Of a stretch of DNA of 63,862 nt, positions 1-63,862 are shown piece by piece. The position numbers were made by a program, and so were the translations under genes. Under the pieces are notes generated by a model. The model was not told the DNA's origin and made no database searches. It saw only the letters and a list, made by a program, of their open reading frames with translations. Source of the stretch: Candidatus Caldarchaeum subterraneum (GTDB lineage: Archaea > Thermoproteota > Nitrososphaeria_A > Caldarchaeales > Caldarchaeaceae); assembly GCA_937934305.1 (NCBI GenBank), contig CALHAG010000002.1, positions 206,192-270,053 on the forward strand, written 5' to 3'. Each line of letters begins with the position of its first letter. The stretch's first letter is position 1.

Positions 1-92
1 AACTACTATGTGAAGAGTGTAAGCAACGATTCCATTCAGGAACACCGGTTTACGAAACTTTGGACCAAGCTATTCCAAAGCAGAGGTGGTGA
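1..92 (+). CDS. 3' end of a protein with a Cys-x2-Cys knuckle (partial)
   Basis: The reading frame starting at base 3 is open from the window edge to a TGA at 90-92. It encodes about 29 residues beginning LLCEECKQRF, so a C-x2-C half of a zinc knuckle close to the C-terminus. Its stop overlaps the ribosome-binding region of the helicase gene (ATG at 95), the arrangement expected of adjacent genes in one operon. The rest of the gene lies outside the window, so no function can be given. The short length makes chance possible. Confidence 0.45.
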   Translation, partial: LLCEECKQRFHSGTPVYETLDQAIPKQRW

Positions 93-94
93 AG

Positions 95-1895
95 ATGGTC
101 AGGGTAGTGGAGCTTCGGGAGGAGACTGAGCTTCTAGAAAAACTCAAGAATCGCTTTCCACACACTAGTCTACGTAGATATCAGGCCGACATCGCTAATA
201 GGGTCTACGAGAGCCTTTCCAACGGCTCTAGCATTCTTCTGGAGGGCCCTACGGGGCTGGGGAAGAGGCTATGAGGAGACTGTTTATGGGGGGTGGTTGG
301 CTGGCTGGCGTCTCCGAGCCTCCTATACAGCCCCTGTATGGGCCGCGGTGAGCGCCTACGCGGAGGAGAAAGGTCTGAGGGTTCTATGGCTCACCCGGAC
401 GGCGTCCCAAGTAGCTCACATCGCCAGCGAGATAGGATGCATGCCCATCTACGGCCGCCGGCTTCTCTGTATCCATGAGACGGTTAGCAAGGTTGAGCAG
501 AGACGGTTCAACGCGGCTTGTAGAGTTGTACGACTATCCGGACGTTGCTCATACTATCCCGGAAGGCCTAGCCAAATAAAGGCGAAGACTGTTGGAGAGA
601 TTAAAGATGCCGGTAGGAAGTCGGTCACATGTCCCTACGAGCTTCAGCTGACATCGATGCCATACTCGACGTCGCTGGTCGCCACCCATAAACAGTTGTC
701 TGTAGTTTCCTGGCTTTTGGCAAAATGGCGTTGGACCCGCGAGCGAACCATCTTGGTGCTCGACGAGTTCCAGAACATCTTGAAGACTGTTCTCGACCTC
801 TCAAAAGACGCCATAAGCCTGGCAACGCTCCGCAAGGCCGCCGCAGAGGCAGCAAGGTATGGCTTCAGGGATATTTCCAGCAGTCTTTCAGAAGCTTATC
901 AAAGATACAAGGCGGTTGACGTTGACGAGGCTGAGGTAGAAAACCTACTGCCCAGCTTCGAAGAGCTCTTCGAGGCGGGGCAGGAGATACAGGCTAGGAA
1001 ACTTGAGGAGAATGTTGTACCCGCCAGCTATGTGTTGAGCGTCGCAGACTTTAAGGCTGCTCTCGGCCAGCAGAAGCCCCTCCTAGTCAGGGAGGGTGAA
1101 CGGGTTTGGCTGGAGGCGCTAGCAGACCCACGCGAGGAGCTTGAAAAGATTCTCGAAGGCTGGAGAACGGTCATAGCTATGACGGCCACGATGGATGCGG
1201 AACTCGTTGAACGCATGGCTTCAACCCAAGTGACGCTGTTGCGAGCAGGGTGGCCCTTCGACGATAATCTGAAGGCATACATTGTCAGCGGCCTTACGAC
1301 GAGATACAGGGACAGGGATGTGGAGCTCTATGAAGATGTCCGATGGCTTATAGAACAATCTCATGGAATGAGGACTCTCGTCTTCCTACCCAGCTATGAA
1401 TTTGCTTCAATGATTCAGAAGAGGCTTAGCGACGCTATCGCCGAGCAACGGGGGATGACGCAGGAACAGGTGGAAGCCACGGCCGCTGAATTCGCGGAGG
1501 GTGGAAAAACGCTTTTAGCCGTCTTCGGTGGAAGGCTGGCAGAGGGCATCAACCTCCAAGCCGACTTGGTTATGCTGGTGGGCATACCATTCGCGAAACC
1601 ATCACCGCGAACAAAGAAGCTCGAGGACAAGCTTGAGAATGTCTTTGGGAGCAGTGACCTTTCCCGGCTACATGGACTAGTTTTACCGGCCCTCTTTGCC
1701 GCCGTGCAGGCCGCCGGTAGGGCTGTCAGAGGCCCCAATGATAGGGCTCTGGTCCTGCTCGTCGACGACAGATACCGCCGTTTGACAAAACACTTGCCCA
1801 GATGGTTCAGAGACTTGGTCTCAGATAAGCCGGTCAAGCTCACAGATGTTCCCATTCTATTGGATGAGTGGTTGTCATGGATGAAGAGCGTTTGA
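95..1895 (+). CDS. XPD/Rad3-family Fe-S DNA helicase, interrupted by a predicted BHB intron
   Basis: This is a superfamily 2, 5'-3' DNA helicase of the XPD/Rad3/DinG type. The ATG at 95 follows a good ribosome-binding site (GAGGTG); an upstream GTG at 86 is also possible. Read straight through, the frame ends at 272-274 just after GPTGLGK, and the rest continues in another frame. Removing bases 266-326 joins the frames and gives GPTGLGKTAPVW, a proper Walker A, with 20 residues to LTRT as in XPD. The spliced protein is about 579 aa. It has four cysteines at about 105, 122, 131 and 159 in the spacing of the XPD iron-sulfur domain, a DEFQ box (DEAH-like) at about 203, and C-terminal motifs V (EGINLQ) and VI (QAAGRAVRG). 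It overlaps the primase gene downstream. A genuine frameshifted pseudogene is the alternative, but the intron model fixes frame and motif together. Confidence 0.85.
266..326 (+). other. Predicted 61-nt BHB intron in the helicase mRNA
   Basis: The RNA folds into a bulge-helix-bulge. The outer helix pairs 253-259 with 328-334 (GGGGCTG/CAGCCCC, 7 bp). The central 4-bp helix pairs 260-263 with 321-324 (GGGA/TCCT, one G-U). The 5' bulge is AGA (264-266) and the 3' bulge is ATA (325-327). The inner intron helix pairs 267-270 with 317-320, and after a small internal loop 275-280 with 310-315 (GGAGAC/GTCTCC). The archaeal tRNA endonuclease rule (cut after the second bulge base) gives exon ends at 265 and 327. 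The product reads AAG|ACA, that is GK|T, in frame. Length 61 (1 mod 3) is exactly what the frame change requires. Confidence 0.8.
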
Positions 1896-3322
1896 GACAC
1901 GTTCTTGAACGCATCCGCAGACAGAACATCAACTACGTGAAGCTCAGAGGACTTGTCAGCCGATTCATGACTCTCAACCCCGAGGCAGACCCAGAAGCAA
2001 TAGATTGGACAGCCGTCTACGATGACTCCCTAAGCTACGACGAACTCGTCGAAGCATTTGAAAAAGAGTATCCCATGTACCGGTGGCGTGAGACAGCTCC
2101 CGCAGATGACAAACAAATCGAGGACATGCTGGTGAACCATATCCTCAACCAGGTCGAGGACCTTACAGAAGAGTCTCTCAAGTCGCTCGTCAATGCCTTG
2201 GAGGAGCGGCTGGAGGCTCTACGGCAGGCCGAAACCCCGGCATCTCCGACGGAGCAACAACCCGAACATACACAGATGCAACATCCTCAGCACCAACCGC
2301 CGACTATGACTGAAAACATACAACAGCCAGCGCCACAGCCGAAGGTAACCCTCAAGCTTCTCGCATCCTACCCCTTCCTAGCGGAGGCTAGGGAGGTGGT
2401 TAGGGGCGTGAGCTTCGAGGGTTTACCCAGGGCGGTATACAAAAGAGCCCGGGAGAGGCTAATGGAGGCTCTCGAACGGGGAGAGCTGGGGGTTGTTCCC
2501 CGGCTCGATGAACCGTTCGTGGAGCTTCTCTCCTTTCCCGTGGCGAAGGCCGTTGTCCACACAATCGACGACGACTGGCTGAAAAGGCGATGGGCCCTCG
2601 CAGAGTCAGCGAGGGTCGAGAGGCTTCTACTGAAGGAGAATGCGGATGTCTCAGAATGGCTCCTCTCCCGGCTACTTGAGGTCAGGCGAGAGGGGGAGGA
2701 GTATGCGCTGAGATTCACTGATTACCTAAAGCTTGTTGAAGGCCTTACCACCGATATTTCATGGAAGCTGGTGAATCAGAAGATGTCCAAAGGCTGGGTC
2801 TTTTTAACTAAGACCCGGCTCATACGGCTGATAAGACAAAGATTATACAGACTTCTCTACGACAGCTTCCCGGAGACGCCGAAGCTCAAGAAGATACCGG
2901 AGAAAATAGCCACGATAGTCGCCGACATAACCGAGGAGCTTCAGAAGATAAAATCAAAGCAGACGGGACGGTCCACCCCCATTAAGGGTGTCATGCCGCC
3001 CTGTATGAAGGCGATTAGCGATAGGCTGGCGGACGCCAGCCACACCGAGAACTTCGTCTACTGCGCATATCTGGTGAACGCGGGCTATACAGTTGAGGAA
3101 ATCGTCAACCTATTCAGAATACGCAGCGACTTCAGAGAAGACATAGCCAGATACCAAGTAGAGCATATAGCGGGGCTGAGGGGGAGCCGTGTGAAATACC
3201 GGCCCCCTTCATGCTCCCGCATGCGGGAACTCGGACTATGCATCGAGAACGGAAGACTATGCCCACCGAATATCCACAACCCACTACAATACCGACCTAG
3301 ACAACAGCGACAACCCACCTAA
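1877..3322 (+). CDS. priL: DNA primase large subunit PriL
   Basis: This is the large, regulatory iron-sulfur subunit of the archaeal/eukaryotic DNA primase, which with PriS starts replication primers. The C-terminal third is diagnostic: PPC at about 379 (counted from a GTG at 1868), YQVEHI, PPSC at 449, GLC at 458 and LCP at 465, the four cysteines that bind the 4Fe-4S cluster. The middle part (from about 165, SYPFLAEA, to 280) matches the helical N-terminal domain of PriL. Before it lies an unusual 150-residue extension with an acidic helical part and a Gln/Pro/His-rich linker (about 120-160). At about 480 aa it is longer than many archaeal PriL. It overlaps the end of the helicase gene, suggesting co-transcription. 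No priS is visible here, so it could be the chromosomal subunit or a copy on an integrated element. Confidence 0.88.
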   Translation: MDEERLRHVLERIRRQNINYVKLRGLVSRFMTLNPEADPEAIDWTAVYDDSLSYDELVEAFEKEYPMYRWRETAPADDKQIEDMLVNHILNQVEDLTEESLKSLVNALEERLEALRQAETPASPTEQQPEHTQMQHPQHQPPTMTENIQQPAPQPKVTLKLLASYPFLAEAREVVRGVSFEGLPRAVYKRARERLMEALERGELGVVPRLDEPFVELLSFPVAKAVVHTIDDDWLKRRWALAESARVERLLLKENADVSEWLLSRLLEVRREGEEYALRFTDYLKLVEGLTTDISWKLVNQKMSKGWVFLTKTRLIRLIRQRLYRLLYDSFPETPKLKKIPEKIATIVADITEELQKIKSKQTGRSTPIKGVMPPCMKAISDRLADASHTENFVYCAYLVNAGYTVEEIVNLFRIRSDFREDIARYQVEHIAGLRGSRVKYRPPSCSRMRELGLCIENGRLCPPNIHNPLQYRPRQQRQPT

Positions 3323-3342
3323 ACACCCCCTATTTTTTCTTT

Positions 3343-3569
3343 CCCCGATAGGAGGCCCTTTCCGCCGCTCTCCGGCGGGAGGGGTTCCTCCTGTCGGGGA
3401 GAGGTGGACTCAGGCCTCCCGGGAAAGCCATGACATTAAGTCATGGTACCGGACCCGGCCACCGGGGTAAAGGTGGCATGGACTCGTCTCCCGAGAGGCT
3501 GTTTGATGACTCGGGAGCGCCCGCGGTTCCAAGGCCCGCCGCGGGCGACAAGTGCCAGGGCCTGAGTTC
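3343..3569 (+). ncRNA. Candidate structured RNA: long hairpin plus multibranch domain
   Basis: A dense set of strong helices lies just after priL. A hairpin of about 25 bp pairs 3343-3367 with 3373-3399, interrupted only by a 2-nt bulge. An 11-bp long-range helix pairs 3406-3416 with 3559-3569 (GGACTCAGGCC with GGCCTGAGTTC). Inside it sit four hairpins: 3428-3434/3440-3446 (7 bp), 3458-3463/3472-3477 (6 bp), 3488-3495/3510-3517 (8 bp) and 3518-3526/3539-3547 (9 bp). All are perfect. I could not match it to RNase P RNA, SRP RNA, a tRNA or a known riboswitch. Part of it overlaps the possible 5' end of the next reading frame, so an mRNA leader structure is an alternative to an independent RNA. 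Confidence 0.5.
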
Positions 3570-3876
3570 GGGGGGTGGTTCGACTTATGAGCGTCTGCTG
3601 GAGCGCTACGGCGGCTTCTTCGAGGAGCTTGGCTATGGTTGTCTCGCCAGCTTTAAGCATCTGATTGAGCAAGTGGAGGTGACTATCGATACGGCGACAT
3701 CTAATGATGTCAACCTGTTTGCTAAGCTCCATGTGCTAAAGTCTGCGAGGGCCTCGGTAGAAGTATTTACGGAGTATTATAGTCGATTCCTGCCACCTAC
3801 TGTCGTCAATAACCTGCGAGCTGACCTGACATTTCTGCTTGAGCGTGCTGAGGAGGTGGTGTTGACTTTTGGCTGA
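3478..3876 (+). CDS. Small helical protein upstream of the DNA methyltransferase
   Basis: I do not recognise this protein. The conserved-looking part starts at about base 3583 (TYERLLERYGGFFEEL) and is a compact, mostly helical, acidic domain of about 95 residues. The N-terminal 35 residues are Gly/Pro/Ser-rich and overlap strong RNA hairpins. The start is therefore doubtful: ATG at 3430 and 3478 are both in frame, and neither has a well-placed ribosome-binding site. The last bases overlap the TTG start of the methyltransferase (3869), a coupling typical of genes acting together. A partner or accessory role to the methyltransferase is a guess from position only. Confidence 0.55.
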   Translation: MDSSPERLFDDSGAPAVPRPAAGDKCQGLSSGGGSTYERLLERYGGFFEELGYGCLASFKHLIEQVEVTIDTATSNDVNLFAKLHVLKSARASVEVFTEYYSRFLPPTVVNNLRADLTFLLERAEEVVLTFG

Positions 3877-4780
3877 ATTCATAGACCCCACCATTCTGAA
3901 AGGGTGGTGGGGTTCCGAGGAATACCAGAGGCTGTTATCCTTCGAGCCGGAAAATGCAGGTGACTACTATCGGTTACCATTCGCCAAATACAACGAGCTC
4001 TTTCCGTTCATCAAAGTCAAGATTGAGCACCCTGCAGTGATGAACCCATACTTGGCGATTTTCCTTTGGCGGCGTTACGTAAAACCAAATGATGTAATAA
4101 TCGACCCTATGGCTGGGATAGGGGGTACACCCGATATGTAGGGGCCCAGCTTTATCCCAGCCATAGCCTGCAGATTGACCAATGATAACCACTTAATCCT
4201 CAACGATATTGAGTCGACTTACGCCAGACTCTCTGAGGAGCTTCTTTCGGAGATGCTGGTCGTTACTAATCACAGCACCCTGCTGGACGTCTACAACGTA
4301 AACGCTGCCTCTCTTTATGAACTTCTTAGACCAAGAGGACTTGCTGGAGGCGTACGGAGGAGGGTTATTATTACCTCTCCTCCGTATGGCCTCCTCAGGC
4401 CCTGTGATAGCTTCAGCCCGAGGTTTGGCAGACTGACGGTAACTTCCGCCGGTAACCTTAGCGTGATAACCGGTAAACACTTTAGGGCGGCTTGGCTGGG
4501 CGTGCTGACTTCGATGTATCTCTGTCTCAACCAGTTCCATAGAAACCGTGACTTGGCTGTGATTGTCCTCAAAAACTTCAAGAATAACAATGTGGAAAAG
4601 GCTGTTGGAAAAAACCTCGTCAATTTAACGGTTGAACTCGCGGAGTTCGTTGGATTCAAACATCTCGAGACGCTGAAGTTCAAGATTTCAGGCAGCCACT
4701 TCGCCAGATACCACGACATCAAGCAACATGTCCATGACCTCTGGCACGAATATGCGCTGGTCTTCCGCAAGGTGGTGTAG
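3869..4780 (+). CDS. DNA methyltransferase (TSPPY type), interrupted by a predicted 21-nt BHB intron
   Basis: This is a SAM-dependent amino-methyltransferase, probably DNA N4-cytosine or N6-adenine, from motif I (DPMAGIGGT, residues 79-87) followed by catalytic motif IV (TSPPY, about 162-166). The unspliced frame has an in-frame TAG at 4139-4141. Removing 4129-4149 deletes the stop, keeps the frame and gives DPMAGIGGTFIPAIAC, with the spacing from motif I to the acidic NDIE normal for the family. The spliced protein is 296 aa. The TTG start overlaps the preceding gene, and the stop abuts the next ATG. No restriction endonuclease is recognisable nearby, so it could be an orphan methylase. Without splicing only a 90-residue fragment would be made. 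Confidence 0.85.
4129..4149 (+). other. Predicted 21-nt BHB intron carrying the in-frame stop
   Basis: This is a near-ideal BHB. The outer exon-exon helix has 16 bp (4107-4122 with 4151-4166, 14 Watson-Crick plus two G-U). The 3' bulge is AGC (4148-4150). The central 4-bp helix pairs 4123-4126 with 4144-4147 (GGGT/GCCC). The 5' bulge is ACA (4127-4129). The inner helix pairs CCC 4130-4132 with GGG 4141-4143 and closes an 8-nt loop. Cutting after the second base of each bulge leaves AC|C, a Thr codon, in frame. The intron length is a multiple of three and the intron contains the TAG. Confidence 0.82.
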
Positions 4781-5629
4781 ATGAGGATTTTCGCTGATGT
4801 TCATAGGAAAAAGGATGACAGCGGCTACCGCATCACATATACAACTGACGGCGAAGTCTTTAAACACGTTGATTCTCCGATGGACATCCCCGCGCAGGCA
4901 GGAGACGAGGTATTCGTTGACACTATACCGATAATCCACACCGACGCATTCATAGAGCTACTGAGGAGAGGTGTAGAGGTCTATTATCTACGAAGACTCT
5001 CACTTATTGAAAAGACAAGACAGAGACTGGGGATACCGAAGTCAGCCAAAAATGACGTAAAAATTCTGATGAACATTGAGAAGAAATGGTTCAAGAGAGT
5101 TGACGAGGACTTCTTGAGCATGCGTCAGATTATTTCGGCGTTTAGGAGATTGGATAGAGACAAACAGAGGTTGGAGAACCAGTCTAAGGACGTGCCGGAG
5201 ATTACAAAGGAAAGCTTCAGGAGGCTCATAGACCATACAGAGGAGGAGAAGTTGGTAATAGCCAAACCAATAGTAGAAGAAGCAGAGAAGAGGCTTTCGT
5301 TATTTAGAGTAGTAGCGCAGGAGCTGGGTGTTGCAGACGATAATCATTCGATGGGAAGAGAGGCACTGGCCGAACTACTGACATACGTAGACTTCAGCAA
5401 ATCCTTCAGAAAAGTCAGAGAGTATCTCGGACTCTTCAGAAACCCGAAGACCAAAAACATGAGATACAGCCACAGTTCTAGGAAGGCGTTGAACCGTCTA
5501 ACAATGTCGCTGACGGGCAGAGAGCCAAAAGCAGAAGACGAGGAAACAATAGCTTTCAAGATATGGCTGACGTTCCGACGGGAAAACCAAAAGAGGCTGG
5601 CGGGCATACCGGCCCAACAACAGGGATAA
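4781..5629 (+). CDS. Uncharacterised protein, possibly a diverged IS110-like transposase/recombinase
   Basis: The ATG directly follows the methyltransferase stop. The 282-aa product has an N-terminal part of about 100 residues (ADVHRKK, DEVFVDT, GVEVYYLRRL, then AKNDVKILMN) that resembles the order of elements in the DEDD/RuvC-like domain of IS110 transposases, where KTD-DA follows a conserved Gly-Val segment. A charged helical middle follows. A C-terminal stretch (FRKVREYLGLFRNP then SHSSRKALNRL) resembles the IS116/IS110/IS902 C-terminal domain. The similarity is by eye and weak, and catalytic acidic residues are not secure. A strongly folded non-coding stretch follows immediately, as in elements with guide RNAs, but no element ends were found. 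Treat the function as unknown. Confidence 0.5.
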   Translation: MRIFADVHRKKDDSGYRITYTTDGEVFKHVDSPMDIPAQAGDEVFVDTIPIIHTDAFIELLRRGVEVYYLRRLSLIEKTRQRLGIPKSAKNDVKILMNIEKKWFKRVDEDFLSMRQIISAFRRLDRDKQRLENQSKDVPEITKESFRRLIDHTEEEKLVIAKPIVEEAEKRLSLFRVVAQELGVADDNHSMGREALAELLTYVDFSKSFRKVREYLGLFRNPKTKNMRYSHSSRKALNRLTMSLTGREPKAEDEETIAFKIWLTFRRENQKRLAGIPAQQQG

Positions 5630-5720
5630 AACCCATAGGCCGGTATGTCATGTTATAAAACGAACTGGCTCTCTTGCCAGTTATGTCCCAACCTTTAACG
5701 ACCGGCCTCTTTTTGGGTTT
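5629..5720 (+). other. Folded intergenic element (nested stems)
   Basis: Three nested perfect stems: 5629-5635 with 5714-5720 (AAACCCA/TGGGTTT), 5637-5644 with 5701-5708 (AGGCCGGT/ACCGGCCT) and a hairpin 5663-5669/5676-5682 (AACTGGC/GCCAGTT, 6-nt loop). Two 18-nt single-stranded segments flank the central hairpin. A T-run lies within the 3' strand. It may be a terminator for the upstream operon or a small structured RNA. No ACA box or C/D boxes fit. Confidence 0.45.
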
Positions 5721-5827
5721 CCTAGGTGTTGTTTGGTGGTTGCCTGCCAGCCAACCATCCCCCTATTTTTCCCTTCTTTTTGTGATGTTTTTTGTTTATA
5801 TCATGGGTGTGGGGTGTTTTCGGGGGT

Positions 5828-6289
5828 ATGGTCTCTGAGCTTGGTTATGGTGGGTTTGTTGCGGAGGTGTTGAGTGGGCTTGGTGTGGGGTTGGGTGATG
5901 AGGTTGAGGTTGTGAGAAATGGGCTGCGGCTCCGCGGGTTTGTGATGGCGCGTTACGAGTATGGGGCGCCTGATGTTCTGGTTTTGAAGCTTTCGAACGG
6001 CTACAACATAGGTGTGCGCATCGATGCCTCTACACAGATACGTAAGCTCTCCTCAGCCGTCGCGCCATCTTTCAACCCACCTCCACCCGCCCAGCCTCGG
6101 GAAAACCTGCCCCGCGTCATGATTGCCAACACAGGCGGCACCATAGCCAGCAGAATAGACTACAGGACAGGAGGAGTTAAACCCGCTCTCACTGCATCGG
6201 ACCTCGTCAGCATAGTTCCCGAAATCGCGGAGAAAGCAAACGTCTCAACCGAGATTCTGATGCAGGTTGTGAGTATGTTTATAACATAA
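5828..6289 (+). pseudogene. gatD: Truncated gatD (Glu-tRNA(Gln) amidotransferase subunit D), N-terminal third only
   Basis: GatD is the asparaginase-like subunit that releases ammonia for the archaeal GatDE amidotransferase. This frame has the GatD beta-barrel N-terminal domain (GDEVEVVRNG, MARYEYG, LVLKLSNGYNIG) and the first catalytic threonine loop NTGGTIASR, then the ALTASDLVSIVPE segment. It stops after about 153 residues, whereas GatD is normally around 420-450. The rest is not found downstream; the next gene and its promoter begin at the breakpoint. The fragment lacks most of the active site and is almost surely inactive. A functional copy should exist elsewhere if the organism uses GatDE. 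Confidence 0.85.
6278..6285 (+). promoter_or_regulatory. TATA box of the LLM oxidoreductase gene
   Basis: TTTATAAC is centred about 26 nt before the ATG at 6307, the spacing of a leaderless archaeal transcript. It sits inside the last codons of the truncated gatD, so the promoter seems to have arrived with the downstream gene. Confidence 0.5.
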
Positions 6290-6306
6290 TCCAACACATC
6301 TTGTCC

Positions 6307-7227
6307 ATGGTTGTTTTCTTTGGAGCAGTTATTCCGCGTTATGACGTGGATTTTAGAAAAGTTATGGATACTGTTGTGATGTTTGAGGAGCTTGGTTTTT
6401 CCTCGTTGTGGGTAACCGACCATCTGCAGCCCCGACGCGCTTCACGCATACTCGAGTCATGGACTCTTCTTGCAGCGCTTGCGCCTGTGACGGATGCGAG
6501 GCTGGGGACGGTTGTGCTATGCTCATGCTACCGCCACCCCTCTCTTCTCGCGAAAATGGCCGCAACCCTCGACCTCATCAGCAACGGCCGCCTCGAGCTC
6601 GGAGTAGGAACAGGCTCGGAGCCGCAGACCGAGGAGATGCAGGCCCTCGGCATGAAACCATGGCCACCGAAAGAGAAAATCCAACGCTTCAAAGAATATG
6701 TGGAGACGCTAAAGCTCCTCCTCTCCGAGGGTGAACCAGTCAACTATGAAGGCAAGTTCTACAGCCTCCGTGGAGCGTTGAGAAACACACCCTCAATTCA
6801 GAAGCCACATCCACCCATATGGATAGGCGCGCGGGGCAGGAAAATGGTGAAGCTGGCGGCCGAGATTGGCGATGGCTGGAACTTCTACGGCGAAACCCTC
6901 GAAGAATACAGAGAGGCCGTCAAGGTCTTCGACGAGGAATGCGCCAAACTGGGACGAAGACCTAGCAAAGCCATCTTCACAAACCTACTTCTCTACAAAG
7001 ATGACGCCGACAAGATGGAAAAAATGAAGCACCTCGGCTCACACGTCTCCGAAGAAGAAGCCCTGCGAAAAACCTACACACTCCTACATGGAACACCCGA
7101 CCAAGTCATCAAACAAGTGGAAGAACTTCAAGAACAAGGCGTCGGCCTAATCATACTCAGAGACATGGACCCCGAAGCATCAAGCATAAAGGCCTTCGCC
7201 AAAGAAATCATCCCCTCCATCAAATAG
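6307..7227 (+). CDS. Luciferase-like (LLM) F420-dependent oxidoreductase
   Basis: This TIM-barrel flavin/F420-dependent oxidoreductase has 306 aa, the normal family length. Family features: the N-terminal EELGFSSLWVTDHL segment, LGTVVLCSCYRHP (which carries the bulge-forming strand), the phosphate-binding region SNGRLELGVGTG, and PHPPIWIGARG in the second half. Coenzyme F420 is more likely than FMN in this lineage, but the sequence does not prove it. The substrate is unknown. ATG at 6307 is preferred to TTG at 6301 because it lies about 26 nt after a TATA box. The gene stands alone between the gatD remnant and the vapBC remains. Confidence 0.85.
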   Translation: MVVFFGAVIPRYDVDFRKVMDTVVMFEELGFSSLWVTDHLQPRRASRILESWTLLAALAPVTDARLGTVVLCSCYRHPSLLAKMAATLDLISNGRLELGVGTGSEPQTEEMQALGMKPWPPKEKIQRFKEYVETLKLLLSEGEPVNYEGKFYSLRGALRNTPSIQKPHPPIWIGARGRKMVKLAAEIGDGWNFYGETLEEYREAVKVFDEECAKLGRRPSKAIFTNLLLYKDDADKMEKMKHLGSHVSEEEALRKTYTLLHGTPDQVIKQVEELQEQGVGLIILRDMDPEASSIKAFAKEIIPSIK

Positions 7228-7306
7228 ACCAGCACACATAAACATAAACAAGCAAACAACCCATCCCAGACAGTCACTGACACATCACATCGGGAACAAG
7301 TAACCG

Positions 7307-7435
7307 TCACCCCACGTAAACCGCGTTCAACCCTTCTCTCAAGGCGACATATAGGGACCTGGCGAATTCGCAGCTAGGTTCATCCACGTATCTCTTGACG
7401 ATGGCGCTAGTGTCCAGATAAACTATTTCTCTCAT
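7307..7435 (-). pseudogene. vapC: Truncated VapC-type PIN toxin (N-terminal 42 residues)
   Basis: The minus strand encodes MREIVYLDTSAIVKRYVDEP and then stops after 42 residues. The D-T-S-A-I-V-K-R-Y segment is the classic start of a PIN-domain ribonuclease, with the first metal-binding Asp at residue 8. A complete VapC has about 130 residues, so two thirds, including the other acidic residues, are missing. The ATG overlaps the end of the antitoxin gene by 29 bp, the usual vapBC layout. Confidence 0.75.
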
Positions 7436-7679
7436 CTCTCATCTCTCTGACGAGAGTGCTTACCAAGCCTGTTATCGGCTTCACAGGCTCGAAATCAAGC
7501 TCTATCTCACCCTGTTCAGCCAGCTCCTCCAACACCGCTTGCAGGTTCAGCATCAGCTCCTCGCGCATCAGCTCTTCGAGCAAAACACTAACCTCGCGCT
7601 CCTGTTCTGCGGCATACTTCTTGAACCTACGCCAGATCTCTCCGTCGATGTATACGCTGCTTTTCACCTTAGACGCCAT
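7407..7679 (-). CDS. vapB: VapB-like antitoxin
   Basis: This 90-aa protein starts MASKVKSSVYIDGEIWRRF, with a short strand followed by two helices as in ribbon-helix-helix antitoxins (residues 1-45), then an acidic C-terminal tail that would wrap the toxin. The longer upstream frame has no protein-like sequence. AT-rich sequence at about 7685-7735 may hold its promoter. The downstream toxin is truncated, so the antitoxin may persist without a target or act on a related toxin elsewhere. Confidence 0.75.
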   Translation of the reverse strand: MASKVKSSVYIDGEIWRRFKKYAAEQEREVSVLLEELMREELMLNLQAVLEELAEQGEIELDFEPVKPITGLVSTLVREMRDERNSLSGH

Positions 7680-7696
7680 CTTGCACCTAATGGTAT

Positions 7697-8035
7697 ATGT
7701 TGTCGGCATATAAGCTATTTGGTATATCGGCTTATACTTACACAAAAGGTGAGGTGGACCTAATCGCGCCATCTCTCCTGTTCTATGAAGTGGCAAACGC
7801 TTTGCGATACAACCCCAGGTTTGGAATAAAGTCAGCTCTTGCGGCTTTTGAGGACCTCGGCATAACAATCCATGACCTTAGGAGAGAGCTATAGTTCTTC
7901 TCAGCGGAGGCAGCGTATAGGTATGGGATTACGTTCTACGACTCATCCTATGTCGCGTTGTCCGTGATGGATAATGCGGTTCTCTACACGTCTGACAAAG
8001 AGGTTGTCGCTAAAACGATGTTCGCAAACGTTTAA
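7697..8035 (+). pseudogene. vapC: Decayed VapC-type PIN toxin: 5'-truncated, with an in-frame TAG
   Basis: Opposite the vapB promoter, a plus-strand frame carries the middle and end of a PIN-domain toxin: VDLIAPSLLFYEVANALRYNP, then after an in-frame TAG at 7892-7894 the end YGITFYDSSYVALS and LYTSDKEV. The usual N-terminal DASVVVKW segment is missing, because the frame runs into the intergenic promoter region. The frame is otherwise clean up to TAA at 8033-8035. I looked for a BHB around the TAG and found none, so this is a simple pseudogene. It belongs to a different VapC subfamily from the minus-strand remnant. Confidence 0.75.
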
Positions 8036-8113
8036 CATCTTTCAGAAACTGCTCCGTGACTCGAGAAATTGTATGGTTCAGAGCTTATATTTTTCCACTG
8101 CAGAGACAGGGTC

Positions 8114-8530
8114 GTGAAAGTTGTTTATGAGATGATTGTGCTGAAAACGAGGTCGCGGATTGAGTTGCATGATGTCTCGCAGGAGGTTGAGCGGGTTGTT
8201 GCAGCGTCGGGTGTGAGAGAGGGTGTGGTCAACGTCTTCTCTCAGCACACGACCATGGCCCTTTATCTTAACGAGAATGAGACCAACCTCCGCCGCGATG
8301 TTCTCGAGTTTCTCGAGAAGCTTGCGCCTCAGAGAGAAGGGTATCACCATGACACGATAGACCCAACAGCCAACACCTTCTCACACCTCCGCTCCATACT
8401 CCTCAGCCCCGTCATAACCCTGCCCATACGGGACGGAAAAGTCGTGAGAGGCACCTGGCAATCCATCATCGCCGCAGAGTTCGACGGCCCACGGACACGC
8501 AGACTACTCATACAGGTTTTGGGCGAGTAG
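8114..8530 (+). CDS. YjbQ/UPF0047 family protein
   Basis: A 138-aa protein of the YjbQ family; bacterial members have weak thiamine-phosphate synthase activity, but the true role is unsettled. Signature segments are FSQHTTMALYLNENE near residue 50 and GKVVRGTWQSIIAAEFDGPR near the end, which carry the conserved His and Gln/Glu residues of the trimer active site. I chose GTG at 8114 (MKVVYEMIV) because family members begin this way; a longer frame from 8069 adds an unlikely leader. It is tail to tail with the DUF4256 gene, 3 nt apart. Confidence 0.85.
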   Translation: MKVVYEMIVLKTRSRIELHDVSQEVERVVAASGVREGVVNVFSQHTTMALYLNENETNLRRDVLEFLEKLAPQREGYHHDTIDPTANTFSHLRSILLSPVITLPIRDGKVVRGTWQSIIAAEFDGPRTRRLLIQVLGE

Positions 8531-8533
8531 AAC

Positions 8534-9097
8534 CTATATCTTCAGCACTCCGCGGAACCCTCTGCTGCTGTAGAAAGACTGTGCACTGTTTGCTCCGATG
8601 AATACGGTGCCGTATCTTTTCTCGCCGTAGATTGCTCCGCCTAGTTTCCTGATTTTCTCCGGTGTTTTAAGCCAGCTGGATGTCCGTAGGTCGAAGTCCG
8701 CGAAAGATTGTAGCCATCGGTACTGCTCCTCGGTCAAAACCTCTACACCCATGGACTTGGCCGTGTCGAGAACGTTTCCACGAGGCTTTACATCTTTTCT
8801 CAGCTTCTCCGCGTCGCTGTCGTAGCAAAGACTCCGCCGTCCCTTCGGACTCTCAGCCGAACAATCCATGAAAACATACTCATCATCAACATATGCGACG
8901 AGACAGGGCTCACCGCCCGTCTCCTCCATCCTGCGAAGAACCATAAGCTTCTCCCTCTCCCTAAACAGAACATCCACAACCCGCTCCCACACAACATCAC
9001 CCAACTGAAACCTGACACGCGCCCACTCAAACCGCTGCCTCAGAACATCCACAAACTTCTCCTCCACAGCTCCAGACACCAACCCAAACACCGGCAC
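8534..9097 (-). CDS. DUF4256 family protein
   Basis: The whole length matches DUF4256 as I remember it: FEWARVRFQ, MEETGGEPCLVAY, FMDCSAESPKGRRSLCYD, LTEEQYRWLQ, FDLRTSSWLKTP, IRKLGGAIYG and the ending GFRGVLKI. The function is unknown. The family is found mainly in bacteria, so an archaeal copy suggests transfer. The GTG start at 9097 lies about 24 nt from a TATA-like element that also sits at the right distance from tRNA-Arg on the other strand. At 187 aa it is full length. Confidence 0.85.
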   Translation of the reverse strand: MPVFGLVSGAVEEKFVDVLRQRFEWARVRFQLGDVVWERVVDVLFREREKLMVLRRMEETGGEPCLVAYVDDEYVFMDCSAESPKGRRSLCYDSDAEKLRKDVKPRGNVLDTAKSMGVEVLTEEQYRWLQSFADFDLRTSSWLKTPEKIRKLGGAIYGEKRYGTVFIGANSAQSFYSSRGFRGVLKI

Positions 9098-9116
9098 CCC
9101 CCTTCACCCAATCGTG

Positions 9117-9125
9117 TTTAAATAT
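9117..9125. promoter_or_regulatory. Shared TATA element for tRNA-Arg (+) and the DUF4256 gene (-)
   Basis: TTTAAATAT is centred about 27 nt before the first base of tRNA-Arg and about 24 nt before the GTG of the DUF4256 gene on the other strand. The near-symmetric box could serve both directions. Confidence 0.55.
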
Positions 9126-9147
9126 CTTCAAGCCCAACCAAATACAC

Positions 9148-9252
9148 GGGCCCGTAGCTTAGAATGGATAGAGCGCTGGCCTCCGGAGCCAGAGGTCGTG
9201 AGCAGAGGCACGGAAGTGCTTCGCCGACAGGGTTCAAGTCCCACCGGGCCCG
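9148..9252 (+). tRNA. tRNA-Arg (anticodon CCG) with an intron in the T stem
   Basis: Acceptor GGGCCCG (9148-9154) pairs with CGGGCCC (9245-9251), discriminator G, CCA not encoded. D arm 9157-9174; anticodon stem CTGGC/GCCAG (9176-9180, 9188-9192) with loop CTCCGGA, anticodon CCG. The T stem is broken in the gene: only removal of 9201-9230 gives GTGGG/CCCAC around the loop TTCAAGT. A promoter lies at 9117-9125. Confidence 0.92.
9201..9230 (+). other. 30-nt noncanonical tRNA intron (T stem, after position 51)
   Basis: BHB: exon GTCG (9194-9197) pairs with intron CGAC, bulges TGA and AGG, inner intron hairpin GAGGCAC/GTGCTTC with GGAA loop. Cutting after the second base of each bulge removes exactly these 30 nt and restores a five-pair T stem. 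Confidence 0.88.
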
Positions 9253-9316
9253 TGGGTTGTATCGCTTCAGATGTGTTTGGTTTTTTAGCAGGCAGTGGGG
9301 ATAGGTTTCCGGTGTT

Positions 9317-10192
9317 ATGGAGCGGAGTCTTTCAGCTTACTGGGACTGGGTTGCGAGAACCTCTTTCCATCTTAGACAGGATAGGCCGTCTGTGACTGAT
9401 ATTTTCTACCGCCAAATTGTTTTATCGCTCATAAACCAGCTCACGTCAAGTAACGCTAGGAGGATTCTGAAACTGGATGCCTATAACGAAGCAACAAACA
9501 CACAATATGGTTTTTACATGATAGGAGACGACCGGGAACTTGTTCTCGTCGACATATCGGCTGGAATAGCTAAGAGAGCGGCTGAGAGAGCGAATACAAA
9601 GAAGCTCTATAACCGGGCACACATAATCGTTGGAGACTTCCGCCATCTACCTCTACGCTCCGAATGCGTAGACATGTCATGCAGCTTCGGCAGTATTGAG
9701 CATGTTCCGGAATATGATGTGGCTTTCTACGAGCAGGTCCGTGTAGTGAGAGACGGAGGAGAGGTTGTCGTCGGTGTTCCCAACATCGCCAACCTATGGT
9801 TCAGAGTGTTGTCAGCCAAGATACTTCACTTGCTGGGGCTTATGAAGAAGATGACAAACCCTGAGAAACATTTTCTAAGGCCGCAGCTTATTGCACTTGC
9901 TAAGAGCCTCGGCTTATCGCGGGTGGTTTTCTCGGGTTATCATCTGTTTCCGAAACAGTTGAGGTGGCTGGACCTTTGGCTTGACTCTAGAGGGCGAAAC
10001 CCCCTCCGTAGAAGCGGCTTCTTTTTCTGGCTGCTGAAGGGCTTCACATTGTTGGAGCTCAAATATCCTTTTACACGGAACTTCGCAGAGATGATAATTG
10101 TCAGAGGCGTTAGGGTAGTGGGACGGGATAGAGGGCGGCGAAGTATAGAAGATGCAGCAACAGGTATAAGCCTGTTAAAGCAGTCCACTTAA
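9317..10192 (+). CDS. SAM-dependent methyltransferase-like protein with altered motif I
   Basis: A 291-aa class I methyltransferase-fold protein. Post-I acidic strand LVLVDIS, motif II-like VGDFRHLPL, and SFGSIEHVPEYDVAFYEQVRVVRDGGEVVVGVPN follow the usual order of type-11 methyltransferases. The glycine-rich motif I is replaced by ILKLDAYNEA, a Lys-x-Asp form without GxG, so either cofactor binding is unusual or activity is changed. Hydrophobic stretches near 170 and 235 suggest membrane association. It lies beside a membrane glycosyltransferase and lipid genes, so a glycan or lipid substrate is plausible. Its last 83 bp overlap the convergent glycosyltransferase gene. Confidence 0.75.
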   Translation: MERSLSAYWDWVARTSFHLRQDRPSVTDIFYRQIVLSLINQLTSSNARRILKLDAYNEATNTQYGFYMIGDDRELVLVDISAGIAKRAAERANTKKLYNRAHIIVGDFRHLPLRSECVDMSCSFGSIEHVPEYDVAFYEQVRVVRDGGEVVVGVPNIANLWFRVLSAKILHLLGLMKKMTNPEKHFLRPQLIALAKSLGLSRVVFSGYHLFPKQLRWLDLWLDSRGRNPLRRSGFFFWLLKGFTLLELKYPFTRNFAEMIIVRGVRVVGRDRGRRSIEDAATGISLLKQST

Positions 10193-11366
10193 CCGACTTG
10201 CCGGAGCCCTCCTCGTAAAGCCTTTTGCCTAGAAAATAGGATATTGCGATTATGACGGGTGGAAGAAGTGTGAGGATGTAGAAAAGGTATATGAGGCCTC
10301 TGAAGACCATGTTGACCACTACCCAGCCCATAAGGCCTCCGAACCAGTAAAGGAATGTAAATCGGCCAATCGCATCTTTTCTCGCGAGCCATAGCATATA
10401 CGCCATCGCAGGCACCATGAAGATGAGAACAGTCCAGCTAACCTGTATGACGTAGCTATATCTCAGGCCCGGCGTCACCAGCGGACCTGTAACAACAGTG
10501 GCTGGGTTAATCTGGTATCCTGGAACTATGGCTACAGCCCTTGTCGCTGGATAGTTAAAGAACCATTGCCATATTTCGCTGCGTCCTGCAGCAGCGGGAT
10601 TACTGATGCTAAGTTTCGAAAGCATTACCAGTATTCTTTCAACTAAGTTTGAATAACGCGGGACAAGAATAACCCATTCTAACACATACCATGTCACGGC
10701 GACCGAAACACCGGTGGCTACGAAGAGTGTCAGCACAGTTCTCCAGTCAAACCGCAGGAGCCGGGACCGCTCCTTTTTCCTGGTTTTTTCGACGGTTTTC
10801 AAACCTGCGTACAGCAACAGAGGAACAATCACCACGAGCGCAGACTCTTTCGCGAGAAAAGCCGCAGCGAATAGAGGTGCCGCCAATATTTTCCGCTTAA
10901 AGCTATTGTCCAGCAGAAAGTAGATGCCAGCGAGTAGAAAGACCAGCATGAATATGTCTATGCGGGCCACGCGTGAGAAGTAGAAGGTGAGCGTCTCAAA
11001 TGAGAAAAGGATAGTAGCGATTGGCGTCGCATAGCTGAACTCTTTCCTGCCCTGAAACAGCCTGCTCACCACTAGATAGAAAATGGGTATAGCCGCCGTT
11101 CCCGCGATAACTGACATGATGCGCCAGCCAAATGGGTTGTCACCGAACGCTAGCATACCCAACGCTATAAGCATCTTGCCCAAAGGAGGATGCCCACTCC
11201 TAGGGTCTATGGGCAACCCCTGCTCATTCTGACCCAAGATACTCCGTGCATCGGGCACATAGTAAACCTCGTCACCTATCTGTCTGTCAGGAACCTCCAG
11301 CTTATACACCCTGATTAAAAATGAGACAATAGTTAATGCTGCGATAGAGACAATACGCCTATTCAT
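10110..11366 (-). CDS. PMT-like membrane glycosyltransferase (dolichyl-phosphate sugar donor type)
   Basis: A 418-aa integral membrane protein of the GT-C/PMT family that would transfer a sugar from a polyprenyl phosphate on the outer membrane face. The first TM helix is followed by IGDEVYYVPDAR, with the catalytic acidic pair, and by HPPLGKMLIALG, the PMT signature. About ten further hydrophobic segments follow. AT-rich sequence at about 11385-11402 holds a TATA candidate. The acceptor is unknown; the Asn/Ser/Thr-rich surface proteins at the end of this window are the type of target such enzymes have. Confidence 0.85.
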   Translation of the reverse strand: MNRRIVSIAALTIVSFLIRVYKLEVPDRQIGDEVYYVPDARSILGQNEQGLPIDPRSGHPPLGKMLIALGMLAFGDNPFGWRIMSVIAGTAAIPIFYLVVSRLFQGRKEFSYATPIATILFSFETLTFYFSRVARIDIFMLVFLLAGIYFLLDNSFKRKILAAPLFAAAFLAKESALVVIVPLLLYAGLKTVEKTRKKERSRLLRFDWRTVLTLFVATGVSVAVTWYVLEWVILVPRYSNLVERILVMLSKLSISNPAAAGRSEIWQWFFNYPATRAVAIVPGYQINPATVVTGPLVTPGLRYSYVIQVSWTVLIFMVPAMAYMLWLARKDAIGRFTFLYWFGGLMGWVVVNMVFRGLIYLFYILTLLPPVIIAISYFLGKRLYEEGSGKSVKWTALTGLYLLLHLLYFAALYPVPLP

Positions 11367-11780
11367 TCAATAACAGAGTCATGGTTCTCTCAATTAAAAT
11401 TTTAATTTCTACCGGCTCGCATGACTAGGTTAGAGACCTAGTCTACTGGCTGATGTTGCAGAGGTCTCAATGATATGACACGGATTACTTGGTTCGTATT
11501 CAGGCCGAGAAGCTTAGCAGGCTCTTGGTACATGCTTTATGAAAATATTCCGTTTTATTTACTGAACATCTTGGTGAAAAATCTTATAAAGTCATCCAGA
11601 ATGGGGGCTATTCCGTTGATGTGTATATCGTGCGCTCGCCAGACTTTGACAGCTGTGGAGAACGAGCTCATGCATGTGATAAGAGGTCTTCCTCTACGGT
11701 TGAAGGTGGTCGGCACAATCCATTTTGAACTAAAATCCAAGCCTAAGATAGTTGAGTCCAGGGTGATGAACTAGGCAATC
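11367..11780. other. 414-nt intergenic region with one perfect hairpin
   Basis: No convincing gene. A 99-codon plus-strand frame (11475-11774) has no recognisable domain and no clear ribosome-binding site; short protein-like pieces in other frames could be the decayed remains of a gene. A perfect 8-bp hairpin lies at 11423-11430/11436-11443 (GACTAGGT/ACCTAGTC, 5-nt loop). AT-rich sequence near 11390 is probably the promoter of the minus-strand glycosyltransferase. Confidence 0.5.
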
Positions 11781-13064
11781 CTACTCGCGAGCAACTATTT
11801 TGAACTTCTTCCCCTTCTCAGGCTCTATGGATTGAACTAATTTGATACTGTAATGCATCCCGCGAAACAGTATACGGCACCGTTCATCAACTGCCTCTAA
11901 TACCTTATCAATGTTGGATGCAGCCTTCACCTGAACCTCAATAGAATGATTTCCTCTTTGGATAACTCTAAACTGGTCTAGATTTTCTACTTCTTGAAGG
12001 GTGTGCATGACTGTGAATGGTGATATGTATCCTCCGTCGGGTCTTATTATTGAATCAACTATTCGCCCCTCTATGTTTTTAAGCAGTGGCAGTCCGCGTC
12101 CACATGGACATTCATCATCTATTGGGGTCGCCTTATCGCCAAGATAGTAACGTATCATAGGAGTCGCTTGTCTGTATAGGCTGGTTGCCACAACCTCACC
12201 AGCCTCGCCGGGTTGCACATCCTCGCCGTCTCTAAGAAACTCGAGAACCACTGAATCTATGTTTATGTGATAGGCTGTGTGGGTTGGGCATTCCCACGCC
12301 AATTGCCCCACTTCAGTACACGAATATACATCAAAGACCTCAGCGTCGAAGAAGTCGGATATCATCCGTCTAGTCTTCATGTCTAGGAGCTCACCAAATG
12401 TGACAGCTATCTTCAGGTTTAATCGTGTCTCTCTGCTCTCACACACCTCTTTCAAGGCTCTGAAGTATGATGGTGGTGCAAAAAGAACCGAGGCTCTTCT
12501 TTCCTTGAAGATTCTTAAATGGTCATGGATTTCGCCTGAAGACGACAAACGAGTCACTCTGTTAGTCCGTATACGTCCCCATATCCCGGCCATATCTGCT
12601 ATGTTTTCAGTAAACGCCTTTTCAACCGGTCCAACAACTACCCTGAATATGCGATGCCATGGCCTCACACCATAAGACCAGAATCTACGGAGATTAAGAC
12701 CCTCACGGTATGCTGCTGAGTATGGGTCCTCCAAGATAGTGACTGGTACACCAGTTGTGCCCGAAGTGGTCTTCCGAATACACTTGTTTATGTCAGTTCC
12801 GCGAGTCGTCCTATCCTCAAGGGACGCCTTTCTAACATCATCCTTTGTAATTATGGGCAGCTTCTTTATATCTTGGACACTACTGATTACTGGACGGTTA
12901 ACCCCGTATAAACGCCTGTAAAACACTGTGCCCTCGTACGCCCTTGCTACAATCTCCCTCAGTTTTCTAGCCTGTATCTTGTATAGTTGATCCCTGCTAA
13001 GCCACTGGCTTTTATTGAGCCAACGCCAGTTCATCAGGACCTGTAATAACATAGTCGACACCAC
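11781..13064 (-). CDS. CapK/PaaK-like adenylate-forming ligase
   Basis: This protein belongs to the phenylacetate-CoA ligase/CapK branch of the ANL superfamily, which activates an acid as an adenylate. It has TTSGTTGVPV (P-loop-like A3 motif, about residue 98), VYSCTEVGQLAWEC (A5 region), MIRYYLGDKATPI (A7) and ENIEGR-like A8 residues near 335. A cysteine pair (CPCGRG) lies before A8. At 427 aa it is a normal CapK length. CapK homologues occur in envelope polysaccharide loci, which fits the glycosyltransferase and lipid neighbours. GTG at 13064 and ATG at 13052 are both possible starts. It is divergent from psd with a shared 43-nt promoter space. Confidence 0.82.
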   Translation of the reverse strand: MVSTMLLQVLMNWRWLNKSQWLSRDQLYKIQARKLREIVARAYEGTVFYRRLYGVNRPVISSVQDIKKLPIITKDDVRKASLEDRTTRGTDINKCIRKTTSGTTGVPVTILEDPYSAAYREGLNLRRFWSYGVRPWHRIFRVVVGPVEKAFTENIADMAGIWGRIRTNRVTRLSSSGEIHDHLRIFKERRASVLFAPPSYFRALKEVCESRETRLNLKIAVTFGELLDMKTRRMISDFFDAEVFDVYSCTEVGQLAWECPTHTAYHINIDSVVLEFLRDGEDVQPGEAGEVVATSLYRQATPMIRYYLGDKATPIDDECPCGRGLPLLKNIEGRIVDSIIRPDGGYISPFTVMHTLQEVENLDQFRVIQRGNHSIEVQVKAASNIDKVLEAVDERCRILFRGMHYSIKLVQSIEPEKGKKFKIVARE

Positions 13065-13078
13065 CCATGCTGCTAAGG

Positions 13079-13090
13079 TTTATAATTTTT
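13079..13090. promoter_or_regulatory. Bidirectional TATA element between the CapK-like gene and psd
   Basis: TTTATAATTTTT lies about 25 nt from the psd ATG (13108) and about 24 nt from the CapK-like GTG (13064) on the other strand. Both transcripts would be leaderless and fired from one 43-nt spacer. Confidence 0.6.
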
Positions 13091-13107
13091 AAGTTGTTGG
13101 GTGCCCT

Positions 13108-13866
13108 ATGATTCTCGCAGTTATTCTCATCCTTGTGGGTATTACATGCATGTGTGTGCTCTACTTTTACCGTGACCCTGAAAGGCAGGTCAGAAGGGTG
13201 GACAATGCGGTTCTTTCTCCGGCCGACGGCAGTGTAGTATCTATCAGGCGGTATGTGGCTGGGGTGACCCCAACCTTGAGTAAGGACGGAAGATACTTCA
13301 GAATAGATGAACTAACTGGCACAACTGTTCTCGGTTCCGATGGTACAATAATATCAATTCACATATCGCCTCTCGATATTCACACGATACGCTCACCAAC
13401 AGATGCTAAGGTCACCCACATATATCTGATAAAGGGTGGACTCAAATTTATGCGTGACCCCACATTCGAGGTCACAAACGAGAGAGTGAGCATGGTAATG
13501 GAGACTGCTTATGGGTCTATTGGTTTAGTTATTGTAGGGGCGCCTATAGCGTCTTCCGTGAAGCTATTGACAGATGTTGGCAATTGTGTTCTGGCTGGTG
13601 AACGGGTTGCGCGGATAAGGCTCGGCTCACTAGCTAATCTGATAATACCTGACGAGTGCAAGCTTAAACTAGCAGTATCATGCGGGAAAAGGGTAAGGGC
13701 TGGGATAACTGTTGTAGCTACGCAGTCTGAAGATTCTGTCTTGCATGAAGAGTGTCACATGCCGAAGAACTCCACCGCTTTAGAACGTCTCTATCTAATT
13801 TTTCTAGCAGTCTACACTATTGTAAGAATGGTATGGGCTAGCTTGCGGCGGCCCAAAGTTTCATGA
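13108..13866 (+). CDS. psd: Phosphatidylserine (archaetidylserine) decarboxylase
   Basis: This pyruvoyl-dependent enzyme converts archaetidylserine to archaetidylethanolamine. An N-terminal membrane helix (1-20) is followed by FYRDPER, typical of archaeal Psd, then SPADGSVV (36-43), HISPLDIHTIRSP (84-97) and the self-cleavage site LGS at 172-174, where Ser174 would become the pyruvoyl group. The C-terminal 70 residues extend beyond the usual end and finish with a second hydrophobic helix, which is unusual. The ATG is leaderless, 25 nt after a TATA box. The last 29 bp overlap the convergent dehydrogenase gene. Confidence 0.88.
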   Translation: MILAVILILVGITCMCVLYFYRDPERQVRRVDNAVLSPADGSVVSIRRYVAGVTPTLSKDGRYFRIDELTGTTVLGSDGTIISIHISPLDIHTIRSPTDAKVTHIYLIKGGLKFMRDPTFEVTNERVSMVMETAYGSIGLVIVGAPIASSVKLLTDVGNCVLAGERVARIRLGSLANLIIPDECKLKLAVSCGKRVRAGITVVATQSEDSVLHEECHMPKNSTALERLYLIFLAVYTIVRMVWASLRRPKVS

Positions 13867-15013
13867 TTTTGGGGGTTTGTGTGAAAACGTTTGTCTCGCC
13901 GACTGCGGTCCATGTTTTAGCATATTCTAATATGCCTAGTGGACTAGCTCGAAGTTTGTTTATTCTGCGCCAGGCTTTTTTGTAGGCTTCTTCGAGGGGT
14001 GTTGTATTTTTTCTCTGGGCCATGGTCACTGCTATTTTCATGTTGTAGTGTGTAATCTTTGATATTGTTTTCCTGTTTTCCTCGAAACTTCTGTTCAATA
14101 GTGTTAGGGCGCTGGCTATCGCTCCCCCGGCTGTTGATATTATGTCGGGTATTATGTTGATGCCCTTGTGTTCGAGGATGCGGGCGGTTGTTACGGATAT
14201 GGGGTAGTTGGCTATCGGGGCCACTATTCTACAGGGTATTGGTCCTGTAATGGTTTTTGGTCTTGCGCCCGGAACGAATATGTCTGTCTTGATGTGTGTG
14301 ATGTCTTTAGGTGGTAGGAGACGGGAGGCGGGGTTCCTCTCGGCATAGATTCTGAGACAGTTTTCACCATGTCTAGTCCTTAAATCCAGTAGCTGGTCGA
14401 TGTCCAAGCCTTTGGGGTCAAAGAGAGTATGATACCTGTTGGATACTGCAACCATGATGTATCCACGTCTGCCTAAGAGGTAAGCCGCGGCGGTTCCCAT
14501 GTTTCCGAACCCCTGCAGAGAAAACATCTCCACGTCCTCAATGTTTTTGATGTGTTTGAGCGCCTCTATGGATGCGTGTAGACTCTCTGCCACGGCAAGC
14601 CCCGTATCTGATAGAATTGATTGCCCTCTGTGTAGTGTGGGTCGCCGCCTGTCACCTAAAATTGAGTAAAGATATTGTAGGTCTTCTTCGCTGAACCCTA
14701 TGTCTGAGCCGGGGATGTAGCTTCCCTTAACCAGTAATTCTTTGGTTTTTTCAACAAATTTCTGTATTAGGTTTTTCTTGTCGACATTGAGCGGGTCAGC
14801 CGCTATCCCTGTTTTGGCCCCGCCGACCGGTATAGCTGCCAAAGACGACTTAAGGGTCATCAGCCGGGCCAGCATCTCCGTCTCCGCCCTTGTCACGTCT
14901 TGGGCCATCCTTATTCCACCCCAGCTAGCCCCCATTATGAAACAGTCTATAACAAGCCATCCACGTGCCTGCCCAAGCTCGAGCTCCAACACTTTACCCG
15001 GACGCACAAACAA
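13838..15013 (-). CDS. Glu/Leu/Phe/Val dehydrogenase family protein, N-terminally short and substrate-lysine variant
   Basis: A 391-aa protein of the amino-acid dehydrogenase family. MTLKSSLAAIPVGGAKTGI matches the MTWK and GGAK segments that carry the catalytic and substrate lysines. The NAD(P)-binding loop is FSLQGFGNMGTAAA, and PIANYPIS and IPDIISTAGG match the family ending. Two oddities: the normal N-terminal region of about 40 residues is absent, and the usual K-G-G-I-R lysine that binds the substrate carboxylate is replaced (SWGGIR). The start is a TTG at 15013. It may therefore not be a glutamate dehydrogenase. Confidence 0.8.
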   Translation of the reverse strand: MFVRPGKVLELELGQARGWLVIDCFIMGASWGGIRMAQDVTRAETEMLARLMTLKSSLAAIPVGGAKTGIAADPLNVDKKNLIQKFVEKTKELLVKGSYIPGSDIGFSEEDLQYLYSILGDRRRPTLHRGQSILSDTGLAVAESLHASIEALKHIKNIEDVEMFSLQGFGNMGTAAAYLLGRRGYIMVAVSNRYHTLFDPKGLDIDQLLDLRTRHGENCLRIYAERNPASRLLPPKDITHIKTDIFVPGARPKTITGPIPCRIVAPIANYPISVTTARILEHKGINIIPDIISTAGGAIASALTLLNRSFEENRKTISKITHYNMKIAVTMAQRKNTTPLEEAYKKAWRRINKLRASPLGILEYAKTWTAVGETNVFTQTPKIMKLWAAAS

Positions 15014-15080
15014 CTATGCCCAAATCATCATGATGGCTTTAGAGTTTTCCATTGGTTGGGTTAAGGTTTTTTGACTGGTT

Positions 15081-16292
15081 TTGTTGTTTAGGGTTGTGCT
15101 TTCTTCGCTTGATGATTTGATGGCTCGGCGAGGTGTTGACGCTGTTGTGGTGTATGGTGAGTCGACGGCTTCTTGCCCCGAGTTGGCTTATCTCGTGAGG
15201 GCCCCGGTTGCACGAGGTGGCTTATATGTGAAAAAGAGAGGTGAGGAGCCTCTTCTGGTCGTGAGCAACCTTGACGTAGAGAGTGCGAAAACGGGTCAGG
15301 TGCGTTTGGTCAAAACCTACAACGATTACGGGTTTAGAGAGTTTGTCCGCAGGTTTGGCCGCGGCCGCGGCTGGGCCGAGTTTGTTGCCGAGGTTTTGCG
15401 GAGGGAGAAGGTTGGCCGCGGGCTTGTTTTGGCGGGCAGGTTCGAAGCGGGTCAAGCGGTTTTTCTCGCGGACATTCTCCGCCGCAGAGGCTTCATGGTC
15501 AAAGCCTCTCCAAGCCCCTCTCTTCTCGACCTCTGTAGAAGAACAAAGGATAGCTGGGAGGTTGACCGCGTCAGAGAAGCCGGGCGAAAAACCGTCGCCG
15601 TTGTCCAGCGTGTAGAGAAGATTCTCGAGGAAAGCCGCGTGGCAGGTGATAAGGTGCTTTATGAAAATAAGCCGTTGACGGCCAACATACTTCGACAAAT
15701 GGTTCGGCAAGCATGCGCCGAACAAGGCCTAAACCTCGTGGAAGGCTTCATCCTCGCCGTCGGAGCCGAGTCAGCGGACCCACATTATAGCGGCGGAGAA
15801 GATACACCGATAAGACCGGGTGAACCTGTTCTTCTAGACATTTTTCCCGCAGATGTGACGGGCTATCGATACGATTTTACGAGAACCTATTGTGTTGGAA
15901 GAGCCAAGCCCCTGCTACGCAAAATGTATGAGGACACTGTTGAAGCCCAGAGAGTTGCTTTGGACATGATTAGGGAAAACGTAGGCTGCGAGGCGCCGTT
16001 TATACGGGTGTGCCGCCTCTACACGGCCCGTGGATGGCCCACGCCGCTTAGCAGACAGCCTGTTGAACGTGGGTTTGTTCACGGTCTCGGACATGGGCTG
16101 GGTTTGACGATTGGTGAGGAGCCTTATCTCACACGCTTCAGCCAGGGACCTCTCCTCTCAGGAGATGTTGTTACGGTGGAGCCGGGGCTTTATGAGAAAG
16201 GGTTCGGCGGCGTACGTGTGGAGGATGTTGTGCTGGTGGAGAGCAGTCGATGCACTGTATTCGCCGAGCATAGACGGGAGCTGGAGCTTTAG
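15081..16292 (+). CDS. M24 family metallopeptidase (Xaa-Pro aminopeptidase-like)
   Basis: A pita-bread-fold dipeptidase or aminopeptidase of 403 aa. The creatinase-like N-terminal domain (1-155) is followed by the M24 catalytic domain. Metal ligands are visible: two Asp in LLDIFPADVTGYRYDFTRT (about 251 and 263), His in GFVHGLGHGLG (about 334), Glu in VEPGLYE (about 367) and Glu in GVRVEDVVL (about 380). The start is TTG at 15081; a GTG at 15096 would remove five residues. It converges with the DUF92 gene, overlapping by 4 nt. Confidence 0.88.
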   Translation: MLFRVVLSSLDDLMARRGVDAVVVYGESTASCPELAYLVRAPVARGGLYVKKRGEEPLLVVSNLDVESAKTGQVRLVKTYNDYGFREFVRRFGRGRGWAEFVAEVLRREKVGRGLVLAGRFEAGQAVFLADILRRRGFMVKASPSPSLLDLCRRTKDSWEVDRVREAGRKTVAVVQRVEKILEESRVAGDKVLYENKPLTANILRQMVRQACAEQGLNLVEGFILAVGAESADPHYSGGEDTPIRPGEPVLLDIFPADVTGYRYDFTRTYCVGRAKPLLRKMYEDTVEAQRVALDMIRENVGCEAPFIRVCRLYTARGWPTPLSRQPVERGFVHGLGHGLGLTIGEEPYLTRFSQGPLLSGDVVTVEPGLYEKGFGGVRVEDVVLVESSRCTVFAEHRRELEL

Positions 16293-17089
16293 CCGAGGAA
16301 AACCCAGAGAGAATAGGCGGCGAAAGCACCGTATAGAGATGTGAGAAAGTTTACCACATCGTTGTTGATTATCCTGCTTCCTCCAAGATAAATTGTCTCC
16401 GCTCCACAGTGTCGCCTAACCTCGACCGCGCGCCCACACACTCTGCACCTGTACCTTGACTGGAAAAGCCCGCCGACGACGCTGTCGAACAAGCTTCCCG
16501 TAAACCCTGAAAAGATGCTGACGAGAGCGACTTTGCCGAGGGGCAGCGTGTCCAAGGAGAAGCCTGTGTAGAGGAAAATCGTCGCTGAGGTGATGAATCC
16601 TGTGACAAACGCCGACATTAGTCCGAGAGGTGTCACGCCGCCGGGTGTTCCCGGCTCTGTTCTCTTCAAAGAGGTTATCGAGATGGGGGGTCTTTTGGAG
16701 AGAAGACCGAGTTCAGTAGACATGGTGTCGGCGAAAACCGCTGAGACAGCTCCGATGTATAGTGGCAGAGCGGTGGCAGGGTCTGTGAGAAAGTATCCGG
16801 CCGAGGCTATGAGTGCTGCCGCGAGTCCGTTGCTTATCACGTTGCTCCATGTTCTCACTCCTCTGCCGTATTCACCGTATTTCTCGCGGTAGCGGTATCT
16901 TGTGGAGAAACCTGATACGATGAAGAAGACCAGGAGCAGGAGAAAATGCATCCGGCCGCCGAAAATGTATATCATGTAACCCAAGACGACGGCTACCGCT
17001 GCACCACGCAGGTCGAGAAAACGGCCCGCGAGAGCCGCGGCTCCGACAACGGCGATGACCACCGTAGCCTCAAAAAAATTCGCCAACAA
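16289..17089 (-). CDS. DUF92 family integral membrane protein
   Basis: A 266-aa polytopic membrane protein. Family signatures: RTWSNVISNG (80-90), ADTMSTELG (about 119-127), TEPGTPGGVTPLG (about 143-156) and GSLFDSVVGGLFQ (about 198). A C-x2-C plus Cys pattern follows (CRVCGRAVEVRRHC). DUF92 is related to phytol/polyprenol kinases such as VTE5, so an isoprenoid alcohol kinase role is possible but unproved. It lies 6 nt after the end of hisS on the same strand. Confidence 0.85.
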   Translation of the reverse strand: MLANFFEATVVIAVVGAAALAGRFLDLRGAAVAVVLGYMIYIFGGRMHFLLLLVFFIVSGFSTRYRYREKYGEYGRGVRTWSNVISNGLAAALIASAGYFLTDPATALPLYIGAVSAVFADTMSTELGLLSKRPPISITSLKRTEPGTPGGVTPLGLMSAFVTGFITSATIFLYTGFSLDTLPLGKVALVSIFSGFTGSLFDSVVGGLFQSRYRCRVCGRAVEVRRHCGAETIYLGGSRIINNDVVNFLTSLYGAFAAYSLWVFLG

Positions 17090-17095
17090 CCCCCT

Positions 17096-18364
17096 TCACT
17101 TCGCCAACATGCTTAACACCTTTTCAAGAGAGTCGGTGACCTGTGTTCTCGATGTGAGGTCGCGGAGAGTAACTGTGCCATCTGCCGCCTCCTTGTCACC
17201 GATGATGACGAGGCTCCTTATTCCCTTGTTCAAGGCTGTTTCGATGGCGTCGCCAAGCTTCTTCCGAGAAACGTCGACAGAGACAGAGTATCCATTTTTT
17301 CTCAGATTATCTGCTACGTTTAGAGCATAGGCTGATGCTTTGTCCGATAATACTGTGAGAAGGATTGTGGGGGGATTGGTGTAGCTTATGTTTTTTCTGC
17401 CGAGAAGATGCATCTGGATACGTGTTATGCCGATGGAGCAGCCGACTGCTGGAGTGGGTTTTCCGCCGAAGAGCTCCACCAACCCGTCGTAGCGGCCGCC
17501 GCCGTTAAACGACAGCTGCTCGCCTTCAAGTTTCTGCTCAAAAATCATCCCTGTATAGTATTCGAGGCCCCGTGCGAAGCCGAGGTCTACCTCTATTGAG
17601 ATGTGTGGGTCAACGTTCTTGATGAGTGAAACGATTGTTTCAAGGTTTTCCAGCGACTGTAAGGCCATGGGCCATGGTGAAACTATGTCCCGGGCCTTTT
17701 CAACCACTTTTATGTCTCCTCGATGCTCGGCTAGCCGCCAAAGAGTTTCCACCGCGTCTTTCTCGAGATGCTGCTCCATCAGCTGCCGTGCCTCTGTATG
17801 CATCTTGCGGTCGAGAAGAGAAAGTATGGTGTCCTGCGTTTTCTGCTCAACGTTCTCCATGATTCCCCTCATTACTCCGACGTGCCCAATCTTGAAGCGC
17901 TGCTCAACAAGCCCCAGCTTCTGAAAAACATCTCTGCTCGCCAGAATAATCTCGGCATCGCTCATGGGGTCTCTGCTTCCGAAAAGCTCAAGCCCACCCT
18001 GCCAAAACCTCCGCCTCCTCCCCCACTGCGGCTCATCATACCTGTAACAGTCGGCGATGTAGCCCAGCCGTAGCGGCAGAGGCCGCCGAGAAAGCTTGGA
18101 TGCGACAAGCCGTGCCACAGACGCTGTGACTTCTGGACGCAGCACCAGTTTGCGGCCGTGTGGGTCGTCGAAAACAAACATCCGATGCCTTATTTCTTCT
18201 CCAGACTTTGCCTCAAAGAGTTCAAGATATTCTAGGGTGGGTGTCTCAACCTCCTCATAGCCATACAGCCTATAAATCTCCCGTATCACGTCCACTATCC
18301 GCTGCTTCACCGCGAACTCTTCGGGAAGCAGGTCATCCATGCCCCGTGGAGGCTCGAAGGACAA
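17096..18364 (-). CDS. hisS: Histidyl-tRNA synthetase
   Basis: A class II aminoacyl-tRNA synthetase of 422 aa that charges tRNA-His. It opens PPRGMDDLLPEE (motif 1 region), has LRPEVTASVARL, YRYDEPQWGRRRRFWQGGLELFG (motif 2), the histidine-specific RGLEYYTGMIFE, and GGGRYDGLVELFGG with PAVGCSIGI (motif 3). The C-terminal 95 residues form the anticodon-binding alpha/beta domain. The TTG start at 18364 has GGTG upstream and a TATA box (CTATAAAT, around 18397-18404). An in-frame ATG lies eight codons in. Confidence 0.95.
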   Translation of the reverse strand: MSFEPPRGMDDLLPEEFAVKQRIVDVIREIYRLYGYEEVETPTLEYLELFEAKSGEEIRHRMFVFDDPHGRKLVLRPEVTASVARLVASKLSRRPLPLRLGYIADCYRYDEPQWGRRRRFWQGGLELFGSRDPMSDAEIILASRDVFQKLGLVEQRFKIGHVGVMRGIMENVEQKTQDTILSLLDRKMHTEARQLMEQHLEKDAVETLWRLAEHRGDIKVVEKARDIVSPWPMALQSLENLETIVSLIKNVDPHISIEVDLGFARGLEYYTGMIFEQKLEGEQLSFNGGGRYDGLVELFGGKPTPAVGCSIGITRIQMHLLGRKNISYTNPPTILLTVLSDKASAYALNVADNLRKNGYSVSVDVSRKKLGDAIETALNKGIRSLVIIGDKEAADGTVTLRDLTSRTQVTDSLEKVLSMLAK

Positions 18365-18466
18365 GCTTCACACCTTCCCAAACCCTCGCCGCCTCTCTAT
18401 AAATGGTTAACAAACATGTAGAAATCATCCATCACCGTTAATACATGGCCCAGCGAGGTCTTGAAC

Positions 18467-19615
18467 ATGGCCAACGGCTCTGCGAAACTGGTTACCGCGG
18501 TTGTAGCTTTAGCCGTTGTCTTGGTTGGGCTCAACTTCTTTTTCTACGTCACTGTGAGAGAGGATGTTTTACGTCTTCAGCAAGCTGTTTCCTCGCTGCA
18601 GACCCAAACAGTGGAAAAAACTGTCACACTTGTCTCACACGTCACCTCCGTGGTGACCGTCACGGGAAACCGCCCCAGCTACGCCGACATCTTTGACATG
18701 GTGAAGGACTCGGTGGTTTTGATACGTGTTTTTTCCTCGGCAGGCGCGGCCGTGGGCAGCGGTTTCGTGTATGACACCGAGGGCCACATAGTGACTAACA
18801 ACCATGTCGTGGCCGGTGCCTCTTCAATCAGGGTAGTGTTTTTCAACGGCGAGATGTATGCCGCTCGGGTGGTTGGGACGGATGTTGACAGCGACTTGGC
18901 TGTGATAAAGCTGGAGAACCCGCCGAAGAACCTTAAGCCTCTGAAGCTGGGAAACTCGACGGAGCTCAGAATCGGAGAAGAAGTGATAGCCATAGGCAAC
19001 CCGTTTGGGCTTGAGGGAACCCTCACCACCGGTGTGGTGAGCCAGAAAGGCAGGCTTCTGCCGACTGGCAGAGGCTACTCTATACCAGGCATCATACAAA
19101 CAGACGCGGCCATCAACCCGGGAAACTCTGGAGGCCCGTTGCTCAACTTGCGGGGCGAGGTTGTCGGAGTGAACACCGCGATTGAGCCGGGCGGAGTTGG
19201 AATCGGATACGCCGTGCCATCGTCGATTGTCGCGCGGGTTGTTCCAGCCCTGATTAAAGACGGGGTCTATAGACGGAGCTGGATGGGGATTAGCGGCACG
19301 ACTCTTGACATGGACATAGCTGCCGCGGGAGGATACAACGTCACCCGAGGAGTTTTGATATCACAGGTCGTTAACAACAGCCCTGCACAGAGAGCTGGTC
19401 TAAGAGGAGGCGATAGAACGGTGGTTGTTAACGGTGTTCAGATTGTTGTTGGCGGAGATGTGATAGTGGCTGTCAACGGGGTGCCGATAAACAGCATCGA
19501 CGAGCTCCTCGTATACATGGAGGAGAAAACCAGCCCCGGCCAAACCATAACGCTAAACATCGTGAGAAACAACCAGTTCATCACCGTCTCTTTAACACTC
19601 GCCACCAGACCGTAA
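18467..19615 (+). CDS. HtrA/DegP-type serine protease with a PDZ domain
   Basis: A membrane-anchored quality-control protease. The N-terminal helix (about 6-27) would anchor it with the body outside the cell. The trypsin-like domain has His in TNNHVVAG (about 113), Asp in DVDSDLAVIKLE (about 142) and Ser in NPGNSGGPL (about 220). A C-terminal PDZ domain spans about 285-380. ATG at 18467 is about 26 nt after GTTAATAC, fitting a leaderless transcript; TTG at 18461 is possible. It is tail to tail with the FAH gene. Confidence 0.92.
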   Translation: MANGSAKLVTAVVALAVVLVGLNFFFYVTVREDVLRLQQAVSSLQTQTVEKTVTLVSHVTSVVTVTGNRPSYADIFDMVKDSVVLIRVFSSAGAAVGSGFVYDTEGHIVTNNHVVAGASSIRVVFFNGEMYAARVVGTDVDSDLAVIKLENPPKNLKPLKLGNSTELRIGEEVIAIGNPFGLEGTLTTGVVSQKGRLLPTGRGYSIPGIIQTDAAINPGNSGGPLLNLRGEVVGVNTAIEPGGVGIGYAVPSSIVARVVPALIKDGVYRRSWMGISGTTLDMDIAAAGGYNVTRGVLISQVVNNSPAQRAGLRGGDRTVVVNGVQIVVGGDVIVAVNGVPINSIDELLVYMEEKTSPGQTITLNIVRNNQFITVSLTLATRP

Positions 19616-19616
19616 A

Positions 19617-20543
19617 CTAGGTCTCTTTGACACAGCGGTTCTTCAGCAGCCCCACCTTCTCAATCTCAGCCTCAATGAGGTCGCCATCCTTTAGATACTG
19701 TTTGCCAGCAGCCGCCACGCCGGCGGGTGTTCCAGTGGCTATGATGTCTCCGGGCTCAAGGGTTAATCCGTCGGAGATGTATTCGATTAGTTCACCGATT
19801 TTGAAGAACATTTCATCGGTGGAGCCGTTTTGACGCACTTCTCCGTTCACCTTCAACACGAGCCTGAGCGGATACGGGGTGCCTACTTCATCTCTTGTGA
19901 CGAGGTAGGGGCCGCATGGAGCGGCTGTGTCGAGGCTTTTTCCAAGTATCCAGTTTTGGCCGAAGGGGTTCAGCTTCTCCGGCCAACCCGGCGGCAACTG
20001 TTTATCACGAAAGCTTACGTCGTTGAAAACCATGTATCCTGCGATGTATTCTTCCGCCTGCTTGGCTGGAATGTATTTGCCTTTTTTGCCGATTACGACG
20101 GCAAGCTCTATCTCGTAGTCCACCATGGTTGAGGTGCGTGGGATAACAATGTTTTCCCCGTGTCCGATTAAGGTGTTGCCGAATTTTCCGAAAAAATACG
20201 GCTTCTCGGGGACGGTGATTTTCATCTCCTGCCCATGCATCACGTAATTGGCTGCGACGCATAAAATCTTCCTCGCATCAGGGACAGGTGGCTTGAAAGT
20301 TATCTCGGATTCCTTGTAGTATAGAGGTGGCCATTCTCCATATTGCGCCGCCTTTTTACTAAGCTTCTCCACAAGCCGTGTCGATTCTTCGCCAGCCGTC
20401 AAAAAGCTTCTCATAGAGTAGAGCCATCGAGGGGCATCCTCACCATAAACCAGTTTATACGCTGAAGGAAGGTCTAAAATCCCTTTGTCAGTTAACAGCC
20501 CAACCCTCCTGTCTCCATATTTCTCAAAAGACAGCAGCTTCAT
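19617..20543 (-). CDS. Fumarylacetoacetate hydrolase (FAH) family protein
   Basis: A 308-aa metal-dependent FAH-superfamily enzyme that would hydrolyse or decarboxylate a 2,4-dioxo or 2-hydroxy-dienoate acid. It has DARKILCVAANYVMHGQE, YFFGKFGNTLIGHG, VDYEIELAVVIGKKG with the metal-binding Glu pair, the insertion YMVFNDVSFRD, and GDIIATGTPAGVA, the standard order. TATA-like sequence lies about 28 nt upstream. It is divergent from the aldehyde dehydrogenase gene, so both may act in an aromatic or dicarboxylate breakdown route. Confidence 0.88.
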   Translation of the reverse strand: MKLLSFEKYGDRRVGLLTDKGILDLPSAYKLVYGEDAPRWLYSMRSFLTAGEESTRLVEKLSKKAAQYGEWPPLYYKESEITFKPPVPDARKILCVAANYVMHGQEMKITVPEKPYFFGKFGNTLIGHGENIVIPRTSTMVDYEIELAVVIGKKGKYIPAKQAEEYIAGYMVFNDVSFRDKQLPPGWPEKLNPFGQNWILGKSLDTAAPCGPYLVTRDEVGTPYPLRLVLKVNGEVRQNGSTDEMFFKIGELIEYISDGLTLEPGDIIATGTPAGVAAAGKQYLKDGDLIEAEIEKVGLLKNRCVKET

Positions 20544-20628
20544 AGGCGACCTATCAGATACAAGCCTGTATATGAGCTGTTTCTTGAGAAAAAATATTAA
20601 ACCGGTTAGAGTGTTTTTTGGAGACGGT

Positions 20629-22113
20629 ATGCAGGCTCAGTATTTCTTGGGGCTTTCGTTTGGAAGGTTGCGTAACTTTGTCAACGGAGTGTGGATGGAC
20701 TCTCGGACTGATGTGTGGAGACCGGTTTATGACCCGGGTGCTGGACGGGTTATCGCCGAGGTCCCCTATGCAACAGATGAGGAGGTAAACTCCGCCGTTG
20801 AAGCTGCTGCAGAAGCTTTCGAGAAATGGAGTCGCACACCTTTCCTTGAACGCGTAAAATACCTCTTCGAAATTAAACATGTCCTCGAGAATCACTTGGA
20901 TGAGTTGGCTGCGATTAACACTCTTAACCATGGGAAGACCCTTGATGAAAGCCGTGGCGACTTGCGGAGAGCTATTGAGAACGTGGACGCGGCTATTGCG
21001 GCGGCCTACACCTTGGCGAAGGGCGAGATGCTGCATGAGGTTTCGCCGCGGATAGATGAGTATTCTGTGAAGGAGCCGCTTGGAGTGTTTGCGGTCATAA
21101 GCCCGTTCAACTTCCCGATAATGATTCCGTTCTGGTTTTTCCCCTACGCCATCGCCCTGGGCAACACGGTGGTGATAAAGCCCAGCGACATAACCCCTGT
21201 CCCGATGGCACGTGTGATGGAGATTCTGCAGCAAGAGGTCAAGCTGCCACCCGGCGTTCTAAACCTGGTCCACGGCGGAAAAGAAACAGCTGAAGCCCTC
21301 GTCAAGCACCCCCATGTTAAAGGTGTCTGTTTCGTCGGCTCAACACCTGCGGCGAGGAACATCTACAGATTAGCGGGTGAGCATGGTAAACGCTGCATAG
21401 CTCAGGGTGGTGCGAAAAACTACATCGTAGTCATGCCTGACGCCGACATGGATGTGACAACACCGGCCACCGTGTCCAGCTTCTTCGGCAACACGGGCCA
21501 GAGATGCCTCGCTGGAAGCAATCTTCTCGTCGTAGACAACGGGTTTAAGAAGAGTTTTCTGGACAAGTTTTCGCGGCGCAGCAGAGAGCTCGTGATAGGG
21601 CATGGTCTTTTGCCGGGTGTTGAGATGGGGCCATTGGTGAACAAGGCCGCGATGACACGTGTCAAAAACTATGTTGAAAAAGGTGTTGAAGAGGGCGCGA
21701 GGCTTCTGCTGGACGGCACAGAGGTGAGGATTCAGGATTTTCCTGATGGATTTTACCTCGGAGCAAACATCTTCGACGAAGTGACACCGGACATGACCAT
21801 CGCCCGGGAGGAGATTTTCGGTCCAGTGGCATCCGTGATAACAGCCTCCAGCCTCGACGAAGCCATCGAAACAGTTAACACAAGAACCGACTACGGAAAC
21901 ATGGCGTGCATCTTCACCTCAAGCGGCTCAAACGCGGCGAAATTCATCAAAAACGTCAACGCCGGAAACATCGGAGTAAACATCGGCGTAGCCGCTCCAG
22001 CGGCATACTTCCCCTTCGCCGGCAGAAAAAACAGCTTCTACGGCGTCCTACACGGCCAGATAGACTCCGTCGACTTCTTCACAGACAAAAAAGTCGTGAT
22101 AACCCGTTGGTGA
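20629..22113 (+). CDS. Aldehyde dehydrogenase, methylmalonate-semialdehyde dehydrogenase-like
   Basis: A 494-aa NAD-dependent aldehyde dehydrogenase. SPFNFPIMIPFWFFPYAIALGN, KPSDITPVPM and GVCFVGSTPAARNIY are the cofactor-binding parts; the catalytic Cys is in GNTGQRCLAGS (about 292) and the MMSDH-like general features include RRAIENVDAAIAAAY and SPRIDEYSVKEPLGV. The methylmalonate-semialdehyde class is inferred from MQGGAKNY-like and GQRCLAGS segments; CoA-dependent oxidation is then likely. ATG at 20629 has GGAG eight bases upstream; the longer open frame from 20485 covers the divergent promoter and is not needed. Confidence 0.85.
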   Translation: MQAQYFLGLSFGRLRNFVNGVWMDSRTDVWRPVYDPGAGRVIAEVPYATDEEVNSAVEAAAEAFEKWSRTPFLERVKYLFEIKHVLENHLDELAAINTLNHGKTLDESRGDLRRAIENVDAAIAAAYTLAKGEMLHEVSPRIDEYSVKEPLGVFAVISPFNFPIMIPFWFFPYAIALGNTVVIKPSDITPVPMARVMEILQQEVKLPPGVLNLVHGGKETAEALVKHPHVKGVCFVGSTPAARNIYRLAGEHGKRCIAQGGAKNYIVVMPDADMDVTTPATVSSFFGNTGQRCLAGSNLLVVDNGFKKSFLDKFSRRSRELVIGHGLLPGVEMGPLVNKAAMTRVKNYVEKGVEEGARLLLDGTEVRIQDFPDGFYLGANIFDEVTPDMTIAREEIFGPVASVITASSLDEAIETVNTRTDYGNMACIFTSSGSNAAKFIKNVNAGNIGVNIGVAAPAAYFPFAGRKNSFYGVLHGQIDSVDFFTDKKVVITRW

Positions 22114-22205
22114 ATTGTCCCCCGCCACTAACTCACCGCTTCATGGACGGGCGTTGCACCGTGTCTCGAGCGGGGCTTAAGGTGTGGCGGGGGCATGAGA
22201 TAGCT

Positions 22206-23879
22206 TCACTCGGCGCGATATAGTTGTTGCAGTTTGTATAGTTTGTCTATCTCTATCTCGAAGATGGTGACTGGCATCTCTATGCCAAAGTTTTCCAGCA
22301 CAGCGGGAGAAACTTCACCCACTACACCCACTTGTGAGCCGTCGATTGTGAGGGCTGCGCATCTTCCCTCGATAAATGTTCCCATGGTTGCTGGGATGTA
22401 TTCGGGTTTTAGTTGGAGAAGTTTGAAGACTTCGTCGAGGACGCTTTTCGCCTCGCTGTAGCCTGCTTCTGCGTATGCGGTGGCTGCGGCCAGTCTCTTC
22501 ATCCTCACAGTTTTCTCCGGGGCCGCTGGCTCTAATTGTATGATGTCGCCGAGCTCAAAGATTTTCTGGGGGTAGAGGTTGTCTGTGTTGTTTGCGAGTG
22601 TTGTCAAAAGCGATGGGATGAGGGATGTTCTGACCATGGTGTATTCGCGTGTGGCTGGGTTAGCGAGCGTGACATGCTGTATTTCATCTAAACCAGACAT
22701 TTGATAATGTGTTTGCTCGTTTGTTAGCATGAGGTTGTGGACCTCTGTGAAGCCGAGGCCCAGCATCGTCTCCGCTACTTTTTCGTAAAACGTTGTCTGG
22801 GGCCTTAGAGAGCCGTAGGTGTTTGACTGCGGGGCGACCGGTGTCATGTTGTTGTAGCCATAGGCTATGGCGATGTCCTCAACCAAGTCAACAGGATGGA
22901 GAATGTCCGCACGATGACGTGGATAGAGAACTCGTAGCCTTTTTCCCTGTACACGCGGCTCCATACCCATCCTACGCAATAGCTTAGAAGCCTCTCTCAG
23001 CGAAAGCTGCAGCCCCGTCAACCTCTGCACCAGCTCCATGTCCAGAGTCATCTCGAGAGGTTTGGTGTCAGGTGTGTAGAAGGCTCTACGTCCATACACG
23101 ACCTTCACACGCTGAACAGCGCCGCCCGCGTCTGCAAAAGCGTCAGCGAGAATGTTCAAGGCTTGGTTCACTTTTTCCCAGTCTGTGCCGGTCACGTCGA
23201 TGAAGATGTCTCTTCTGCCCGGTGTGAGCTCTGTTATCGAGGCGTTTACTATGGGTGGCATCGAGAAAACCTGGCCACGGCTGTCGACGATGACAGGTGC
23301 TTTGGAGGCGTCTTTGAGCAGCCAAGCATGTTTCCGGCCTATCTCGCTCTTAGACAACACTTCACGCGGCGTCATGGCCCTGTAATCCTTCAATGGGACG
23401 AACCTTACCTCATCCATGTCGACAGCCTTGTATGTGAACGGCGGGGATATTGCTGATATGTCATGCAGCCCTATGGCTGTTTTCCTCCTGTTTCGGCCGA
23501 TTATCCAGTGAAGGTCCTCCTGCATCGCAATGAACTCGATGAGCTCGGCCTCGGAGAGCTCGACGTTTCTGACTACTGCGCAGACGATGTGCGGCCGGAT
23601 GTCTTCGACGCTTTTGTCGACGTAGACGCTTATCCCCGAGAGCGGGTAGCTTCTTTTCCTGAGACCTGTCTCTATTCCGAGGTAGCTCCGGAGAGCTGCT
23701 GCGACGCCGTATACGCTTGAGAAATCGGGTCTGTTGGGGTTGTATTCCACGCGTAAGATGTCGCCGGTTTCCTCGACGCTCATGCCAAGGGCGGCCAAAT
23801 TGTCGGATATTTCCTCGAGTGTAAGGTTTCTACCCACGAGACGCCGCAGCTTCTCCACATCTATGTTGACGACCGGCAT
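22206..23879 (-). CDS. pheT: Phenylalanyl-tRNA synthetase beta subunit
   Basis: The archaeal-type PheT of 557 aa, shorter than the bacterial form because the N-terminal tRNA-binding-like domain is absent. It starts with VNIDVEKLRRLVGRNLT, contains the B3/B4 editing region (VEYNPNRPDFSSVYG, PPFTYKAVDMDEVRFVPL), the B5 domain and a catalytic-like core (VDLVEDIAIAYGYNN) that pairs with PheS. The pheS stop and this ATG are one base apart, so the two are translated together. Confidence 0.95.
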   Translation of the reverse strand: MPVVNIDVEKLRRLVGRNLTLEEISDNLAALGMSVEETGDILRVEYNPNRPDFSSVYGVAAALRSYLGIETGLRKRSYPLSGISVYVDKSVEDIRPHIVCAVVRNVELSEAELIEFIAMQEDLHWIIGRNRRKTAIGLHDISAISPPFTYKAVDMDEVRFVPLKDYRAMTPREVLSKSEIGRKHAWLLKDASKAPVIVDSRGQVFSMPPIVNASITELTPGRRDIFIDVTGTDWEKVNQALNILADAFADAGGAVQRVKVVYGRRAFYTPDTKPLEMTLDMELVQRLTGLQLSLREASKLLRRMGMEPRVQGKRLRVLYPRHRADILHPVDLVEDIAIAYGYNNMTPVAPQSNTYGSLRPQTTFYEKVAETMLGLGFTEVHNLMLTNEQTHYQMSGLDEIQHVTLANPATREYTMVRTSLIPSLLTTLANNTDNLYPQKIFELGDIIQLEPAAPEKTVRMKRLAAATAYAEAGYSEAKSVLDEVFKLLQLKPEYIPATMGTFIEGRCAALTIDGSQVGVVGEVSPAVLENFGIEMPVTIFEIEIDKLYKLQQLYRAE

Positions 23880-23880
23880 G

Positions 23881-25476
23881 TCACATTCCCCTCATGGTTC
23901 TAAACGCTTGGAAAGGTGAGACGTTTCTCAGCCATCCGAGGTCGTTGAGATGGAAGGTTCTGATGTCCTCCAGCCCATAGATGACCATCGCGAGCCTCTC
24001 TAAGCCGAGTCCCCACGCCAGAACAGGATGCTTCACGCCGAAGGGGTAGGTTGTCTCGGGCCTGAAGATGCCTGAGCCGCCGAGCTCCAGCCATCTGCCG
24101 CCCAGCCGGACCTCAACCTCCATCGACGGCTCAGTGTAGGGGAAATAGCTTGGCTTGAACCGTATCTCCCTCAACCCCAAGCGGCTGTAGAAATCCCGGA
24201 GAACACCCATCAACATCCGGAGGCTTGCATCCCGCTCGACGACGATGCCCTCAATTTGGTGAAACTCCGCCAAATGCTTCCAATCCACCTTCTCGTTGCG
24301 GAAAATTCTGTCGACGCAGAACACCTTCACCGGCGGCTGCTTGACAGTAGCGAGATGTCTTATCGTCGTTGCTGTGGTGTGTGTTCTTAGGAGAAGACGC
24401 CGCGCCTCTTCAAGCGACCACTTGTATCTCCAGCCCTTCGAACCCGTGTCTCCACCATTTTCATGCACTCTTCGAACAGCTTCAACATGTTGAGCAGGAG
24501 GGTCTCCAGCCCTTGGCTCAAGCAGGTAGAAAGTGTCCTGCATCTCTCTGGCTGGATGGTCCTGTGGCTGAAACAACGCGTCAAAGTTCCAGAAAGCAAG
24601 CTCGACAATCGGGCCCTCTATCTCCTCAAACCCCATCTCGACATAGGCCTGTCTCACCATGCGTATCAGCTCGGTGAGCGGATGCCTCTTGGCGGCGAAG
24701 ACAGGTGGTGTAGGTGCTCTGACATCGTAGCGGCTCAGCTTCAGCTCGCGCCATCTCCCCGTTCGGATAAGCTCGGGCGTTAAACGGGTCACCTCAGGCA
24801 CAACCGTCTCCTCGAGCAGAGAGGCGGCTTCGCGGCCCTTCTCAGTCAAAACCACTTTTCTCACAGGCCTCTCAACAAGCTTTACCACATGTCGTCTGCG
24901 CAGAAGCTCATCCACCACTTCACGAAGCGCCCCTGCATCGGGAACCTCCACCTCCCCATCCCTCTTCAACTCCCTAAGGAAATCCTCCACATCAGTCGAC
25001 GGCGGAACAGGGCCCTTCAACACAACCATCGTGGCATCATTCTTTTTCGTAAACTCGACCCAGCCACGGCGTCTCGCCCACATAAGCCCTACATCCGCTC
25101 TCTCAAGAGCTTTCACCTCGTCGATGGATGCTTCACCACCGCGTCGCTGTAGAAACTCGACAACCCTTCTCTCGGGCAAGCCTTTGACAACATACTCCTC
25201 ACCCTCGGCATCTAAGGTGACAAACTTCCTCGACCTCTCTTCCTCGACAGTTACATATCCTTTGTCACGGAGCCATCCACACGCCTTGGCGACAGAAGAA
25301 AGCATGGAAACACCGTCCCTACCCCATCCAGGAACGGTTGAAACAGCCTTGGCGGCCAACTCTTCATAAGACGCGGCTCCGCCCAGTTCATACAGTGAAC
25401 GGAGAACAGCTTTCTCAAGCCAGTGAAGAGCCTCTGTCATCCCCCGTATCGGCTGAACAGCCCGATAAAAACCCAT
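23881..25476 (-). CDS. pheS: Phenylalanyl-tRNA synthetase alpha subunit
   Basis: The catalytic alpha subunit, 531 aa. An N-terminal winged-helix region (about 1-220) typical of archaeal and eukaryotic PheS precedes the class II core. Core motifs: LTELIRMVRQAYVEMGFEEI (motif 1), HTTATTIRHL and RIFRNEKVDWKHLAEFHQIEG (motif 2), and GSGIFRPE with LAWGLGLERLAMVIYG (motif 3). The ATG abuts the stop of the upstream membrane-protein gene; an alternative ATG is 12 codons in. Confidence 0.95.
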   Translation of the reverse strand: MGFYRAVQPIRGMTEALHWLEKAVLRSLYELGGAASYEELAAKAVSTVPGWGRDGVSMLSSVAKACGWLRDKGYVTVEEERSRKFVTLDAEGEEYVVKGLPERRVVEFLQRRGGEASIDEVKALERADVGLMWARRRGWVEFTKKNDATMVVLKGPVPPSTDVEDFLRELKRDGEVEVPDAGALREVVDELLRRRHVVKLVERPVRKVVLTEKGREAASLLEETVVPEVTRLTPELIRTGRWRELKLSRYDVRAPTPPVFAAKRHPLTELIRMVRQAYVEMGFEEIEGPIVELAFWNFDALFQPQDHPAREMQDTFYLLEPRAGDPPAQHVEAVRRVHENGGDTGSKGWRYKWSLEEARRLLLRTHTTATTIRHLATVKQPPVKVFCVDRIFRNEKVDWKHLAEFHQIEGIVVERDASLRMLMGVLRDFYSRLGLREIRFKPSYFPYTEPSMEVEVRLGGRWLELGGSGIFRPETTYPFGVKHPVLAWGLGLERLAMVIYGLEDIRTFHLNDLGWLRNVSPFQAFRTMRGM

Positions 25477-26094
25477 TCAAGGAATGTCTGCGGTGAAGAA
25501 CGCTATTGCTGAGAAGATGTTGGCGAGAAGCGAGAGAACTATAACCGGTAGCAGCAAAAGTAGGAAGTTTCCCCCCACTACTGCGGCGCCCATCAACGCA
25601 CCCGGCTCAGCCACTGCGAGGGCGAGAACAACAGCCACAAAAACAAGCACAAGAACCAGCGCAATTATTCTCGCCACAGCAGCTCGCCTAAACCAGACAG
25701 AGTTAAGAACCCTTGCCGCACGGAAGTGTGACCCAAGCTCCAGAACAACTGTGGCCAGCCCCAGGGCGGCCAGAGCCACCGCTGCAGCGAGAAAAACAGC
25801 CAAGTAACCTATTATCTGCGGAAGTAAAGCTGCCGCAACAGCGGTCGAGAGGTTTTCGCCGCCTAACACAAACGGCGTGGACATGATGACGCCGATGATG
25901 CTGCCGAGAAAGAAAACCAGAAAACCAACCGACGCTAGGAATGTAACCACCATCAAGACACCGGTTGCGCGGAAAAGACTCTGCCCCGTCCTCGACCCCA
26001 TCCGATACCATGCAACACCAATCAAGAGCGGTGCAACGACGTTGGCCAGCGGAATAATGTTCAAAACATAGCCAATACCCCCCAGAACACTCAT
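25477..26094 (-). CDS. DUF996-like integral membrane protein
   Basis: A very hydrophobic 205-aa protein with about five to six membrane segments. The opening VLGGIGYVLNIIPLANVVAPLLIGVAWYRMG resembles DUF996 proteins, common in archaea and of unknown function. I start it at ATG 26094, which has GGGAG nine bases upstream. The longer frame adds a Cys-rich leader that would read through the likely promoter. It is directly followed by pheS and may be co-transcribed with it. Confidence 0.72.
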   Translation of the reverse strand: MSVLGGIGYVLNIIPLANVVAPLLIGVAWYRMGSRTGQSLFRATGVLMVVTFLASVGFLVFFLGSIIGVIMSTPFVLGGENLSTAVAAALLPQIIGYLAVFLAAAVALAALGLATVVLELGSHFRAARVLNSVWFRRAAVARIIALVLVLVFVAVVLALAVAEPGALMGAAVVGGNFLLLLLPVIVLSLLANIFSAIAFFTADIP

Positions 26095-26211
26095 CTCCAC
26101 TCCCTTAAACAACAGACATCCCCTATAAGGCTTTAAACAACACCCACACCAACCAAAGCACAACCCACAAGCACCACAACGATACGCCATCTCCATCTAA
26201 TGATAAGTGCG

Positions 26212-26327
26212 TGCGGGGGGTGGGATTTGAACCCACGAACCCCTTCGGGACAGGGTCCTAAGCCCTGCGCCGCTGGTTTTCTCTCAGCTTTTGCTGAGAA
26301 AAATTGACCAGGCTTGGCAACCCCCGC
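26212..26327 (-). tRNA. tRNA-Leu (anticodon TAG) with a D-loop intron
   Basis: Acceptor GCGGGGG/CCCCCGC with discriminator A; anticodon stem CAGGG/CCCTG with loop CTTAGGA (anticodon TAG); long variable arm (TCCCGAAGGGG...) of a class II tRNA; T arm GTGGG/CCCAC with loop TTCAAAT. Leu fits the anticodon, A73 and the variable arm. The D arm is interrupted by about 33 nt. TATA candidate at about 26347-26357, 25 nt upstream. Confidence 0.92.
26272..26304 (-). other. About 33-nt noncanonical tRNA intron in the D loop
   Basis: The insertion folds as TGGT (exon)/ACCA (intron) with bulges CAA and GCG and an 11-bp intron hairpin (TTTTTCTCAGC with its complement, AAAA loop). Cutting after the second bulge base leaves a normal D arm GCC...GGC. 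The outer helix is weak, so this is a relaxed BHB and the ends could shift by a base. Confidence 0.8.
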
Positions 26328-26431
26328 GTCCAAGACATCTTCATCCGTTAAATTAAAGCTATTCATAGCGGATACCACTCAATGAGTAAGCTTAAATAGA
26401 CTTATTAGGTTTGAACCGTGCAGGCTGAAAA

Positions 26432-27151
26432 ATGGCGCTTTTATTGGCTGAGAATCTCTCAAAGAAGTTTGATAGATTAACCGTCTTAAACGAGATAAAC
26501 CTACAAATCGGGGAAGGGGATGTGTTAGGTGTCATTGGCCCAAACGGCGCCGGAAAAACAACACTGATCAATGTTTTAACAGGGGTTATTCCTGTTGACA
26601 AAGGTCGCGTTTTATTCAGGAAAATTGACATCACAAACATGAAAGCATTTGAAAGATTTAGGCTTGGGATTGGCCGCACTTTCCAGGACGTGAGACCTTT
26701 CCTAAGCTTGTCTGTTAAAGAGAATGTTGCTGTCGCAGCAAAAATGCGTGGTGCAGACCCATCCGCAGTATCAGAGACATTGCAGTTCTTTGCACTCGAA
26801 AAACTCGCTGACACTAAACTCTCAGAATGCAACCTCTTTATCCGTAAAAAAGTAGAATTAGCGAAAGCCATTGTTGGAAAAACTTACCTCGTCTTTTTAG
26901 ATGAACCTTTCGCAGGTCTTGCCGAACAGGAGATTTACGAGCTTATCGATATCATAAAAAATCTCAATAAAAATGGTTTAACTTTCGTTGTCGTTGAACA
27001 TGTTGTAACAGCTTTAGTTAAGCTCGCTAAAAAAATTTTAGTCGTCCATCTTGGAGCAAAACTTGCCGAAGGTAGTCCCTCTGAGATAGTGTCTAATCAA
27101 GATGTTTTAAAGGTGTATTTAGGTGAACAGATTGAGTTTGCTGGAAGTTAG
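26432..27151 (+). CDS. livG: Branched-chain amino acid-type ABC transporter ATPase LivG (set 1)
   Basis: A 239-aa ABC ATPase of the LivG type. Walker A GPNGAGKTT (about 36-44), the LivG-specific GIGRTFQDVRPFLSLSVKEN, a Walker B VFLDEPFAGL and the H-loop VVEHVV. The usual signature LSGGQ is replaced: between KLADTKLSECNLFIRKKVELAKAI there is no recognisable LSGGQ, an important oddity for an ABC ATPase. TATA at 26391-26398. The GTG of livF overlaps its end. Its membrane and binding partners are on the opposite strand just downstream. Confidence 0.85.
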   Translation: MALLLAENLSKKFDRLTVLNEINLQIGEGDVLGVIGPNGAGKTTLINVLTGVIPVDKGRVLFRKIDITNMKAFERFRLGIGRTFQDVRPFLSLSVKENVAVAAKMRGADPSAVSETLQFFALEKLADTKLSECNLFIRKKVELAKAIVGKTYLVFLDEPFAGLAEQEIYELIDIIKNLNKNGLTFVVVEHVVTALVKLAKKILVVHLGAKLAEGSPSEIVSNQDVLKVYLGEQIEFAGS

Positions 27152-27839
27152 AAAATTAAACGTAGCCTATGGACGTTTGCAGGTACTTTGGGACATCAAC
27201 ATTAGCTTAAGTACTAACAACGTAGTGGGAATAATTGGTCCCAACGGCGCTGGTAAAACAACTTTACTCAAGACGATAGCAGGAACCATAAAACCATTGA
27301 GCGGTGAAATAAACTACATGGGACAGAAGATAAATGGGCTTCCCGCCCATGAGAGGGTCAAACAGGGTATTGTATACGTTCCAGACTCCAGCGGAGTTTT
27401 CGGGAAAATGAGTGTTTATGATAACCTCATTCTAGGTGCATATCTGAGACGCGACCAACTTAATGAAACGCTGAAATTCGTTTACGAGTTATTTCCCACT
27501 CTTCATGAGAGACGGAACCAGAGGGCGGATACACTCAGCGGCGGCGAGAAACAGATGCTTGTTATTGCCCGTGCGTTGATGGTTAAACCAAAGGTTTTAC
27601 TTTTAGACGAGCCGTCTACTGGGTTGTCACCTATTGCAGTGAAAAACCTCTTCACGTCTTTAGAGAAGCTTTTATCAACAACCGATTTAAGCATTATTTT
27701 GGTGGAGCAGGATGTTGGTAGGGCTCTCAAGATATCTAAATACGTGTATTTGATGGAGGGGGGACATGTTAGAGATGAGGGCCCCTCGAATGAATTCAGT
27801 AAGGTGGAGAAGCTTCGTAAGTTTTACGTCGGAGCCTAG
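27123..27839 (+). CDS. livF: ABC transporter ATPase LivF (set 1)
   Basis: A 238-aa ATPase of the LivF type: Walker A GPNGAGKTTL, Q-loop region GIVYVPDSSGVFGKMSVYDNL, signature LSGGEKQML, Walker B VLLLDEPSTGLSP and H-loop VEQDVGRAL. It overlaps the end of livG by 29 bp. Its 3' end overlaps the convergent livM gene by 44 bp. With set 1 KHM it makes a complete HAAT importer although transcribed from the other strand. Confidence 0.92.
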   Translation: MNRLSLLEVRKLNVAYGRLQVLWDINISLSTNNVVGIIGPNGAGKTTLLKTIAGTIKPLSGEINYMGQKINGLPAHERVKQGIVYVPDSSGVFGKMSVYDNLILGAYLRRDQLNETLKFVYELFPTLHERRNQRADTLSGGEKQMLVIARALMVKPKVLLLDEPSTGLSPIAVKNLFTSLEKLLSTTDLSIILVEQDVGRALKISKYVYLMEGGHVRDEGPSNEFSKVEKLRKFYVGA

Positions 27840-28791
27840 ACAATCCCCTGACTAGCCCAACAATGCCTGAGGAAGCGCCTATACCGACTGCAATCAACAC
27901 CGAACCCATTATTAGCTTAGTCAACGAGGGCAGGTTGACCAAAAGCAGTTGATAGACTAAGGTAAAGATTATTGAGCCGATCAATGGGCCAACAAGCGTT
28001 CCCGAGCCTCCTAGTAAAGCGATTATTATAGGCAGGAAGGCAATCTCTAAGGCAAACACGAGACGTGGGTTAGTGTAGGTTTGGAACCACATGTAGGCTG
28101 TACCAGCTAGTGATGCCAATGCCGCGCTTATTATGAACGCGATTTGTTTGTAGCGAAAAGGGTTTATGCCTGTACATTCCGATGCCTGTTCATCCTCCTT
28201 TATGCAACCAAAAATATTTCTAATTGTTCCCCTTCTAATTAATACGTGTATCAAACTCGTCAGTGCAAGGATTGTCATCGCCATGAAATAAGAGTTTCTA
28301 GGATTACTTTCGCGAGCTAAATCGCTTACCAGACTTATTCCGGAAAATCCCCCAGTGATCGGGCTCATTTCGGGAGAACTTGTGATAATGTTAACAAGAG
28401 TGATTAATCCCAGTGTGGCTACAGCGAAGTAAAAACCTTTGATTCTAAACAACGGATAACTTAGTAAGGCTGCTATTCCTGAGGCAGCTGCCACCGATGA
28501 CAAGGTTGCCACAAACACGGATAAGAGAATCAGTTGGCTCCCCCATATCATAAATAAGTTGTTAATTATTATTGCGAATAAGTATGCTCCTAAACCATAG
28601 AAAGTTATGTGTCCCAAGTTCATGTAGCCTAGTAAACCTCCTAGTATGTCGTAGCTCAGAGCCAAGGTTGCATAAATAAATAGGAAAATCAATAGACTTA
28701 TGTAGTAGGGTGCTGCAAACATCCCTACCAACGATGCTAATACAAGTATGACAATCCAAACAGTAGTGGTTCGTAATAGATCCTTCCTCAA
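27796..28791 (-). CDS. livM: ABC transporter permease LivM (set 1)
   Basis: A 331-aa permease with about nine membrane segments. LSYDILGGLLGYMNLGHITFYGLGAY is the LivM opening and LLGGSGTLVGPLIGS the conserved cytoplasmic loop that touches the ATPase. Its start overlaps the end of livH. It follows livK and livH on the minus strand. Confidence 0.92.
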   Translation of the reverse strand: MRKDLLRTTTVWIVILVLASLVGMFAAPYYISLLIFLFIYATLALSYDILGGLLGYMNLGHITFYGLGAYLFAIIINNLFMIWGSQLILLSVFVATLSSVAAASGIAALLSYPLFRIKGFYFAVATLGLITLVNIITSSPEMSPITGGFSGISLVSDLARESNPRNSYFMAMTILALTSLIHVLIRRGTIRNIFGCIKEDEQASECTGINPFRYKQIAFIISAALASLAGTAYMWFQTYTNPRLVFALEIAFLPIIIALLGGSGTLVGPLIGSIIFTLVYQLLLVNLPSLTKLIMGSVLIAVGIGASSGIVGLVRGLSRLRRKTYEASPPY

Positions 28792-29672
28792 TCGCCGATT
28801 ATCCCCGTCGGCTTGATCATAAGAATTACGAGCAGAAGGATTATGGCGAGTGCCGGTGACCAGTAAAAGGAGACGAAGACGCCGGTCAATGTTTCCGCTA
28901 TTCCTAGGACCATCCCGCCGACTAAAGCCCCGGCAAGTTTACCTGCACCGCCGACCACTATGACCGTCAATGCCTTTACGGTGAGCGACAAACCGATAAA
29001 TGGTGTCATGGGGAATCCGTTCCCCATGTAAATCACTCCACCTATCGCTGCAAGTATTGCTCCCAACCCGAATGACATTGCCGCAACACGGTCAATGGGA
29101 ATACCTAGGAAGGATGATGATTCTCTGTTATAAGTAACCGCGCGCATGGCTTTTCCTAGGAAAGTTTGTCTCAAAAATATCCAGAAAACAATAATCATGA
29201 GTAGAACTATTCCAAAGGTAATCACTCTAAAGAACGGTATAGAAGCTTCTCCTATTCTGAGCGGCTGAAATCCCATGTAAATGCTTCTTGGCAGTGTCCC
29301 TAGAAATGTCGCGACCAAATCTTGAAGAATGAATGAAATGCCTAATGTTAAAAGGATTGAGCTGAGAATTTGATATTGCGGCGATCTTTTTGAGATGGGC
29401 TTCAATAGGCCACTGAAAATCCCTAACCCTATCAGAAAAAATAGAGGCAGCAGTATTACCGGTGCTAAAACGAATCCGATGACTGGTTGGTCGAAGAATG
29501 TGATCAGGCCGAATGTGAGTAAACCGGCTAGCATGACTAAATCTCCATGCGCTATGTTCAGCACTCCTGCGACTCCATACATCATTGAGAGACCTAGGGC
29601 TATTACTGCGTATATTCCTCCTAGAACTATGCCGTCAACTAGTGATTCGATAAAAAAAATGGGTGTTGCCAT
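28788..29672 (-). CDS. livH: ABC transporter permease LivH (set 1)
   Basis: A 294-aa permease. VLGGIYAVIALGLSMMYGVAGVLNIAHGDLVMLAG is the LivH N-terminal pattern, and VVGGAGKLAGALVGGMVLGIAE the ATPase-contact loop. About eight membrane segments. The start lies 2 nt after the livK stop and its stop overlaps the livM start (ATGA type), so it is in the middle of a tightly packed operon. Confidence 0.93.
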   Translation of the reverse strand: MATPIFFIESLVDGIVLGGIYAVIALGLSMMYGVAGVLNIAHGDLVMLAGLLTFGLITFFDQPVIGFVLAPVILLPLFFLIGLGIFSGLLKPISKRSPQYQILSSILLTLGISFILQDLVATFLGTLPRSIYMGFQPLRIGEASIPFFRVITFGIVLLMIIVFWIFLRQTFLGKAMRAVTYNRESSSFLGIPIDRVAAMSFGLGAILAAIGGVIYMGNGFPMTPFIGLSLTVKALTVIVVGGAGKLAGALVGGMVLGIAETLTGVFVSFYWSPALAIILLLVILMIKPTGIIGD

Positions 29673-29674
29673 GT

Positions 29675-31003
29675 TTATCTTGGGTATACATAAGTTGCGT
29701 TGGCTAGTTCTCTCGGCCAGACAGTTTGTATTCTGCCGTTCTGTATCTGAATTGCAACCAATCCTATGTTTCCGTAGCCTTGGGGACCGATTATCAACGG
29801 CCCGCTTACGGTCATTATCTGCAATCTATGCAGAGCATCGTTTATGGCGTCTCTGTCGAGTCGACCCGCTTCCTCCACAGCCGCTACTATCATCTGGAAT
29901 ATGATCATTCTCAACTCGGTCCATTGCCAATCGACCCAGCTGAGACCGGCCCTTGCCATCAGTTCATTCAGTAAATCCGATTGATAATATTTGAAGGAGG
30001 GTGTCCAGAAGATTTCGCTGGTCACGCCCTCTGCGAGCGGCCCTAGGCCGTCTACGAAACCGGCGCCATATTCGATGACGTGAAACTCTTTAGGTTTGAA
30101 TCCTGCTTCATTTGCTTGACGGATGAAAAGAGCGTTAACTGGGCCGAACATGGCGAGGAAGACTATATCAGGCTGTATTGATTTAAGCTCCCTAATAACA
30201 CCTGCGAAATCTGTTGTGCCGGGGGTTAGTAGTTGATCGTAAACGATGTTGAGTCCGGCTTGCCTTGCTAGCTCTTTTCCGCTGTTATAGGTGTCGATAG
30301 CCCAGGTGATGTCCCAGCCGACAAAAGCGATTGTTTTAGCCCAACCAGTTTGCTTAATTAGTTCGAAATAGGATGCGCTCCACCCGTTTTTGTTTGCTTC
30401 CCAATATGGAACCATCGACGTAACCGCGTATCTATATCCCTTGTTCCACATATCCTTAGTGCTGGCCTCCGCCATTATCATAGGTACTCTGTATCTCTCA
30501 GCTACTGTGGGAATTAGTTGAATTCCTATGTCGGCGCTGTATGGGCTGACAAGAATATGTACGTTGTCCTCCGTAGCCAATTTTGTGTACAGCTGTATAG
30601 CTAAGTCTGGCTGGCTGCGGTCGTCGTACATTATGATCTCGACGGGTACCCTAACGCCAAGCTCCCTGATGTATACCCCTTTTCGCACGTTGTTAACCCA
30701 TTTCAACCATTCACGGTTGAAGGCCTCGTATCCTGAGGTCAGAGGAGCAAAAAGTCCATCTTTTGAGATCGTCATCCCAATTTTCAGTGGAGGAACAGAG
30801 GTGGGGCTTGGGCTTGCGGTGGTTGTTATGGTTATTCGCTGAGTAACAGTTCCGCCGACGGTTATGTATTCAGTACGGGTTACAATGTTCTGGGCTGAGC
30901 TCGATGTGCCTACAAAGTACCCACCTATCACGCCCACAACCAGCAGAGCAACAGCCATAACCGCCGCCACAGCGTTTGATATACCATATATTCTAATGTG
31001 CAC
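29675..31003 (-). CDS. livK: ABC transporter substrate-binding protein LivK (set 1)
   Basis: A 442-aa periplasmic-binding-type protein (type I fold) held at the membrane by an N-terminal helix (about 9-32), then a Thr/Ser/Pro-rich stalk (40-72) and the ligand domain from PPLKIGMTIS. No lipobox Cys is seen, as is common in archaea, where a helix and stalk replace the lipid anchor. The GTG start lies about 26 nt from a TATA element (31024-31033), so it is leaderless and heads the KHM operon. Ligand unknown: HAAT proteins bind amino acids, amides, urea or aromatic acids. Confidence 0.92.
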   Translation of the reverse strand: MHIRIYGISNAVAAVMAVALLVVGVIGGYFVGTSSSAQNIVTRTEYITVGGTVTQRITITTTASPSPTSVPPLKIGMTISKDGLFAPLTSGYEAFNREWLKWVNNVRKGVYIRELGVRVPVEIIMYDDRSQPDLAIQLYTKLATEDNVHILVSPYSADIGIQLIPTVAERYRVPMIMAEASTKDMWNKGYRYAVTSMVPYWEANKNGWSASYFELIKQTGWAKTIAFVGWDITWAIDTYNSGKELARQAGLNIVYDQLLTPGTTDFAGVIRELKSIQPDIVFLAMFGPVNALFIRQANEAGFKPKEFHVIEYGAGFVDGLGPLAEGVTSEIFWTPSFKYYQSDLLNELMARAGLSWVDWQWTELRMIIFQMIVAAVEEAGRLDRDAINDALHRLQIMTVSGPLIIGPQGYGNIGLVAIQIQNGRIQTVWPRELANATYVYPR

Positions 31004-31023
31004 ATGAGGGTGGCTCTGTAAGT

Positions 31024-31033
31024 TTTATTTAAA
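31024..31033 (-). promoter_or_regulatory. TATA box of livK (set 1)
   Basis: On the minus strand the AT-rich box TTTAAATAAA is about 26 nt from the GTG of livK. This is the only clear promoter for the set 1 KHM genes. Confidence 0.5.
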
Positions 31034-31034
31034 C

Positions 31035-31745
31035 CTATTTGTTTGTTAACCCAAGTAACACTTCTTGAAGGTTCATAGAGGCCAATTCTTCAGGAGTGCC
31101 GTAGAATGTTTTCTGCCCCGATACAAGGATGGATACAAAGTCGGCTATCGACAAGGCTATGTTGATGTTTTGCTCCACGATAACTATTGTTGTACCGGAG
31201 TCGGCGATTTCTCTGATTCTTTTTCGAAGTTTTTCGGTGATACCAGGGGCTAGGTTTGCTGTGGGTTCATCAAGCAACAGGATCTTCGGCTGCCCCATCA
31301 TAGCTCTTCCTATTGCGAGCATTTGACGCTCCCCTCCGCTTAGTAATGCGGCTTTTTTGTCATACAATGCAGCGAGTTCAGGGAAAAGGTCGTAAATCTC
31401 ATTTATTCGGAGAACATTTTTCTGTCCAACAAAAGCTCCCAACTCCAAATTTTCCCTAACAGATAGGTTGGGGAAAATGTTATCTGTTTGAGGAACGTAA
31501 CCGATTCCTTTTTTCGCGATTTCTTCAATTTTTTTCCCAACAAGCTCTTCTCCATCCAACTTTATAGAACCGCCGAAGATATTTGTGATGCCCATGATGC
31601 TTTTTAGGAGAGTGGATTTACCGCTTCCGTTTACACCAAGCACTGCGAGGACAGACCCTTTCTCAACGTCCAAACTCACATCATGTATGATTTCTATCAG
31701 ACCATACCCAGATCTCAAGTCATCAATTTCAAGTATATGGGTCAT
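31035..31745 (-). CDS. livF: ABC transporter ATPase LivF (set 2)
   Basis: A 236-aa LivF ATPase: Walker A GVNGSGKSTL, GIGYVPQTDNIFPNLSVRENLELG, signature LSGGERQML, Walker B ILLLDEPTANLAP and H-loop VEQNINIAL. ATG at 31745 follows the livG stop by one base and is preferred to a longer frame starting within livG. It is the last gene of the set 2 operon. Confidence 0.92.
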   Translation of the reverse strand: MTHILEIDDLRSGYGLIEIIHDVSLDVEKGSVLAVLGVNGSGKSTLLKSIMGITNIFGGSIKLDGEELVGKKIEEIAKKGIGYVPQTDNIFPNLSVRENLELGAFVGQKNVLRINEIYDLFPELAALYDKKAALLSGGERQMLAIGRAMMGQPKILLLDEPTANLAPGITEKLRKRIREIADSGTTIVIVEQNINIALSIADFVSILVSGQKTFYGTPEELASMNLQEVLLGLTNK

Positions 31746-31746
31746 A

Positions 31747-32499
31747 TCATCCACCAGTATAGATTTCGAGAAAGTTTTTGTCATAGAGAACTTCGTTAGG
31801 AGAGCCTTCTAAGACAATTTTTCCACTTCGCATGACATAAACCCAGTCTACGAATTCTCTTACTATCTCGAGCCGATGCTCTATCAGAAATATTGTAAGG
31901 TTTTCTTCGTCCCTGATTCGCCGTAATATTTTGAAGAGCTGTGTGGCCAAGATCGGGTTTATTCCAGCCGCCGGCTCGTCAAGCATCAGCAGCTTTGGAT
32001 CAGTCATCAAAGCTCTGCCCAACTCTAGAAGCTTTAACTGGCCACCCGACAACTCGGATGGATAGCTTTCAGCGTATTTGGTCAGCCCAATTTTGTCCAA
32101 TACGTCAAGTGCTTTCTTTTTCAGGTTCCTTTCCTGCTCTTTTACCTTGCCTCGCTGAAAAACTGCTGATACAGGGTTATCTCCGACCTGGTTACGCGCC
32201 GCAAATATCAGATTATCAATTATAGTCATTTTGTAGAAAACTTTTGGGTATTGAAACGTTCTGACTATTCCTTCTCGGTAGACACGGTGGGGGGCATAAG
32301 ATGTTATGTCTTTTCCTCTGAAAAATATTTTTCCTCCTTGTGGTTTGTAGACGCCTGTTATAGCGTTGAATAGGGATGTTTTTCCGCTACCATTAGGCCC
32401 TATCAATGCGTATGTTTTTGCCGCTCTGATAGTGAAGGATACTCTGTCGACTACACGGAACCCTCCGAACCTTAGCTCAAGGTTTGTTGCTTTCAACAT
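31747..32499 (-). CDS. livG: ABC transporter ATPase LivG (set 2)
   Basis: A 250-aa LivG ATPase: Walker A GPNGSGKTSL, GIVRTFQYPKVFYKMTIIDNL, signature LSGGQLKLLELGRALM, Walker B LLMLDEPAAGINP and H-loop IEHRLEIV. ATG at 32499 gives the usual LivG opening (MLKATNLELRFGG); a TTG at 32514 overlapping livM is possible. Confidence 0.92.
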   Translation of the reverse strand: MLKATNLELRFGGFRVVDRVSFTIRAAKTYALIGPNGSGKTSLFNAITGVYKPQGGKIFFRGKDITSYAPHRVYREGIVRTFQYPKVFYKMTIIDNLIFAARNQVGDNPVSAVFQRGKVKEQERNLKKKALDVLDKIGLTKYAESYPSELSGGQLKLLELGRALMTDPKLLMLDEPAAGINPILATQLFKILRRIRDEENLTIFLIEHRLEIVREFVDWVYVMRSGKIVLEGSPNEVLYDKNFLEIYTGG

Positions 32500-32506
32500 T
32501 TCGTCA

Positions 32507-33403
32507 TTAAACAACTTTTATCTTTCCCTCCTTCACTAAACCGGTTGGTCTGAACATTATTGTGATGATGAGGAGGATTCCGGTGAGTATGAACATGGTG
32601 TTGTTGGGATCTATCGGAAGGTTTAGATAATCTTTTATGATTCTTGTTCCCCGCGCTATGGTTAATACTGTTAATGCTCCTATGAAACTGCCCGATATGG
32701 TTGATGGGCCACCGATGATACTCATTATCCAGACCTGAAGTGTTATTGCGAGCACGAATAGGTCGGGTGAGACGAAGCCGACGTAGTGGGCGTACAGGCT
32801 ACCTGCCGACGCGGCCATCGCGCATGAAAAACTGAAAACAAAAGCTTTTACTAATGTATTGTTTTTTCCATACATCGCTGATGCTATTTCATCTTCTCTT
32901 ATCGCTTTCAAAATTCGTCCGAAGGGTGAGTTGGTTAGCAACCAGCTTACAGTAAAAAACACCATGTATAACATCAGAGCAATCAGTAGATGAGTTAGCA
33001 GATACATTTGGTATGGTGTTGTTCGCGGGTCTATAAGCGGCGGTATCCCCCTTATCCCTAAGACTCCGCCGGCAATCCATGACTCATTCTTCAAAATTAT
33101 TCGGATTGTTTCTGAGAAGACAAGAGTTATTATTGCAAGGTAGTCGCTGCGCACTCTTATGGCAGGGATGGAAATCAGAAGCCCCATTAGTGCAGCAATG
33201 ACTATCGCTGTTAAAATCCCTAAGATTGGCGGATAGCCGTTGGTGGTCATAAGCCCCGAGACATAGGCTCCTGTGGCGAAAAAGGCGGCTTTTCCAAAGT
33301 CGAGCAACCCTGTGTATCCATATTTCAGGTTTAAACTGAGTGTTACTATCGCGAACAAAACGGTTAAAACCAGTGTGTCGAGGATGAATTCTATGCTAAT
33401 CAC
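32507..33403 (-). CDS. livM: ABC transporter permease LivM (set 2)
   Basis: A 298-aa permease: LNLKYGYTGLLDFGKAAFFATGAY at the start and SIIGGPSTISGSFIGALTV in the ATPase-contact loop. It begins with GTG inside the last codons of livH. The LNLKYGYTG form is shared with set 3 LivM (YEYGYTG), marking sets 2 and 3 as closer to each other than to set 1. Confidence 0.92.
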   Translation of the reverse strand: MISIEFILDTLVLTVLFAIVTLSLNLKYGYTGLLDFGKAAFFATGAYVSGLMTTNGYPPILGILTAIVIAALMGLLISIPAIRVRSDYLAIITLVFSETIRIILKNESWIAGGVLGIRGIPPLIDPRTTPYQMYLLTHLLIALMLYMVFFTVSWLLTNSPFGRILKAIREDEIASAMYGKNNTLVKAFVFSFSCAMAASAGSLYAHYVGFVSPDLFVLAITLQVWIMSIIGGPSTISGSFIGALTVLTIARGTRIIKDYLNLPIDPNNTMFILTGILLIITIMFRPTGLVKEGKIKVV

Positions 33404-34310
33404 GTCTGGTCCGCTCTTTTGATAGCAGGGAACTTAGACCTGTTGGCAAAATTAGGATTGTTATTACAAGGGCGGCGAACGCTGTAAGCGCCTTGTATTC
33501 TGTGGGGAAGCCAAGCGAGCTAAGCGGAACAACTCCGAAGCTCTCAGCCAACCCAAGTATATAGGCGCCCATGAAGGCGCCAGATACGCTTCCTATCCCT
33601 CCGAGAACTGTGACCGCAAACATCGGTATCAACACCTCTACTCCTAGCTCGGGAGTGAGCCGTGTGTCAGCAGCTCTCAGACTACCTGCTAGACCAGCCA
33701 GAACACCGGATAAAAACCACACCAGGATTGTCATTTTATCGGCATCTATTCCCGATACACGTGCAAGCAGGGGATTACTTGACAGACCTCGCACAGCTTT
33801 CCCCAACATAGTTTTTGTGAATAACAGAAAAAGCATCAGCGTGGTTAATGCTGCCACTATGATTATGGCTATCCATAAAACAGATAATCTTATAGACCCA
33901 ATGTCGTAGGGGGTGAAGAATTCTGAGTAAAAGTAAGAACGTCGTCCAGCAGCTTCCCACAGTGCATATCTCAAAAGTATACCCATTCCAGCGGCGGCGA
34001 TGATAAGATGTGATAACGACGCGCCTCTTTTTATCAGCTGTTTGAAGACGATAAGGTAGATTAAAGCCGCTACTCCGCCTGTAAGAACAGCTCCGATGGG
34101 AAGGGAGAACCAGTAACCGAGGCCGACTATGTCGGCAAAAATGTAGGTGATGAATGCTCCTATGGTGAATAGTTCTGCGTGAGTTAGGTTTGGAAACTTC
34201 ATCAGCTGATATTGTAGAGTGAGGCCGATTGATACCATAAAGTAGATGCTACCAGTTATCACTCCGTTTAACAGCGTCTGGATTAGAGATGCATCAAATA
34301 TCAATTTCAC
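33396..34310 (-). CDS. livH: ABC transporter permease LivH (set 2)
   Basis: A 304-aa permease: GVITGSIYFMVSIGLTLQYQLMKFPNLTHAELFTIGA, then VLGGIGSVSGAFMGAYILGLAE near the end. The GTG start is 8 nt after livK. About eight membrane segments. It carries the HAE motif in place of the HGD of set 1, a feature shared with LivH of set 3. Confidence 0.92.
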   Translation of the reverse strand: MKLIFDASLIQTLLNGVITGSIYFMVSIGLTLQYQLMKFPNLTHAELFTIGAFITYIFADIVGLGYWFSLPIGAVLTGGVAALIYLIVFKQLIKRGASLSHLIIAAAGMGILLRYALWEAAGRRSYFYSEFFTPYDIGSIRLSVLWIAIIIVAALTTLMLFLLFTKTMLGKAVRGLSSNPLLARVSGIDADKMTILVWFLSGVLAGLAGSLRAADTRLTPELGVEVLIPMFAVTVLGGIGSVSGAFMGAYILGLAESFGVVPLSSLGFPTEYKALTAFAALVITILILPTGLSSLLSKERTRRD

Positions 34311-34318
34311 GTAATAGG

Positions 34319-35608
34319 TTAGCTAGTTAGGTTGATACCTGTTACGGAATCCCAGCTGCCTATCTTCTTGAAACCATATTCGCCGTCCTTGACTATGCGC
34401 CATATTTCGTAAGAAGCCTGCTCCGCATCTCCTGACGCGTTCATCATTTTCTGCCCACTTGGTCCTATGTAGTGGTAGGCTGCCGTCTTGATCATTGAAG
34501 CTATCTTAGCGCCTTTGTATTCGCCTGCTAAAGCCACCGCCAAAGCCGATACCATGGCGGAGTCATATGTAGTGTCTGCGAAGAGGCCTGGGTCTTCTCC
34601 AAATTCTTTACGATATGCTTCCACGAATTTCTTTGATGAAAGGGATTCAGCAGGTGGGGCTGGCTTTGTTCCCGTCATCTTTGTTAGGAGCAGATATTCG
34701 GCTGCTTTCGCATCCGCGAAGAAGGCTTTATCGCTCATGCCTTCTCCGCCGAAACTTAGGATATTGGTGAGACCCAGGTCATAGGCCTGTTTGAAAACAA
34801 CTATACCGCTGTCAACCCACATAGCCCATAGAACAGCGTCAACATTAGCCTGTTTAACGCGGTTCAGCTCCTCACGATAGTCTCCTTTTGTTGGGTCGTA
34901 TCTGATGCTGAGAACTATCTTATTGCCCAGATGTTTTTTAAGCCCCGTCTCAATACCTATACCATAGTCGTTGGAGACGACGAATGTTGCGAGACGGTTT
35001 ACACCCTTTGATGTTATGAGATCGGCGAGAGCTCTCGTCTGCTCGGCGTCGCTTGGAACAACACGGAAAATATAGTCGCCACCTATTTCAGAAATCGCCG
35101 CCGCAGTGGCGGACATCGATATCGCCGGCACGTTTCTCGACTTTAGGTAATCAGCTATTGTGAGGAATTCAACGCTCGTCGCCGGCCCGGCTATCACCTG
35201 AACTCCGTCAACTTCTACAAGTTTCTTGACCGCGTCGAGAGCTTTGGTTGGCTCGCCAACGGTGTCCTCGGCCGCTATAGATACGGTGCTACCGGCTATA
35301 CCTCCCCAGTTGTTAAGCAGCTTAGCAGCAAGTTTCGCTCCGTTGAGCATTTTACTACCTATTGGCCCGATGTCTCCGCTGAGCGGGAGGAGAACGCCTA
35401 TCTTTATTTCGCCGGGAAGCTTGGATGCGGTCACTGTCTGGGTCTGTGTTAGTGTCGCTTGATTTGTTAGAGTAACTGTTTTTTGCTCACGTGGAGCAGA
35501 TGAACCGATAAAAAATCCTGCCGCACCGGCCACCACCCCAACGCCTACAGCCGCACCTACGGCTGCCGCCGTGCTAACTGCTTTTCTTCTACTGATTTTG
35601 TGATTCAT
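34319..35608 (-). CDS. livK: ABC transporter substrate-binding protein LivK (set 2), Tat-like signal
   Basis: A 429-aa type I binding protein. The N-terminus MNHKISRRKAVSTAAAVG has paired arginines followed by a hydrophobic Ala/Gly segment, so Tat export is possible. A Thr/Gln-rich stalk precedes the ligand domain at about residue 68 (GEIKIGVLLPLSGDIGPIG), with GVQVIAGPATS and DAVLWAMWVDSG further on. A TATA-like box lies at about 35630-35638. The start codon overlaps the divergent frame of the molybdenum hydroxylase by 2 nt, but that gene probably starts further downstream. Confidence 0.93.
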   Translation of the reverse strand: MNHKISRRKAVSTAAAVGAAVGVGVVAGAAGFFIGSSAPREQKTVTLTNQATLTQTQTVTASKLPGEIKIGVLLPLSGDIGPIGSKMLNGAKLAAKLLNNWGGIAGSTVSIAAEDTVGEPTKALDAVKKLVEVDGVQVIAGPATSVEFLTIADYLKSRNVPAISMSATAAAISEIGGDYIFRVVPSDAEQTRALADLITSKGVNRLATFVVSNDYGIGIETGLKKHLGNKIVLSIRYDPTKGDYREELNRVKQANVDAVLWAMWVDSGIVVFKQAYDLGLTNILSFGGEGMSDKAFFADAKAAEYLLLTKMTGTKPAPPAESLSSKKFVEAYRKEFGEDPGLFADTTYDSAMVSALAVALAGEYKGAKIASMIKTAAYHYIGPSGQKMMNASGDAEQASYEIWRIVKDGEYGFKKIGSWDSVTGINLTS

Positions 35609-35682
35609 GCGAGATAGACCTAAGTTGGGCGAATTTAAGGTTTGTCAAGAAGTTGTCAAACAAAACATTAACATCGCTAAAG

Positions 35683-35692
35683 TTTATAATTT
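35683..35692 (+). promoter_or_regulatory. TATA box of the molybdenum hydroxylase gene
   Basis: TTTATAATTT is centred about 25 nt before the in-frame GTG at 35712. This spacing argues for 35712 as the leaderless start. Confidence 0.5.
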
Positions 35693-35711
35693 GGAAATAG
35701 AAGCGGGGATT

Positions 35712-38117
35712 GTGTCTATCTACCTTGAGGAAAAAGTGGAAGAGGCGGGTTGGGTCGGTAAGCCTCTCAAAAGATACGAGGATAGACGTTTGATAACGGG
35801 CAAAGGCCAGTTCACCGATGACCTCCGTTTAAAGGACATGGTCTACGCAGCTATACTCAGAAGCCCCTTCGCCCACGCATACATCAAGAAAATCGATGTC
35901 TCAAAAGCCGAGAAGATACCCGGTGTGATTAAAGTCGTCACAGGTAAAGACATAGCGGCTATAACTAATCCTTTTCCACAAGTCGCTCCACCTCCAGCAG
36001 ACAAGATAAAGGATTACTGTATGGCGGTCGACAAGGTTCGCTACATGGGCGAGCCTGTGGCTGTTGTAGTCGCTGAAGACATGTACACCGCCTACGATGC
36101 TCTTGAGCAAATAGATGTGGAATATCAGCCTCTACCGGCGGTGGTGGATGGTGAAAAAGCGCTGGAGCCCGGTGCCCCGGTTGTTCATGAAGAGTTAGGC
36201 AGTAACGTGGTGTGGCACGGTGTCTACAGCTATGGTGATATCGAGAAAGCTCTCTCTAAAGCTGATGTGGTCATCGAGGAGACGCTTCGTTTTAACAGAT
36301 ACAGCGCAATACCGCTTGAAAACAACGTCGTAATCGCAGACTATAATGCACAAGACGATATCTTGACAATCTACGCACCAAACCAGATGCCCATGGTTGT
36401 GGGTTTCATGATAAGCGTTGCCTTGGGCAAACCCTTGAGCAGAATTAGGATGATAAGCAAGGATATCGGAGGAGGGTTTGGAACCAAAATCAACAACTAC
36501 GTCTACATGACTTTGCTGGGAGTATTGTCGATGCTTGTCCGTCGTCCAGTTAAATGGGTGGAAACAAGAAGAGAAAATCTTTCGGCTTCTTCTTCACATT
36601 GTAACGAACGCACTTTCCACGTCAAAGCAGGATTTACACGCGACGGGGTCCTGCTCGGCTTGAAGGTTAGAGCAATTGATGACATAGGAGCTTATCCGCG
36701 TTATGAGCCTCTCGGCGCGGTGATATGGGCGCAGGTCTCATGCAACGTCTATAGATTCAAGGACCTTTACGTAGATTTTTACTCGGTGGCCACCAATAAG
36801 TGTCCAACAGGCCCTGTCAGAGGCTATTCCAGGCTGCAGCACATGTGGATGATAGAAAGAATCATGGATATCGCGGCCAAAAAACTTGGCATAAGCCCCG
36901 TCGAGATAAGAATGCGTAACTACATACGGAGAGAGGAGATGCCCTACACGACCCCGAGCGGCTGCGTCTACGATGGCGGAGACTACCAACTGGCCACCAC
37001 CAAAGCATTAGAGCTGATTAACTATGATAAATGGCGTAAAATTAAGGAACAGCAATCCGACGGCAGAAAACGCATTGGCATTGGAATCGGAGTAACACTT
37101 GACTCCGGTTCAAATAACTTCGGACAAGTGCGAATAATTAACCCCAACTTCCCCATGTCGGGAGGGAGTGAAGCGGCGTGGGTTAAAATCGACAACATGG
37201 GCAACATCATAGCAGCTGTCAGCAGCAGTCCTCAGGGCCAGGGCCACGAGACTGTGGTTAGGCAGTTGGTTGCCGACGAGCTGGGAGTTACGCCAGATAT
37301 GGTAACGGTTTTGATAGGATTCGACTCCTTCAGCAATCCCTTCTCAGGCCACTCTGGAACATATGCCAGCAGGTTTGCAGCCCTCGGCGCAACGGCAGTC
37401 GTAAAGGCGGCACAAGCTCTTAGAGGTAAAGTTCTCCAGATAGCGGCTGCGCTCCTCGCGACTGATATGAAAAACCTCACAATAAAGAACGGCGAAGTAA
37501 CAACAATCTCCGGCGACAAGAAGATACCCATTTGGCAAATAGCAAACGTCGCGTGGTCAAACTTACGTCTACTGCCCAAAGGCATAGAACCTGGGCTGTT
37601 TGCTCACGCGGTTTACGCCCCCGATTTCACATACCCGGACCCCGAGGAAAAGAGAGGAAACCTGACCCTGACTTATTCTTACCAAGTTCACGCGGCTGTC
37701 GTCGAAGTAGACACTGAAACCGGTGCGGTGAAGATTCTCGACTACGCCATAGTAGATGACTGCGGACGAGAGATTAATCCACTGATTGTCAGAGGACAGG
37801 TGATAGGCTCCGCGTTCAACGCCATCGCCGCGGCGCTTTATGAAAACTTCGAATACTCCGAGGATGGGCAGCTCCTTAACTCCAGCCTCGCCGACTACCT
37901 CGCGCCCACCGCCGCTGATGTTCCAATGATAGAGAAAGTAGCTAGCCTCAGCATACCCAGTCTCTCAAGCCCGCTTGGTACGAGAGGAGTTGGAGAAGGT
38001 GGCGGGTCACCGCTCGCCGCGATAGCCGCCGCGGTTGAGGACGCCATTGGGGTCAAAATAGTGAGCAGCCACATCAAACCATCAACACTCTGGAACCTAA
38101 TCAAAAACCAAAGTTGA
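35712..38117 (+). CDS. Molybdenum hydroxylase (xanthine dehydrogenase/CoxL family) large subunit
   Basis: The molybdopterin-cytosine-dinucleotide-binding subunit of a xanthine-oxidase-type hydroxylase, about 800 aa. KRYEDRRLITGKGQF is the family opening, IGGGFGTK binds the cofactor, and GVGEGGGSPLAAIAAAVEDAIG carries the catalytic Glu. The form I CO-dehydrogenase loop AYRCSFR is absent; PVRGYSRLQ takes its place, so it is not a classical CO dehydrogenase. The 2Fe-2S and FAD subunits normally encoded alongside are missing here and may be elsewhere. GTG at 35712 fits the TATA box; GTG at 35736 has GAGG upstream. Likely role: hydroxylation of an aromatic or heterocyclic substrate brought in by the adjacent transporters (inference). 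Confidence 0.85.
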   Translation: MSIYLEEKVEEAGWVGKPLKRYEDRRLITGKGQFTDDLRLKDMVYAAILRSPFAHAYIKKIDVSKAEKIPGVIKVVTGKDIAAITNPFPQVAPPPADKIKDYCMAVDKVRYMGEPVAVVVAEDMYTAYDALEQIDVEYQPLPAVVDGEKALEPGAPVVHEELGSNVVWHGVYSYGDIEKALSKADVVIEETLRFNRYSAIPLENNVVIADYNAQDDILTIYAPNQMPMVVGFMISVALGKPLSRIRMISKDIGGGFGTKINNYVYMTLLGVLSMLVRRPVKWVETRRENLSASSSHCNERTFHVKAGFTRDGVLLGLKVRAIDDIGAYPRYEPLGAVIWAQVSCNVYRFKDLYVDFYSVATNKCPTGPVRGYSRLQHMWMIERIMDIAAKKLGISPVEIRMRNYIRREEMPYTTPSGCVYDGGDYQLATTKALELINYDKWRKIKEQQSDGRKRIGIGIGVTLDSGSNNFGQVRIINPNFPMSGGSEAAWVKIDNMGNIIAAVSSSPQGQGHETVVRQLVADELGVTPDMVTVLIGFDSFSNPFSGHSGTYASRFAALGATAVVKAAQALRGKVLQIAAALLATDMKNLTIKNGEVTTISGDKKIPIWQIANVAWSNLRLLPKGIEPGLFAHAVYAPDFTYPDPEEKRGNLTLTYSYQVHAAVVEVDTETGAVKILDYAIVDDCGREINPLIVRGQVIGSAFNAIAAALYENFEYSEDGQLLNSSLADYLAPTAADVPMIEKVASLSIPSLSSPLGTRGVGEGGGSPLAAIAAAVEDAIGVKIVSSHIKPSTLWNLIKNQS

Positions 38118-39103
38118 ACATCGTTCTGAGCATTAGGCTTAACAGCGACCTCTGTGACTCACGCACCGCGGTTAAGCTTTCAGAAGTATGCGAAAACACT
38201 GGCTTCGACGGCTACTGGTATTGTGAGGACCTGTTCAAACGTGATGCATGGATAGTCTTATCCGCCGCAGCAGCTTCGACATCGTTGCTTAAACTCGGCA
38301 CTGCCATCGTTAACCCTTTCAGCTCTAACATTGTCGAAATAGCCATGCGGGCCGCGACTTTATCTGAGTTTAGTGGTGGAAGGTTTTGCTTAGGTATAGG
38401 TGTTGGGGCTCCTGAAACACTCAGGTGGGCCGAGATAAACGTTGACAAACCATTGCGGGGACTCTACACCGCCGTCGACAAGCTGCGTAAACTCCTAAAC
38501 AACGAGACATCGCCTCCTTATTCATTAGCCTTCAAAGTATACCATAAAATACCCATCTACATCGGTGGACAAGGGAAAAAAACCGTAGAGGCAATCGGTA
38601 GAATAGGTGATGGTGGACTTCCACTTATCATTCCACCGGAATCTGCTCAAAAATTTTTCCCTATAATCTATGAAGGGGCACGTAAGGCTGGGAGGGATGG
38701 CAGCACAATAGACATATCGGCTTGTCTATGGTTTTATGTCGCCGAAACGCGGGAAGAGTTATACTCCAGCAGAAAACTGAGGGAGCTTATCGCCTATTAC
38801 GGGCCAATGCTGTCAAGCGAAGTTTTAAACACCGCGGGATTGAGTCAGGAAGATTTCACACCAATAGCCAAACTCGTTTCCGAGCAAAAAATTGACGAAG
38901 CAATAGAGCTTGTAACACCCAAAATGTTCAACCTCGCGATAACCGCCACCTACGACGAACCCCAGAAAATCCTTCACAGATTTCGCGAGCTAATGACCAT
39001 GGGTGTTAAACACTTCAACATAGGTCCTCCGTTGGGCGAAGACTTGGAAAAAGCGATAGAGTTCACAGGACGCACTCTTCGAAGATTGAAAACAGGTATC
39101 TGA
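38114..39103 (+). CDS. LLM-family F420-dependent oxidoreductase
   Basis: A 329-aa luciferase-like TIM-barrel protein. ENTGFDGYWYCEDLF, LGTAIVNPFSSNIVEIAM, SGGRFCLGIGVG and IPIYIGGQGKKTVEAIGRIGDG follow the Mer/LLM order. The TTG start overlaps the stop of the molybdenum hydroxylase (TTGA), so the two are translationally coupled and probably act in one pathway. It is a paralogue of the LLM gene at 39502-40449 (both have VNPFSS-VEIAM-AATL). Confidence 0.88.
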   Translation: MNIVLSIRLNSDLCDSRTAVKLSEVCENTGFDGYWYCEDLFKRDAWIVLSAAAASTSLLKLGTAIVNPFSSNIVEIAMRAATLSEFSGGRFCLGIGVGAPETLRWAEINVDKPLRGLYTAVDKLRKLLNNETSPPYSLAFKVYHKIPIYIGGQGKKTVEAIGRIGDGGLPLIIPPESAQKFFPIIYEGARKAGRDGSTIDISACLWFYVAETREELYSSRKLRELIAYYGPMLSSEVLNTAGLSQEDFTPIAKLVSEQKIDEAIELVTPKMFNLAITATYDEPQKILHRFRELMTMGVKHFNIGPPLGEDLEKAIEFTGRTLRRLKTGI

Positions 39104-39108
39104 AAAAC

Positions 39109-39117
39109 TTTATAATG
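39109..39117 (+). promoter_or_regulatory. TATA box of the DUF6659-like gene
   Basis: TTTATAATG is centred about 27 nt before the TTG start at 39140, so the transcript is probably leaderless. Confidence 0.5.
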
Positions 39118-39139
39118 CAACATGGAACAATGACTCGAG

Positions 39140-39517
39140 TTGAGGAACAAACAAGACTATGAAAAATTCATTGAAGAAGTTTTTGATATCCATAGAGACA
39201 TCAGATATGCTGAGCTTTTCGACAGCAATTGTAAACGGTTGGGTGGTGGGATGAGGCCCGGTGTGGCTTCTCTTGACCCGCCTGAGGTCTCCGCTGAGGT
39301 TGATGTAGAGACTGCTAAGTTTGGTCTACTGCTTCTGCAAAACCGGACCTATTATGGGGAGCTTGACCATGTTTTCGCCTCCATGGAAAAGGTGAACGTC
39401 ATCGTGCTACCGGTTGGCGACAAGGTTCTCGTCGTAGCACTCGACCCCCCCACAGGCCTCGATATACTGCCCCAGCTGAAAAAAATGGCGGCGAAAATAA
39501 GTCAGTTCCTGAAATAA
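39140..39517 (+). CDS. Small DUF6659-like protein
   Basis: A 125-aa soluble protein with helical ends. DIHRDIRYAELFDSNCKRLGGGMRPG, then KVNVIVLPVGDKVLVVALDPPTG and a final helix (DILPQLKKMAAKISQFLK). The IRYAxxFD-x-G-K pattern and the layout recall small thaumarchaeal proteins annotated DUF6659, possibly roadblock-like. Function unknown. Its end overlaps the convergent LLM gene by 16 bp. Confidence 0.65.
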   Translation: MRNKQDYEKFIEEVFDIHRDIRYAELFDSNCKRLGGGMRPGVASLDPPEVSAEVDVETAKFGLLLLQNRTYYGELDHVFASMEKVNVIVLPVGDKVLVVALDPPTGLDILPQLKKMAAKISQFLK

Positions 39518-40449
39518 CTTATCACTTTTTCGCTTATGAGCTTAACGGCTTTTTGAACATCGGGCCCAAGAGGTGAACCAATTTTGAACCTAGTATATCC
39601 AACGTTGCGGAGATTTTCAACAGTCTTGATGAGACCCTCTACGCCGACCGCTCCGAGACTGTAGATTTTCTCAGGCAAGGCTTCCCATCCTTCTTCACGG
39701 TATACACGCTCAAGCAAAACCACCTCCCCATACTCGAGCGATATTTTTCTAAGCTGGGCCTCTGATAGATACTTGAGTATGTGAATGATGAATTTCGCAA
39801 AGCTTTTGCGCGCATTGGTTTCATCGGTATCGATTGAACATAGGATTGAGGCTATCTGGTTTTCTGGAAAATCGGGAGGAGGTTGACCTTCATAGCTCTC
39901 TCTTACATATTTAAGAGCATCTTCTCCGAAGCTGGGAGGAGTGAGCAGAACCAGTCCACCAACCCTCCACTTTCCTATTCTCCGAATCATGTTGGGAGAC
40001 TGACAGCCTATGTATATTTCCACAGGTTTTACAGGTTTGCTTTTCAGCTGAGATGTTGCGGGGTTGAGGGCTTCTTTTAGATAGATGACAGATTCATCAA
40101 GAGTCCTGAGAAGGTTCACATGTCCGAGTCCGCTTTCCTCAAGCATTTTTCTCGACCCAGGTCCAAAACCCAGCACCGCGCGGCCATGTGAAAGGTTTTG
40201 AAGAGTGGCGGCACCCATCGCAATCTCAACTTTTGTTGAGCTGAACGGGTTAACAATACCTGGGCCCACTTGAATTTTTGTCGTGTTTGCGGCTATGCCT
40301 CCCGCGATTACCCACGAGTTTTCCCACAAGGGGTCATGAGTAACCCAGACACCGTTAAACCCCAGCTTTTCGCTATAAACCCCCAGCTCCACAGCATGTT
40401 TAGGGCCCCCTAAAAAAGGGCCAACAGTCAAATCGAATTTCAGACTCAT
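39502..40449 (-). CDS. LLM-family F420-dependent oxidoreductase (in the set 3 transporter operon)
   Basis: A 315-aa luciferase-like protein: SEKLGFNGVWVTHDPLW, VGPGIVNPFSSTKVEIAM, SHGRAVLGFGPGS and VEIYIGCQSPNMIRRIGKWRVGG. Its ATG overlaps the livF stop of set 3 (TAATG), so it is transcribed with that transporter. This ties the imported substrate to an F420- or flavin-dependent oxidation, an inference from operon structure. Confidence 0.88.
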   Translation of the reverse strand: MSLKFDLTVGPFLGGPKHAVELGVYSEKLGFNGVWVTHDPLWENSWVIAGGIAANTTKIQVGPGIVNPFSSTKVEIAMGAATLQNLSHGRAVLGFGPGSRKMLEESGLGHVNLLRTLDESVIYLKEALNPATSQLKSKPVKPVEIYIGCQSPNMIRRIGKWRVGGLVLLTPPSFGEDALKYVRESYEGQPPPDFPENQIASILCSIDTDETNARKSFAKFIIHILKYLSEAQLRKISLEYGEVVLLERVYREEGWEALPEKIYSLGAVGVEGLIKTVENLRNVGYTRFKIGSPLGPDVQKAVKLISEKVISYFRN

Positions 40450-41150
40450 TATGTCATCCCCAAATAAAGCTTCGTAATCTCACGGTTGCTAACTAACTCC
40501 TCAGGCCGGCCCTCGAAAATCTTCCTTCCCACAGCCATCAAACACACCTTGTCAGCTATCTCAAGCGCTCTCTTAACATTTTGCTCTATTATCACTAGAC
40601 TAAGTCCATTTTTCTTAAGCTCTTTTAGATGATTGAGTATTTGTAGAGATGCTTTAGGCGACAGCCCAGCTGTAGGCTCATCTAACACAAGTAGCTCGGG
40701 GCTGCTTACCAAAGCTTTCGCCAACGCCAGCACCTGCCTCTGACCCCCACTCAACACCCCTGCTTTCTGTCTCCGCCGCTCCCATAAGACGGGAAACAGC
40801 TGATATAGCTCCTTAATTCTTTCTTTAACTTTTCCACCTAAAGCCACTCCACCCAACTCCAAGTTCTCCTCCACAGTCATACTGGTGAAAATATTGCTCA
40901 ACTGTGGGACATATGCCATACCATGTCTTACAAGCAAATCGCGTCTGAGATATGTTATGTCCTGATTCTTGAAAAACACACGGCCAGCAAAAACATAGGC
41001 TAGTCCGAAAATCGATTTGAAGACTGTGCTTTTCCCACTTCCGTTTGGTCCTAGAACCGTGACAACCTCGTTTTTCGACACATCCAACGAAAAGTCCTGC
41101 ACAATGGCTATCTTGCCATATCCGGCGTAAAGGTTCCTAATTGAGAGCAT
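40449..41150 (-). CDS. livF: ABC transporter ATPase LivF (set 3)
   Basis: A 233-aa LivF: Walker A GPNGSGKSTV, GMAYVPQLSNIFTSMTVEENLELG, signature LSGGQRQVLALAKALV, Walker B LLVLDEPTAGLSP and H-loop IEQNVKRAL. It begins 2 nt after livG and ends within the start of the LLM gene. Confidence 0.92.
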   Translation of the reverse strand: MLSIRNLYAGYGKIAIVQDFSLDVSKNEVVTVLGPNGSGKSTVFKSIFGLAYVFAGRVFFKNQDITYLRRDLLVRHGMAYVPQLSNIFTSMTVEENLELGGVALGGKVKERIKELYQLFPVLWERRRQKAGVLSGGQRQVLALAKALVSSPELLVLDEPTAGLSPKASLQILNHLKELKKNGLSLVIIEQNVKRALEIADKVCLMAVGRKIFEGRPEELVSNREITKLYLGMT

Positions 41151-41152
41151 GT

Positions 41153-41911
41153 TTAGGCACCCAGATAAACTTCCGCTAACACAGGATCATTGATTACTTT
41201 TTCTGGAGAACCCTCCGACACCACTTTCCCCTCGTTAAGCAGGTAGATGTAGTCCGCGTTAGCGAACAGCATGTCATATCGATGCTCTATTATCACATAT
41301 GTCAACCCCATACTCTGTTTTATTTCCTTTATTATCTTGAAAATTTCTAGAGCGAGTGCCGGATTTACACCTGCTGTAGGTTCATCCAACAGAACAAGCT
41401 TAGGGTTGCTCATCATAGTTCTCCCAAGCTCGATAAGCTTCATCTGACCACCAGATATTTCGCTTGATTTATTTAAAGCAACCTGTTTAAGTCTCAGTGT
41501 TTCTAAAGTTTGCCAAACCATGTCGGATAACTGCATGTCTTGTGTTTCCCAAGCCTTTTTGAAAAAAGCTTTACGAAGGTTTTCCCCGACCTGTTGCTTG
41601 GGTGGTAACATAAGGTTTTCGGCGACACTCATGTTCAGCCAAAGAGTTGGTAACTGAAAGCTCCTTGTTATTCCGAGATTGTATATGCTATTAGGCTCCA
41701 ATACATCAATTCTACGACCGTCGAAGATAACCTGTCCGCTGTCAGGTTTCAGGACTCCCGTGATGATGTTGAATAGAGTCGTTTTACCGCTTCCGTTGGG
41801 ACCTATTATTCCGTAGATGTGGCCGGGTTTTATGTTGATTGATATTTCGTCCAAAGCCTTTAGACCTTTGAAGCTTTTTGACACCCTGTCAACCACCAGC
41901 AAATCACTCAC
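41153..41911 (-). CDS. livG: ABC transporter ATPase LivG (set 3)
   Basis: A 252-aa LivG: Walker A GPNGSGKTTL, GITRSFQLPTLWLNMSVAENL, signature ISGGQMKLIELGRTMM, Walker B LVLLDEPTAGVNP and H-loop IEHRYDML. The signature has Ile in place of Leu. The start overlaps the livM stop by 4 nt. Confidence 0.92.
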   Translation of the reverse strand: MSDLLVVDRVSKSFKGLKALDEISINIKPGHIYGIIGPNGSGKTTLFNIITGVLKPDSGQVIFDGRRIDVLEPNSIYNLGITRSFQLPTLWLNMSVAENLMLPPKQQVGENLRKAFFKKAWETQDMQLSDMVWQTLETLRLKQVALNKSSEISGGQMKLIELGRTMMSNPKLVLLDEPTAGVNPALALEIFKIIKEIKQSMGLTYVIIEHRYDMLFANADYIYLLNEGKVVSEGSPEKVINDPVLAEVYLGA

Positions 41912-42960
41912 GTCTTTTCCCTCTTAATCCTCTCAATTATTCTGAGCAGCCCAAGCGTCTTAATAGATTTCTCCGGAATTATCCCAGCCGGCCGATACAT
42001 CAGTATCAACAGCATCAATACACCAACGATAATCCATCTTAGATATAGAGTTTCTAGAGGTATAGATAAGTTAGCCAAGAAAACGCGCAACACTCTTGTA
42101 CCCCTGTCAATCAATGTTACAACAAGGCTGCCTGTCACAGCGCCCAAGTGATTGCCAACGCCACCTAGCATCACGGCCACCCAAATGTCAAAAGTCTTTA
42201 AACTAGTGAAATCGTCCGCTGCAACAAAGCCTAGATAATAGGCGTATAGCACTCCAGCAACACCAGCCATCGCGGAACCTATCATAAGCACTTTCCTCCT
42301 CTCGTGTGAAGGTTTTTTTCCATAGATATCCGCTGCAAGCTCGTTGTCTCGTATAGCTTTCAGTTTTCTACCGTAAGGCGTGGCGGTTAACTTGTTTATG
42401 AAGAGAAACGCTACACCCGCTATTACCCAGATAGTTATGCTGAGTAGGAAAGAGGCGCTTGTTGGATCCCCCGCCGCTGTGTAGGGGTTAGGTATGCCGA
42501 CCAACCCATGGTATCCGCAAACAACTGGTTCATAGTTTCTCACCACTATGCGTGAGGTTTCACCTGCAGAGAGAAGAATTATGCCCAGCACAAACCCCTC
42601 TTTTATACGTGAAGTGGAGATATAAAGTAGATATGCTACAGCCGCTGACAACGCGGCACCCATGATCAGAGAAGCCACAAACACAAGTAAAGGCAGCTGT
42701 GGAACAGCTTTGGCCAAGTCAAGCCGCAGCTGAACAGCTTCTACACTGCAGATGTCGAAGGAAACACCTGCCATAATGTTGGCTAAGTTGGCTGCAAGAA
42801 AGCCCGAGGAATAGGCGCCTAAACTGAAAAATAACACTTTCCCGAAATTGAGTATCCCTGTATAGCCGTATTCATAATTAAGGCTAAGGGATAATATAAG
42901 CCAAATGGCGTAAAAGTTTGCTGTCGACACAATGATTGAGATAAGTTGGTTGAAATCCAT
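41908..42960 (-). CDS. livM: ABC transporter permease LivM (set 3)
   Basis: A 350-aa permease, longer than set 2 because of an extra loop of about 40 residues after the second membrane segment (the ICSVEAVQLRLDLAKAVPQ region, 70-90). YEYGYTGILNFGKVLFFSLGAY is the family opening and VMLGGVGNHLGAVTGSLVV the ATPase-contact loop. The start directly abuts livH. Confidence 0.92.
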   Translation of the reverse strand: MDFNQLISIIVSTANFYAIWLILSLSLNYEYGYTGILNFGKVLFFSLGAYSSGFLAANLANIMAGVSFDICSVEAVQLRLDLAKAVPQLPLLVFVASLIMGAALSAAVAYLLYISTSRIKEGFVLGIILLSAGETSRIVVRNYEPVVCGYHGLVGIPNPYTAAGDPTSASFLLSITIWVIAGVAFLFINKLTATPYGRKLKAIRDNELAADIYGKKPSHERRKVLMIGSAMAGVAGVLYAYYLGFVAADDFTSLKTFDIWVAVMLGGVGNHLGAVTGSLVVTLIDRGTRVLRVFLANLSIPLETLYLRWIIVGVLMLLILMYRPAGIIPEKSIKTLGLLRIIERIKREKT

Positions 42961-43884
42961 TTATCTTGCAACCCTTCCACGTGGTTGTCGGGAAAACAAG
43001 CCAGTTATTCCCGCCGGCCTAAGAACGAGAATGACTATCGTGATTATCATCGGCATTAAGGGTTTGAGGGCTAAACTCAGACCAAAGTTTCTGTTTAGAA
43101 TGTCCATCACCGTGTTTTCAGCCAACGTCACTATGAACGCACCGATTAGAGTTCCCGGATAGCTGATGAACCCGCCCAGAGCCGATGCTGCTATAATCCT
43201 GATGAGTGCTTCCAACCCTATGTCTGGATGTGCATGTGTAAAAACGACCCAGAAAGCTCCAGCCAGTCCAGCCAGGCCACCTGAGATAAAAAAGGTGAGT
43301 ACAGCGACGTTGTCCACATTTATTCCGGAGACGACGGCGAGGTCTGGGTCATCGGCCACCGCTCGCATCTGTTTCCCTTGCAGCGTCTTTATCATGAAGA
43401 GGTAAAGTGTAACTGTCACCACAACAGTTATCGGGAGGACCATAAGCAGTATATCGGTTATCGGTATTCCCGCTATCCTGAACACAACGTTTGTAACAAC
43501 TTTTGGCTTAACCCCAAATCCCCAGTTTGCAGCAGCCACAATCGTGTAAATAGAGTAACGGATTATCAGAGATACTGCGAAAGATGCAACCATCAAAATA
43601 AACATCGACACTTTCCGAGTTTTCAAGGGTCTGAATACAGCGAGATAAGATAGGACCGCGACTACGCCGCTGAAAATAAAAGCTGGTAACACAGTTTGCC
43701 AAAGTGGAAAACCGGCAAAATTGATTAAGTAAAAGGATACGTATCCACCAACTGTCACGTATTCGGCGTGAGCGATGTTAGGAATTTTTAGGATGGCAAG
43801 GGTCAATGTTAACCCTATCGCCATTAGGGCGTAGAGGGCCCCTGATTGCAGAGCTCTGACGAGCGACGACGCAATTTCAATCAT
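42961..43884 (-). CDS. livH: ABC transporter permease LivH (set 3)
   Basis: A 307-aa permease: GALYALMAIGLTLTLAILKIPNIAHAEYVTVGGY, and SALGGFISYPGTLIGAFIVTLAE near the end. About eight membrane segments. It starts 9 nt after livK and carries the same HAE motif as set 2. Confidence 0.92.
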   Translation of the reverse strand: MIEIASSLVRALQSGALYALMAIGLTLTLAILKIPNIAHAEYVTVGGYVSFYLINFAGFPLWQTVLPAFIFSGVVAVLSYLAVFRPLKTRKVSMFILMVASFAVSLIIRYSIYTIVAAANWGFGVKPKVVTNVVFRIAGIPITDILLMVLPITVVVTVTLYLFMIKTLQGKQMRAVADDPDLAVVSGINVDNVAVLTFFISGGLAGLAGAFWVVFTHAHPDIGLEALIRIIAASALGGFISYPGTLIGAFIVTLAENTVMDILNRNFGLSLALKPLMPMIITIVILVLRPAGITGLFSRQPRGRVAR

Positions 43885-43893
43885 TTTATGGTT

Positions 43894-45240
43894 TTATCGA
43901 GTCAGTGGATTTACAGTGTTTCCGGAGGCATCGTAGAATGCTATGTCTATCCATTTATACGAGTCGCCCTCTTTGATTATTCTGGATATTGTATAGTCTT
44001 GTATAGCTCTGTCTCCTGCTTCATCCATCCAGATATGACCACTTGCACCCATGTATTTTCTCGCTGTTGGAATTACTGTGTCACGTAGAACCTGTCCCGC
44101 GTCGGTTCCAGCTGATAGTATGGTGAGAATTGCCACCCATGCCGCGTCATATCCTAACTCGGCTTGTGGTCCTGCCTTTCTGCCATGCATTTTTTCAAAA
44201 GATTCGAGGAATGCGAAGTATCGGGGATTATTCGGTGGGGCTGTATAGGAGGACGTCAGCGAAACCTTAACCATAAAATCCGCTATCTCAGCAGGGGCTT
44301 GTGGAGGAAGGAACGCTGGAACTCTGAAGGTGTTGATGCCGAACCAGCGCACATTTGACAATGTCTCGTCAAGTCTGGCTTCACCTAGAATGAGAAGGCC
44401 GTCTGTCTGGAAGGATACAGCTACAACAGCTGTTTCAGCGGGGCCGCTTCTTCTTACTTCTTCACTCAGTTTAGCCACCTCTGCAGTGTAATCTGACTGG
44501 TCAGGCTGATACGGTACACCAATAACAGTTCCACCCGCGCTCTCGAAATCTTTCTTAAATTCTCTAAACAACGACTCACCGAAAGCCTCGGCCCTGTATA
44601 TGACTACTGCTTTACGGAAGCCCTCAGCCAACACGCTTCTGGAAAGGGCTTTTCCTTGAACATCGGCTGATGCTATAACTCTGAAGATGAAATCATTAGG
44701 TAGTTTTAGTGTAACCGCTGTGGAGCAGCAGCTCACGAGCACAACTTGCTTCTGATCCAGATAGCCTTTCACAGCAGCCACGCCGAGGCTGCTGATGGGA
44801 CCGACGATTATGCTAGCTCTATGGTTTTCGACGAGACTCTGCACGGCTCGGACAGTTCCCTCGGGTGTACTTGCAGTATCTTCAACTACAGTCTTGAACC
44901 TTACTGGGTAGCCTGATTTTTCAAGCAATGCGTTGGCCTCCGCAACAGCTAACAAGCCAGCATCCTTCATGTCGTTTCCAAAGCTGGCCTGAGCGCCTGT
45001 TAGCTCGTATGCAAAGCCTATAGTGTATTCTTTGGTTTGAGCCTGTGCTGTTAGAGTTGTTGTTACAATTGAGGTCTGTGTAACAGTGGATGTTACGACT
45101 TGGCCTCCTGTTGTTACTGTAACAGTTTGATTGATTGGTGGCGAAATGCTGGGCCCAACAAGTGCGCCAAGACCTAAACCAGCTAACAACATTATTACTG
45201 CGACTGCTGCGACCGCGTAACTCGATATGCCTTTAGTCAC
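43894..45240 (-). CDS. livK: ABC transporter substrate-binding protein LivK (set 3)
   Basis: A 448-aa type I binding protein with an N-terminal helix (8-32), a Thr/Val-rich stalk (38-68) and the ligand domain from EYTIGFAYELTGAQASFG. ASIIVGPISSLG and VVLVSCCSTAV correspond to ligand-pocket loops of the family. It starts with GTG at 45240, about 26 nt from AT-rich TATA candidates at 45264-45278. First gene of the set 3 operon K-H-M-G-F-LLM. Confidence 0.92.
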   Translation of the reverse strand: MTKGISSYAVAAVAVIMLLAGLGLGALVGPSISPPINQTVTVTTGGQVVTSTVTQTSIVTTTLTAQAQTKEYTIGFAYELTGAQASFGNDMKDAGLLAVAEANALLEKSGYPVRFKTVVEDTASTPEGTVRAVQSLVENHRASIIVGPISSLGVAAVKGYLDQKQVVLVSCCSTAVTLKLPNDFIFRVIASADVQGKALSRSVLAEGFRKAVVIYRAEAFGESLFREFKKDFESAGGTVIGVPYQPDQSDYTAEVAKLSEEVRRSGPAETAVVAVSFQTDGLLILGEARLDETLSNVRWFGINTFRVPAFLPPQAPAEIADFMVKVSLTSSYTAPPNNPRYFAFLESFEKMHGRKAGPQAELGYDAAWVAILTILSAGTDAGQVLRDTVIPTARKYMGASGHIWMDEAGDRAIQDYTISRIIKEGDSYKWIDIAFYDASGNTVNPLTR

Positions 45241-45618
45241 GAGCCATTTTCCTTAACAACCACGATATAAGTATTAATCTATCACCCTTATAATAACTCT
45301 TAGGCCTCGCCTATTTTTCTTCGGTTATGCATGTCTTCAACTATCTGGTGGAGCGTATATCCTCTCTCTTCAGGTTAAATAACATAAACGCAAAGACGTG
45401 AAGAGCTATTTCTTTTGTAAAACTGATTTTTTAGTAGAGCTTTTGAATAAATGCCAACTTCGTTAGAAATCATTATCTGAAAACCACATTTTACTTTTAA
45501 TTTCAGGACAAGGCAAAGACTTCTTCTCCCTCAATCACCGACTGATGGCCGTATTGCATAATCGACTAGAAAGCTACACTTAATAACTAGGTGAAAACGA
45601 TGGAGTTTGAATTTAAAC
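45241..45618. other. 378-nt intergenic region between livK (set 3) and the aminotransferase gene
   Basis: AT-rich with no credible coding frame. It holds the divergent promoters: TATA candidates at 45264-45278 for livK and CTTAATAACT at about 45579-45588 for the aminotransferase. The middle (about 45300-45560) shows no repeat or strong hairpin that I can support. Confidence 0.6.
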
Positions 45619-46740
45619 ATGGATTGGGGGAAGCGGTTTCCTTCTCTTAGAAGAAATCTTTACTTTGCGAGCTGTTCGCAGGGGCCGATGTCTGTCGACG
45701 TTCTCGAAGCTGTTAAAAGCTATTTGTCATCTATTGTTGAGGAGGGAAACCCGTGGGACGAGTGGATGAAAACAGTGTATGAAGCAGCCGCATGTTTTGG
45801 GGAAATAGTTCAAGCAAATGAGGAGGAGATCTGTCCACATTACTCCGCCAGCAGCGCCCTAATTTCTCTGATAAGCTCTTTCACGCCGGGCAGACGTAAC
45901 AAAGTTGTCACAACCGAGCTGGACTATCCCTCTATCGGTGTACCTCTGGCCGCCCTCAAGAAACGCGGTTTTGATGTGGAGATTATTCGGGCAGAACAAG
46001 GATTGGTCGACGTTGAAAAGTTTAGGAAGAAAGTTGATGAAAAGACTCTGCTTGTGGCTACTTTTCATGTTAGCGCTTTGAATGGATACATGCAGGATGT
46101 CAAGGCCCTATCCGAGATCTGCGAAGCTAAGGGCGCTTACTTCCTACTGGACGCTTACCAAAGCATAGGCGCAGTCCCAATAGACGTCAAAAAGATGGGT
46201 GTCGATTTTCTTGTAGCAGGGACGACAAAGTTTCTCTTGGGTATTCCCGGTGCCGGTTTCCTCTACGCGAGAAAAGATATTTTCGATGATTTGGAGCCTA
46301 CAGCGGTGAGCTGGTTTTCGCAGAGGGACCCGTTCTTATTCGGCCCCGAAGATCTTGATTATAGGGATGATGCAAAGAGGTTTGAAATGGGGACTTGGAG
46401 TGTTGTGAGCATGTACGCTGCTCGTGCTGGGATGAGGCTGATAATGAGAGTTGGTGTTGACTCTATCTGGCGCAGAATAATGAAAACCCGTAACTATTTT
46501 GTGGAAGAGGTTGAGGACGCTGGTTTTCAGATGTTTTCGCCAGATTTAGAGAAGATCGGTCCAACTGTTTCATTATTTTTCGGACAAGACAGTTCAACGG
46601 TTGAGAGGAGGTTGAGGAGTAAGCGGGTGATAGTTTCCGCCAGAGGGCCGGGGGTGAGGTTTGCTCATCATTTTTTCAACAATCGTGAGCAGGTGGATCG
46701 TGTGGTGGAAATTTTGAGGAAACATTTTCGCCGAAATTGA
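45619..46740 (+). CDS. Class V aminotransferase (cysteine desulfurase/isopenicillin-epimerase-like)
   Basis: A PLP-dependent enzyme of 373 aa. LDAYQSIGAVPIDVKKMGVDFLVAGTTKFLLGIPGAGFLYAR holds the conserved Asp and Gln that hold PLP and the Schiff-base Lys in GTTKFLLG (about 213). HYSASSALISLISSF is the phosphate-binding part. The active-site Cys loop of SufS/NifS is not evident, so an epimerase, lyase or kynureninase-like role is more likely than sulfur transfer. ATG at 45619 is chosen from homologue-like opening MDWGKRFPSLRRNLYFAS; TTG at 45607 is possible. Confidence 0.82.
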   Translation: MDWGKRFPSLRRNLYFASCSQGPMSVDVLEAVKSYLSSIVEEGNPWDEWMKTVYEAAACFGEIVQANEEEICPHYSASSALISLISSFTPGRRNKVVTTELDYPSIGVPLAALKKRGFDVEIIRAEQGLVDVEKFRKKVDEKTLLVATFHVSALNGYMQDVKALSEICEAKGAYFLLDAYQSIGAVPIDVKKMGVDFLVAGTTKFLLGIPGAGFLYARKDIFDDLEPTAVSWFSQRDPFLFGPEDLDYRDDAKRFEMGTWSVVSMYAARAGMRLIMRVGVDSIWRRIMKTRNYFVEEVEDAGFQMFSPDLEKIGPTVSLFFGQDSSTVERRLRSKRVIVSARGPGVRFAHHFFNNREQVDRVVEILRKHFRRN

Positions 46741-46782
46741 GTGGCATATTCTGGATGGGGCGTTTGTTGAGAGTGAGTATGT

Positions 46783-47268
46783 TTGAAGCGTAGGAGTTTG
46801 TCTTCTTCGGAGTTTGAGGCTTTGTTGCCTCGTCTTAGGGTTTTTCTGGGTGATGTGAATGTGAAGAAGGTTTTGAAGCGTGGTGTGGATGTTTTTGAAT
46901 TGGGGGATGTGATGGTGGTGTCTGTGGGCGGGTTTTTCTTCGTGGTGGGTGGTGAGTGGGCTGTTCCAGCCCTTGTAGAGGGTAACAAGTCTCTTCTCGA
47001 GAGGCTTGCCTCGGTGTGGGTTGACATGGGTGCCGTGCCGCGGGTGGCGTCTGGAGCCGATGTTATGAGGCCCGGCATAGTGAAGATGGATGTTTTCCAA
47101 ACGGGGGATGTGGTGCTGGTACGCGACGTCACTCACTCGAAACCCCTGGCCGTTGGAGAGGCTTTGATGAGCTCCGAAGAAGCCTCGACGCTCTCCAAAG
47201 GAAGAGTGGTAAAAAACCTTCACCACGTAGACGACGCCGCTTGGCGGATTTTGAAACAGTTTTTGTGA
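46783..47268 (+). CDS. PUA-domain RNA-binding protein (MCT-1/Tma20-like)
   Basis: A 161-aa protein of the archaeal COG2016 type. The N-terminal half is a DUF1947-like domain; the C-terminal PUA domain shows VDMGAVPRVASGADVMRPGIVKMD, then TGDVVLVRD and KPLAVGEALMSSEEA, ending VKNLHHVDDAAWRILKQFL. Eukaryotic relatives (MCT-1, Tma20) act in translation re-initiation and ribosome recycling; the archaeal role is not settled. The start is a TTG at 46783. Confidence 0.85.
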   Translation: MKRRSLSSSEFEALLPRLRVFLGDVNVKKVLKRGVDVFELGDVMVVSVGGFFFVVGGEWAVPALVEGNKSLLERLASVWVDMGAVPRVASGADVMRPGIVKMDVFQTGDVVLVRDVTHSKPLAVGEALMSSEEASTLSKGRVVKNLHHVDDAAWRILKQFL

Positions 47269-47305
47269 AAAGACAACGTATAAGAACTCGGGATGATTCT
47301 AACAA

Positions 47306-48379
47306 TTGTTGATAGACGAGCAGACTGTCCTGAATGCATTGCGCCAAGTGATAGACCCAGATTTGAAGATTGACATCGTCACACTCGGCATGATTAAGAA
47401 CCTAGTTGTCAGAGACGGTGATGTCAGCTTCACTCTGGAGCTCACTACTCCGGCGTGTCCCTACAACAAGTCTATTGAGGAGAGCGCCCGCGCCGCTGTT
47501 GAGAGCATTCCCGGTGTAAGGTCTGTTGAAATGCGGGTTACGGCGCGTGTATGGTCTGCGAAGCCTCTGGGCTCCACTTATCCCGATGTCAAGAACGTGG
47601 TTGCTGTCGCCAGCGGAAAAGGAGGTGTGGGCAAGACGACTGTAGCCATCAATCTTGCGTGTAGTCTCGCTTTGTCAGGTGCTCGTGTTGGGCTTGTCGA
47701 CGCCGACATCTACGGCCCCACTATCCCGAAAATCGTCAAGATTGTTGAGCCTCCTCGTCTAAGACCTGATAAGAAGGTGGAGCCTGCGAAGATGATGCTG
47801 GGCATCAAGGTTATGTCGCTGGGGCTTTTCGTCGACGAAGGAACCGCGGTCATCTGGAGGGGCCCTCTAGTTGCCAGCGCAGTGAAGCAGCTGCTGACCG
47901 AGGCACAGTGGGGTGAGCTGGATTATCTCATAGTCGACCTGCCACCGGGCACAGGCGACGCTTCTCTGACTCTCGCCCAAACCATGCCTCTCACAGGCGT
48001 CGTCATAGTAACCACACCTCAGCAGGCCGCGTCGGTGATAGCGGCGAAGGCTCTCAGCATGTTTAGAAGACTCGGCGTCACAATCATAGGCATCGTCGAG
48101 AACATGAGCTACTATGTCTGCCCCGAATGCGGTAAAGAGTCAAGCCTCTTCGGCGAAAGCCACACCGACAAAATGGCGGCTGAGCTTGATGTCGAGGTTT
48201 TGGGCAGAATCCCCATGTCTCCCGATGTCTCGGTAAACCATGACCAAGGCGTCCCAATAGTCTTAGCCGCCCCATCTTCTCCAGCAGCCAAGGCATTCGA
48301 CGAAGCCGCCAAAAAAATCGCTGCAAAGATAAGCGTGATCGCTCACGCGGCGGGGGCCGCGAAGGCTGGAGCGAAGTGA
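47306..48379 (+). CDS. Mrp/NBP35-type Fe-S carrier ATPase with N-terminal DUF59 domain
   Basis: A 357-aa P-loop ATPase of the Mrp/ApbC family that carries iron-sulfur clusters. The DUF59 (MIP18-like) domain spans 1-80 (RQVIDPDLKIDIVTLGMI, TTPACPYN). The deviant Walker A is GKGGVGKTT (about 105-113), with DADIYGPT, and DLPPGTGDASLT for Walker B. The cluster-binding CPEC lies at about 271-274 in VCPECGKESSLFG. The stop overlaps the GTG of a zinc-ribbon gene. Confidence 0.93.
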   Translation: MLIDEQTVLNALRQVIDPDLKIDIVTLGMIKNLVVRDGDVSFTLELTTPACPYNKSIEESARAAVESIPGVRSVEMRVTARVWSAKPLGSTYPDVKNVVAVASGKGGVGKTTVAINLACSLALSGARVGLVDADIYGPTIPKIVKIVEPPRLRPDKKVEPAKMMLGIKVMSLGLFVDEGTAVIWRGPLVASAVKQLLTEAQWGELDYLIVDLPPGTGDASLTLAQTMPLTGVVIVTTPQQAASVIAAKALSMFRRLGVTIIGIVENMSYYVCPECGKESSLFGESHTDKMAAELDVEVLGRIPMSPDVSVNHDQGVPIVLAAPSSPAAKAFDEAAKKIAAKISVIAHAAGAAKAGAK

Positions 48380-48549
48380 CAGGGGAGAAGACGGTCCAAC
48401 TGTGTCCGGTCTGTAAAAAAACGGGTCTTGACCTCTATCTGGGAGGTTATCTGGGGAAGATGTATGTATGCCGGTCGTGTGGATATGTGGGGGCGCTTGT
48501 TATCGAGATGTCTTTGATGGATTATCTCGAGATGTTGAAGAGTCAGTAG
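48376..48549 (+). CDS. 57-aa zinc-ribbon protein coupled to mrp
   Basis: Missed by length cut-offs but clearly coding. GTG at 48376 overlaps the mrp stop (GTGA). The product has CPVC (residues 10-13) and CRSC (about 32-35), a four-cysteine zinc ribbon, followed by a short amphipathic tail (MDYLEMLKSQ). The tight coupling to an iron-sulfur carrier suggests a shared function, not proved. Its end overlaps the convergent CBS gene by 7 nt. Confidence 0.75.
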   Translation: MTGEKTVQLCPVCKKTGLDLYLGGYLGKMYVCRSCGYVGALVIEMSLMDYLEMLKSQ

Positions 48550-49712
48550 TATTCGGCGAGGCTCATGAGGAACTCGGGCCCAAAGGGATATCGTGACGCG
48601 AGCTCTTTCTTGACGAGAAACTGGCGCTCTATCGTCTTCAACGCGGAGCGGGCTGCGAGGTCCGCTCGCCATGCTTCGCCGACGCCGACGAACTGGTGAC
48701 GGTCAGAGTTTAGCCTTGCCCTGCAGTGTATGAGCCTCATGTCGCCGTGTTTCTCCCGATGCTCCTTGAAGTAGAGAGTGAGAACTCCTGTGCCCAGCGC
48801 TTTTCTAAACCTTTGAACAAACCTGTTGGCCACCTCCATGACTCTCTCCTTATCCTCAACATCTATTCTGCTCATCTTGTAGCTCACCTCGACGACGATG
48901 TTGTTCTGCTGCTCTCCAGCCACTCTCGCTATGGGTGACAGCGCGTCCATCAAAGTGACTATGCCAACTACACGGTTTCTCTCCGTGACAACCAGAGACG
49001 AGAACCCATACTGCTTCATTCTCTCCACCGCTTCGACGACTGTCTCGTTTCCACGGGCCGTCACCACCTCCCGTGTCATGATGCTCTTCACAGGGTTGCT
49101 GAGGGTCCGTACCTTCTCGCCCGCGACCTCTCCCAGCGAGGGCCTTGTCCGAGGCTTAATAATCTTCTCCGCAACATCTGTGACGGTGACGATTCCGACA
49201 AGGTAGCCGTTGTTGACGACAGGCAGCCTCGAGACACCTTGGTCACGCATTATCGAGACTGCTTTACCTATCGTGTCGTCGGCGTTTATTGTGATGACGT
49301 CTCTGGTCATGATTTTCTGCACAGTCAGGTTTTTGAGAGTTTCTCGTGAGTTTAGTATCAGGTCTGCGGCGGCCACGAGGCCGACAGGTTTACCGGCCTC
49401 CGTCACAGGCATGGCTTTGAGGTTTTTCTCAACCATTGCGGCGGCCACACGTGGAAGAGTATCCTCCGGAGTTATCTTAGGGGTTTTCACGGCAAGCGTC
49501 CGGGCCAGCACTTTTGTGGGGTTGACGTTGGGCCATAGCGCGGCCCGTTTCGTCACAACACCCACCAACCTGCCGGAGCGGCTGTCCTTAACAACCACAA
49601 CATCAAGCCTTCTATCGGCGAACAAGCCAATAACCTTGGTAAAAGGCTCATCATCACCCACAGAGACAAACTCTGACGCCATTATGTCCCCTGCTTTCTT
49701 ATCCATATCCAA
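48543..49712 (-). CDS. Four-CBS-domain protein with a ribosome-hibernation-like C-terminal domain
   Basis: A 389-aa protein. Four CBS repeats at about 8-60, 70-125, 135-190 and 208-262 (each ends like GRLVGVVTKRAAL, GKPVGLVAAADLI, GYLVGIVTVTDVA, NRVVGIVTLMDAL) would form two Bateman modules that bind adenine nucleotides. The last 120 residues (VEVSYKMSRIDVEDKERVMEVANRF, HCRARLNSDRHQFVGVGEAW, AARSALKTIERQF) resemble the beta-alpha-beta-beta-beta-alpha fold of hibernation factors of the HPF/RaiA type. That similarity is judged by eye. An energy-state sensor acting on ribosomes is a reasonable hypothesis. Confidence 0.8.
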   Translation of the reverse strand: MDMDKKAGDIMASEFVSVGDDEPFTKVIGLFADRRLDVVVVKDSRSGRLVGVVTKRAALWPNVNPTKVLARTLAVKTPKITPEDTLPRVAAAMVEKNLKAMPVTEAGKPVGLVAAADLILNSRETLKNLTVQKIMTRDVITINADDTIGKAVSIMRDQGVSRLPVVNNGYLVGIVTVTDVAEKIIKPRTRPSLGEVAGEKVRTLSNPVKSIMTREVVTARGNETVVEAVERMKQYGFSSLVVTERNRVVGIVTLMDALSPIARVAGEQQNNIVVEVSYKMSRIDVEDKERVMEVANRFVQRFRKALGTGVLTLYFKEHREKHGDMRLIHCRARLNSDRHQFVGVGEAWRADLAARSALKTIERQFLVKKELASRYPFGPEFLMSLAEYY

Positions 49713-49896
49713 AATTTTTGCCCACAGTTATTTAAGTTAACATTGCCGCCACACAGCCCCGACTATGAATTATGTTTATGAGATGTGGAGCCATCATAAC
49801 ATCTGTACAACTTCGCGTGGCTAAGTCGCCGGAGGACTTGTTACAATCGTTTGGATTTTTCCCCAAGTCTTAAATTTTGGCACAGTATCAGAGCAA

Positions 49897-50544
49897 ATGA
49901 TGCTGAGCACGAGGACCATAACTTCTGGAGCGTCCATGGCTGCGCTCGCTCTCATCCTTGCTTTCCTGCCTCTGAGCATTCCTTTTCCACCCATACCCTA
50001 CCTGAGGATAGACCCCGCGGAGATACCTGTTTTCATCTCTCTCCTCGGCTTCGGCCCGCTGCCAGCCCTCATAACCAACATGGTTTACTACTTTGTTCTG
50101 CTGGCTGTGGGAGAGTTCACCCCCGTTGGGCCGACGATGAAGTTTCTGGCGGTAGCCTCCTCTCTGCTCGGGTTCTGGCTGGGCTCGAGAATGGTTTACG
50201 CAAGGGGGTTCAAACCCATGCTCGCCGCCGGAACTTTTCTGGGAACCGTGCTACGTGTCTTGACAATGACGGCCGCCAACTACGTTGTTCTTCTCATACT
50301 TTTCCCCGATTTTCTCTCTCTTGCCACATCGTTGTTGGGAGCTTTTCTGGGAGTGGATATTTCAAGCGGGCAGGCAGGCTTGTTCCTCGTAATGGTGTTC
50401 ACAGCAGTTTACAACGTTCTCCACATGGGGTTTAGCCTCATCCCAACTATAATCCTGCTCAAAGCCATCCAGAAAACACGGGCGCTCGGCAGTAAATGGA
50501 CCCCTTGGATGATTCAAACGTCTACGGGAAAACGACAATCTTGA
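49897..50544 (+). CDS. ECF transporter substrate-specific (S) component
   Basis: A 215-aa protein with about six membrane helices. IDPAEIPVFISLLGFGPLPALITNMVYYFV resembles the RibU/FolT-like S-component pattern, in which this loop faces the ligand. It would import a vitamin when joined to a shared EcfA/EcfT module, which is not in the window. TATA-like CTTAAATTTT about 25 nt upstream fits a leaderless ATG at 49897. No riboswitch is recognisable upstream. Which vitamin cannot be told. Confidence 0.75.
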   Translation: MMLSTRTITSGASMAALALILAFLPLSIPFPPIPYLRIDPAEIPVFISLLGFGPLPALITNMVYYFVLLAVGEFTPVGPTMKFLAVASSLLGFWLGSRMVYARGFKPMLAAGTFLGTVLRVLTMTAANYVVLLILFPDFLSLATSLLGAFLGVDISSGQAGLFLVMVFTAVYNVLHMGFSLIPTIILLKAIQKTRALGSKWTPWMIQTSTGKRQS

Positions 50545-51535
50545 CTCCTTTTCTCTCTCTGTGAATCTCGAATCCGTCGACAAGCTTCTCGAGCGGAAGC
50601 CTATGGGTTATCAGCGGCTTGACCTTCACCATTCCCTTTTCGATGAGCTGAAGGGCTCTGTAGATGTGGCGACGTGTTCCGCTGTAGGTGCCTGTCAGGG
50701 TTAGCTCGCCGAAGTGGAGCTTGTTAAGGTTTACATCGACCATGCCTTCGCCGTGAAGGGATGCGAAAATGTTTAGGACTCCTCGTTTAGCCAAGCTTCT
50801 GAAACCTGTCTCAACCGCCTTCCCTTCACCCACCGTTACCGTGGCAAAGTCGACACCCTCGCCTCCAGCCAGGCTCCTCACTTCCTCAACAACGTTGCTA
50901 TCAGCGGCGTCAACCACCGCGTCTGCACCAAGCATCTCAGCCAGCCTCAGCCGCTCCTCCGAAAAATCAACAGCTATAACCATAGCTCCCATATGCTTGA
51001 GCAGCTGTACCTGCATCAACCCTATTTGGCCCACGCCGACGACAAGTGCCCAGTCACCAGGATGTAGACCCGACCTCTCGACGCAGTTGATACATGCGGC
51101 CAAGGGCTCTGTGAAAACTGCCTCCTCGAAATCAACCATGTCTCTGAATCGTTGAACATATCCTGGATATGCGACAACGTATTCTGCGAAGCCGAAGACC
51201 TTGGGCTTATGCGGGTTGATGCAGAGGTTTTCATAGCCTCTGAGACAGTAGCGGCATGTTCCACATGGTTTCGAGAGAGTTCCCGCCACTCTGTCACCGG
51301 GCTTGAGCGCAGAAACATTTTCACCCACCTTTTCAACGACGCCGGCGACCTCGTGACCCGAGACACCGACCGAGGGAAGAGAAACCCAGACATTCTCCCC
51401 AGTATAGACCCTTACATCAACAGGGCAGACACCACAAGCCTTTACACGCATAAGAACCGAGTCAGACACACATTCGGGAACCGGCACATCCTCCACAGTA
51501 ACATCAAGGACACCGCGTAAAACAGCGGCCCTCAT
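50522..51535 (-). CDS. Zinc-dependent alcohol/threonine dehydrogenase family protein
   Basis: A 337-aa medium-chain dehydrogenase. Catalytic zinc region KACGVCPVDVR (the first ligand) and GHEVAGVVEKVG; structural zinc cysteines CGTCRYCLRGYENLC; nucleotide-binding GVGQIGLMQVQLLKHMGA. The normal catalytic His of GHE is present. Its AT-rich promoter (ATATATG, around 51556-51562) is about 26 nt upstream. The substrate (threonine, sorbitol or other alcohol) is unclear. It overlaps the convergent ECF gene by 23 bp. Confidence 0.88.
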   Translation of the reverse strand: MRAAVLRGVLDVTVEDVPVPECVSDSVLMRVKACGVCPVDVRVYTGENVWVSLPSVGVSGHEVAGVVEKVGENVSALKPGDRVAGTLSKPCGTCRYCLRGYENLCINPHKPKVFGFAEYVVAYPGYVQRFRDMVDFEEAVFTEPLAACINCVERSGLHPGDWALVVGVGQIGLMQVQLLKHMGAMVIAVDFSEERLRLAEMLGADAVVDAADSNVVEEVRSLAGGEGVDFATVTVGEGKAVETGFRSLAKRGVLNIFASLHGEGMVDVNLNKLHFGELTLTGTYSGTRRHIYRALQLIEKGMVKVKPLITHRLPLEKLVDGFEIHRERKGVKIVVFP

Positions 51536-51592
51536 ATAGAAAGGAAAAGCACATCATATATTATGTGTTTGTCAACAGCCTTGTAAACAGGT

Positions 51593-52327
51593 TCACGGAC
51601 TCGATTTGCTGGCAACTTCTTTCAGCATCTTCAAAGCCTCCAACAGCATCTCCCGCGTCTCCCTCGAATCACGTGCAACAACCTCCAGAATCTCCATACT
51701 CCTCTTGCTCTGCTCCGTCAAAGCCTCCAGAACCCTCGTAACCCTCTCAACAAAAGCATCCATCCTGTTAACGAACTCTCTAAACTCCATCCGATAATCC
51801 CTGAACTCATCACGAAAATCTCTGAACTCGTTCCTGAAATCATTGAACTCACCCCTAAACTCACGAAACTCACCCCTAAAGTCACGAAATTCATTCCTGA
51901 AGTCACGAAACTCTCCCCTAAAATCTCGAAACTCGTTTCTGTAGTCTCTAAATTCTCCCCTATAGTTTCGGAATTCCTCCCAATATGTGTAGAATATTGC
52001 CTGCATGGCTCCGAAGCCTTCTTGTAGCTCGTCGGCCAGTTTGTTGTAGCGTATTTGGAAGTGTTTGAGGTTGGGCTTGGGCCTTGTCTCGGCTATCTCT
52101 ATTTTTTTGATCTTGGCTGGGGGAGGCGGGGTCTTCAAAGCCTCTATGAATCTGTTCAGCGTCTCTTCGTCGCCCTGTGCGAAGATTGTTACGGTTCCGT
52201 CTTTTTCGTTTCTCACGTAGCCCGCCAGCTCAAGCTCCTGCCCAAGCTCCAGCACATGGCGTCTGTAGCCGACGCGCTGCACTTTTCCCGCGACTTTGAG
52301 CAGGTAGGCCTTCAAAACCCTTCCCAT
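51593..52327 (-). CDS. Acylphosphatase-domain protein fused to a heptad-repeat rod
   Basis: Residues 1-90 are an acylphosphatase fold: VAGKVQRVGYRRHVLELGQELELAGYVRN has the catalytic Arg and the G-x-V-Q-x-V-G-Y-R signature, followed by DGTVTIFAQGDEE. A normal acylphosphatase ends near residue 92. Here a linker (90-116) leads to about ten 7-residue repeats of the type EFRDFRG/EFRDYRN (117-185), then a helical tail (186-244). The repeat has Phe at two positions of each seven and Arg between, so it would form a long helix or coiled coil. This fusion is new to me. It follows tRNA-Ser on the same strand. Confidence 0.8.
   Translation of the reverse strand: MGRVLKAYLLKVAGKVQRVGYRRHVLELGQELELAGYVRNEKDGTVTIFAQGDEETLNRFIEALKTPPPPAKIKKIEIAETRPKPNLKHFQIRYNKLADELQEGFGAMQAIFYTYWEEFRNYRGEFRDYRNEFRDFRGEFRDFRNEFRDFRGEFREFRGEFNDFRNEFRDFRDEFRDYRMEFREFVNRMDAFVERVTRVLEALTEQSKRSMEILEVVARDSRETREMLLEALKMLKEVASKSSP
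51773..51979 (-). repeat. 21-bp tandem repeat encoding EFRDFRG-type heptads
   Basis: About ten imperfect 21-bp units lie within the acylphosphatase-fusion gene. Each encodes E-F-R-(D/N/E)-(F/Y)-R-(G/N/D). Codon variation among units shows protein-level selection, not a fresh duplication. Confidence 0.85.
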
Positions 52328-52362
52328 ACTCGTAACAACGGGCTAAAAAGTGTTGTAATGCG

Positions 52363-52459
52363 CGCCGGGGGTGGGATTTGAACCCACGAGGCCTTGCGGC
52401 CACGGGCTTTCATGTCTTGTCTCAAGGCCCGCCCCTTATCCTGGCTTGGGTACCCCGGC
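52363..52459 (-). tRNA. tRNA-Ser (anticodon TGA) with a 12-nt anticodon-loop intron
   Basis: Acceptor GCCGGGG/CCCCGGC with discriminator G (serine identity), long variable arm GGCC-GCAA-GGCC, T arm GTGGG/CCCAC with TTCAAAT. The anticodon stem CGGGC/GCCCG encloses a loop enlarged by 12 nt; removing them leaves CTTGAGA, anticodon TGA. Intron at the standard 37/38 position. Confidence 0.9.
52409..52420 (-). other. 12-nt canonical-position tRNA intron
   Basis: It lies between positions 37 and 38. Bulges AGA and AAA place cuts at both ends; the central helix CTTG/CATG has one T-T mismatch and there is no inner helix, so this is a minimal relaxed BHB. Confidence 0.75.
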
Positions 52460-52483
52460 ACATGTTTATGGTTGCTGTCTGTT

Positions 52484-53320
52484 TTATATGGTTGATGTTT
52501 TTGCGAGGTTGAGGATTGCGAGGGTGTAGGCTAGGGCTTCTTCTGTTCTGATTGTTTTGACTCCTTGGTTGGGGGCTGTGTTGATTGTTAGGGTGAAGAG
52601 GCTGTTGTAGTCGAGTCCTTGGGCCTGCGCTATTTCGTGGAGACCTTTGTCGGCGGCTCCGAAGACGACGCATGTTTGGATGGGTTCTCTTAGCCGCTGG
52701 GCTACTGTTGCGTAGACTTTGTTGATTGGTTCACCGAGGCGGGAGGTCGCGAGCCTGAATGTGTATGGTTTGAGGGCTTCTTCTAGGCTCTTGACGACAC
52801 GTGTCCTGAACCCTGTGTAGGTTTCGCCTGATTTTTTGCCGACAACCGAGTATTTGACACGGCCCTCCTTAACCCGGACCCGTAGAGTGACTATCTTGTT
52901 TTTTGGAAGCTTTCGGGGGATTTTCAGCGGTTTTCCCATGCCTGCTTCGAGGAGCGATGTCTGCCCAGAAGCGGTGACAAGCGCTTGCCTGTAGTGTGTT
53001 CCCTCTTTTTTCAACGCGTCTGCCTCGGGGTGGGTGGGTATGTTGAGGGGTGGCAGGAGGCCTGCATAGCGGAGGCTTGGCTTGAGGGGATATATTCTGG
53101 AGCGTAGGTAGGGTGCTGTGACAAGGTAGTCGAGAAGCTCCTTTATCAGTAGAGCGTTTCTTATACGCGGTGCCCCGGGCTCGTCGGGGTAGAGGACAAG
53201 CTCATCAACCCTGAATGTGGCGAGAACCCTGCCGACGAACCCGATTTTCATGGTGGCTTCGCGGAAGCTGGGCACCTCCGCCGTGAAAGAGTGTGGAAGA
53301 AACACTGAGAGGGTTTTCAT
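52484..53320 (-). CDS. SPOUT-fold RNA methyltransferase (COG2106/SPOUT1-like)
   Basis: A 278-aa protein. It opens LSVFLPHSF, then FRVDELVLYPDEPG and LIKELLDYLVTAPYLRSRIYP, and ends with the knotted SPOUT core: TCVVFGAADKGLHEIAQ, FTLTINTAPNQGVKTIRTEEALAYTLAILN. It is a member of the archaeal family related to human SPOUT1/CENP-32, probable RNA uridine methyltransferases. It sits 42 nt after archease and before tRNA-Ser on the same strand, suggesting an RNA-processing operon. Confidence 0.88.
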   Translation of the reverse strand: MKTLSVFLPHSFTAEVPSFREATMKIGFVGRVLATFRVDELVLYPDEPGAPRIRNALLIKELLDYLVTAPYLRSRIYPLKPSLRYAGLLPPLNIPTHPEADALKKEGTHYRQALVTASGQTSLLEAGMGKPLKIPRKLPKNKIVTLRVRVKEGRVKYSVVGKKSGETYTGFRTRVVKSLEEALKPYTFRLATSRLGEPINKVYATVAQRLREPIQTCVVFGAADKGLHEIAQAQGLDYNSLFTLTINTAPNQGVKTIRTEEALAYTLAILNLAKTSTI

Positions 53321-53362
53321 GCCCGGGGGCCCGATGCATTGCTTTGTGCCGTGGCTTTAACC

Positions 53363-53791
53363 CTATATGTCGAGGACGAAGCGCACCGTGTTTTTCTCCG
53401 TGTCTATTTCCATCAGTGCGTAGGTTGGTGATTTCACGGCTGTGCCTGTCTGGTGTTTTTCCCTGTTGTAGGGTTCTCCCCATAATGTGGCCTCGAGTCT
53501 GTATTCACTGTTTTTCGTGATTTTGTTGACCTTTATCTCGGTGGCGACGATGTTGTCTATCTCGAATTTGTGGAGGAGTTTTTCGAGCCAGTCGTAGAGA
53601 AGCTCCATCAGGTCTTGTCCACGTGCCTCGACGGTTACGGAGACGGTTTTCTCCGACGCGTTCAGCACAAGTGTTTTGAAGAGGGCCAGTCCAGCTTGCT
53701 CAAACGCCTCCTCCAACGATGAGCCATATGCCTCGATGTAGATGTCGGCCATGTGGGGGAGCTGGTGGAAACCCTTCCGGGACATGCTCAT
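53363..53791 (-). CDS. Archease
   Basis: Archease (about 142 aa) boosts the RtcB RNA ligase that rejoins exons after BHB cleavage. FHQLPHMADIYIEAYG carries the conserved His/Asp metal-binding residues; ASEKTVSVTVEARGQDLMELLYDWLEKLLHKFE and VKSPTYALMEI complete the fold. The start is ATG at 53791; the longer frame has an unlikely Pro-rich leader. A TATA-like AATAAG lies about 24 nt upstream. Its presence is relevant to the five predicted introns here. Confidence 0.92.
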   Translation of the reverse strand: MSMSRKGFHQLPHMADIYIEAYGSSLEEAFEQAGLALFKTLVLNASEKTVSVTVEARGQDLMELLYDWLEKLLHKFEIDNIVATEIKVNKITKNSEYRLEATLWGEPYNREKHQTGTAVKSPTYALMEIDTEKNTVRFVLDI

Positions 53792-53844
53792 AGTGTTAAA
53801 TGGGTTGGGATTGCTTATTAGGGTGCTGCGGAATGATTGTTGGG

Positions 53845-54246
53845 ATGGTTCGGCGTGATGAGGTGGAGGTGTTGAGGCGTAGGGGTGTGGAGTTTCTTGA
53901 GATGGCTGAGAAAGCATTGGCAGACAAGAAGGTTGACTTGGCGTGTTTTATGCTGGAGCAGGCTGCCCAGCTCTACCTCAAGTCCGCTCTTCTCAAACTA
54001 GTCGGAGAATATAGCAGGACTCATAGCCTGAGGCGTCTCGTGTGGGAGCTGGCCGAGGCTTCGAAAGACGATGAGCTGAGAAAGTTTGGAGAAGAGAGGA
54101 GAAATCTTCTCTCGAGTTTGGAGGATGTCTACATTATGTCGAGGTATTTTCCGAAGGAATATTCCGAGAGGGATGCGGCGGAGTTTTTAGAAATTGTCCG
54201 CGAGTTGTTTGTGGTGGTCGGCAGGGTGGCGGGTTTCCCAGCATGA
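53845..54246 (+). CDS. HEPN-domain protein (HEPN/MNT pair)
   Basis: A helical protein of about 133 aa. EFLEMAEKALADKKVDLACFMLEQAAQLYLKSALLKLVGEY is the HEPN core, followed by EDVYIMSRYFPKEYSERDAAEFL where the family has its Arg/Tyr-rich active segment. HEPN partners of MNT proteins are toxin RNases or act as substrates of MNT. ATG at 53845 is preferred; 53833 is possible. The stop overlaps the MNT start by 4 nt (ATGA). Confidence 0.85.
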   Translation: MVRRDEVEVLRRRGVEFLEMAEKALADKKVDLACFMLEQAAQLYLKSALLKLVGEYSRTHSLRRLVWELAEASKDDELRKFGEERRNLLSSLEDVYIMSRYFPKEYSERDAAEFLEIVRELFVVVGRVAGFPA

Positions 54247-54578
54247 TGGAGAGTGCGCGTAGGAGGGCTGAGATGGTTAGGCACTGGAGAGAATATGTCG
54301 GGGTGTTGGCTGAGGCTGTTAGAAAGGTTTTGGGGGATGCGGATGTGTATGTGTTTGGCAGCGTTGTCACGGGAGAGAGTGTGGCTTCGAGCGATGTGGA
54401 TGTCCTGATTGTCTCCGAAAGGGTTCCAGAGTCGATGCTTGAACGCGGTGCCTTGAAGGTGGAGGTTGAACGGGTCGCGGAGCTTCCCGTCTACCATCCC
54501 TTCGAGCTTCACATCGTCAGGCCCGATGAAGCCGAGCACTATTTCAAGAAAATTGGGCGAAACATGTTGAAGGTTTAG
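54243..54578 (+). CDS. MNT-type nucleotidyltransferase (HEPN/MNT pair)
   Basis: A 111-aa minimal nucleotidyltransferase. VYVFGSVVTGESVASSDVDVLIV contains the GS-x-D-x-D signature with both metal Asp residues. MNT proteins adenylylate the HEPN partner and so neutralise it. The pair resembles type VII toxin-antitoxin modules. The last 4 nt overlap the convergent surface-protein gene. Confidence 0.9.
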   Translation: MMESARRRAEMVRHWREYVGVLAEAVRKVLGDADVYVFGSVVTGESVASSDVDVLIVSERVPESMLERGALKVEVERVAELPVYHPFELHIVRPDEAEHYFKKIGRNMLKV

Positions 54579-55639
54579 TACCACTGGTCTTCTTCGCCGA
54601 CGACTGTTTGGCTTCTTCTTCTCATTATGATTGTTGCGGCGACGGCGAGGACGGCTATGCCGGTTACGGTGCTGTAGACTATGAGCTGGGCTGTTTCACG
54701 TGAGAGGCTGGGTGTGGTGATTTCTGTGGTTGTTTCTATGGGGGTTGTGGTGGCTGTCGTGGTTGTTGACGTGGTTACTTCGTTGATTGTTAGGGTTATG
54801 GTGTATGGTCCTCCTCCACCTACTCCGCCCTGGTTAGCCACCCTTAGGTAGTAGGTTTTCTCACCTGTGTCCTGTGTCTCCAGATTCACCGCCGCTTCAC
54901 CGTTGGTGTTTGTTCTGTTGCTTCTGAGCCCGTAGCCTGTCTGGTCGAGGATGGCGAATTCATAGATGTTTCCGGGCCGTGTCGACAATGTGGCGGTCAA
55001 CTGTTTCCCTTTCCCGAGAACAGCTGTGAAGACATATGTGTCTATGTAGTCTAGTCCTTCGCTGGAGTTGGTTAAGTAGCCTGAGATGATGGTTGTTTCC
55101 CCTGTTCTCAACATTCCCAGCGAGGTTGCTTTTTCGAGTTTGTCAGCGGCTTCTCTTCCGCCAGCGTCCATATATCGCTCGATTCCCAGGGTGATTACGT
55201 AGTCGGCTTTGGCGGGCCTCGCTTCAGAGAATATTCCTATTTTGAAGCAGAGCGTGGTTGGAGTGTTTTCGCCGAAGTTGCTGTGCACCCAGCTGTAGTC
55301 ATAGTTCCGCGGGCCTCCTCCCTGGATGGTCTGCTCCCCGCCTATTCGGGTGAACTGGCTGGGCCTTATCTCCCACATCAGCAACGTGTTCAACCCTGTG
55401 GAGGTGTTTGTGGTAACCGTGACTCTGAGGACTAGGCGTTCACCGGGTCGCAGGTTCTCGAACCTGTAAAAATCCTCTCTCAGCCTTCCGGCTAAAGTGC
55501 CTTCTATGGGCAGAAGCGTGTCTCCGGCCAGGTTTACACGTTTATCTGTTGTGATACAGGGGTCGCTTGTCTGAGCGGATGCAATGGTTAAGACGGCTAA
55601 TAGGAGAACAGCTGTGAGAATGGTTGCTGTTTCACGCAT
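54575..55639 (-). CDS. Secreted, membrane-anchored surface protein with Thr-rich stalk
   Basis: A 354-aa protein with a signal peptide (about 1-22, cleaved near ASAQT), an extracellular region rich in beta-strand with pre-peptidase-like or carbohydrate-binding-like repeats (GDTLLPIEGTLAGRLREDFYRFENLRPGERLVLRV and a second similar copy near 175), then a Thr-rich stalk (about 287-312) and a C-terminal membrane helix (about 320-342) with a basic end (RRRSQ). It is 133 nt downstream of the giant surface protein on the same strand, so the two may form one envelope unit. Confidence 0.78.
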   Translation of the reverse strand: MRETATILTAVLLLAVLTIASAQTSDPCITTDKRVNLAGDTLLPIEGTLAGRLREDFYRFENLRPGERLVLRVTVTTNTSTGLNTLLMWEIRPSQFTRIGGEQTIQGGGPRNYDYSWVHSNFGENTPTTLCFKIGIFSEARPAKADYVITLGIERYMDAGGREAADKLEKATSLGMLRTGETTIISGYLTNSSEGLDYIDTYVFTAVLGKGKQLTATLSTRPGNIYEFAILDQTGYGLRSNRTNTNGEAAVNLETQDTGEKTYYLRVANQGGVGGGGPYTITLTINEVTTSTTTTATTTPIETTTEITTPSLSRETAQLIVYSTVTGIAVLAVAATIIMRRRSQTVVGEEDQWY

Positions 55640-55772
55640 TCCGGCTGGTTTTTCCCCCGGTTCCTAAAAACGTTTTCCGTTTTGATTTGTGTCGAAAATA
55701 CCTCCTCTATACGTTGGCCTGAGGCTTTAACAGATTATAAAAAATTTGAGGTGGTTTAAAAAAGGTGGGTGT

Positions 55773-58700
55773 TTATTTCTTTGGTGGTGCTGCTGGGTAG
55801 ATTCCGAGACGGCGTCCTCTCCAGCGGATGTATTCGCTGACGATGACGACGATGACGATGACCAGCAGTATGAGGCCGATGATCAACGCGAGGAACGTGG
55901 CGAGGGTCATGGGTACACCTAGTACGACGGTGTAGAGGTCGAGGACGAGCGTCGCGCTTCTAGTGCCTCTGGCTACGTTGGCTGAGCTGCTGAATTGTTC
56001 GTAGCTGGCTTTGACCGAATAGTCTGCGCCTACGACTTTGGAGAAGACGGCTGATCCGCTGGCGTCTGTGGCTGCTGTGGCTACTGTTGTTCCACCTCTC
56101 TGCAGCTCAACGATGGCACCCTGTATCGGCTGTCCAGCTGCGCCTTTGACGAGGACTGTGATGTCGTAAACGCCTGCCTGTATGGTTGCTGATGTCCGGG
56201 ATGCGGTGAACCTTACACGGTCTCCGCCGATTGTTGTGCCGTCTTTGGTAACCTCTATCTGGTATTCGTTGTCGAGCGGTACCTGTCCGATGATGATGAT
56301 GCCCTGGCTGTCTGTTGTGCCTACTTGTTGTCCGGCGAACCTGATGGCTGCGCCTGCTACAGGTCTTCCGTCAAAGTCGACGACTGTCAGGGTTACGTCG
56401 TCTACTGGCAGGGTTATGCTGCCTCTGCTCTGTAGGCCTGCTGGGGTTTCTCTGACAGCTGCTCTGGCTGTTGTTCCGAATGGGCTTGTCCACTCTACCG
56501 TGAAGTCGTAGGTTCTGCCGTCGGGTATGCGGAGTATTGTGAAGATGCTGTCGGGTCTAAGCTGGATGTCTTCGTCTCTGACAAGGTCGGGTGAGACGCT
56601 TACTCTGGCTCCGGATAGTGGTCTGCCCTGTCTATCGACGACGTTGAAGCTGACGTCTCTGAGGGCGAGGACGACTGTTCCTTCTACTGTTCCGACGTTG
56701 GTTGTGCTGATGTCGAAGGTTCTTCTGCCGACTTCTTCACCGTTTGCGTCGGGCCAGAGGGCTACGATGTCGTAGGAGCTTCTTGCTAGGCGTTTGGCTT
56801 CGAAGATTGCTCCTTGTCCACGTATGATGAATGCGTCGGATAGGGCTAGGCTGGGTGCGCTGAATACGTAGGCCGGGTCGGCTGGTCTCTGGGCGTCTCC
56901 GTAGACGAACCGCACTCTTAGGTCGAAGATGCGTGTGATGACGTCGAAGCTTCTACCCCATCCTGCCGGCGGGCAGCTGGCGAAGCTCTCGGTAATCGAT
57001 ATGCTCAGCGGCCTCTGGTCAAAGACATATCCTACGCCGGATATGTATATCCATTGTCCGCCATAATATTCGTACCAGTGGTCGCCAACCAGTGAACAGA
57101 CTTCTGCACCGAGCCACCCGGGTCCGTTGGGCCATGGGCCTGCTTCTGCGGTGTATGCGAAGCCAAGCGGTATGTCGGGTTTCTGGGTTTCCTGTGTGGT
57201 TTCGTCGTCTCTGCTGTCGTAGGCTATTGGCCATCTTGCGAAGCTGTTGACTGGCCATGTGGGTTCTCCGTTGGCGCCCTGTCCGAGGTAGAGGACTCTC
57301 TGTATGAAGACTCCTCCGGGCTTTCTGATGGGCATGGGCACTATTCTGCCGTCGGGTCCTGCGTAGCTCCATGCGGCGGATTTGCCTGTCTGAGCGTCGA
57401 TGATCTGGTAGAATGCTCCGGGCAGTGGCCTTCCGTTGAAGTCTGTGATTCTGGCTGAGACGTTCTGGAACTCGAACATCTTGATGAAGGGTCTGTGTGC
57501 TCTGTTGTCGGGGTCGTTGCTCCACGCTATCACGGTTGTTTCACGTGCGACGCCTTCATATGGTCTGCCGTAGCCCATGTACTGTATGCCGAGGTCGACT
57601 CCCGGTATCTGTTGCTGGTCGCCGACGTGTAGGTTAACGGGCTGTCCGGTTATCGGGTCGATGGCTTGGCTGACCCAGTTTCTCCAGTAGTTGCTGGTTG
57701 TTCCTCTGTTGGGGTTGTCTGCGCCTGCTTGTCCTGTGCCGTCGTTGTACCATATGCTCGGTGGTGGCGAGACCTCATCGATTACAAGAGAGCTATTGCC
57801 CCAGATGACTGTCGAGGGTGTGTCTCCGCTGGTGACTGTTACGAGTCCTACGGGTTTGCCGGCGAGGCATACGTTGACTGTCTTGTCTCCTATGGTGATG
57901 GTTCCAGGTGTGGTTACGGCGTCGATGGTTCTTGGTCCGAATGTTGCGCCTAGTGGTGGTACTATTCTGCCTTTGACGATGTAGCCGACGAGTGGTCCGC
58001 AGTCGTATGTTCCGAGCTCAAGGTCTCCTACCTGCCAGAAGACTGGGATGTCGACGTCGGTGGCGTTGAGCTTGATGGCGACGACTTTGCTTCCTGGTGC
58101 GGGTGTGGCTGTCCATGTCCTGGTTAGTGCGTAGCCGGGTATGGGCTGGAAGATGCCTACCGCGTCGGGTCCACGGTAGTAGGTGATGTCGAAGGGCGGG
58201 TGTCCGAAGAGCATCCACGCGAATCTGAAGACCGGTACCGAGGTGTCGCCTGTGCTGAGTCTTGTCCAGACGAGCTCGTAGTGGTCTCCTGCAGCCGGCT
58301 GTGGAGCGGGTCTGCTCCATGCGCCGCTACCGTATTGTGGCAGGGATGGATCGATTGGCAGCTGGTCGCTCCATACGCTGATGCGGTACTGTATTCTGGC
58401 GTTCTCTGTGAAGCTTAGGGCGCGGTAGTAGCCTGTGGGCACTGGGTTGTATGGCCACCCGTCAATGGGTGCTCCGTCGCTGTAGCTTGGGTAGGGTATG
58501 TCCCATGTCTTGGTTATCTCGTCGTAGACCCATCTGCCTTCGTCTGAGTCAAAGACGAGGTCCCAGTCGGTTCTTGTGAACCGTTCGCTGGTTGGTAGCC
58601 ATGGCAAGGTGAGCTGCCCTGTTGTCCATTTGGCTGCTCCACGGGTTTCGGGGACTGCTGTGTAGGTCCATGTCTTGCGGGCGTGGTCGACGGTTATCCT

Positions 58701-61700
58701 GCCTGGGAAGACAGTTCCGCCGTCGGTGACGTTGAACCACCATATTCTTGCATAGAGGTCTTTGACGGGTCTGTCTTTGTTGGCGCTTATGGCGAGGACG
58801 AAGGTTACGTCGGCGATGGCGACTTTGTCAACCGAGTAGCCTCTCTTGGTGAGGTTGAAGGCGTCTTTGTAGACGATGCTGCTGTTGAGGTACCAGTAGA
58901 CGGTCAACGTGTAGTTAACAACCGGGGAGCCTAGGATGTTCTCCATCGCCTCCTGAGTTGGATAGAGGAGTGTGAGGTTGCCATTGGCTCCTGTCTTGTA
59001 GAGAACCGATGAGCTTCTCTCCACGGTTCCGCTATCATCGTAGTATACATCGAGTTGGGCCACTGCGTATGGTATGGGTCTTGCGAGGTCTTCGTCTTTG
59101 AGGTTGAGGGTTATGAAGCCCACGGGTATCGGCACGGTGAGGACTTGTTTCTCGAAGACGAGGCTGTAGGGTCTTGTCGGAACCTCTGGCACGAGGCCGT
59201 CAGCTACCGCCTGCTCCCATCTCCATCTCTGCTGGTTCCAGAGGCCTTCGCTGCCGACGACTGTGAAGTTGTGTGTCGGGTTCTTGCCGTTGGCCTCCTC
59301 GTCTGTCGTGACGTTGAAGAACTCGGTTATGAGGAAGCTGTCGCCTGGTCTAACATCTCCTCCTGGACTGGTTATAGGTCCTTCCTGCGTTGTCAGCCAT
59401 CCGTCTCCTGTTAGGCCTACTCTGTTGTAGAATCTTGCCCATGGCTGTTCGCCTCTGGTGAACTCGAGTGGGTAGACGTAGTCGTAGAACTGGAGGTCTT
59501 GTTTTCTGTAGGTGCCGTTCCACCAGATGTTGCTGCTGTGCTGGCTTTCGGCTTTGAGCCATGTGGTTAGGAGTGTGTCTTCGGTCCATTTGCTTACGAA
59601 GAGTGATGAGAATACTCCTTCCTCGGGTATGTACATCTCCATCTGGACGCCGTTGTCGTTGACTATGTGGTAGGTGGCGTTGCCTATGCGGCGGGCTTCG
59701 TTGAGGTAGTCGAAGTCGCCGTCGACGATGCGCTGGTAGAAGGTGTGGGCCCATGTCAGTAGGTCAATCTCAACGGGCCCGCATGTGTTGTATAGTGTGG
59801 CGTTGCCGATTGGGTTGAGGCTTGGGTCTGTGACGAACTGGCCGTTCCATGTCATGTAGACTCTGAGGACAACCCTGTCGTTGATGGTTGCAGGTGTGTT
59901 TCTAACTTTTGGTGCGCTGCTGTGGCTTGTCCAGTCTATCTTGATTTCGTAGTCGACGGGTACTGTTCTGCCTGGCCATTTGCTGTTGCCCGGTGTCTGC
60001 TCAGTCTCAGGGTCTCCTGTTGTCACGGTTGTTACTGTTATGTTGTAGAATGTGCTGGGCATCTTGTAGAAGACGTAGCGGACGTCTGCGTATGTCTTGA
60101 GTCCGCGTGAAGTAGATTTTCCGCCGTAGAAGTGGTCGATTCTGTAGCTGAGGAACTGGCTGACTGACTTCGTTGTATTGAATTTGACTGGGTTGGTGTC
60201 GCCTGTTGGGTCCATTGTTTCGAGGAAGTATAGGCGGCTGCCTGTGAGCGGGTGTACACCCACCCATGTTAGGGTGATGTTGAGACGTGGTATTTTGTTG
60301 TCCTGGTTGAAGTCCCATGTGGTGAATATGAAGTCGTTGATGAGGGCTGTGAGTTTGATTGGTGAGTCGATGTTGCTGTCGACTGTGAAGGTGAGGCTGC
60401 CGTCGGGGTTGAGGGATAGGCTGCGGTCGCCTATCCGTGCTTCTGTGAACTTGACCCATACACCTTTCCACCAGACGCCGTCGATTGTGTATTCTCCTCC
60501 GGCGAGGTATCCGAAGTCGAGGGCTCCTGTGCTGTCGAGCTGTGTTACATAGGGTGTCGCTGGAGACGGTGGAATGACTTTGACGAAGGCTTCTCTGGAG
60601 AGTGGGCTGTCTACGCAGTCGACGAATGTTAGCTTGACTTTGTAGATGCGGAGGACGAGGTCCTCCATTATGGTGTGTGTGAGCTTGTCGACGGTGGCTT
60701 CTCCGACGGGTGTGCCGTCGAAGGTGACGGTGACCATGTATGCGAGGTCTTCGGGCAGCTGGTAGAATACTGCCCATCCTTCGCCGTGCTGGTCATAGCT
60801 CCACTGTAGGCCTCCTGTGCTTGGGAAGAAGTCGGGTATGGTGTCTGCTCCTCTCTTGGTTATGGGTGGGCCGTTGCCGCGCTGGAGGGTTATGGCTGTG
60901 TTGGCGGCTGGAGCGGGGTTGCCCAAGTTGTCAACAAGCCTGTAAGCAAGGTCGTGGACGTTAGCGGTGATGAAGACGTGGCCGCTTCTGGCCACTGCTA
61001 TGTCAGGGGCTTTGTGAGGTGCTAGAGGTGTTAGCTCTAGCGCGTTTCTGCTGGCGACCAAGAAGCTCAGGAACACCCCGGTAAACCCTGCGGGGAAGCC
61101 GTCACGTATCAATGCGCCGCCGGTGTAGTCATTGAATATGAAAAAGTCTATGTTATATCCGCTGAGCAGGAATCTGAAGGTGCCGGTGCCGGGTGGACCT
61201 GGCCAGAACTCAATCTCCGCTACACCTGTTTGTCCATCAGCTCTCACACCATCTCCTGCCACGATGTCACCGCTGGAGTCGGTCACGCCGTCAGGGCCTG
61301 TGTCGATGCTTGTTCCTAAGAATGGCTGGTTGTTTACTCTGGCGAAGTATGCGTTGGTTTTGGCGTCATGGAACTTAATCGATGCATACACCCCTGTAAT
61401 TTCTTGGGACGGGCCTGGTAGGGACCCTATTCGTGTCGCGTTGTCCACTATGTAGACAGTGACATCAAATGGGTCATAGTTCGAAACTCTTATGTCATAT
61501 CTTGCTGGTGATGAACTGTCTGCTGGAGGAACATAGTTTGCTAATGAGATGTTGAATGGGCTGGCGCTGCTTAGCATAAGTGTTACTGGGCCTTGGACGT
61601 TTTTGCCTGTGCCAAGGAGGTTGTTGAACACTCTATTGTCGTGTATTCTGATTAGTACCGTGTTGTTTCCATAGGTGACGCTTGGTGCTATCCAGCCTGT

Positions 61701-63665
61701 AATGGTTGTGGAGTTGGTTAACGCTATTGCATAGGGGTTGCGTACTCTTACGCTGTCAACGAGGACAGCTGTTCCGCCGTAGCCGTTTCTGCTTCCGCCT
61801 TTCCACTTGACCTGTATCTCGAAGCCTCCCCATCTCGGGTCGTCGCTGAGGGTTCGTGTCTTCATGTAGGTGATTTCGGGGATGAGGGCGCTCCAGTTTC
61901 TGCCCGCGTTTATCCATGGTCCCTGCCAGCTTCCGCCCCATGCCTGTTCAAAGTATCCGCCTGGTCTCCATGCGGGTGAGGCGTCATCTGCTGGGTTGAA
62001 GAAGTAGCTGGCGTTGAGGCTTCCTCTAAGGCTCCAGTTGGTTCCGTTGGGGAAGCGTCCAAACTTGCTGTACTGGTTTAGGTAGCCTGGCCATTTGTGG
62101 GGGTCGTCGGTGCAGCCGTCGCTGCCTGTTGTGTGTATGCTGTGGGCGAGGTAGTAGGGTGCGTTGGCTGATGTCTTGAAGTTGAGGGTGACCTCCGCAC
62201 CCACCATTTTATCGCCTATCCATGGGTGCTGGATGGCAAGGTCAGCGTCCTGGACACAGAATCTCGCGTAGAAGACCGTGTTGTTGTTAAAGTTAGCAAC
62301 ATTCGTCTGGTTAAGAGTGACCCACGGCAAACCGTCAAGACCACTACTGACGGTAACGGTGTGGTTCAACGCTATGCTGAGGGGGCCTGCTGGAACACCG
62401 GTTATGCCTCCCTGAGTCCTCGTCGGGTTAGTAGATGGAACGGCCGGGAAAGCTCCGAATCCCGGAGCTGTCTTAACTGTTCCTCCGAAGTTACTGATGT
62501 AGGTGTTGGAGCCGTTGTATTCCCTTCCTATGTAGAAGGTCTGGTTGGTGAGAACTGTCTCCCACCAGACACGCTTAGTGGCGTTGAGGTGAGGAGCCCC
62601 CACCGGGATGTTACTAGTCGGGGCTCCTATTCCTCCGTGGAATGCTGTTCTGTTCTGGAGATTGAGGATTTGCAGCGGTATGGGGACGAGCCTGTTCTGG
62701 GCGAACTTGCCTGTTCCCACGCCCGCAGACCTTGGATAGATTTCGCGGGTGTATCTGCTCTGTCCATCATTTCCGGTTATCGCCGCCTGTATAAGCGACT
62801 GGGTCGAGCTGGCGTCTGTGTGGTCTGTGTCGTAGATGAAGATGGTGGCGTAGGTTAGGTTATCTTTGACACCATACCATGTGTGCTCGTGGAAGACCTT
62901 GAACATGTAAGCAGCACGCGCAACCCACGCTCTTCCAGGAGTGCTAAAGTTACCCGCAAACCACTTCGGGTCATAACCTGTTCCGGTCGCATTGTCTAGG
63001 AAATCTACAGGACCAGACTTGTAGCCTGCACGAGGCAGATTGAAGTCAAAGTTCACGCCAGGGCCCGTGGGATGTATGTCCCATAATCCATCGTCGTTGA
63101 GCGTAACATTCGCTCCGTACGGGATGGTTGTAAATGGAGCTCCGATGAGCGCGTGTTTAAACCTCTCTGTCGCGTTCACTGTCAACCAATAAACAATGAT
63201 TCCGCTGAAGGGGGTTCCTCCGCTTATACATTCACCCTGATAGCTCCTCGCCTTAACGATAACCGTCAAGTTATCCCAGCCACTCGGCCACTGAATTTGA
63301 ATGAATCCTGTGCCGTTAGGCCTATCGGTTACAGGCGCAACTGGACCTTCCCAAGTCAAGTTGCCCAGAAGATTGCGAGGCCAATTCGGGTTAGTGAAAT
63401 CGTGGTCTGTTCTCGGATTCTTGAACCGATACACCTCGACACAGACATTGGTCACGTTATATCTCTCAGCAAAATCTGTGCCAGTCGGCAAAACAGGAGA
63501 GATTCCTCCTGTGCTAGGGTTACCTTTCCACGCGCTCGTCACTATTTTGAGCCATGCGGTGTGGTTGGTCTGCGCAAACGCCGGCGAAACAATCGCTGCC
63601 CCAAGGAAAGCCGTCGGAAGCGCTAGCAGCAAAGCTAGCAAAACTGCTTGACTTTTTCCAATCAT
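55773..63665 (-). CDS. Giant cell-surface protein (S-layer candidate), about 2630 aa
   Basis: N-terminal signal peptide (about 1-32, ending AFAQT), a very large extracellular region and a C-terminal membrane helix (about 2590-2615) with a basic tail (RWRGRRLGIYP). N-x-S/T glycosylation sites are frequent. The last 700 residues hold repeated carboxypeptidase-regulatory/Ig-like units with the pattern DVSFNVVDRQGRPLSGA, DVTLTVVDFDGRPVAGA and DITVLVKGAAGQPIQGA. Composition is Trp/Gly/Pro/Asn-rich and Lys-poor. The ATG at 63665 follows a TATA box by about 28 nt, GTG 63668 is possible. Size, topology and a strong promoter fit an S-layer subunit; an adhesin is the alternative. Confidence 0.85.
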   Translation of the reverse strand: MIGKSQAVLLALLLALPTAFLGAAIVSPAFAQTNHTAWLKIVTSAWKGNPSTGGISPVLPTGTDFAERYNVTNVCVEVYRFKNPRTDHDFTNPNWPRNLLGNLTWEGPVAPVTDRPNGTGFIQIQWPSGWDNLTVIVKARSYQGECISGGTPFSGIIVYWLTVNATERFKHALIGAPFTTIPYGANVTLNDDGLWDIHPTGPGVNFDFNLPRAGYKSGPVDFLDNATGTGYDPKWFAGNFSTPGRAWVARAAYMFKVFHEHTWYGVKDNLTYATIFIYDTDHTDASSTQSLIQAAITGNDGQSRYTREIYPRSAGVGTGKFAQNRLVPIPLQILNLQNRTAFHGGIGAPTSNIPVGAPHLNATKRVWWETVLTNQTFYIGREYNGSNTYISNFGGTVKTAPGFGAFPAVPSTNPTRTQGGITGVPAGPLSIALNHTVTVSSGLDGLPWVTLNQTNVANFNNNTVFYARFCVQDADLAIQHPWIGDKMVGAEVTLNFKTSANAPYYLAHSIHTTGSDGCTDDPHKWPGYLNQYSKFGRFPNGTNWSLRGSLNASYFFNPADDASPAWRPGGYFEQAWGGSWQGPWINAGRNWSALIPEITYMKTRTLSDDPRWGGFEIQVKWKGGSRNGYGGTAVLVDSVRVRNPYAIALTNSTTITGWIAPSVTYGNNTVLIRIHDNRVFNNLLGTGKNVQGPVTLMLSSASPFNISLANYVPPADSSSPARYDIRVSNYDPFDVTVYIVDNATRIGSLPGPSQEITGVYASIKFHDAKTNAYFARVNNQPFLGTSIDTGPDGVTDSSGDIVAGDGVRADGQTGVAEIEFWPGPPGTGTFRFLLSGYNIDFFIFNDYTGGALIRDGFPAGFTGVFLSFLVASRNALELTPLAPHKAPDIAVARSGHVFITANVHDLAYRLVDNLGNPAPAANTAITLQRGNGPPITKRGADTIPDFFPSTGGLQWSYDQHGEGWAVFYQLPEDLAYMVTVTFDGTPVGEATVDKLTHTIMEDLVLRIYKVKLTFVDCVDSPLSREAFVKVIPPSPATPYVTQLDSTGALDFGYLAGGEYTIDGVWWKGVWVKFTEARIGDRSLSLNPDGSLTFTVDSNIDSPIKLTALINDFIFTTWDFNQDNKIPRLNITLTWVGVHPLTGSRLYFLETMDPTGDTNPVKFNTTKSVSQFLSYRIDHFYGGKSTSRGLKTYADVRYVFYKMPSTFYNITVTTVTTGDPETEQTPGNSKWPGRTVPVDYEIKIDWTSHSSAPKVRNTPATINDRVVLRVYMTWNGQFVTDPSLNPIGNATLYNTCGPVEIDLLTWAHTFYQRIVDGDFDYLNEARRIGNATYHIVNDNGVQMEMYIPEEGVFSSLFVSKWTEDTLLTTWLKAESQHSSNIWWNGTYRKQDLQFYDYVYPLEFTRGEQPWARFYNRVGLTGDGWLTTQEGPITSPGGDVRPGDSFLITEFFNVTTDEEANGKNPTHNFTVVGSEGLWNQQRWRWEQAVADGLVPEVPTRPYSLVFEKQVLTVPIPVGFITLNLKDEDLARPIPYAVAQLDVYYDDSGTVERSSSVLYKTGANGNLTLLYPTQEAMENILGSPVVNYTLTVYWYLNSSIVYKDAFNLTKRGYSVDKVAIADVTFVLAISANKDRPVKDLYARIWWFNVTDGGTVFPGRITVDHARKTWTYTAVPETRGAAKWTTGQLTLPWLPTSERFTRTDWDLVFDSDEGRWVYDEITKTWDIPYPSYSDGAPIDGWPYNPVPTGYYRALSFTENARIQYRISVWSDQLPIDPSLPQYGSGAWSRPAPQPAAGDHYELVWTRLSTGDTSVPVFRFAWMLFGHPPFDITYYRGPDAVGIFQPIPGYALTRTWTATPAPGSKVVAIKLNATDVDIPVFWQVGDLELGTYDCGPLVGYIVKGRIVPPLGATFGPRTIDAVTTPGTITIGDKTVNVCLAGKPVGLVTVTSGDTPSTVIWGNSSLVIDEVSPPPSIWYNDGTGQAGADNPNRGTTSNYWRNWVSQAIDPITGQPVNLHVGDQQQIPGVDLGIQYMGYGRPYEGVARETTVIAWSNDPDNRAHRPFIKMFEFQNVSARITDFNGRPLPGAFYQIIDAQTGKSAAWSYAGPDGRIVPMPIRKPGGVFIQRVLYLGQGANGEPTWPVNSFARWPIAYDSRDDETTQETQKPDIPLGFAYTAEAGPWPNGPGWLGAEVCSLVGDHWYEYYGGQWIYISGVGYVFDQRPLSISITESFASCPPAGWGRSFDVITRIFDLRVRFVYGDAQRPADPAYVFSAPSLALSDAFIIRGQGAIFEAKRLARSSYDIVALWPDANGEEVGRRTFDISTTNVGTVEGTVVLALRDVSFNVVDRQGRPLSGARVSVSPDLVRDEDIQLRPDSIFTILRIPDGRTYDFTVEWTSPFGTTARAAVRETPAGLQSRGSITLPVDDVTLTVVDFDGRPVAGAAIRFAGQQVGTTDSQGIIIIGQVPLDNEYQIEVTKDGTTIGGDRVRFTASRTSATIQAGVYDITVLVKGAAGQPIQGAIVELQRGGTTVATAATDASGSAVFSKVVGADYSVKASYEQFSSSANVARGTRSATLVLDLYTVVLGVPMTLATFLALIIGLILLVIVIVVIVSEYIRWRGRRLGIYPAAPPKK

Positions 63666-63688
63666 CACCCAACCCACCCCAACAACCG

Positions 63689-63697
63689 CTATATAAC
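63689..63697 (-). promoter_or_regulatory. TATA box of the giant surface-protein gene
   Basis: TATATAGCG on the minus strand lies about 25-28 nt before the GTG/ATG starts at 63668/63665. The remaining sequence to the window end (63698-63862) is A-rich on the plus strand and shows no supported gene. Confidence 0.55.
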
Positions 63698-63862
63698 CCG
63701 TAACAGTCTAGAACCCCTCCAAAACTCTGGACAACAACATCCAAAAAATACAAACAACCACACCCAGGTAATACCCCATCCTTAAAAACAAAACCAAAAA
63801 ACAGAAAAAAAGCCACACCAAACCATAAAAAAGCCAAAAACAACACATTCTACAAAACTAGA

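Follow-up and report, generated by a model that had tools for sequence, protein, structure and literature searches.

The window analysed here (G000:C2:206192-270053, 63,862 nucleotides) comes from the ~1.56-Mb genome of a hot-spring archaeon (1.564 Mb; G000, the source genome), among whose nearest relatives are a congener (G002), Archaeon HR01 (G005) and Archaeon HR02 (G018). Its left end carries a mobile-element-like cluster made up of genes for an XPD-like helicase (86-1895, + strand), a PriL-like primase (1868-3322), a 148-aa ORF (3430-3876), a DNA methyltransferase (3869-4780, + strand) and a 282-aa ORF (4781-5629). Searches of IMG/VR, PLSDB and INPHARED returned no virus or plasmid match for the spliced form of the methyltransferase described below, and searches of IMG/VR and INPHARED no virus match for the helicase, for which reason we assign the cluster to neither viruses nor plasmids. 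A GC-rich stretch (3335-3600) upstream of the 148-aa ORF displays a very strong predicted structure (z = -7.5); it recurs with ~75% identity at two places in HR01 and in part in two other genomes, G024 and G037, adjoining in the latter a homologue of the 282-aa ORF. The stretch had no match in Rfam and is a candidate noncoding RNA. Downstream of the cluster lie a GatD gene (asparaginase-like subunit; 5792-6289) cut off past its N-terminal part (~165 aa), and a 105-nt tRNA gene (9148-9252, + strand) that, being of this length and detected by Rfam while missed by ARAGORN, probably carries an intron.

An earlier note on this DNA had described the methyltransferase gene as open save for a TAG at 4139-4141. 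Coordinates and frame bear this out, the frame being otherwise open over 304 codons. The region 4107-4166 around the stop folds into a textbook bulge-helix-bulge (BHB), of which we found every element that the note had listed (16-bp outer helix, 4-bp central helix, bulges AGC and ACA, 3-bp inner helix and 8-nt loop), all on the + strand. Exon 1 (3869-4128; 86 codons and 2 further bases, counted from a putative TTG start) is open up to the TAG and homologous to residues 1-88 of the HR01 protein. Its end provides the exonic 5' arm of the outer helix (4107-4122, 16 bp), the exonic strand of the central helix (4123-4126, GGGU, 4 bp) and, directly 3' of that strand, the 5' bulge (4127-4129, AC^A, where the caret marks the point of cutting or joining). 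The 21-nt intron (4129-4149, ACCCGATATGTAGGGGCCCAG) contributes the inner helix (4130-4132/4141-4143, CCC/GGG, 3 bp), its 8-nt loop (4133-4140) and the intronic strand of the central helix (4144-4147, GCCC), and is followed by the 3' bulge (4148-4150, AG^C) and the exonic 3' arm of the outer helix (4151-4166). Exon 2 (4150-4780) is an open frame and carries the acidic motif NDIE and motif IV SPPY. The outer arms and the exonic central strand were assigned from the RNA fold and a table of pairs across homologues, and the intron from the BHB rule, the motif restored and the same-site introns of HR01 and HR02. Fourteen consecutive pairs of the outer helix are Watson-Crick and the two beside the central helix are G-U. 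The 80-nt RNA around the intron folds at -37.3 kcal/mol (z = -4.0), a value equalled by none of 200 shuffled sequences.

Cutting at AC^A and AG^C removes 4129-4149 and leaves one continuous 296-codon frame containing DPMAGIGGTFIPAIAC, in agreement with the earlier expectation that excision would keep the frame and eliminate the stop. With the in-frame TAG gone, the methyltransferase motif DPMAGIGGT^FIPAIAC is rebuilt. The predicted junction of the ligated mRNA reads GGGATAGGGGGTAC^CTTTATCCCAGCC (4128^4150), encoding the junction peptide GIGGTFIPAIACR, and the spliced protein harbors motif I (DPMAGIGG), the acidic motif NDIE and motif IV (SPPY). A weak match to the Pfam model N6_N4_Mtase, confined to residues 52-87 of the unspliced product, extends over residues 52-116 of the spliced one and thus across the junction.

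Upon searching 101 related genomes with the spliced methyltransferase, close homologues were found in HR02 (64% identity over the spliced protein) and HR01 (37%) only, and the alignments covering the site break in both at residues 85-88, which is the splice point. The two halves of the HR01 gene lie in different frames, separated by a 20-nt intron set in a strict BHB with a 16-bp outer helix, and removal of these 20 nt gives VVEPMVGVGG^SLIPAIALGM in a single frame. Five HR02 copies present a BHB with an intron of 22 or 25 nt and, when spliced, read GVGGTFIPAIACRL (SCRL in one copy), except for a copy with an extra G that stays out of frame even after intron removal. The interruption falls at an identical codon and phase in G000, HR01 and HR02, with intron sequences that vary from genus to genus. 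No close intron-free methyltransferase was found, only distant ones, and these run through the site (DPFCGVGGILLEAG, DPFAGSGTTCVAAV) with normal spacing and no extra residues. Whether homologues carry the seven additional residues as ordinary sequence, the outcome that the earlier note had held against its own reading, was thus answered in the negative, close relatives having different, frame-shifting introns and distant ones none. The comparison makes the reading of the methyltransferase insert as an intron nearly certain as far as sequences go, splicing itself being predicted. An artifact of assembly was rejected, the site being common to independent assemblies of three genera.

These same homologues bear on the idea that the ribosome deals with the stop, either by reading TAG as an amino acid or by a stem-loop-driven hop as in T4 gene 60. 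The G000 insert would suit it, being 21 nt long with a single in-frame TAG, which keeps the frame, and having a strong stem around that codon. Inserts of 20, 22 and 25 nt, however, shift the frame in HR01 and HR02, where read-through would be unworkable, and bypassing has no need of two 3-nt bulges around a 4-bp helix, yet these are kept in all copies. We regard translational recoding as highly improbable and an intron as the better reading.

The earlier note further considered the inverted repeat improbable by chance, a claim that stood in part. A strict scan for BHBs (outer helix of at least 5 pairs, inner helix of at least 3, intron of 14-110 nt) covered 1.447 Mb of the 1.564-Mb genome and returned ~3,000 BHB-like sites, among which the methyltransferase site has the longest outer helix (16 pairs; next longest, 14); in three random 1.45-Mb sequences scanned likewise, outer helices reached at most 13 pairs. 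The long stem is nonetheless partly prescribed by the protein, because the exon arms encode PMAGxGG and IPAIA. When synonymous codons of the arms were resampled with local usage and outer pairs counted, these motif peptides proved intrinsically complementary, with a mean of 12.6 of 16 pairs under recoding. Against this expectation, the 16 of 16 pairs observed in G000 still give P = 0.0017 (total pairs), the corresponding values being P = 0.007 in HR01, P = 0.037 (total pairs) or 0.07 (consecutive pairs) in HR02, and P = 0.005 and 0.019 (consecutive pairs) for exon arms of the helicase. Codon choice in the exon arms is tuned to pairing beyond what the protein sequence dictates, and the methyltransferase stem by itself is weaker evidence than it appears.

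A second BHB intron, absent from the earlier note, was found 3.8 kb upstream of the first, in the XPD-like helicase (266-326, 61 nt, + strand). An ORF at 86-274 ends just past EGPTGLGK, the first half of a Walker A motif, and coding continues with TAPVWAAVSAYAEE in the following ORF, which is in a different frame. Exon 1 (86-265), delineated with homologues in five genomes, ends with EGPTGLGK, and exon 2 (327-1895) matches the Pfam models DEAD_2 and Helicase_C_2. The strict BHB comprises a 7-bp outer helix (253-259/328-334), a central helix (260-263/321-324, GGGA/UCCU), a 4-bp inner helix (267-270/317-320) and bulges at 264-266 (AG^A) and 325-327 (AU^A). Ligation at the predicted junction, GGGGCTGGGGAAG^ACAGCCCCTG (265^327), would yield a protein of 582 residues reading EGPTGLGK^TAPVWAAVSAYAEE, with a complete Walker A motif (GLGK^T). 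The spliced protein matches DEAD, DEAD_2 and Helicase_C_2, the DEAD match (PF00270, 29.5 bits) being seen only after splicing. Because the free-energy minimum at this intron favours another internal pairing, the helicase BHB is supported by the scan, by covariation and by the product, and not by the fold.

Introns occupy the same helicase site in genomes of two other genera (G011, 84 nt; G023, 98 nt), and all three genes give GLGK^T; the G023 intron allows two cutting registers owing to a repeated AG, with the same product. Outer helices are short in all three genera (5-7 bp). In contrast, the helicases of G014 and of the congener G002 have no intron and read GLGKT/GAGKT directly; since the congener lacks it, presence of the intron does not follow host relationship. 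The G002 gene also has a frameshift near codon 375, for which an intron is not an obvious explanation; a plain frameshift mutation or an error in sequencing may account for it. In the helicase tree, G000 and G011 group together (87/98) and the other branches lack resolution, so that either gain or loss may account for the distribution. The G000-G011 comparison indicates purifying selection (dN/dS ~0.11, with dS near saturation). The strict scan is passed by both genes of G000, by the methyltransferase of HR01 and by the helicases of G011 and G023; the HR02 BHBs qualify if two G-U pairs are allowed in the central helix. Combining strict BHBs with broken frames across the genome gave 12 candidate mRNA introns, the methyltransferase among them; the others have shorter, mostly G-U-rich outer helices, those inspected resemble ordinary gene boundaries, and we put none of these others forward as introns. 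This filter missed the helicase intron and so may miss others.

Structural comparison between genera supports both introns. In structure-based alignments of the methyltransferase, both sides have changed at outer pairs 3, 6 and 9 and at central pair 4. The helicase central helix has a different sequence in each genus (GGGA/UCCU, GGCA/UGCC, UCGG/CCGA) and preserves every pair. Covariation in the central helix goes beyond a protein-coding explanation because one strand is intron. This counts against the reading of both genes as pseudogenes, with the TAG and the helicase frame break as ordinary inactivating mutations and the inverted repeats as incidental or codon-driven, the covarying positions taking in intron bases. 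Moreover, the same codon is broken in three genera per gene, by inserts of varied lengths, with an exact BHB every time and the rest of the frame open. In favour of inactivation are the share of the stem that the encoded motif already prescribes and the many truncated methyltransferase copies of HR02. The HR02 copies are 5'-truncated, one has the extra G, and they may be decaying; their dN/dS of ~0.2 indicates purifying selection. On balance, inactivated genes are a very improbable explanation, if slightly less so than recoding, and we retain the intron reading for both.

Numerous partial copies of the methyltransferase and 282-aa ORF were observed in HR02 (L021-L030, L061) and HR01 (L032, L033, L078), often at contig ends and some with internal methyltransferase deletions. 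On contig C16 of HR01, a C-terminal methyltransferase remnant is followed by an ORF resembling a LAGLIDADG-type endonuclease.

Both interruptions have the features of BHB introns, namely a 4-bp central helix, two 3-nt bulges on opposite strands and an exonic as well as an intronic helix. A cut after the second base of each bulge restores Walker A or SAM motif I in all intact copies. The position is shared by homologues and the intron absent from some relatives (for the methyltransferase, distant ones only), the structure changes in a compensatory manner, and the host has genes for the splicing endonuclease and an RNA ligase. Group I and group II introns and inteins were rejected, the introns being 21 and 61 nt long and the frames shifted in homologues; an Rfam search of the window gave no match besides tRNA. 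As to the enzymes, G000 encodes two proteins of EndA fold (PF01974), one with the catalytic Tyr/His/Lys and the other missing them as judged by eye, which from sequence classifies its EndA as the alpha-beta type, a type that accepts broad BHB substrates (PMC6379350). It also encodes RtcB (PF01139). The rtcB gene (G000:C5:446-3184; L064, L065) contains, within a 964-aa open frame, an in-frame insertion of ~460 aa that looks like an intein.

We conclude that the interruptions of the methyltransferase and helicase genes, each inside the best-conserved catalytic motif of its gene, are very probably archaeal tRNA-type (BHB) introns in mRNAs. The exon-intron junctions of the transcript would fold locally into a BHB, the host (alpha beta)2 splicing endonuclease would cut each 3-nt bulge past its second base, and RtcB would join the exons; the resulting message would code for a methyltransferase with its SAM-binding loop intact or for a helicase with its Walker A loop intact, while the introns would leave as small RNAs, linear or circular. 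The scheme builds on what can be read in the genomes (BHBs at the exact junctions, interruption at an identical codon and phase across three genera per gene, compensatory changes, restored frames, empty helicase sites and the enzyme genes), from which we infer cleavage, ligation, translation and any regulatory role of both introns. Alternatively, EndA might cut the BHB without ligation, a regulatory cleavage switching the mRNA off, for which there is precedent in EndA-cleaved BHB sites of an mRNA 5' UTR (HVO_1309; PMC7714728); but ligation exactly restores the catalytic motifs in every case and intron-free helicase relatives have the joined sequence, making cleavage alone about as improbable as recoding when set against splicing.

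The last gene of the cluster, the 282-aa ORF, gave an AlphaFold2 model (pLDDT 89) that, among PDB structures, comes closest to IS621 and ISCro4, bridge-RNA recombinases of the IS110 family, and to the TIGR-TasR protein (E ~1e-6, TM ~0.6, 13% identity); it has no Pfam or NCBIfam match, and it models as an IS110-like recombinase. The family is multi-copy in Caldarchaeales, occurring in 16 of 44 genomes with 22 matches in HR02. A conserved RNA of ~170 nt (5605-5784) begins in the last codons of the ORF and forms a hairpin with compensatory changes, adjoined by two copy-specific 7-mers. These match the boundary flanks of their own copy in 6 of 14 copies, versus 6 of 182 foreign guides, the pattern and windows having been picked after some copies were seen. 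Target guides of a bridge RNA would be expected to match in this way, and an RNA located 3' of the recombinase is known from the IS1111 group (PMC11208160). ORF and RNA are candidates for a divergent archaeal bridge-RNA family, multi-copy in Caldarchaeales. The G002 copies (L192-L197) share a 5' module of ~600 nt and probably correspond to 'region a', a repeat, and 'region b', which is recombinase-like, both reported by Sugahara et al. (2012; PMC3293823) where a tRNA-Thr gene is disrupted.

As of 2020, cbf5 was the only additional gene with a BHB intron reported in archaeal mRNA (PMC7714728), and the open-access literature, to which our search was directed, yielded no other in a coding sequence. 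Like the introns described here, that of the crenarchaeal cbf5 pre-mRNA (Watanabe 2002; Yokobori 2009, PMC2738675) interrupts a coding sequence in the codon of a catalytic residue (Asp), has been lost in some lineages and occurs where EndA is hetero-oligomeric. Unlike it, the present introns lie in a DNA methyltransferase and an XPD-like helicase of a mobile-element-like cluster in another order, have no sequence homology to the cbf5 introns, and are predicted from sequence, whereas cbf5 splicing was demonstrated experimentally. Crenarchaeal cbf5 introns measure 16-44 nt, the shortest 16 nt (PMC2738675 Table 1; Yokobori 2009), so that the methyltransferase intron, which the earlier note ranked among the shortest of its kind in mRNA, is short but no record, the HR01 homologue itself having 20 nt. 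With archaeal tRNA and rRNA introns the two share the hBHBh' motif, the 4-bp central helix, the two 3-nt bulges and, presumably, EndA and RtcB chemistry; here, however, the exons are coding and pair only locally (outer helix of 16 bp or 5-7 bp), with no tRNA body for recognition. The HVO_1309 site resembles them as an EndA substrate in mRNA, predicted in our case, but lies in an untranslated region where no coding exons are joined. The present introns belong to a known class; their host genes, order and genetic setting are new.

All three known archaeal coding BHB positions, the catalytic Asp codon of Cbf5 (PMC2738675), SAM motif I and Walker A, are in catalytic loops. This placement would be expected under either of two scenarios, one in which imprecise loss destroys the gene and one in which introns propagate via conserved sequence. 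More tentatively, BHB introns may be a recurring component, perhaps selfish or host-restricting, of an archaeal mobile gene cluster. Placed in the most conserved catalytic codons, they would confine expression of helicase and methyltransferase to hosts whose alpha-beta EndA has broad specificity, and their imprecise loss would destroy the gene; we consider this possible but rather unlikely. The addition of two host genes, from a different order and within a mobile-element-like cluster, suggests that mRNA splicing of the tRNA type is no isolated case and that the tRNA-splicing enzymes are seemingly used more widely than thought. Gene callers will split genes of this kind, and an intron as short as 20-25 nt can be taken for one in-frame stop or a minor frameshift. 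With codons of catalytic loops hit repeatedly, the persistence of these introns becomes a testable question.

Follow-up and report, generated by a model that had tools for sequence, protein, structure and literature searches.

What does a small metabolic enzyme have to do with a long, regular array of aromatic heptads, and what structure would such an array build? The question is raised by a gene in a 63,862-nt stretch of Candidatus Caldarchaeum subterraneum (hereafter the window), whose parts are listed in Table 1. The initial annotation described the product as an acylphosphatase fused to a ten-fold EFRDFRG rod that could be a scaffold, a filament or an RNA-binding element. Judged from its sequence, the protein is rather probably an acylphosphatase carried on a homo-oligomeric coiled coil whose helices run parallel and in register around a Phe/Tyr core, that is, a natural 'phenylalanine zipper'.

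Table 1. Parts of the rod-bearing acylphosphatase gene and the adjacent tRNA gene (positions in the window; residue numbers refer to the product).
Feature	Position	Strand	Remarks
Whole gene	51593..52327	-	244 aa, ATG start; acylphosphatase head, junction, ten-heptad aromatic rod, helical tail
Acylphosphatase domain	52052..52300	-	aa 10-92; Pfam PF00708, AlphaFold2, Foldseek
Phosphate loop VQRVGYR	52262..52282	-	aa 16-22; contains catalytic Arg22
Catalytic Asn40	52208..52210	-	invariant in alignment A1
Junction DELQEGFGAMQ	52001..52033	-	aa 99-109; nearly invariant within the family, in heptad register
Ten EFR[DNE][FY]Rx heptads	51767..51976	-	aa 118-187
Helical C-terminal tail	51596..51766	-	aa 188-244; ends RDSRETREMLLEALKMLKEVASKSSP
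tRNA-Ser (AGA)	52362..52459	-	34 nt upstream of the rod gene; neighbour on the same strand

The head matches the Pfam Acylphosphatase family with an E-value of 4.9e-25 (88.1 bits against a cut-off of 22.5), and a PDB sequence search likewise identifies the same residues, 10-92, as acylphosphatase. AlphaFold2 predicts residues 1-90 with a pLDDT of about 78-93, and the predicted head has the ferredoxin-like acylphosphatase fold, its best Foldseek matches being acylphosphatases (1w2i: E 8e-10, TM-score 0.94 by target, rmsd 1.1 Å). Fold, phosphate loop and catalytic Arg/Asn are common to the rod protein and the acylphosphatases of Pyrococcus horikoshii (1w2i) and Sulfolobus solfataricus (2bjd), although the loop of the rod family carries Arg where the canonical VQGVxxR has Gly. 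R22 and N40 are both invariant in alignment A1. Since the active-site residues are intact, the rod-bearing enzyme likely keeps its catalysis, presumably the hydrolysis of acyl phosphates. The solved acylphosphatases that were found are stand-alone proteins of about 90-120 aa or the N-terminal domain of HypF, whereas the rod protein adds a helical extension of 150 aa.

This extension contains the heptads EFRNYRG EFRDYRN EFRDFRG EFRDFRN EFRDFRG EFREFRG EFNDFRN EFRDFRD EFRDYRM EFREFVN, in that order, with Phe at position a in all ten and Phe (seven) or Tyr (three) at position d. The fusion of an acylphosphatase domain to a regular aromatic seven-residue rod is thus confirmed, as is the count of exactly ten consecutive repeats. 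The unit is indeed a regular heptad, but it is better written EFRxFRx than EFRDFRG, the fifth place being F or Y and the seventh variable (G, N, D, M), and the 'alternating Arg/Glu' of the initial annotation gives way to Arg at b and e with Glu/Asp at g and c. The heptad register begins just past the enzyme, in the junction (L101 d, F105 a, M108 d, F112 a, Y115 d), and runs unbroken to about residue 203; all a/d positions from L101 to L203 are hydrophobic and all those from F112 to F185 are F or Y. Aromatic periodicity at 3.5 residues reaches a power of 4.66, against a maximum of 1.42 among 2000 shuffles. A 21-bp DNA repeat underlying the rod is detected by TRF. The heptad copies differ from one another to saturation at synonymous sites (pS about 0.9-1.0), with pN at about 0.2, indicating that the repeat is old and has been maintained for its amino acids by selection on the protein, and does not stem from recent DNA duplication.

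The repeat is also present in other genomes. Of 398 genomes sampled from the phylum, 32, spread over 14 family-level groups, gave strong matches (E 3e-40 or better) to a family profile built from nine members, and these relatives have the same head-junction-rod-tail design with 1-15 heptads. Carriers include Caldarchaeum, Geocrenenecus, Nitrososphaeria, Geothermarchaeota, Brockarchaeota and Culexmicrobium; the list of carrier genomes and that of taxon records overlap, some entries being the same assemblies. The distribution is patchy within the order itself (strong matches in 18 of 44 genomes). Some acylphosphatase domain is found in 386 of 396 genomes of the phylum, with stand-alone proteins (about 90-140 aa) or HypF-sized ones (about 760 aa) making up most of the best-scoring copies, and the rod form is an accessory extra beside these ordinary acylphosphatases. 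The tail of the window's protein resembles that of most relatives, and the closest relative's rod differs by exactly two heptads. In that relative (L006, about 1960-1985) the copy is split into two frames at a T homopolymer, by sequencing error or recent mutation, and the remaining rod is intact. A decayed remnant of an EFR-rod gene (RDFRAEFKDFRAEFEDFRTEFRDL), with no intact head, was observed at about 7990-8200 of L086. Homologues without a conserved rod had been named as what would speak against the idea of a functional rod; in the relatives the outcome is mixed, since junction and tail are kept throughout the 14 groups, but heptads fall to 1-3 in some, and in family f41 the EFR rod has largely given way to RTDANFADLKQE-type repeats. 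Neither a given length nor an exact sequence of the rod is therefore essential. No match pointing to a mobile or viral origin was found among 72,556 plasmids or in IMG/VR. A search of the open literature, with subscription papers outside its reach, returned no paper on archaeal acylphosphatase-coiled-coil fusions, and the rod-acylphosphatases form a real, conserved and apparently undescribed family.

The genome under study encodes four acylphosphatases, three of them rod-bearing and one stand-alone (L003). Beside the protein of the window, the rod-bearing ones are L002, with about three EFRDYR-type heptads, and L004, with about twenty KQDxML heptads. Two tail types recur in the family: KYGEISEKLTxILETLxxESxETREMLNETMKLLREAVEKL and RxDLKxxLDERLARLERDIAEIKARLG, the latter common to EFR-rod and KQD-rod members. 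The KQDxML, GQEKLLE and VELxEKx acylphosphatases (L004, L081, L082) follow the same head-junction-rod-tail order and have the tail ER[LI]xR[LI]ExDIAEIKxxLG in common with some EFR-rod members, whereas their heptads are non-aromatic and their enzymes fall into a separate acylphosphatase clade. In the enzyme-domain tree, EFR rods occur on two separate acylphosphatase lineages; their joint grouping was rejected (AU p=0.01) by a test of moderate strength, with 105 columns and groups named after the first tree had been seen. In one locus (L041), 1.8 kb separate a rod-type acylphosphatase from a divergent acylphosphatase that ends in the same tail. The shared tails, the rods on two lineages and this pair suggest that head, rod and tail seem to have been exchanged as modules. 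Only tentatively would we go further and propose a Phe/Tyr bundle of tunable length, with at least four parallel strands, in which the rods of the three paralogues (EFRDFR, EFRDYR, KQDxML) sort into separate assemblies while head, rod and tail are exchanged. Outside acylphosphatases, a search for rod plus tail in 61 genomes gave, fragments apart, weak matches to generic coiled coils (E above 1e-5, 10-38% identity). Several loci, namely L042 (3193-3828), L051, L059, L069, L081 and L036 (3230-4150), also encode proteins with different heptads (FEEHDRKFNEI or LWEEVRALREGQNR) close to acylphosphatase-rod genes.

As for the gene neighbourhood, the rod gene is followed after 58 nt by a zinc-dependent alcohol dehydrogenase-like gene and preceded, beyond the tRNA-Ser and on the same strand, by an RNA methyltransferase (PF02598) and an archease (PF01951), both of which recur only in the closest relatives. 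Across lineages the relatives' loci have no neighbour in common, and no conserved neighbour names a substrate. Insertion at tRNAs was considered and rejected: a predicted tRNA occurs in only 3 of 28 relatives' stretches, so the adjacency of tRNA-Ser is local synteny. Elsewhere in the window, adjacent genes at 53800-54246 and 54243-54578 read like a HEPN/nucleotidyltransferase (MNT) pair, and a giant protein of 2634 aa (55773-63677), apparently secreted and with a C-terminal membrane anchor, is followed by an anchored protein of 354 aa (54575-55639); relatives of the latter two recur in close relatives' loci. Small genes of 125-129 aa stand directly upstream of the rod gene in L041 (1858-2235), L042 (4436-4825) and L039 (4579-4965), with gaps of 47, 88 and 3 nt, respectively. 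By eye, the products of L041 and L042 are alike and that of L039 less so; no Pfam match was obtained for this small gene (L041/L042, perhaps L039), and a search run without positive control did not find it in the genome under study. In L041 (1858-7120) the small orphan gene precedes a pair of acylphosphatase-coil genes; after each of them come an AAA_15/AAA_21 ATPase gene and a DUF4276/DUF3226/OLD-TOPRIM-like gene, and the region looks like an OLD-like cassette, possibly for defence, present in duplicate. Five genomes belonging to a single genus (L073 5002-11845, L074, L076, L083, L085) carry an acylphosphatase-like gene between prolyl-tRNA synthetase and Mre11-like/Rad50-like genes. Its product is divergent (143-170 aa), with the junction DELHEGFG and a short coil; the catalytic Asn is replaced (GYVEITSEG vs GYVRNEKDG) and Arg is kept, which makes a pseudoenzyme within a cluster of DNA-repair genes probable.

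Among 182 heptads from 30 family proteins, a is Phe in 181 and d is Phe in 93, Tyr in 88 and Leu in one, counts that hold partly by construction because the search pattern demanded F/L at a and an aromatic residue, L or H at d. The other positions were free of this constraint: g is Glu in 179, b Arg/Lys in 171, c Asp/Glu in 149 and e Arg in 132, sometimes replaced by Val or Ala, with f variable, polar or Gly. The aromatic stripe is thus bordered by positive charges on one side (e, b) and negative ones on the other (g, c), and the net charges in the rod of the window are +9 at b, +9 at e, -9 at c, -10 at g and -1 at f. Intrahelical pairs are almost uniformly repulsive at i+3 (1 attractive, 18 repulsive) and i+4 (1 and 17), whereas all 26 pairs at i+5 are attractive, including nine of nine g-e' pairs; shuffled controls give 0.4-0.6 ± 4.5 net. 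Repulsion at i+3/i+4 together with attraction at g-e' favours a parallel oligomer over a single α-helix or antiparallel pairing. With F/Y instead of Leu at d in all ten heptads, the rod is not a leucine zipper, as had been remarked of it initially, but it is still a coiled coil of standard 3-4 spacing in which only the core residues are unusual, the consecutive a/d aromatics from F112 to F185 being those of a phenylalanine-zipper core. The AlphaFold2 monomer consists of two long helices, with the rod at low confidence (pLDDT 41-51). Aromatic residues occupy core positions in about 10% of coiled coils (review, PMC9698212), and the rod, with about twenty aromatic core residues in succession, stands apart from these.

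A stable single α-helix of the ER/K type, serving as a mere spacer between enzyme and tail, would account for the high Arg/Glu/Asp content, the helical prediction and the freely varying length. Nevertheless, the i+3 and i+4 pattern is the reverse of that in ER/K helices, the ER/K definition does not apply to the rod, and a continuous aromatic stripe would be left exposed, which makes this very improbable. More credible, though still unlikely, is that the stripe lies on another surface (a protein lattice, a gas-vesicle-like shell or a membrane) in place of pairing with itself. Haloarchaeal GvpC helices lie on gas vesicles in this manner, and the Pfam Halo_GVPC repeat matches the rod in two stretches (28.3 bits against a cut-off of 22.4, E 2.1e-6). 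The halobacterial repeat (PF05465) is helical with aromatics in 3-4 spacing, as is the rod, but it is a 32-position profile from a gas vesicle context and the rod has a 7-residue unit; the match probably reflects the shared F-x-x-F/Y spacing, and the charge pattern is that expected of a self-pairing parallel bundle. No match to GvpA (PF00741) was found in the same genome, nor did the control genomes give one.

A rod that builds filaments or binds nucleic acid along its length appears quite unlikely. The long regular repeat and the Arg stripe at b/e would suit it, and in genus g9 a divergent, junction-sharing relative stands between prolyl-tRNA synthetase and Mre11/Rad50-like genes; however, a Glu/Asp stripe offsets that of Arg in equal measure, and EFR-rod members have no conserved nucleic-acid neighbour across lineages. 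RNA binding in particular, as first suggested, is not borne out by the balanced charges of each heptad, and RNA-related linkage goes no further than neighbours common to close relatives. Finally, patchy presence, varying heptad number, the decayed L086 copy and the homopolymer frameshift could be taken for the neutral growth of a functionless low-complexity tract on an ordinary acylphosphatase. This notion has already been largely refuted by the codon pattern between copies and by the conservation of junction and tail, and its probability is now very small.

In the favoured parallel Phe/Tyr-cored assembly, the C-terminal helices of several copies would join through their aromatic core into a stiff parallel stalk of freely variable length, with several acylphosphatase heads side by side at one end and a bundle of the conserved tails at the opposite end. 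Oligomerisation and orientation are inferred from the charge pattern and the aromatic core; the bulky core, the e/b versus c/g charges, the likeness to Lpp-56 and coiled-coil principles would point to four or more strands. Engineered all-Phe Lpp-56 zippers were designed from a bacterial lipoprotein, and it is chiefly in designed peptides that uninterrupted Phe-core heptads have been described. One of these zippers, Lpp-56 2guv (5 chains), is the best PDB relative of the rod (E 0.0011), and the alignment with 2guv and 2gus is ungapped over 50 residues with Phe on Phe at a/d, a weak match driven largely by composition. Both have Phe at a and d of uninterrupted heptads, but Lpp-56 has no Tyr at d, no enzyme head and different charges. 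Tyr at half of the family's d positions is unusual for a fully buried core and counts against a phenylalanine-zipper bundle, as does the low confidence of the rod in the AlphaFold2 monomer. A natural counterpart, the APS/SH2B phenylalanine zipper, is a dimerisation domain with a stacked Phe core (Dhe-Paganon 2004, via PMC4634320); as far as that description goes, it belongs to a eukaryotic adaptor and has ten Phe in one domain and no tandem heptad array, unlike the rod.

The product would then be a multivalent or tethered enzyme, whose clustering might serve to bind a phosphorylated partner with avidity, to tether the enzyme at a complex or to channel an acyl phosphate; we hold this role with less confidence than the assembly itself. 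As the tail is kept while rod length varies, it is the best candidate for, and likely is, the part that binds a partner or site. Among the functions first proposed, that of a scaffold would remain the likeliest. Found naturally and widely in archaea of hot habitats, with 1-15 near-identical aromatic heptads, the family may supply coiled-coil design with a heat-stable scaffold and with a natural rule set (Phe always at a, Phe or Tyr at d, Arg at e/b, acidic residues at g/c). It is also a sign that acylphosphatase may occur in a multivalent form that has gone unrecognised.
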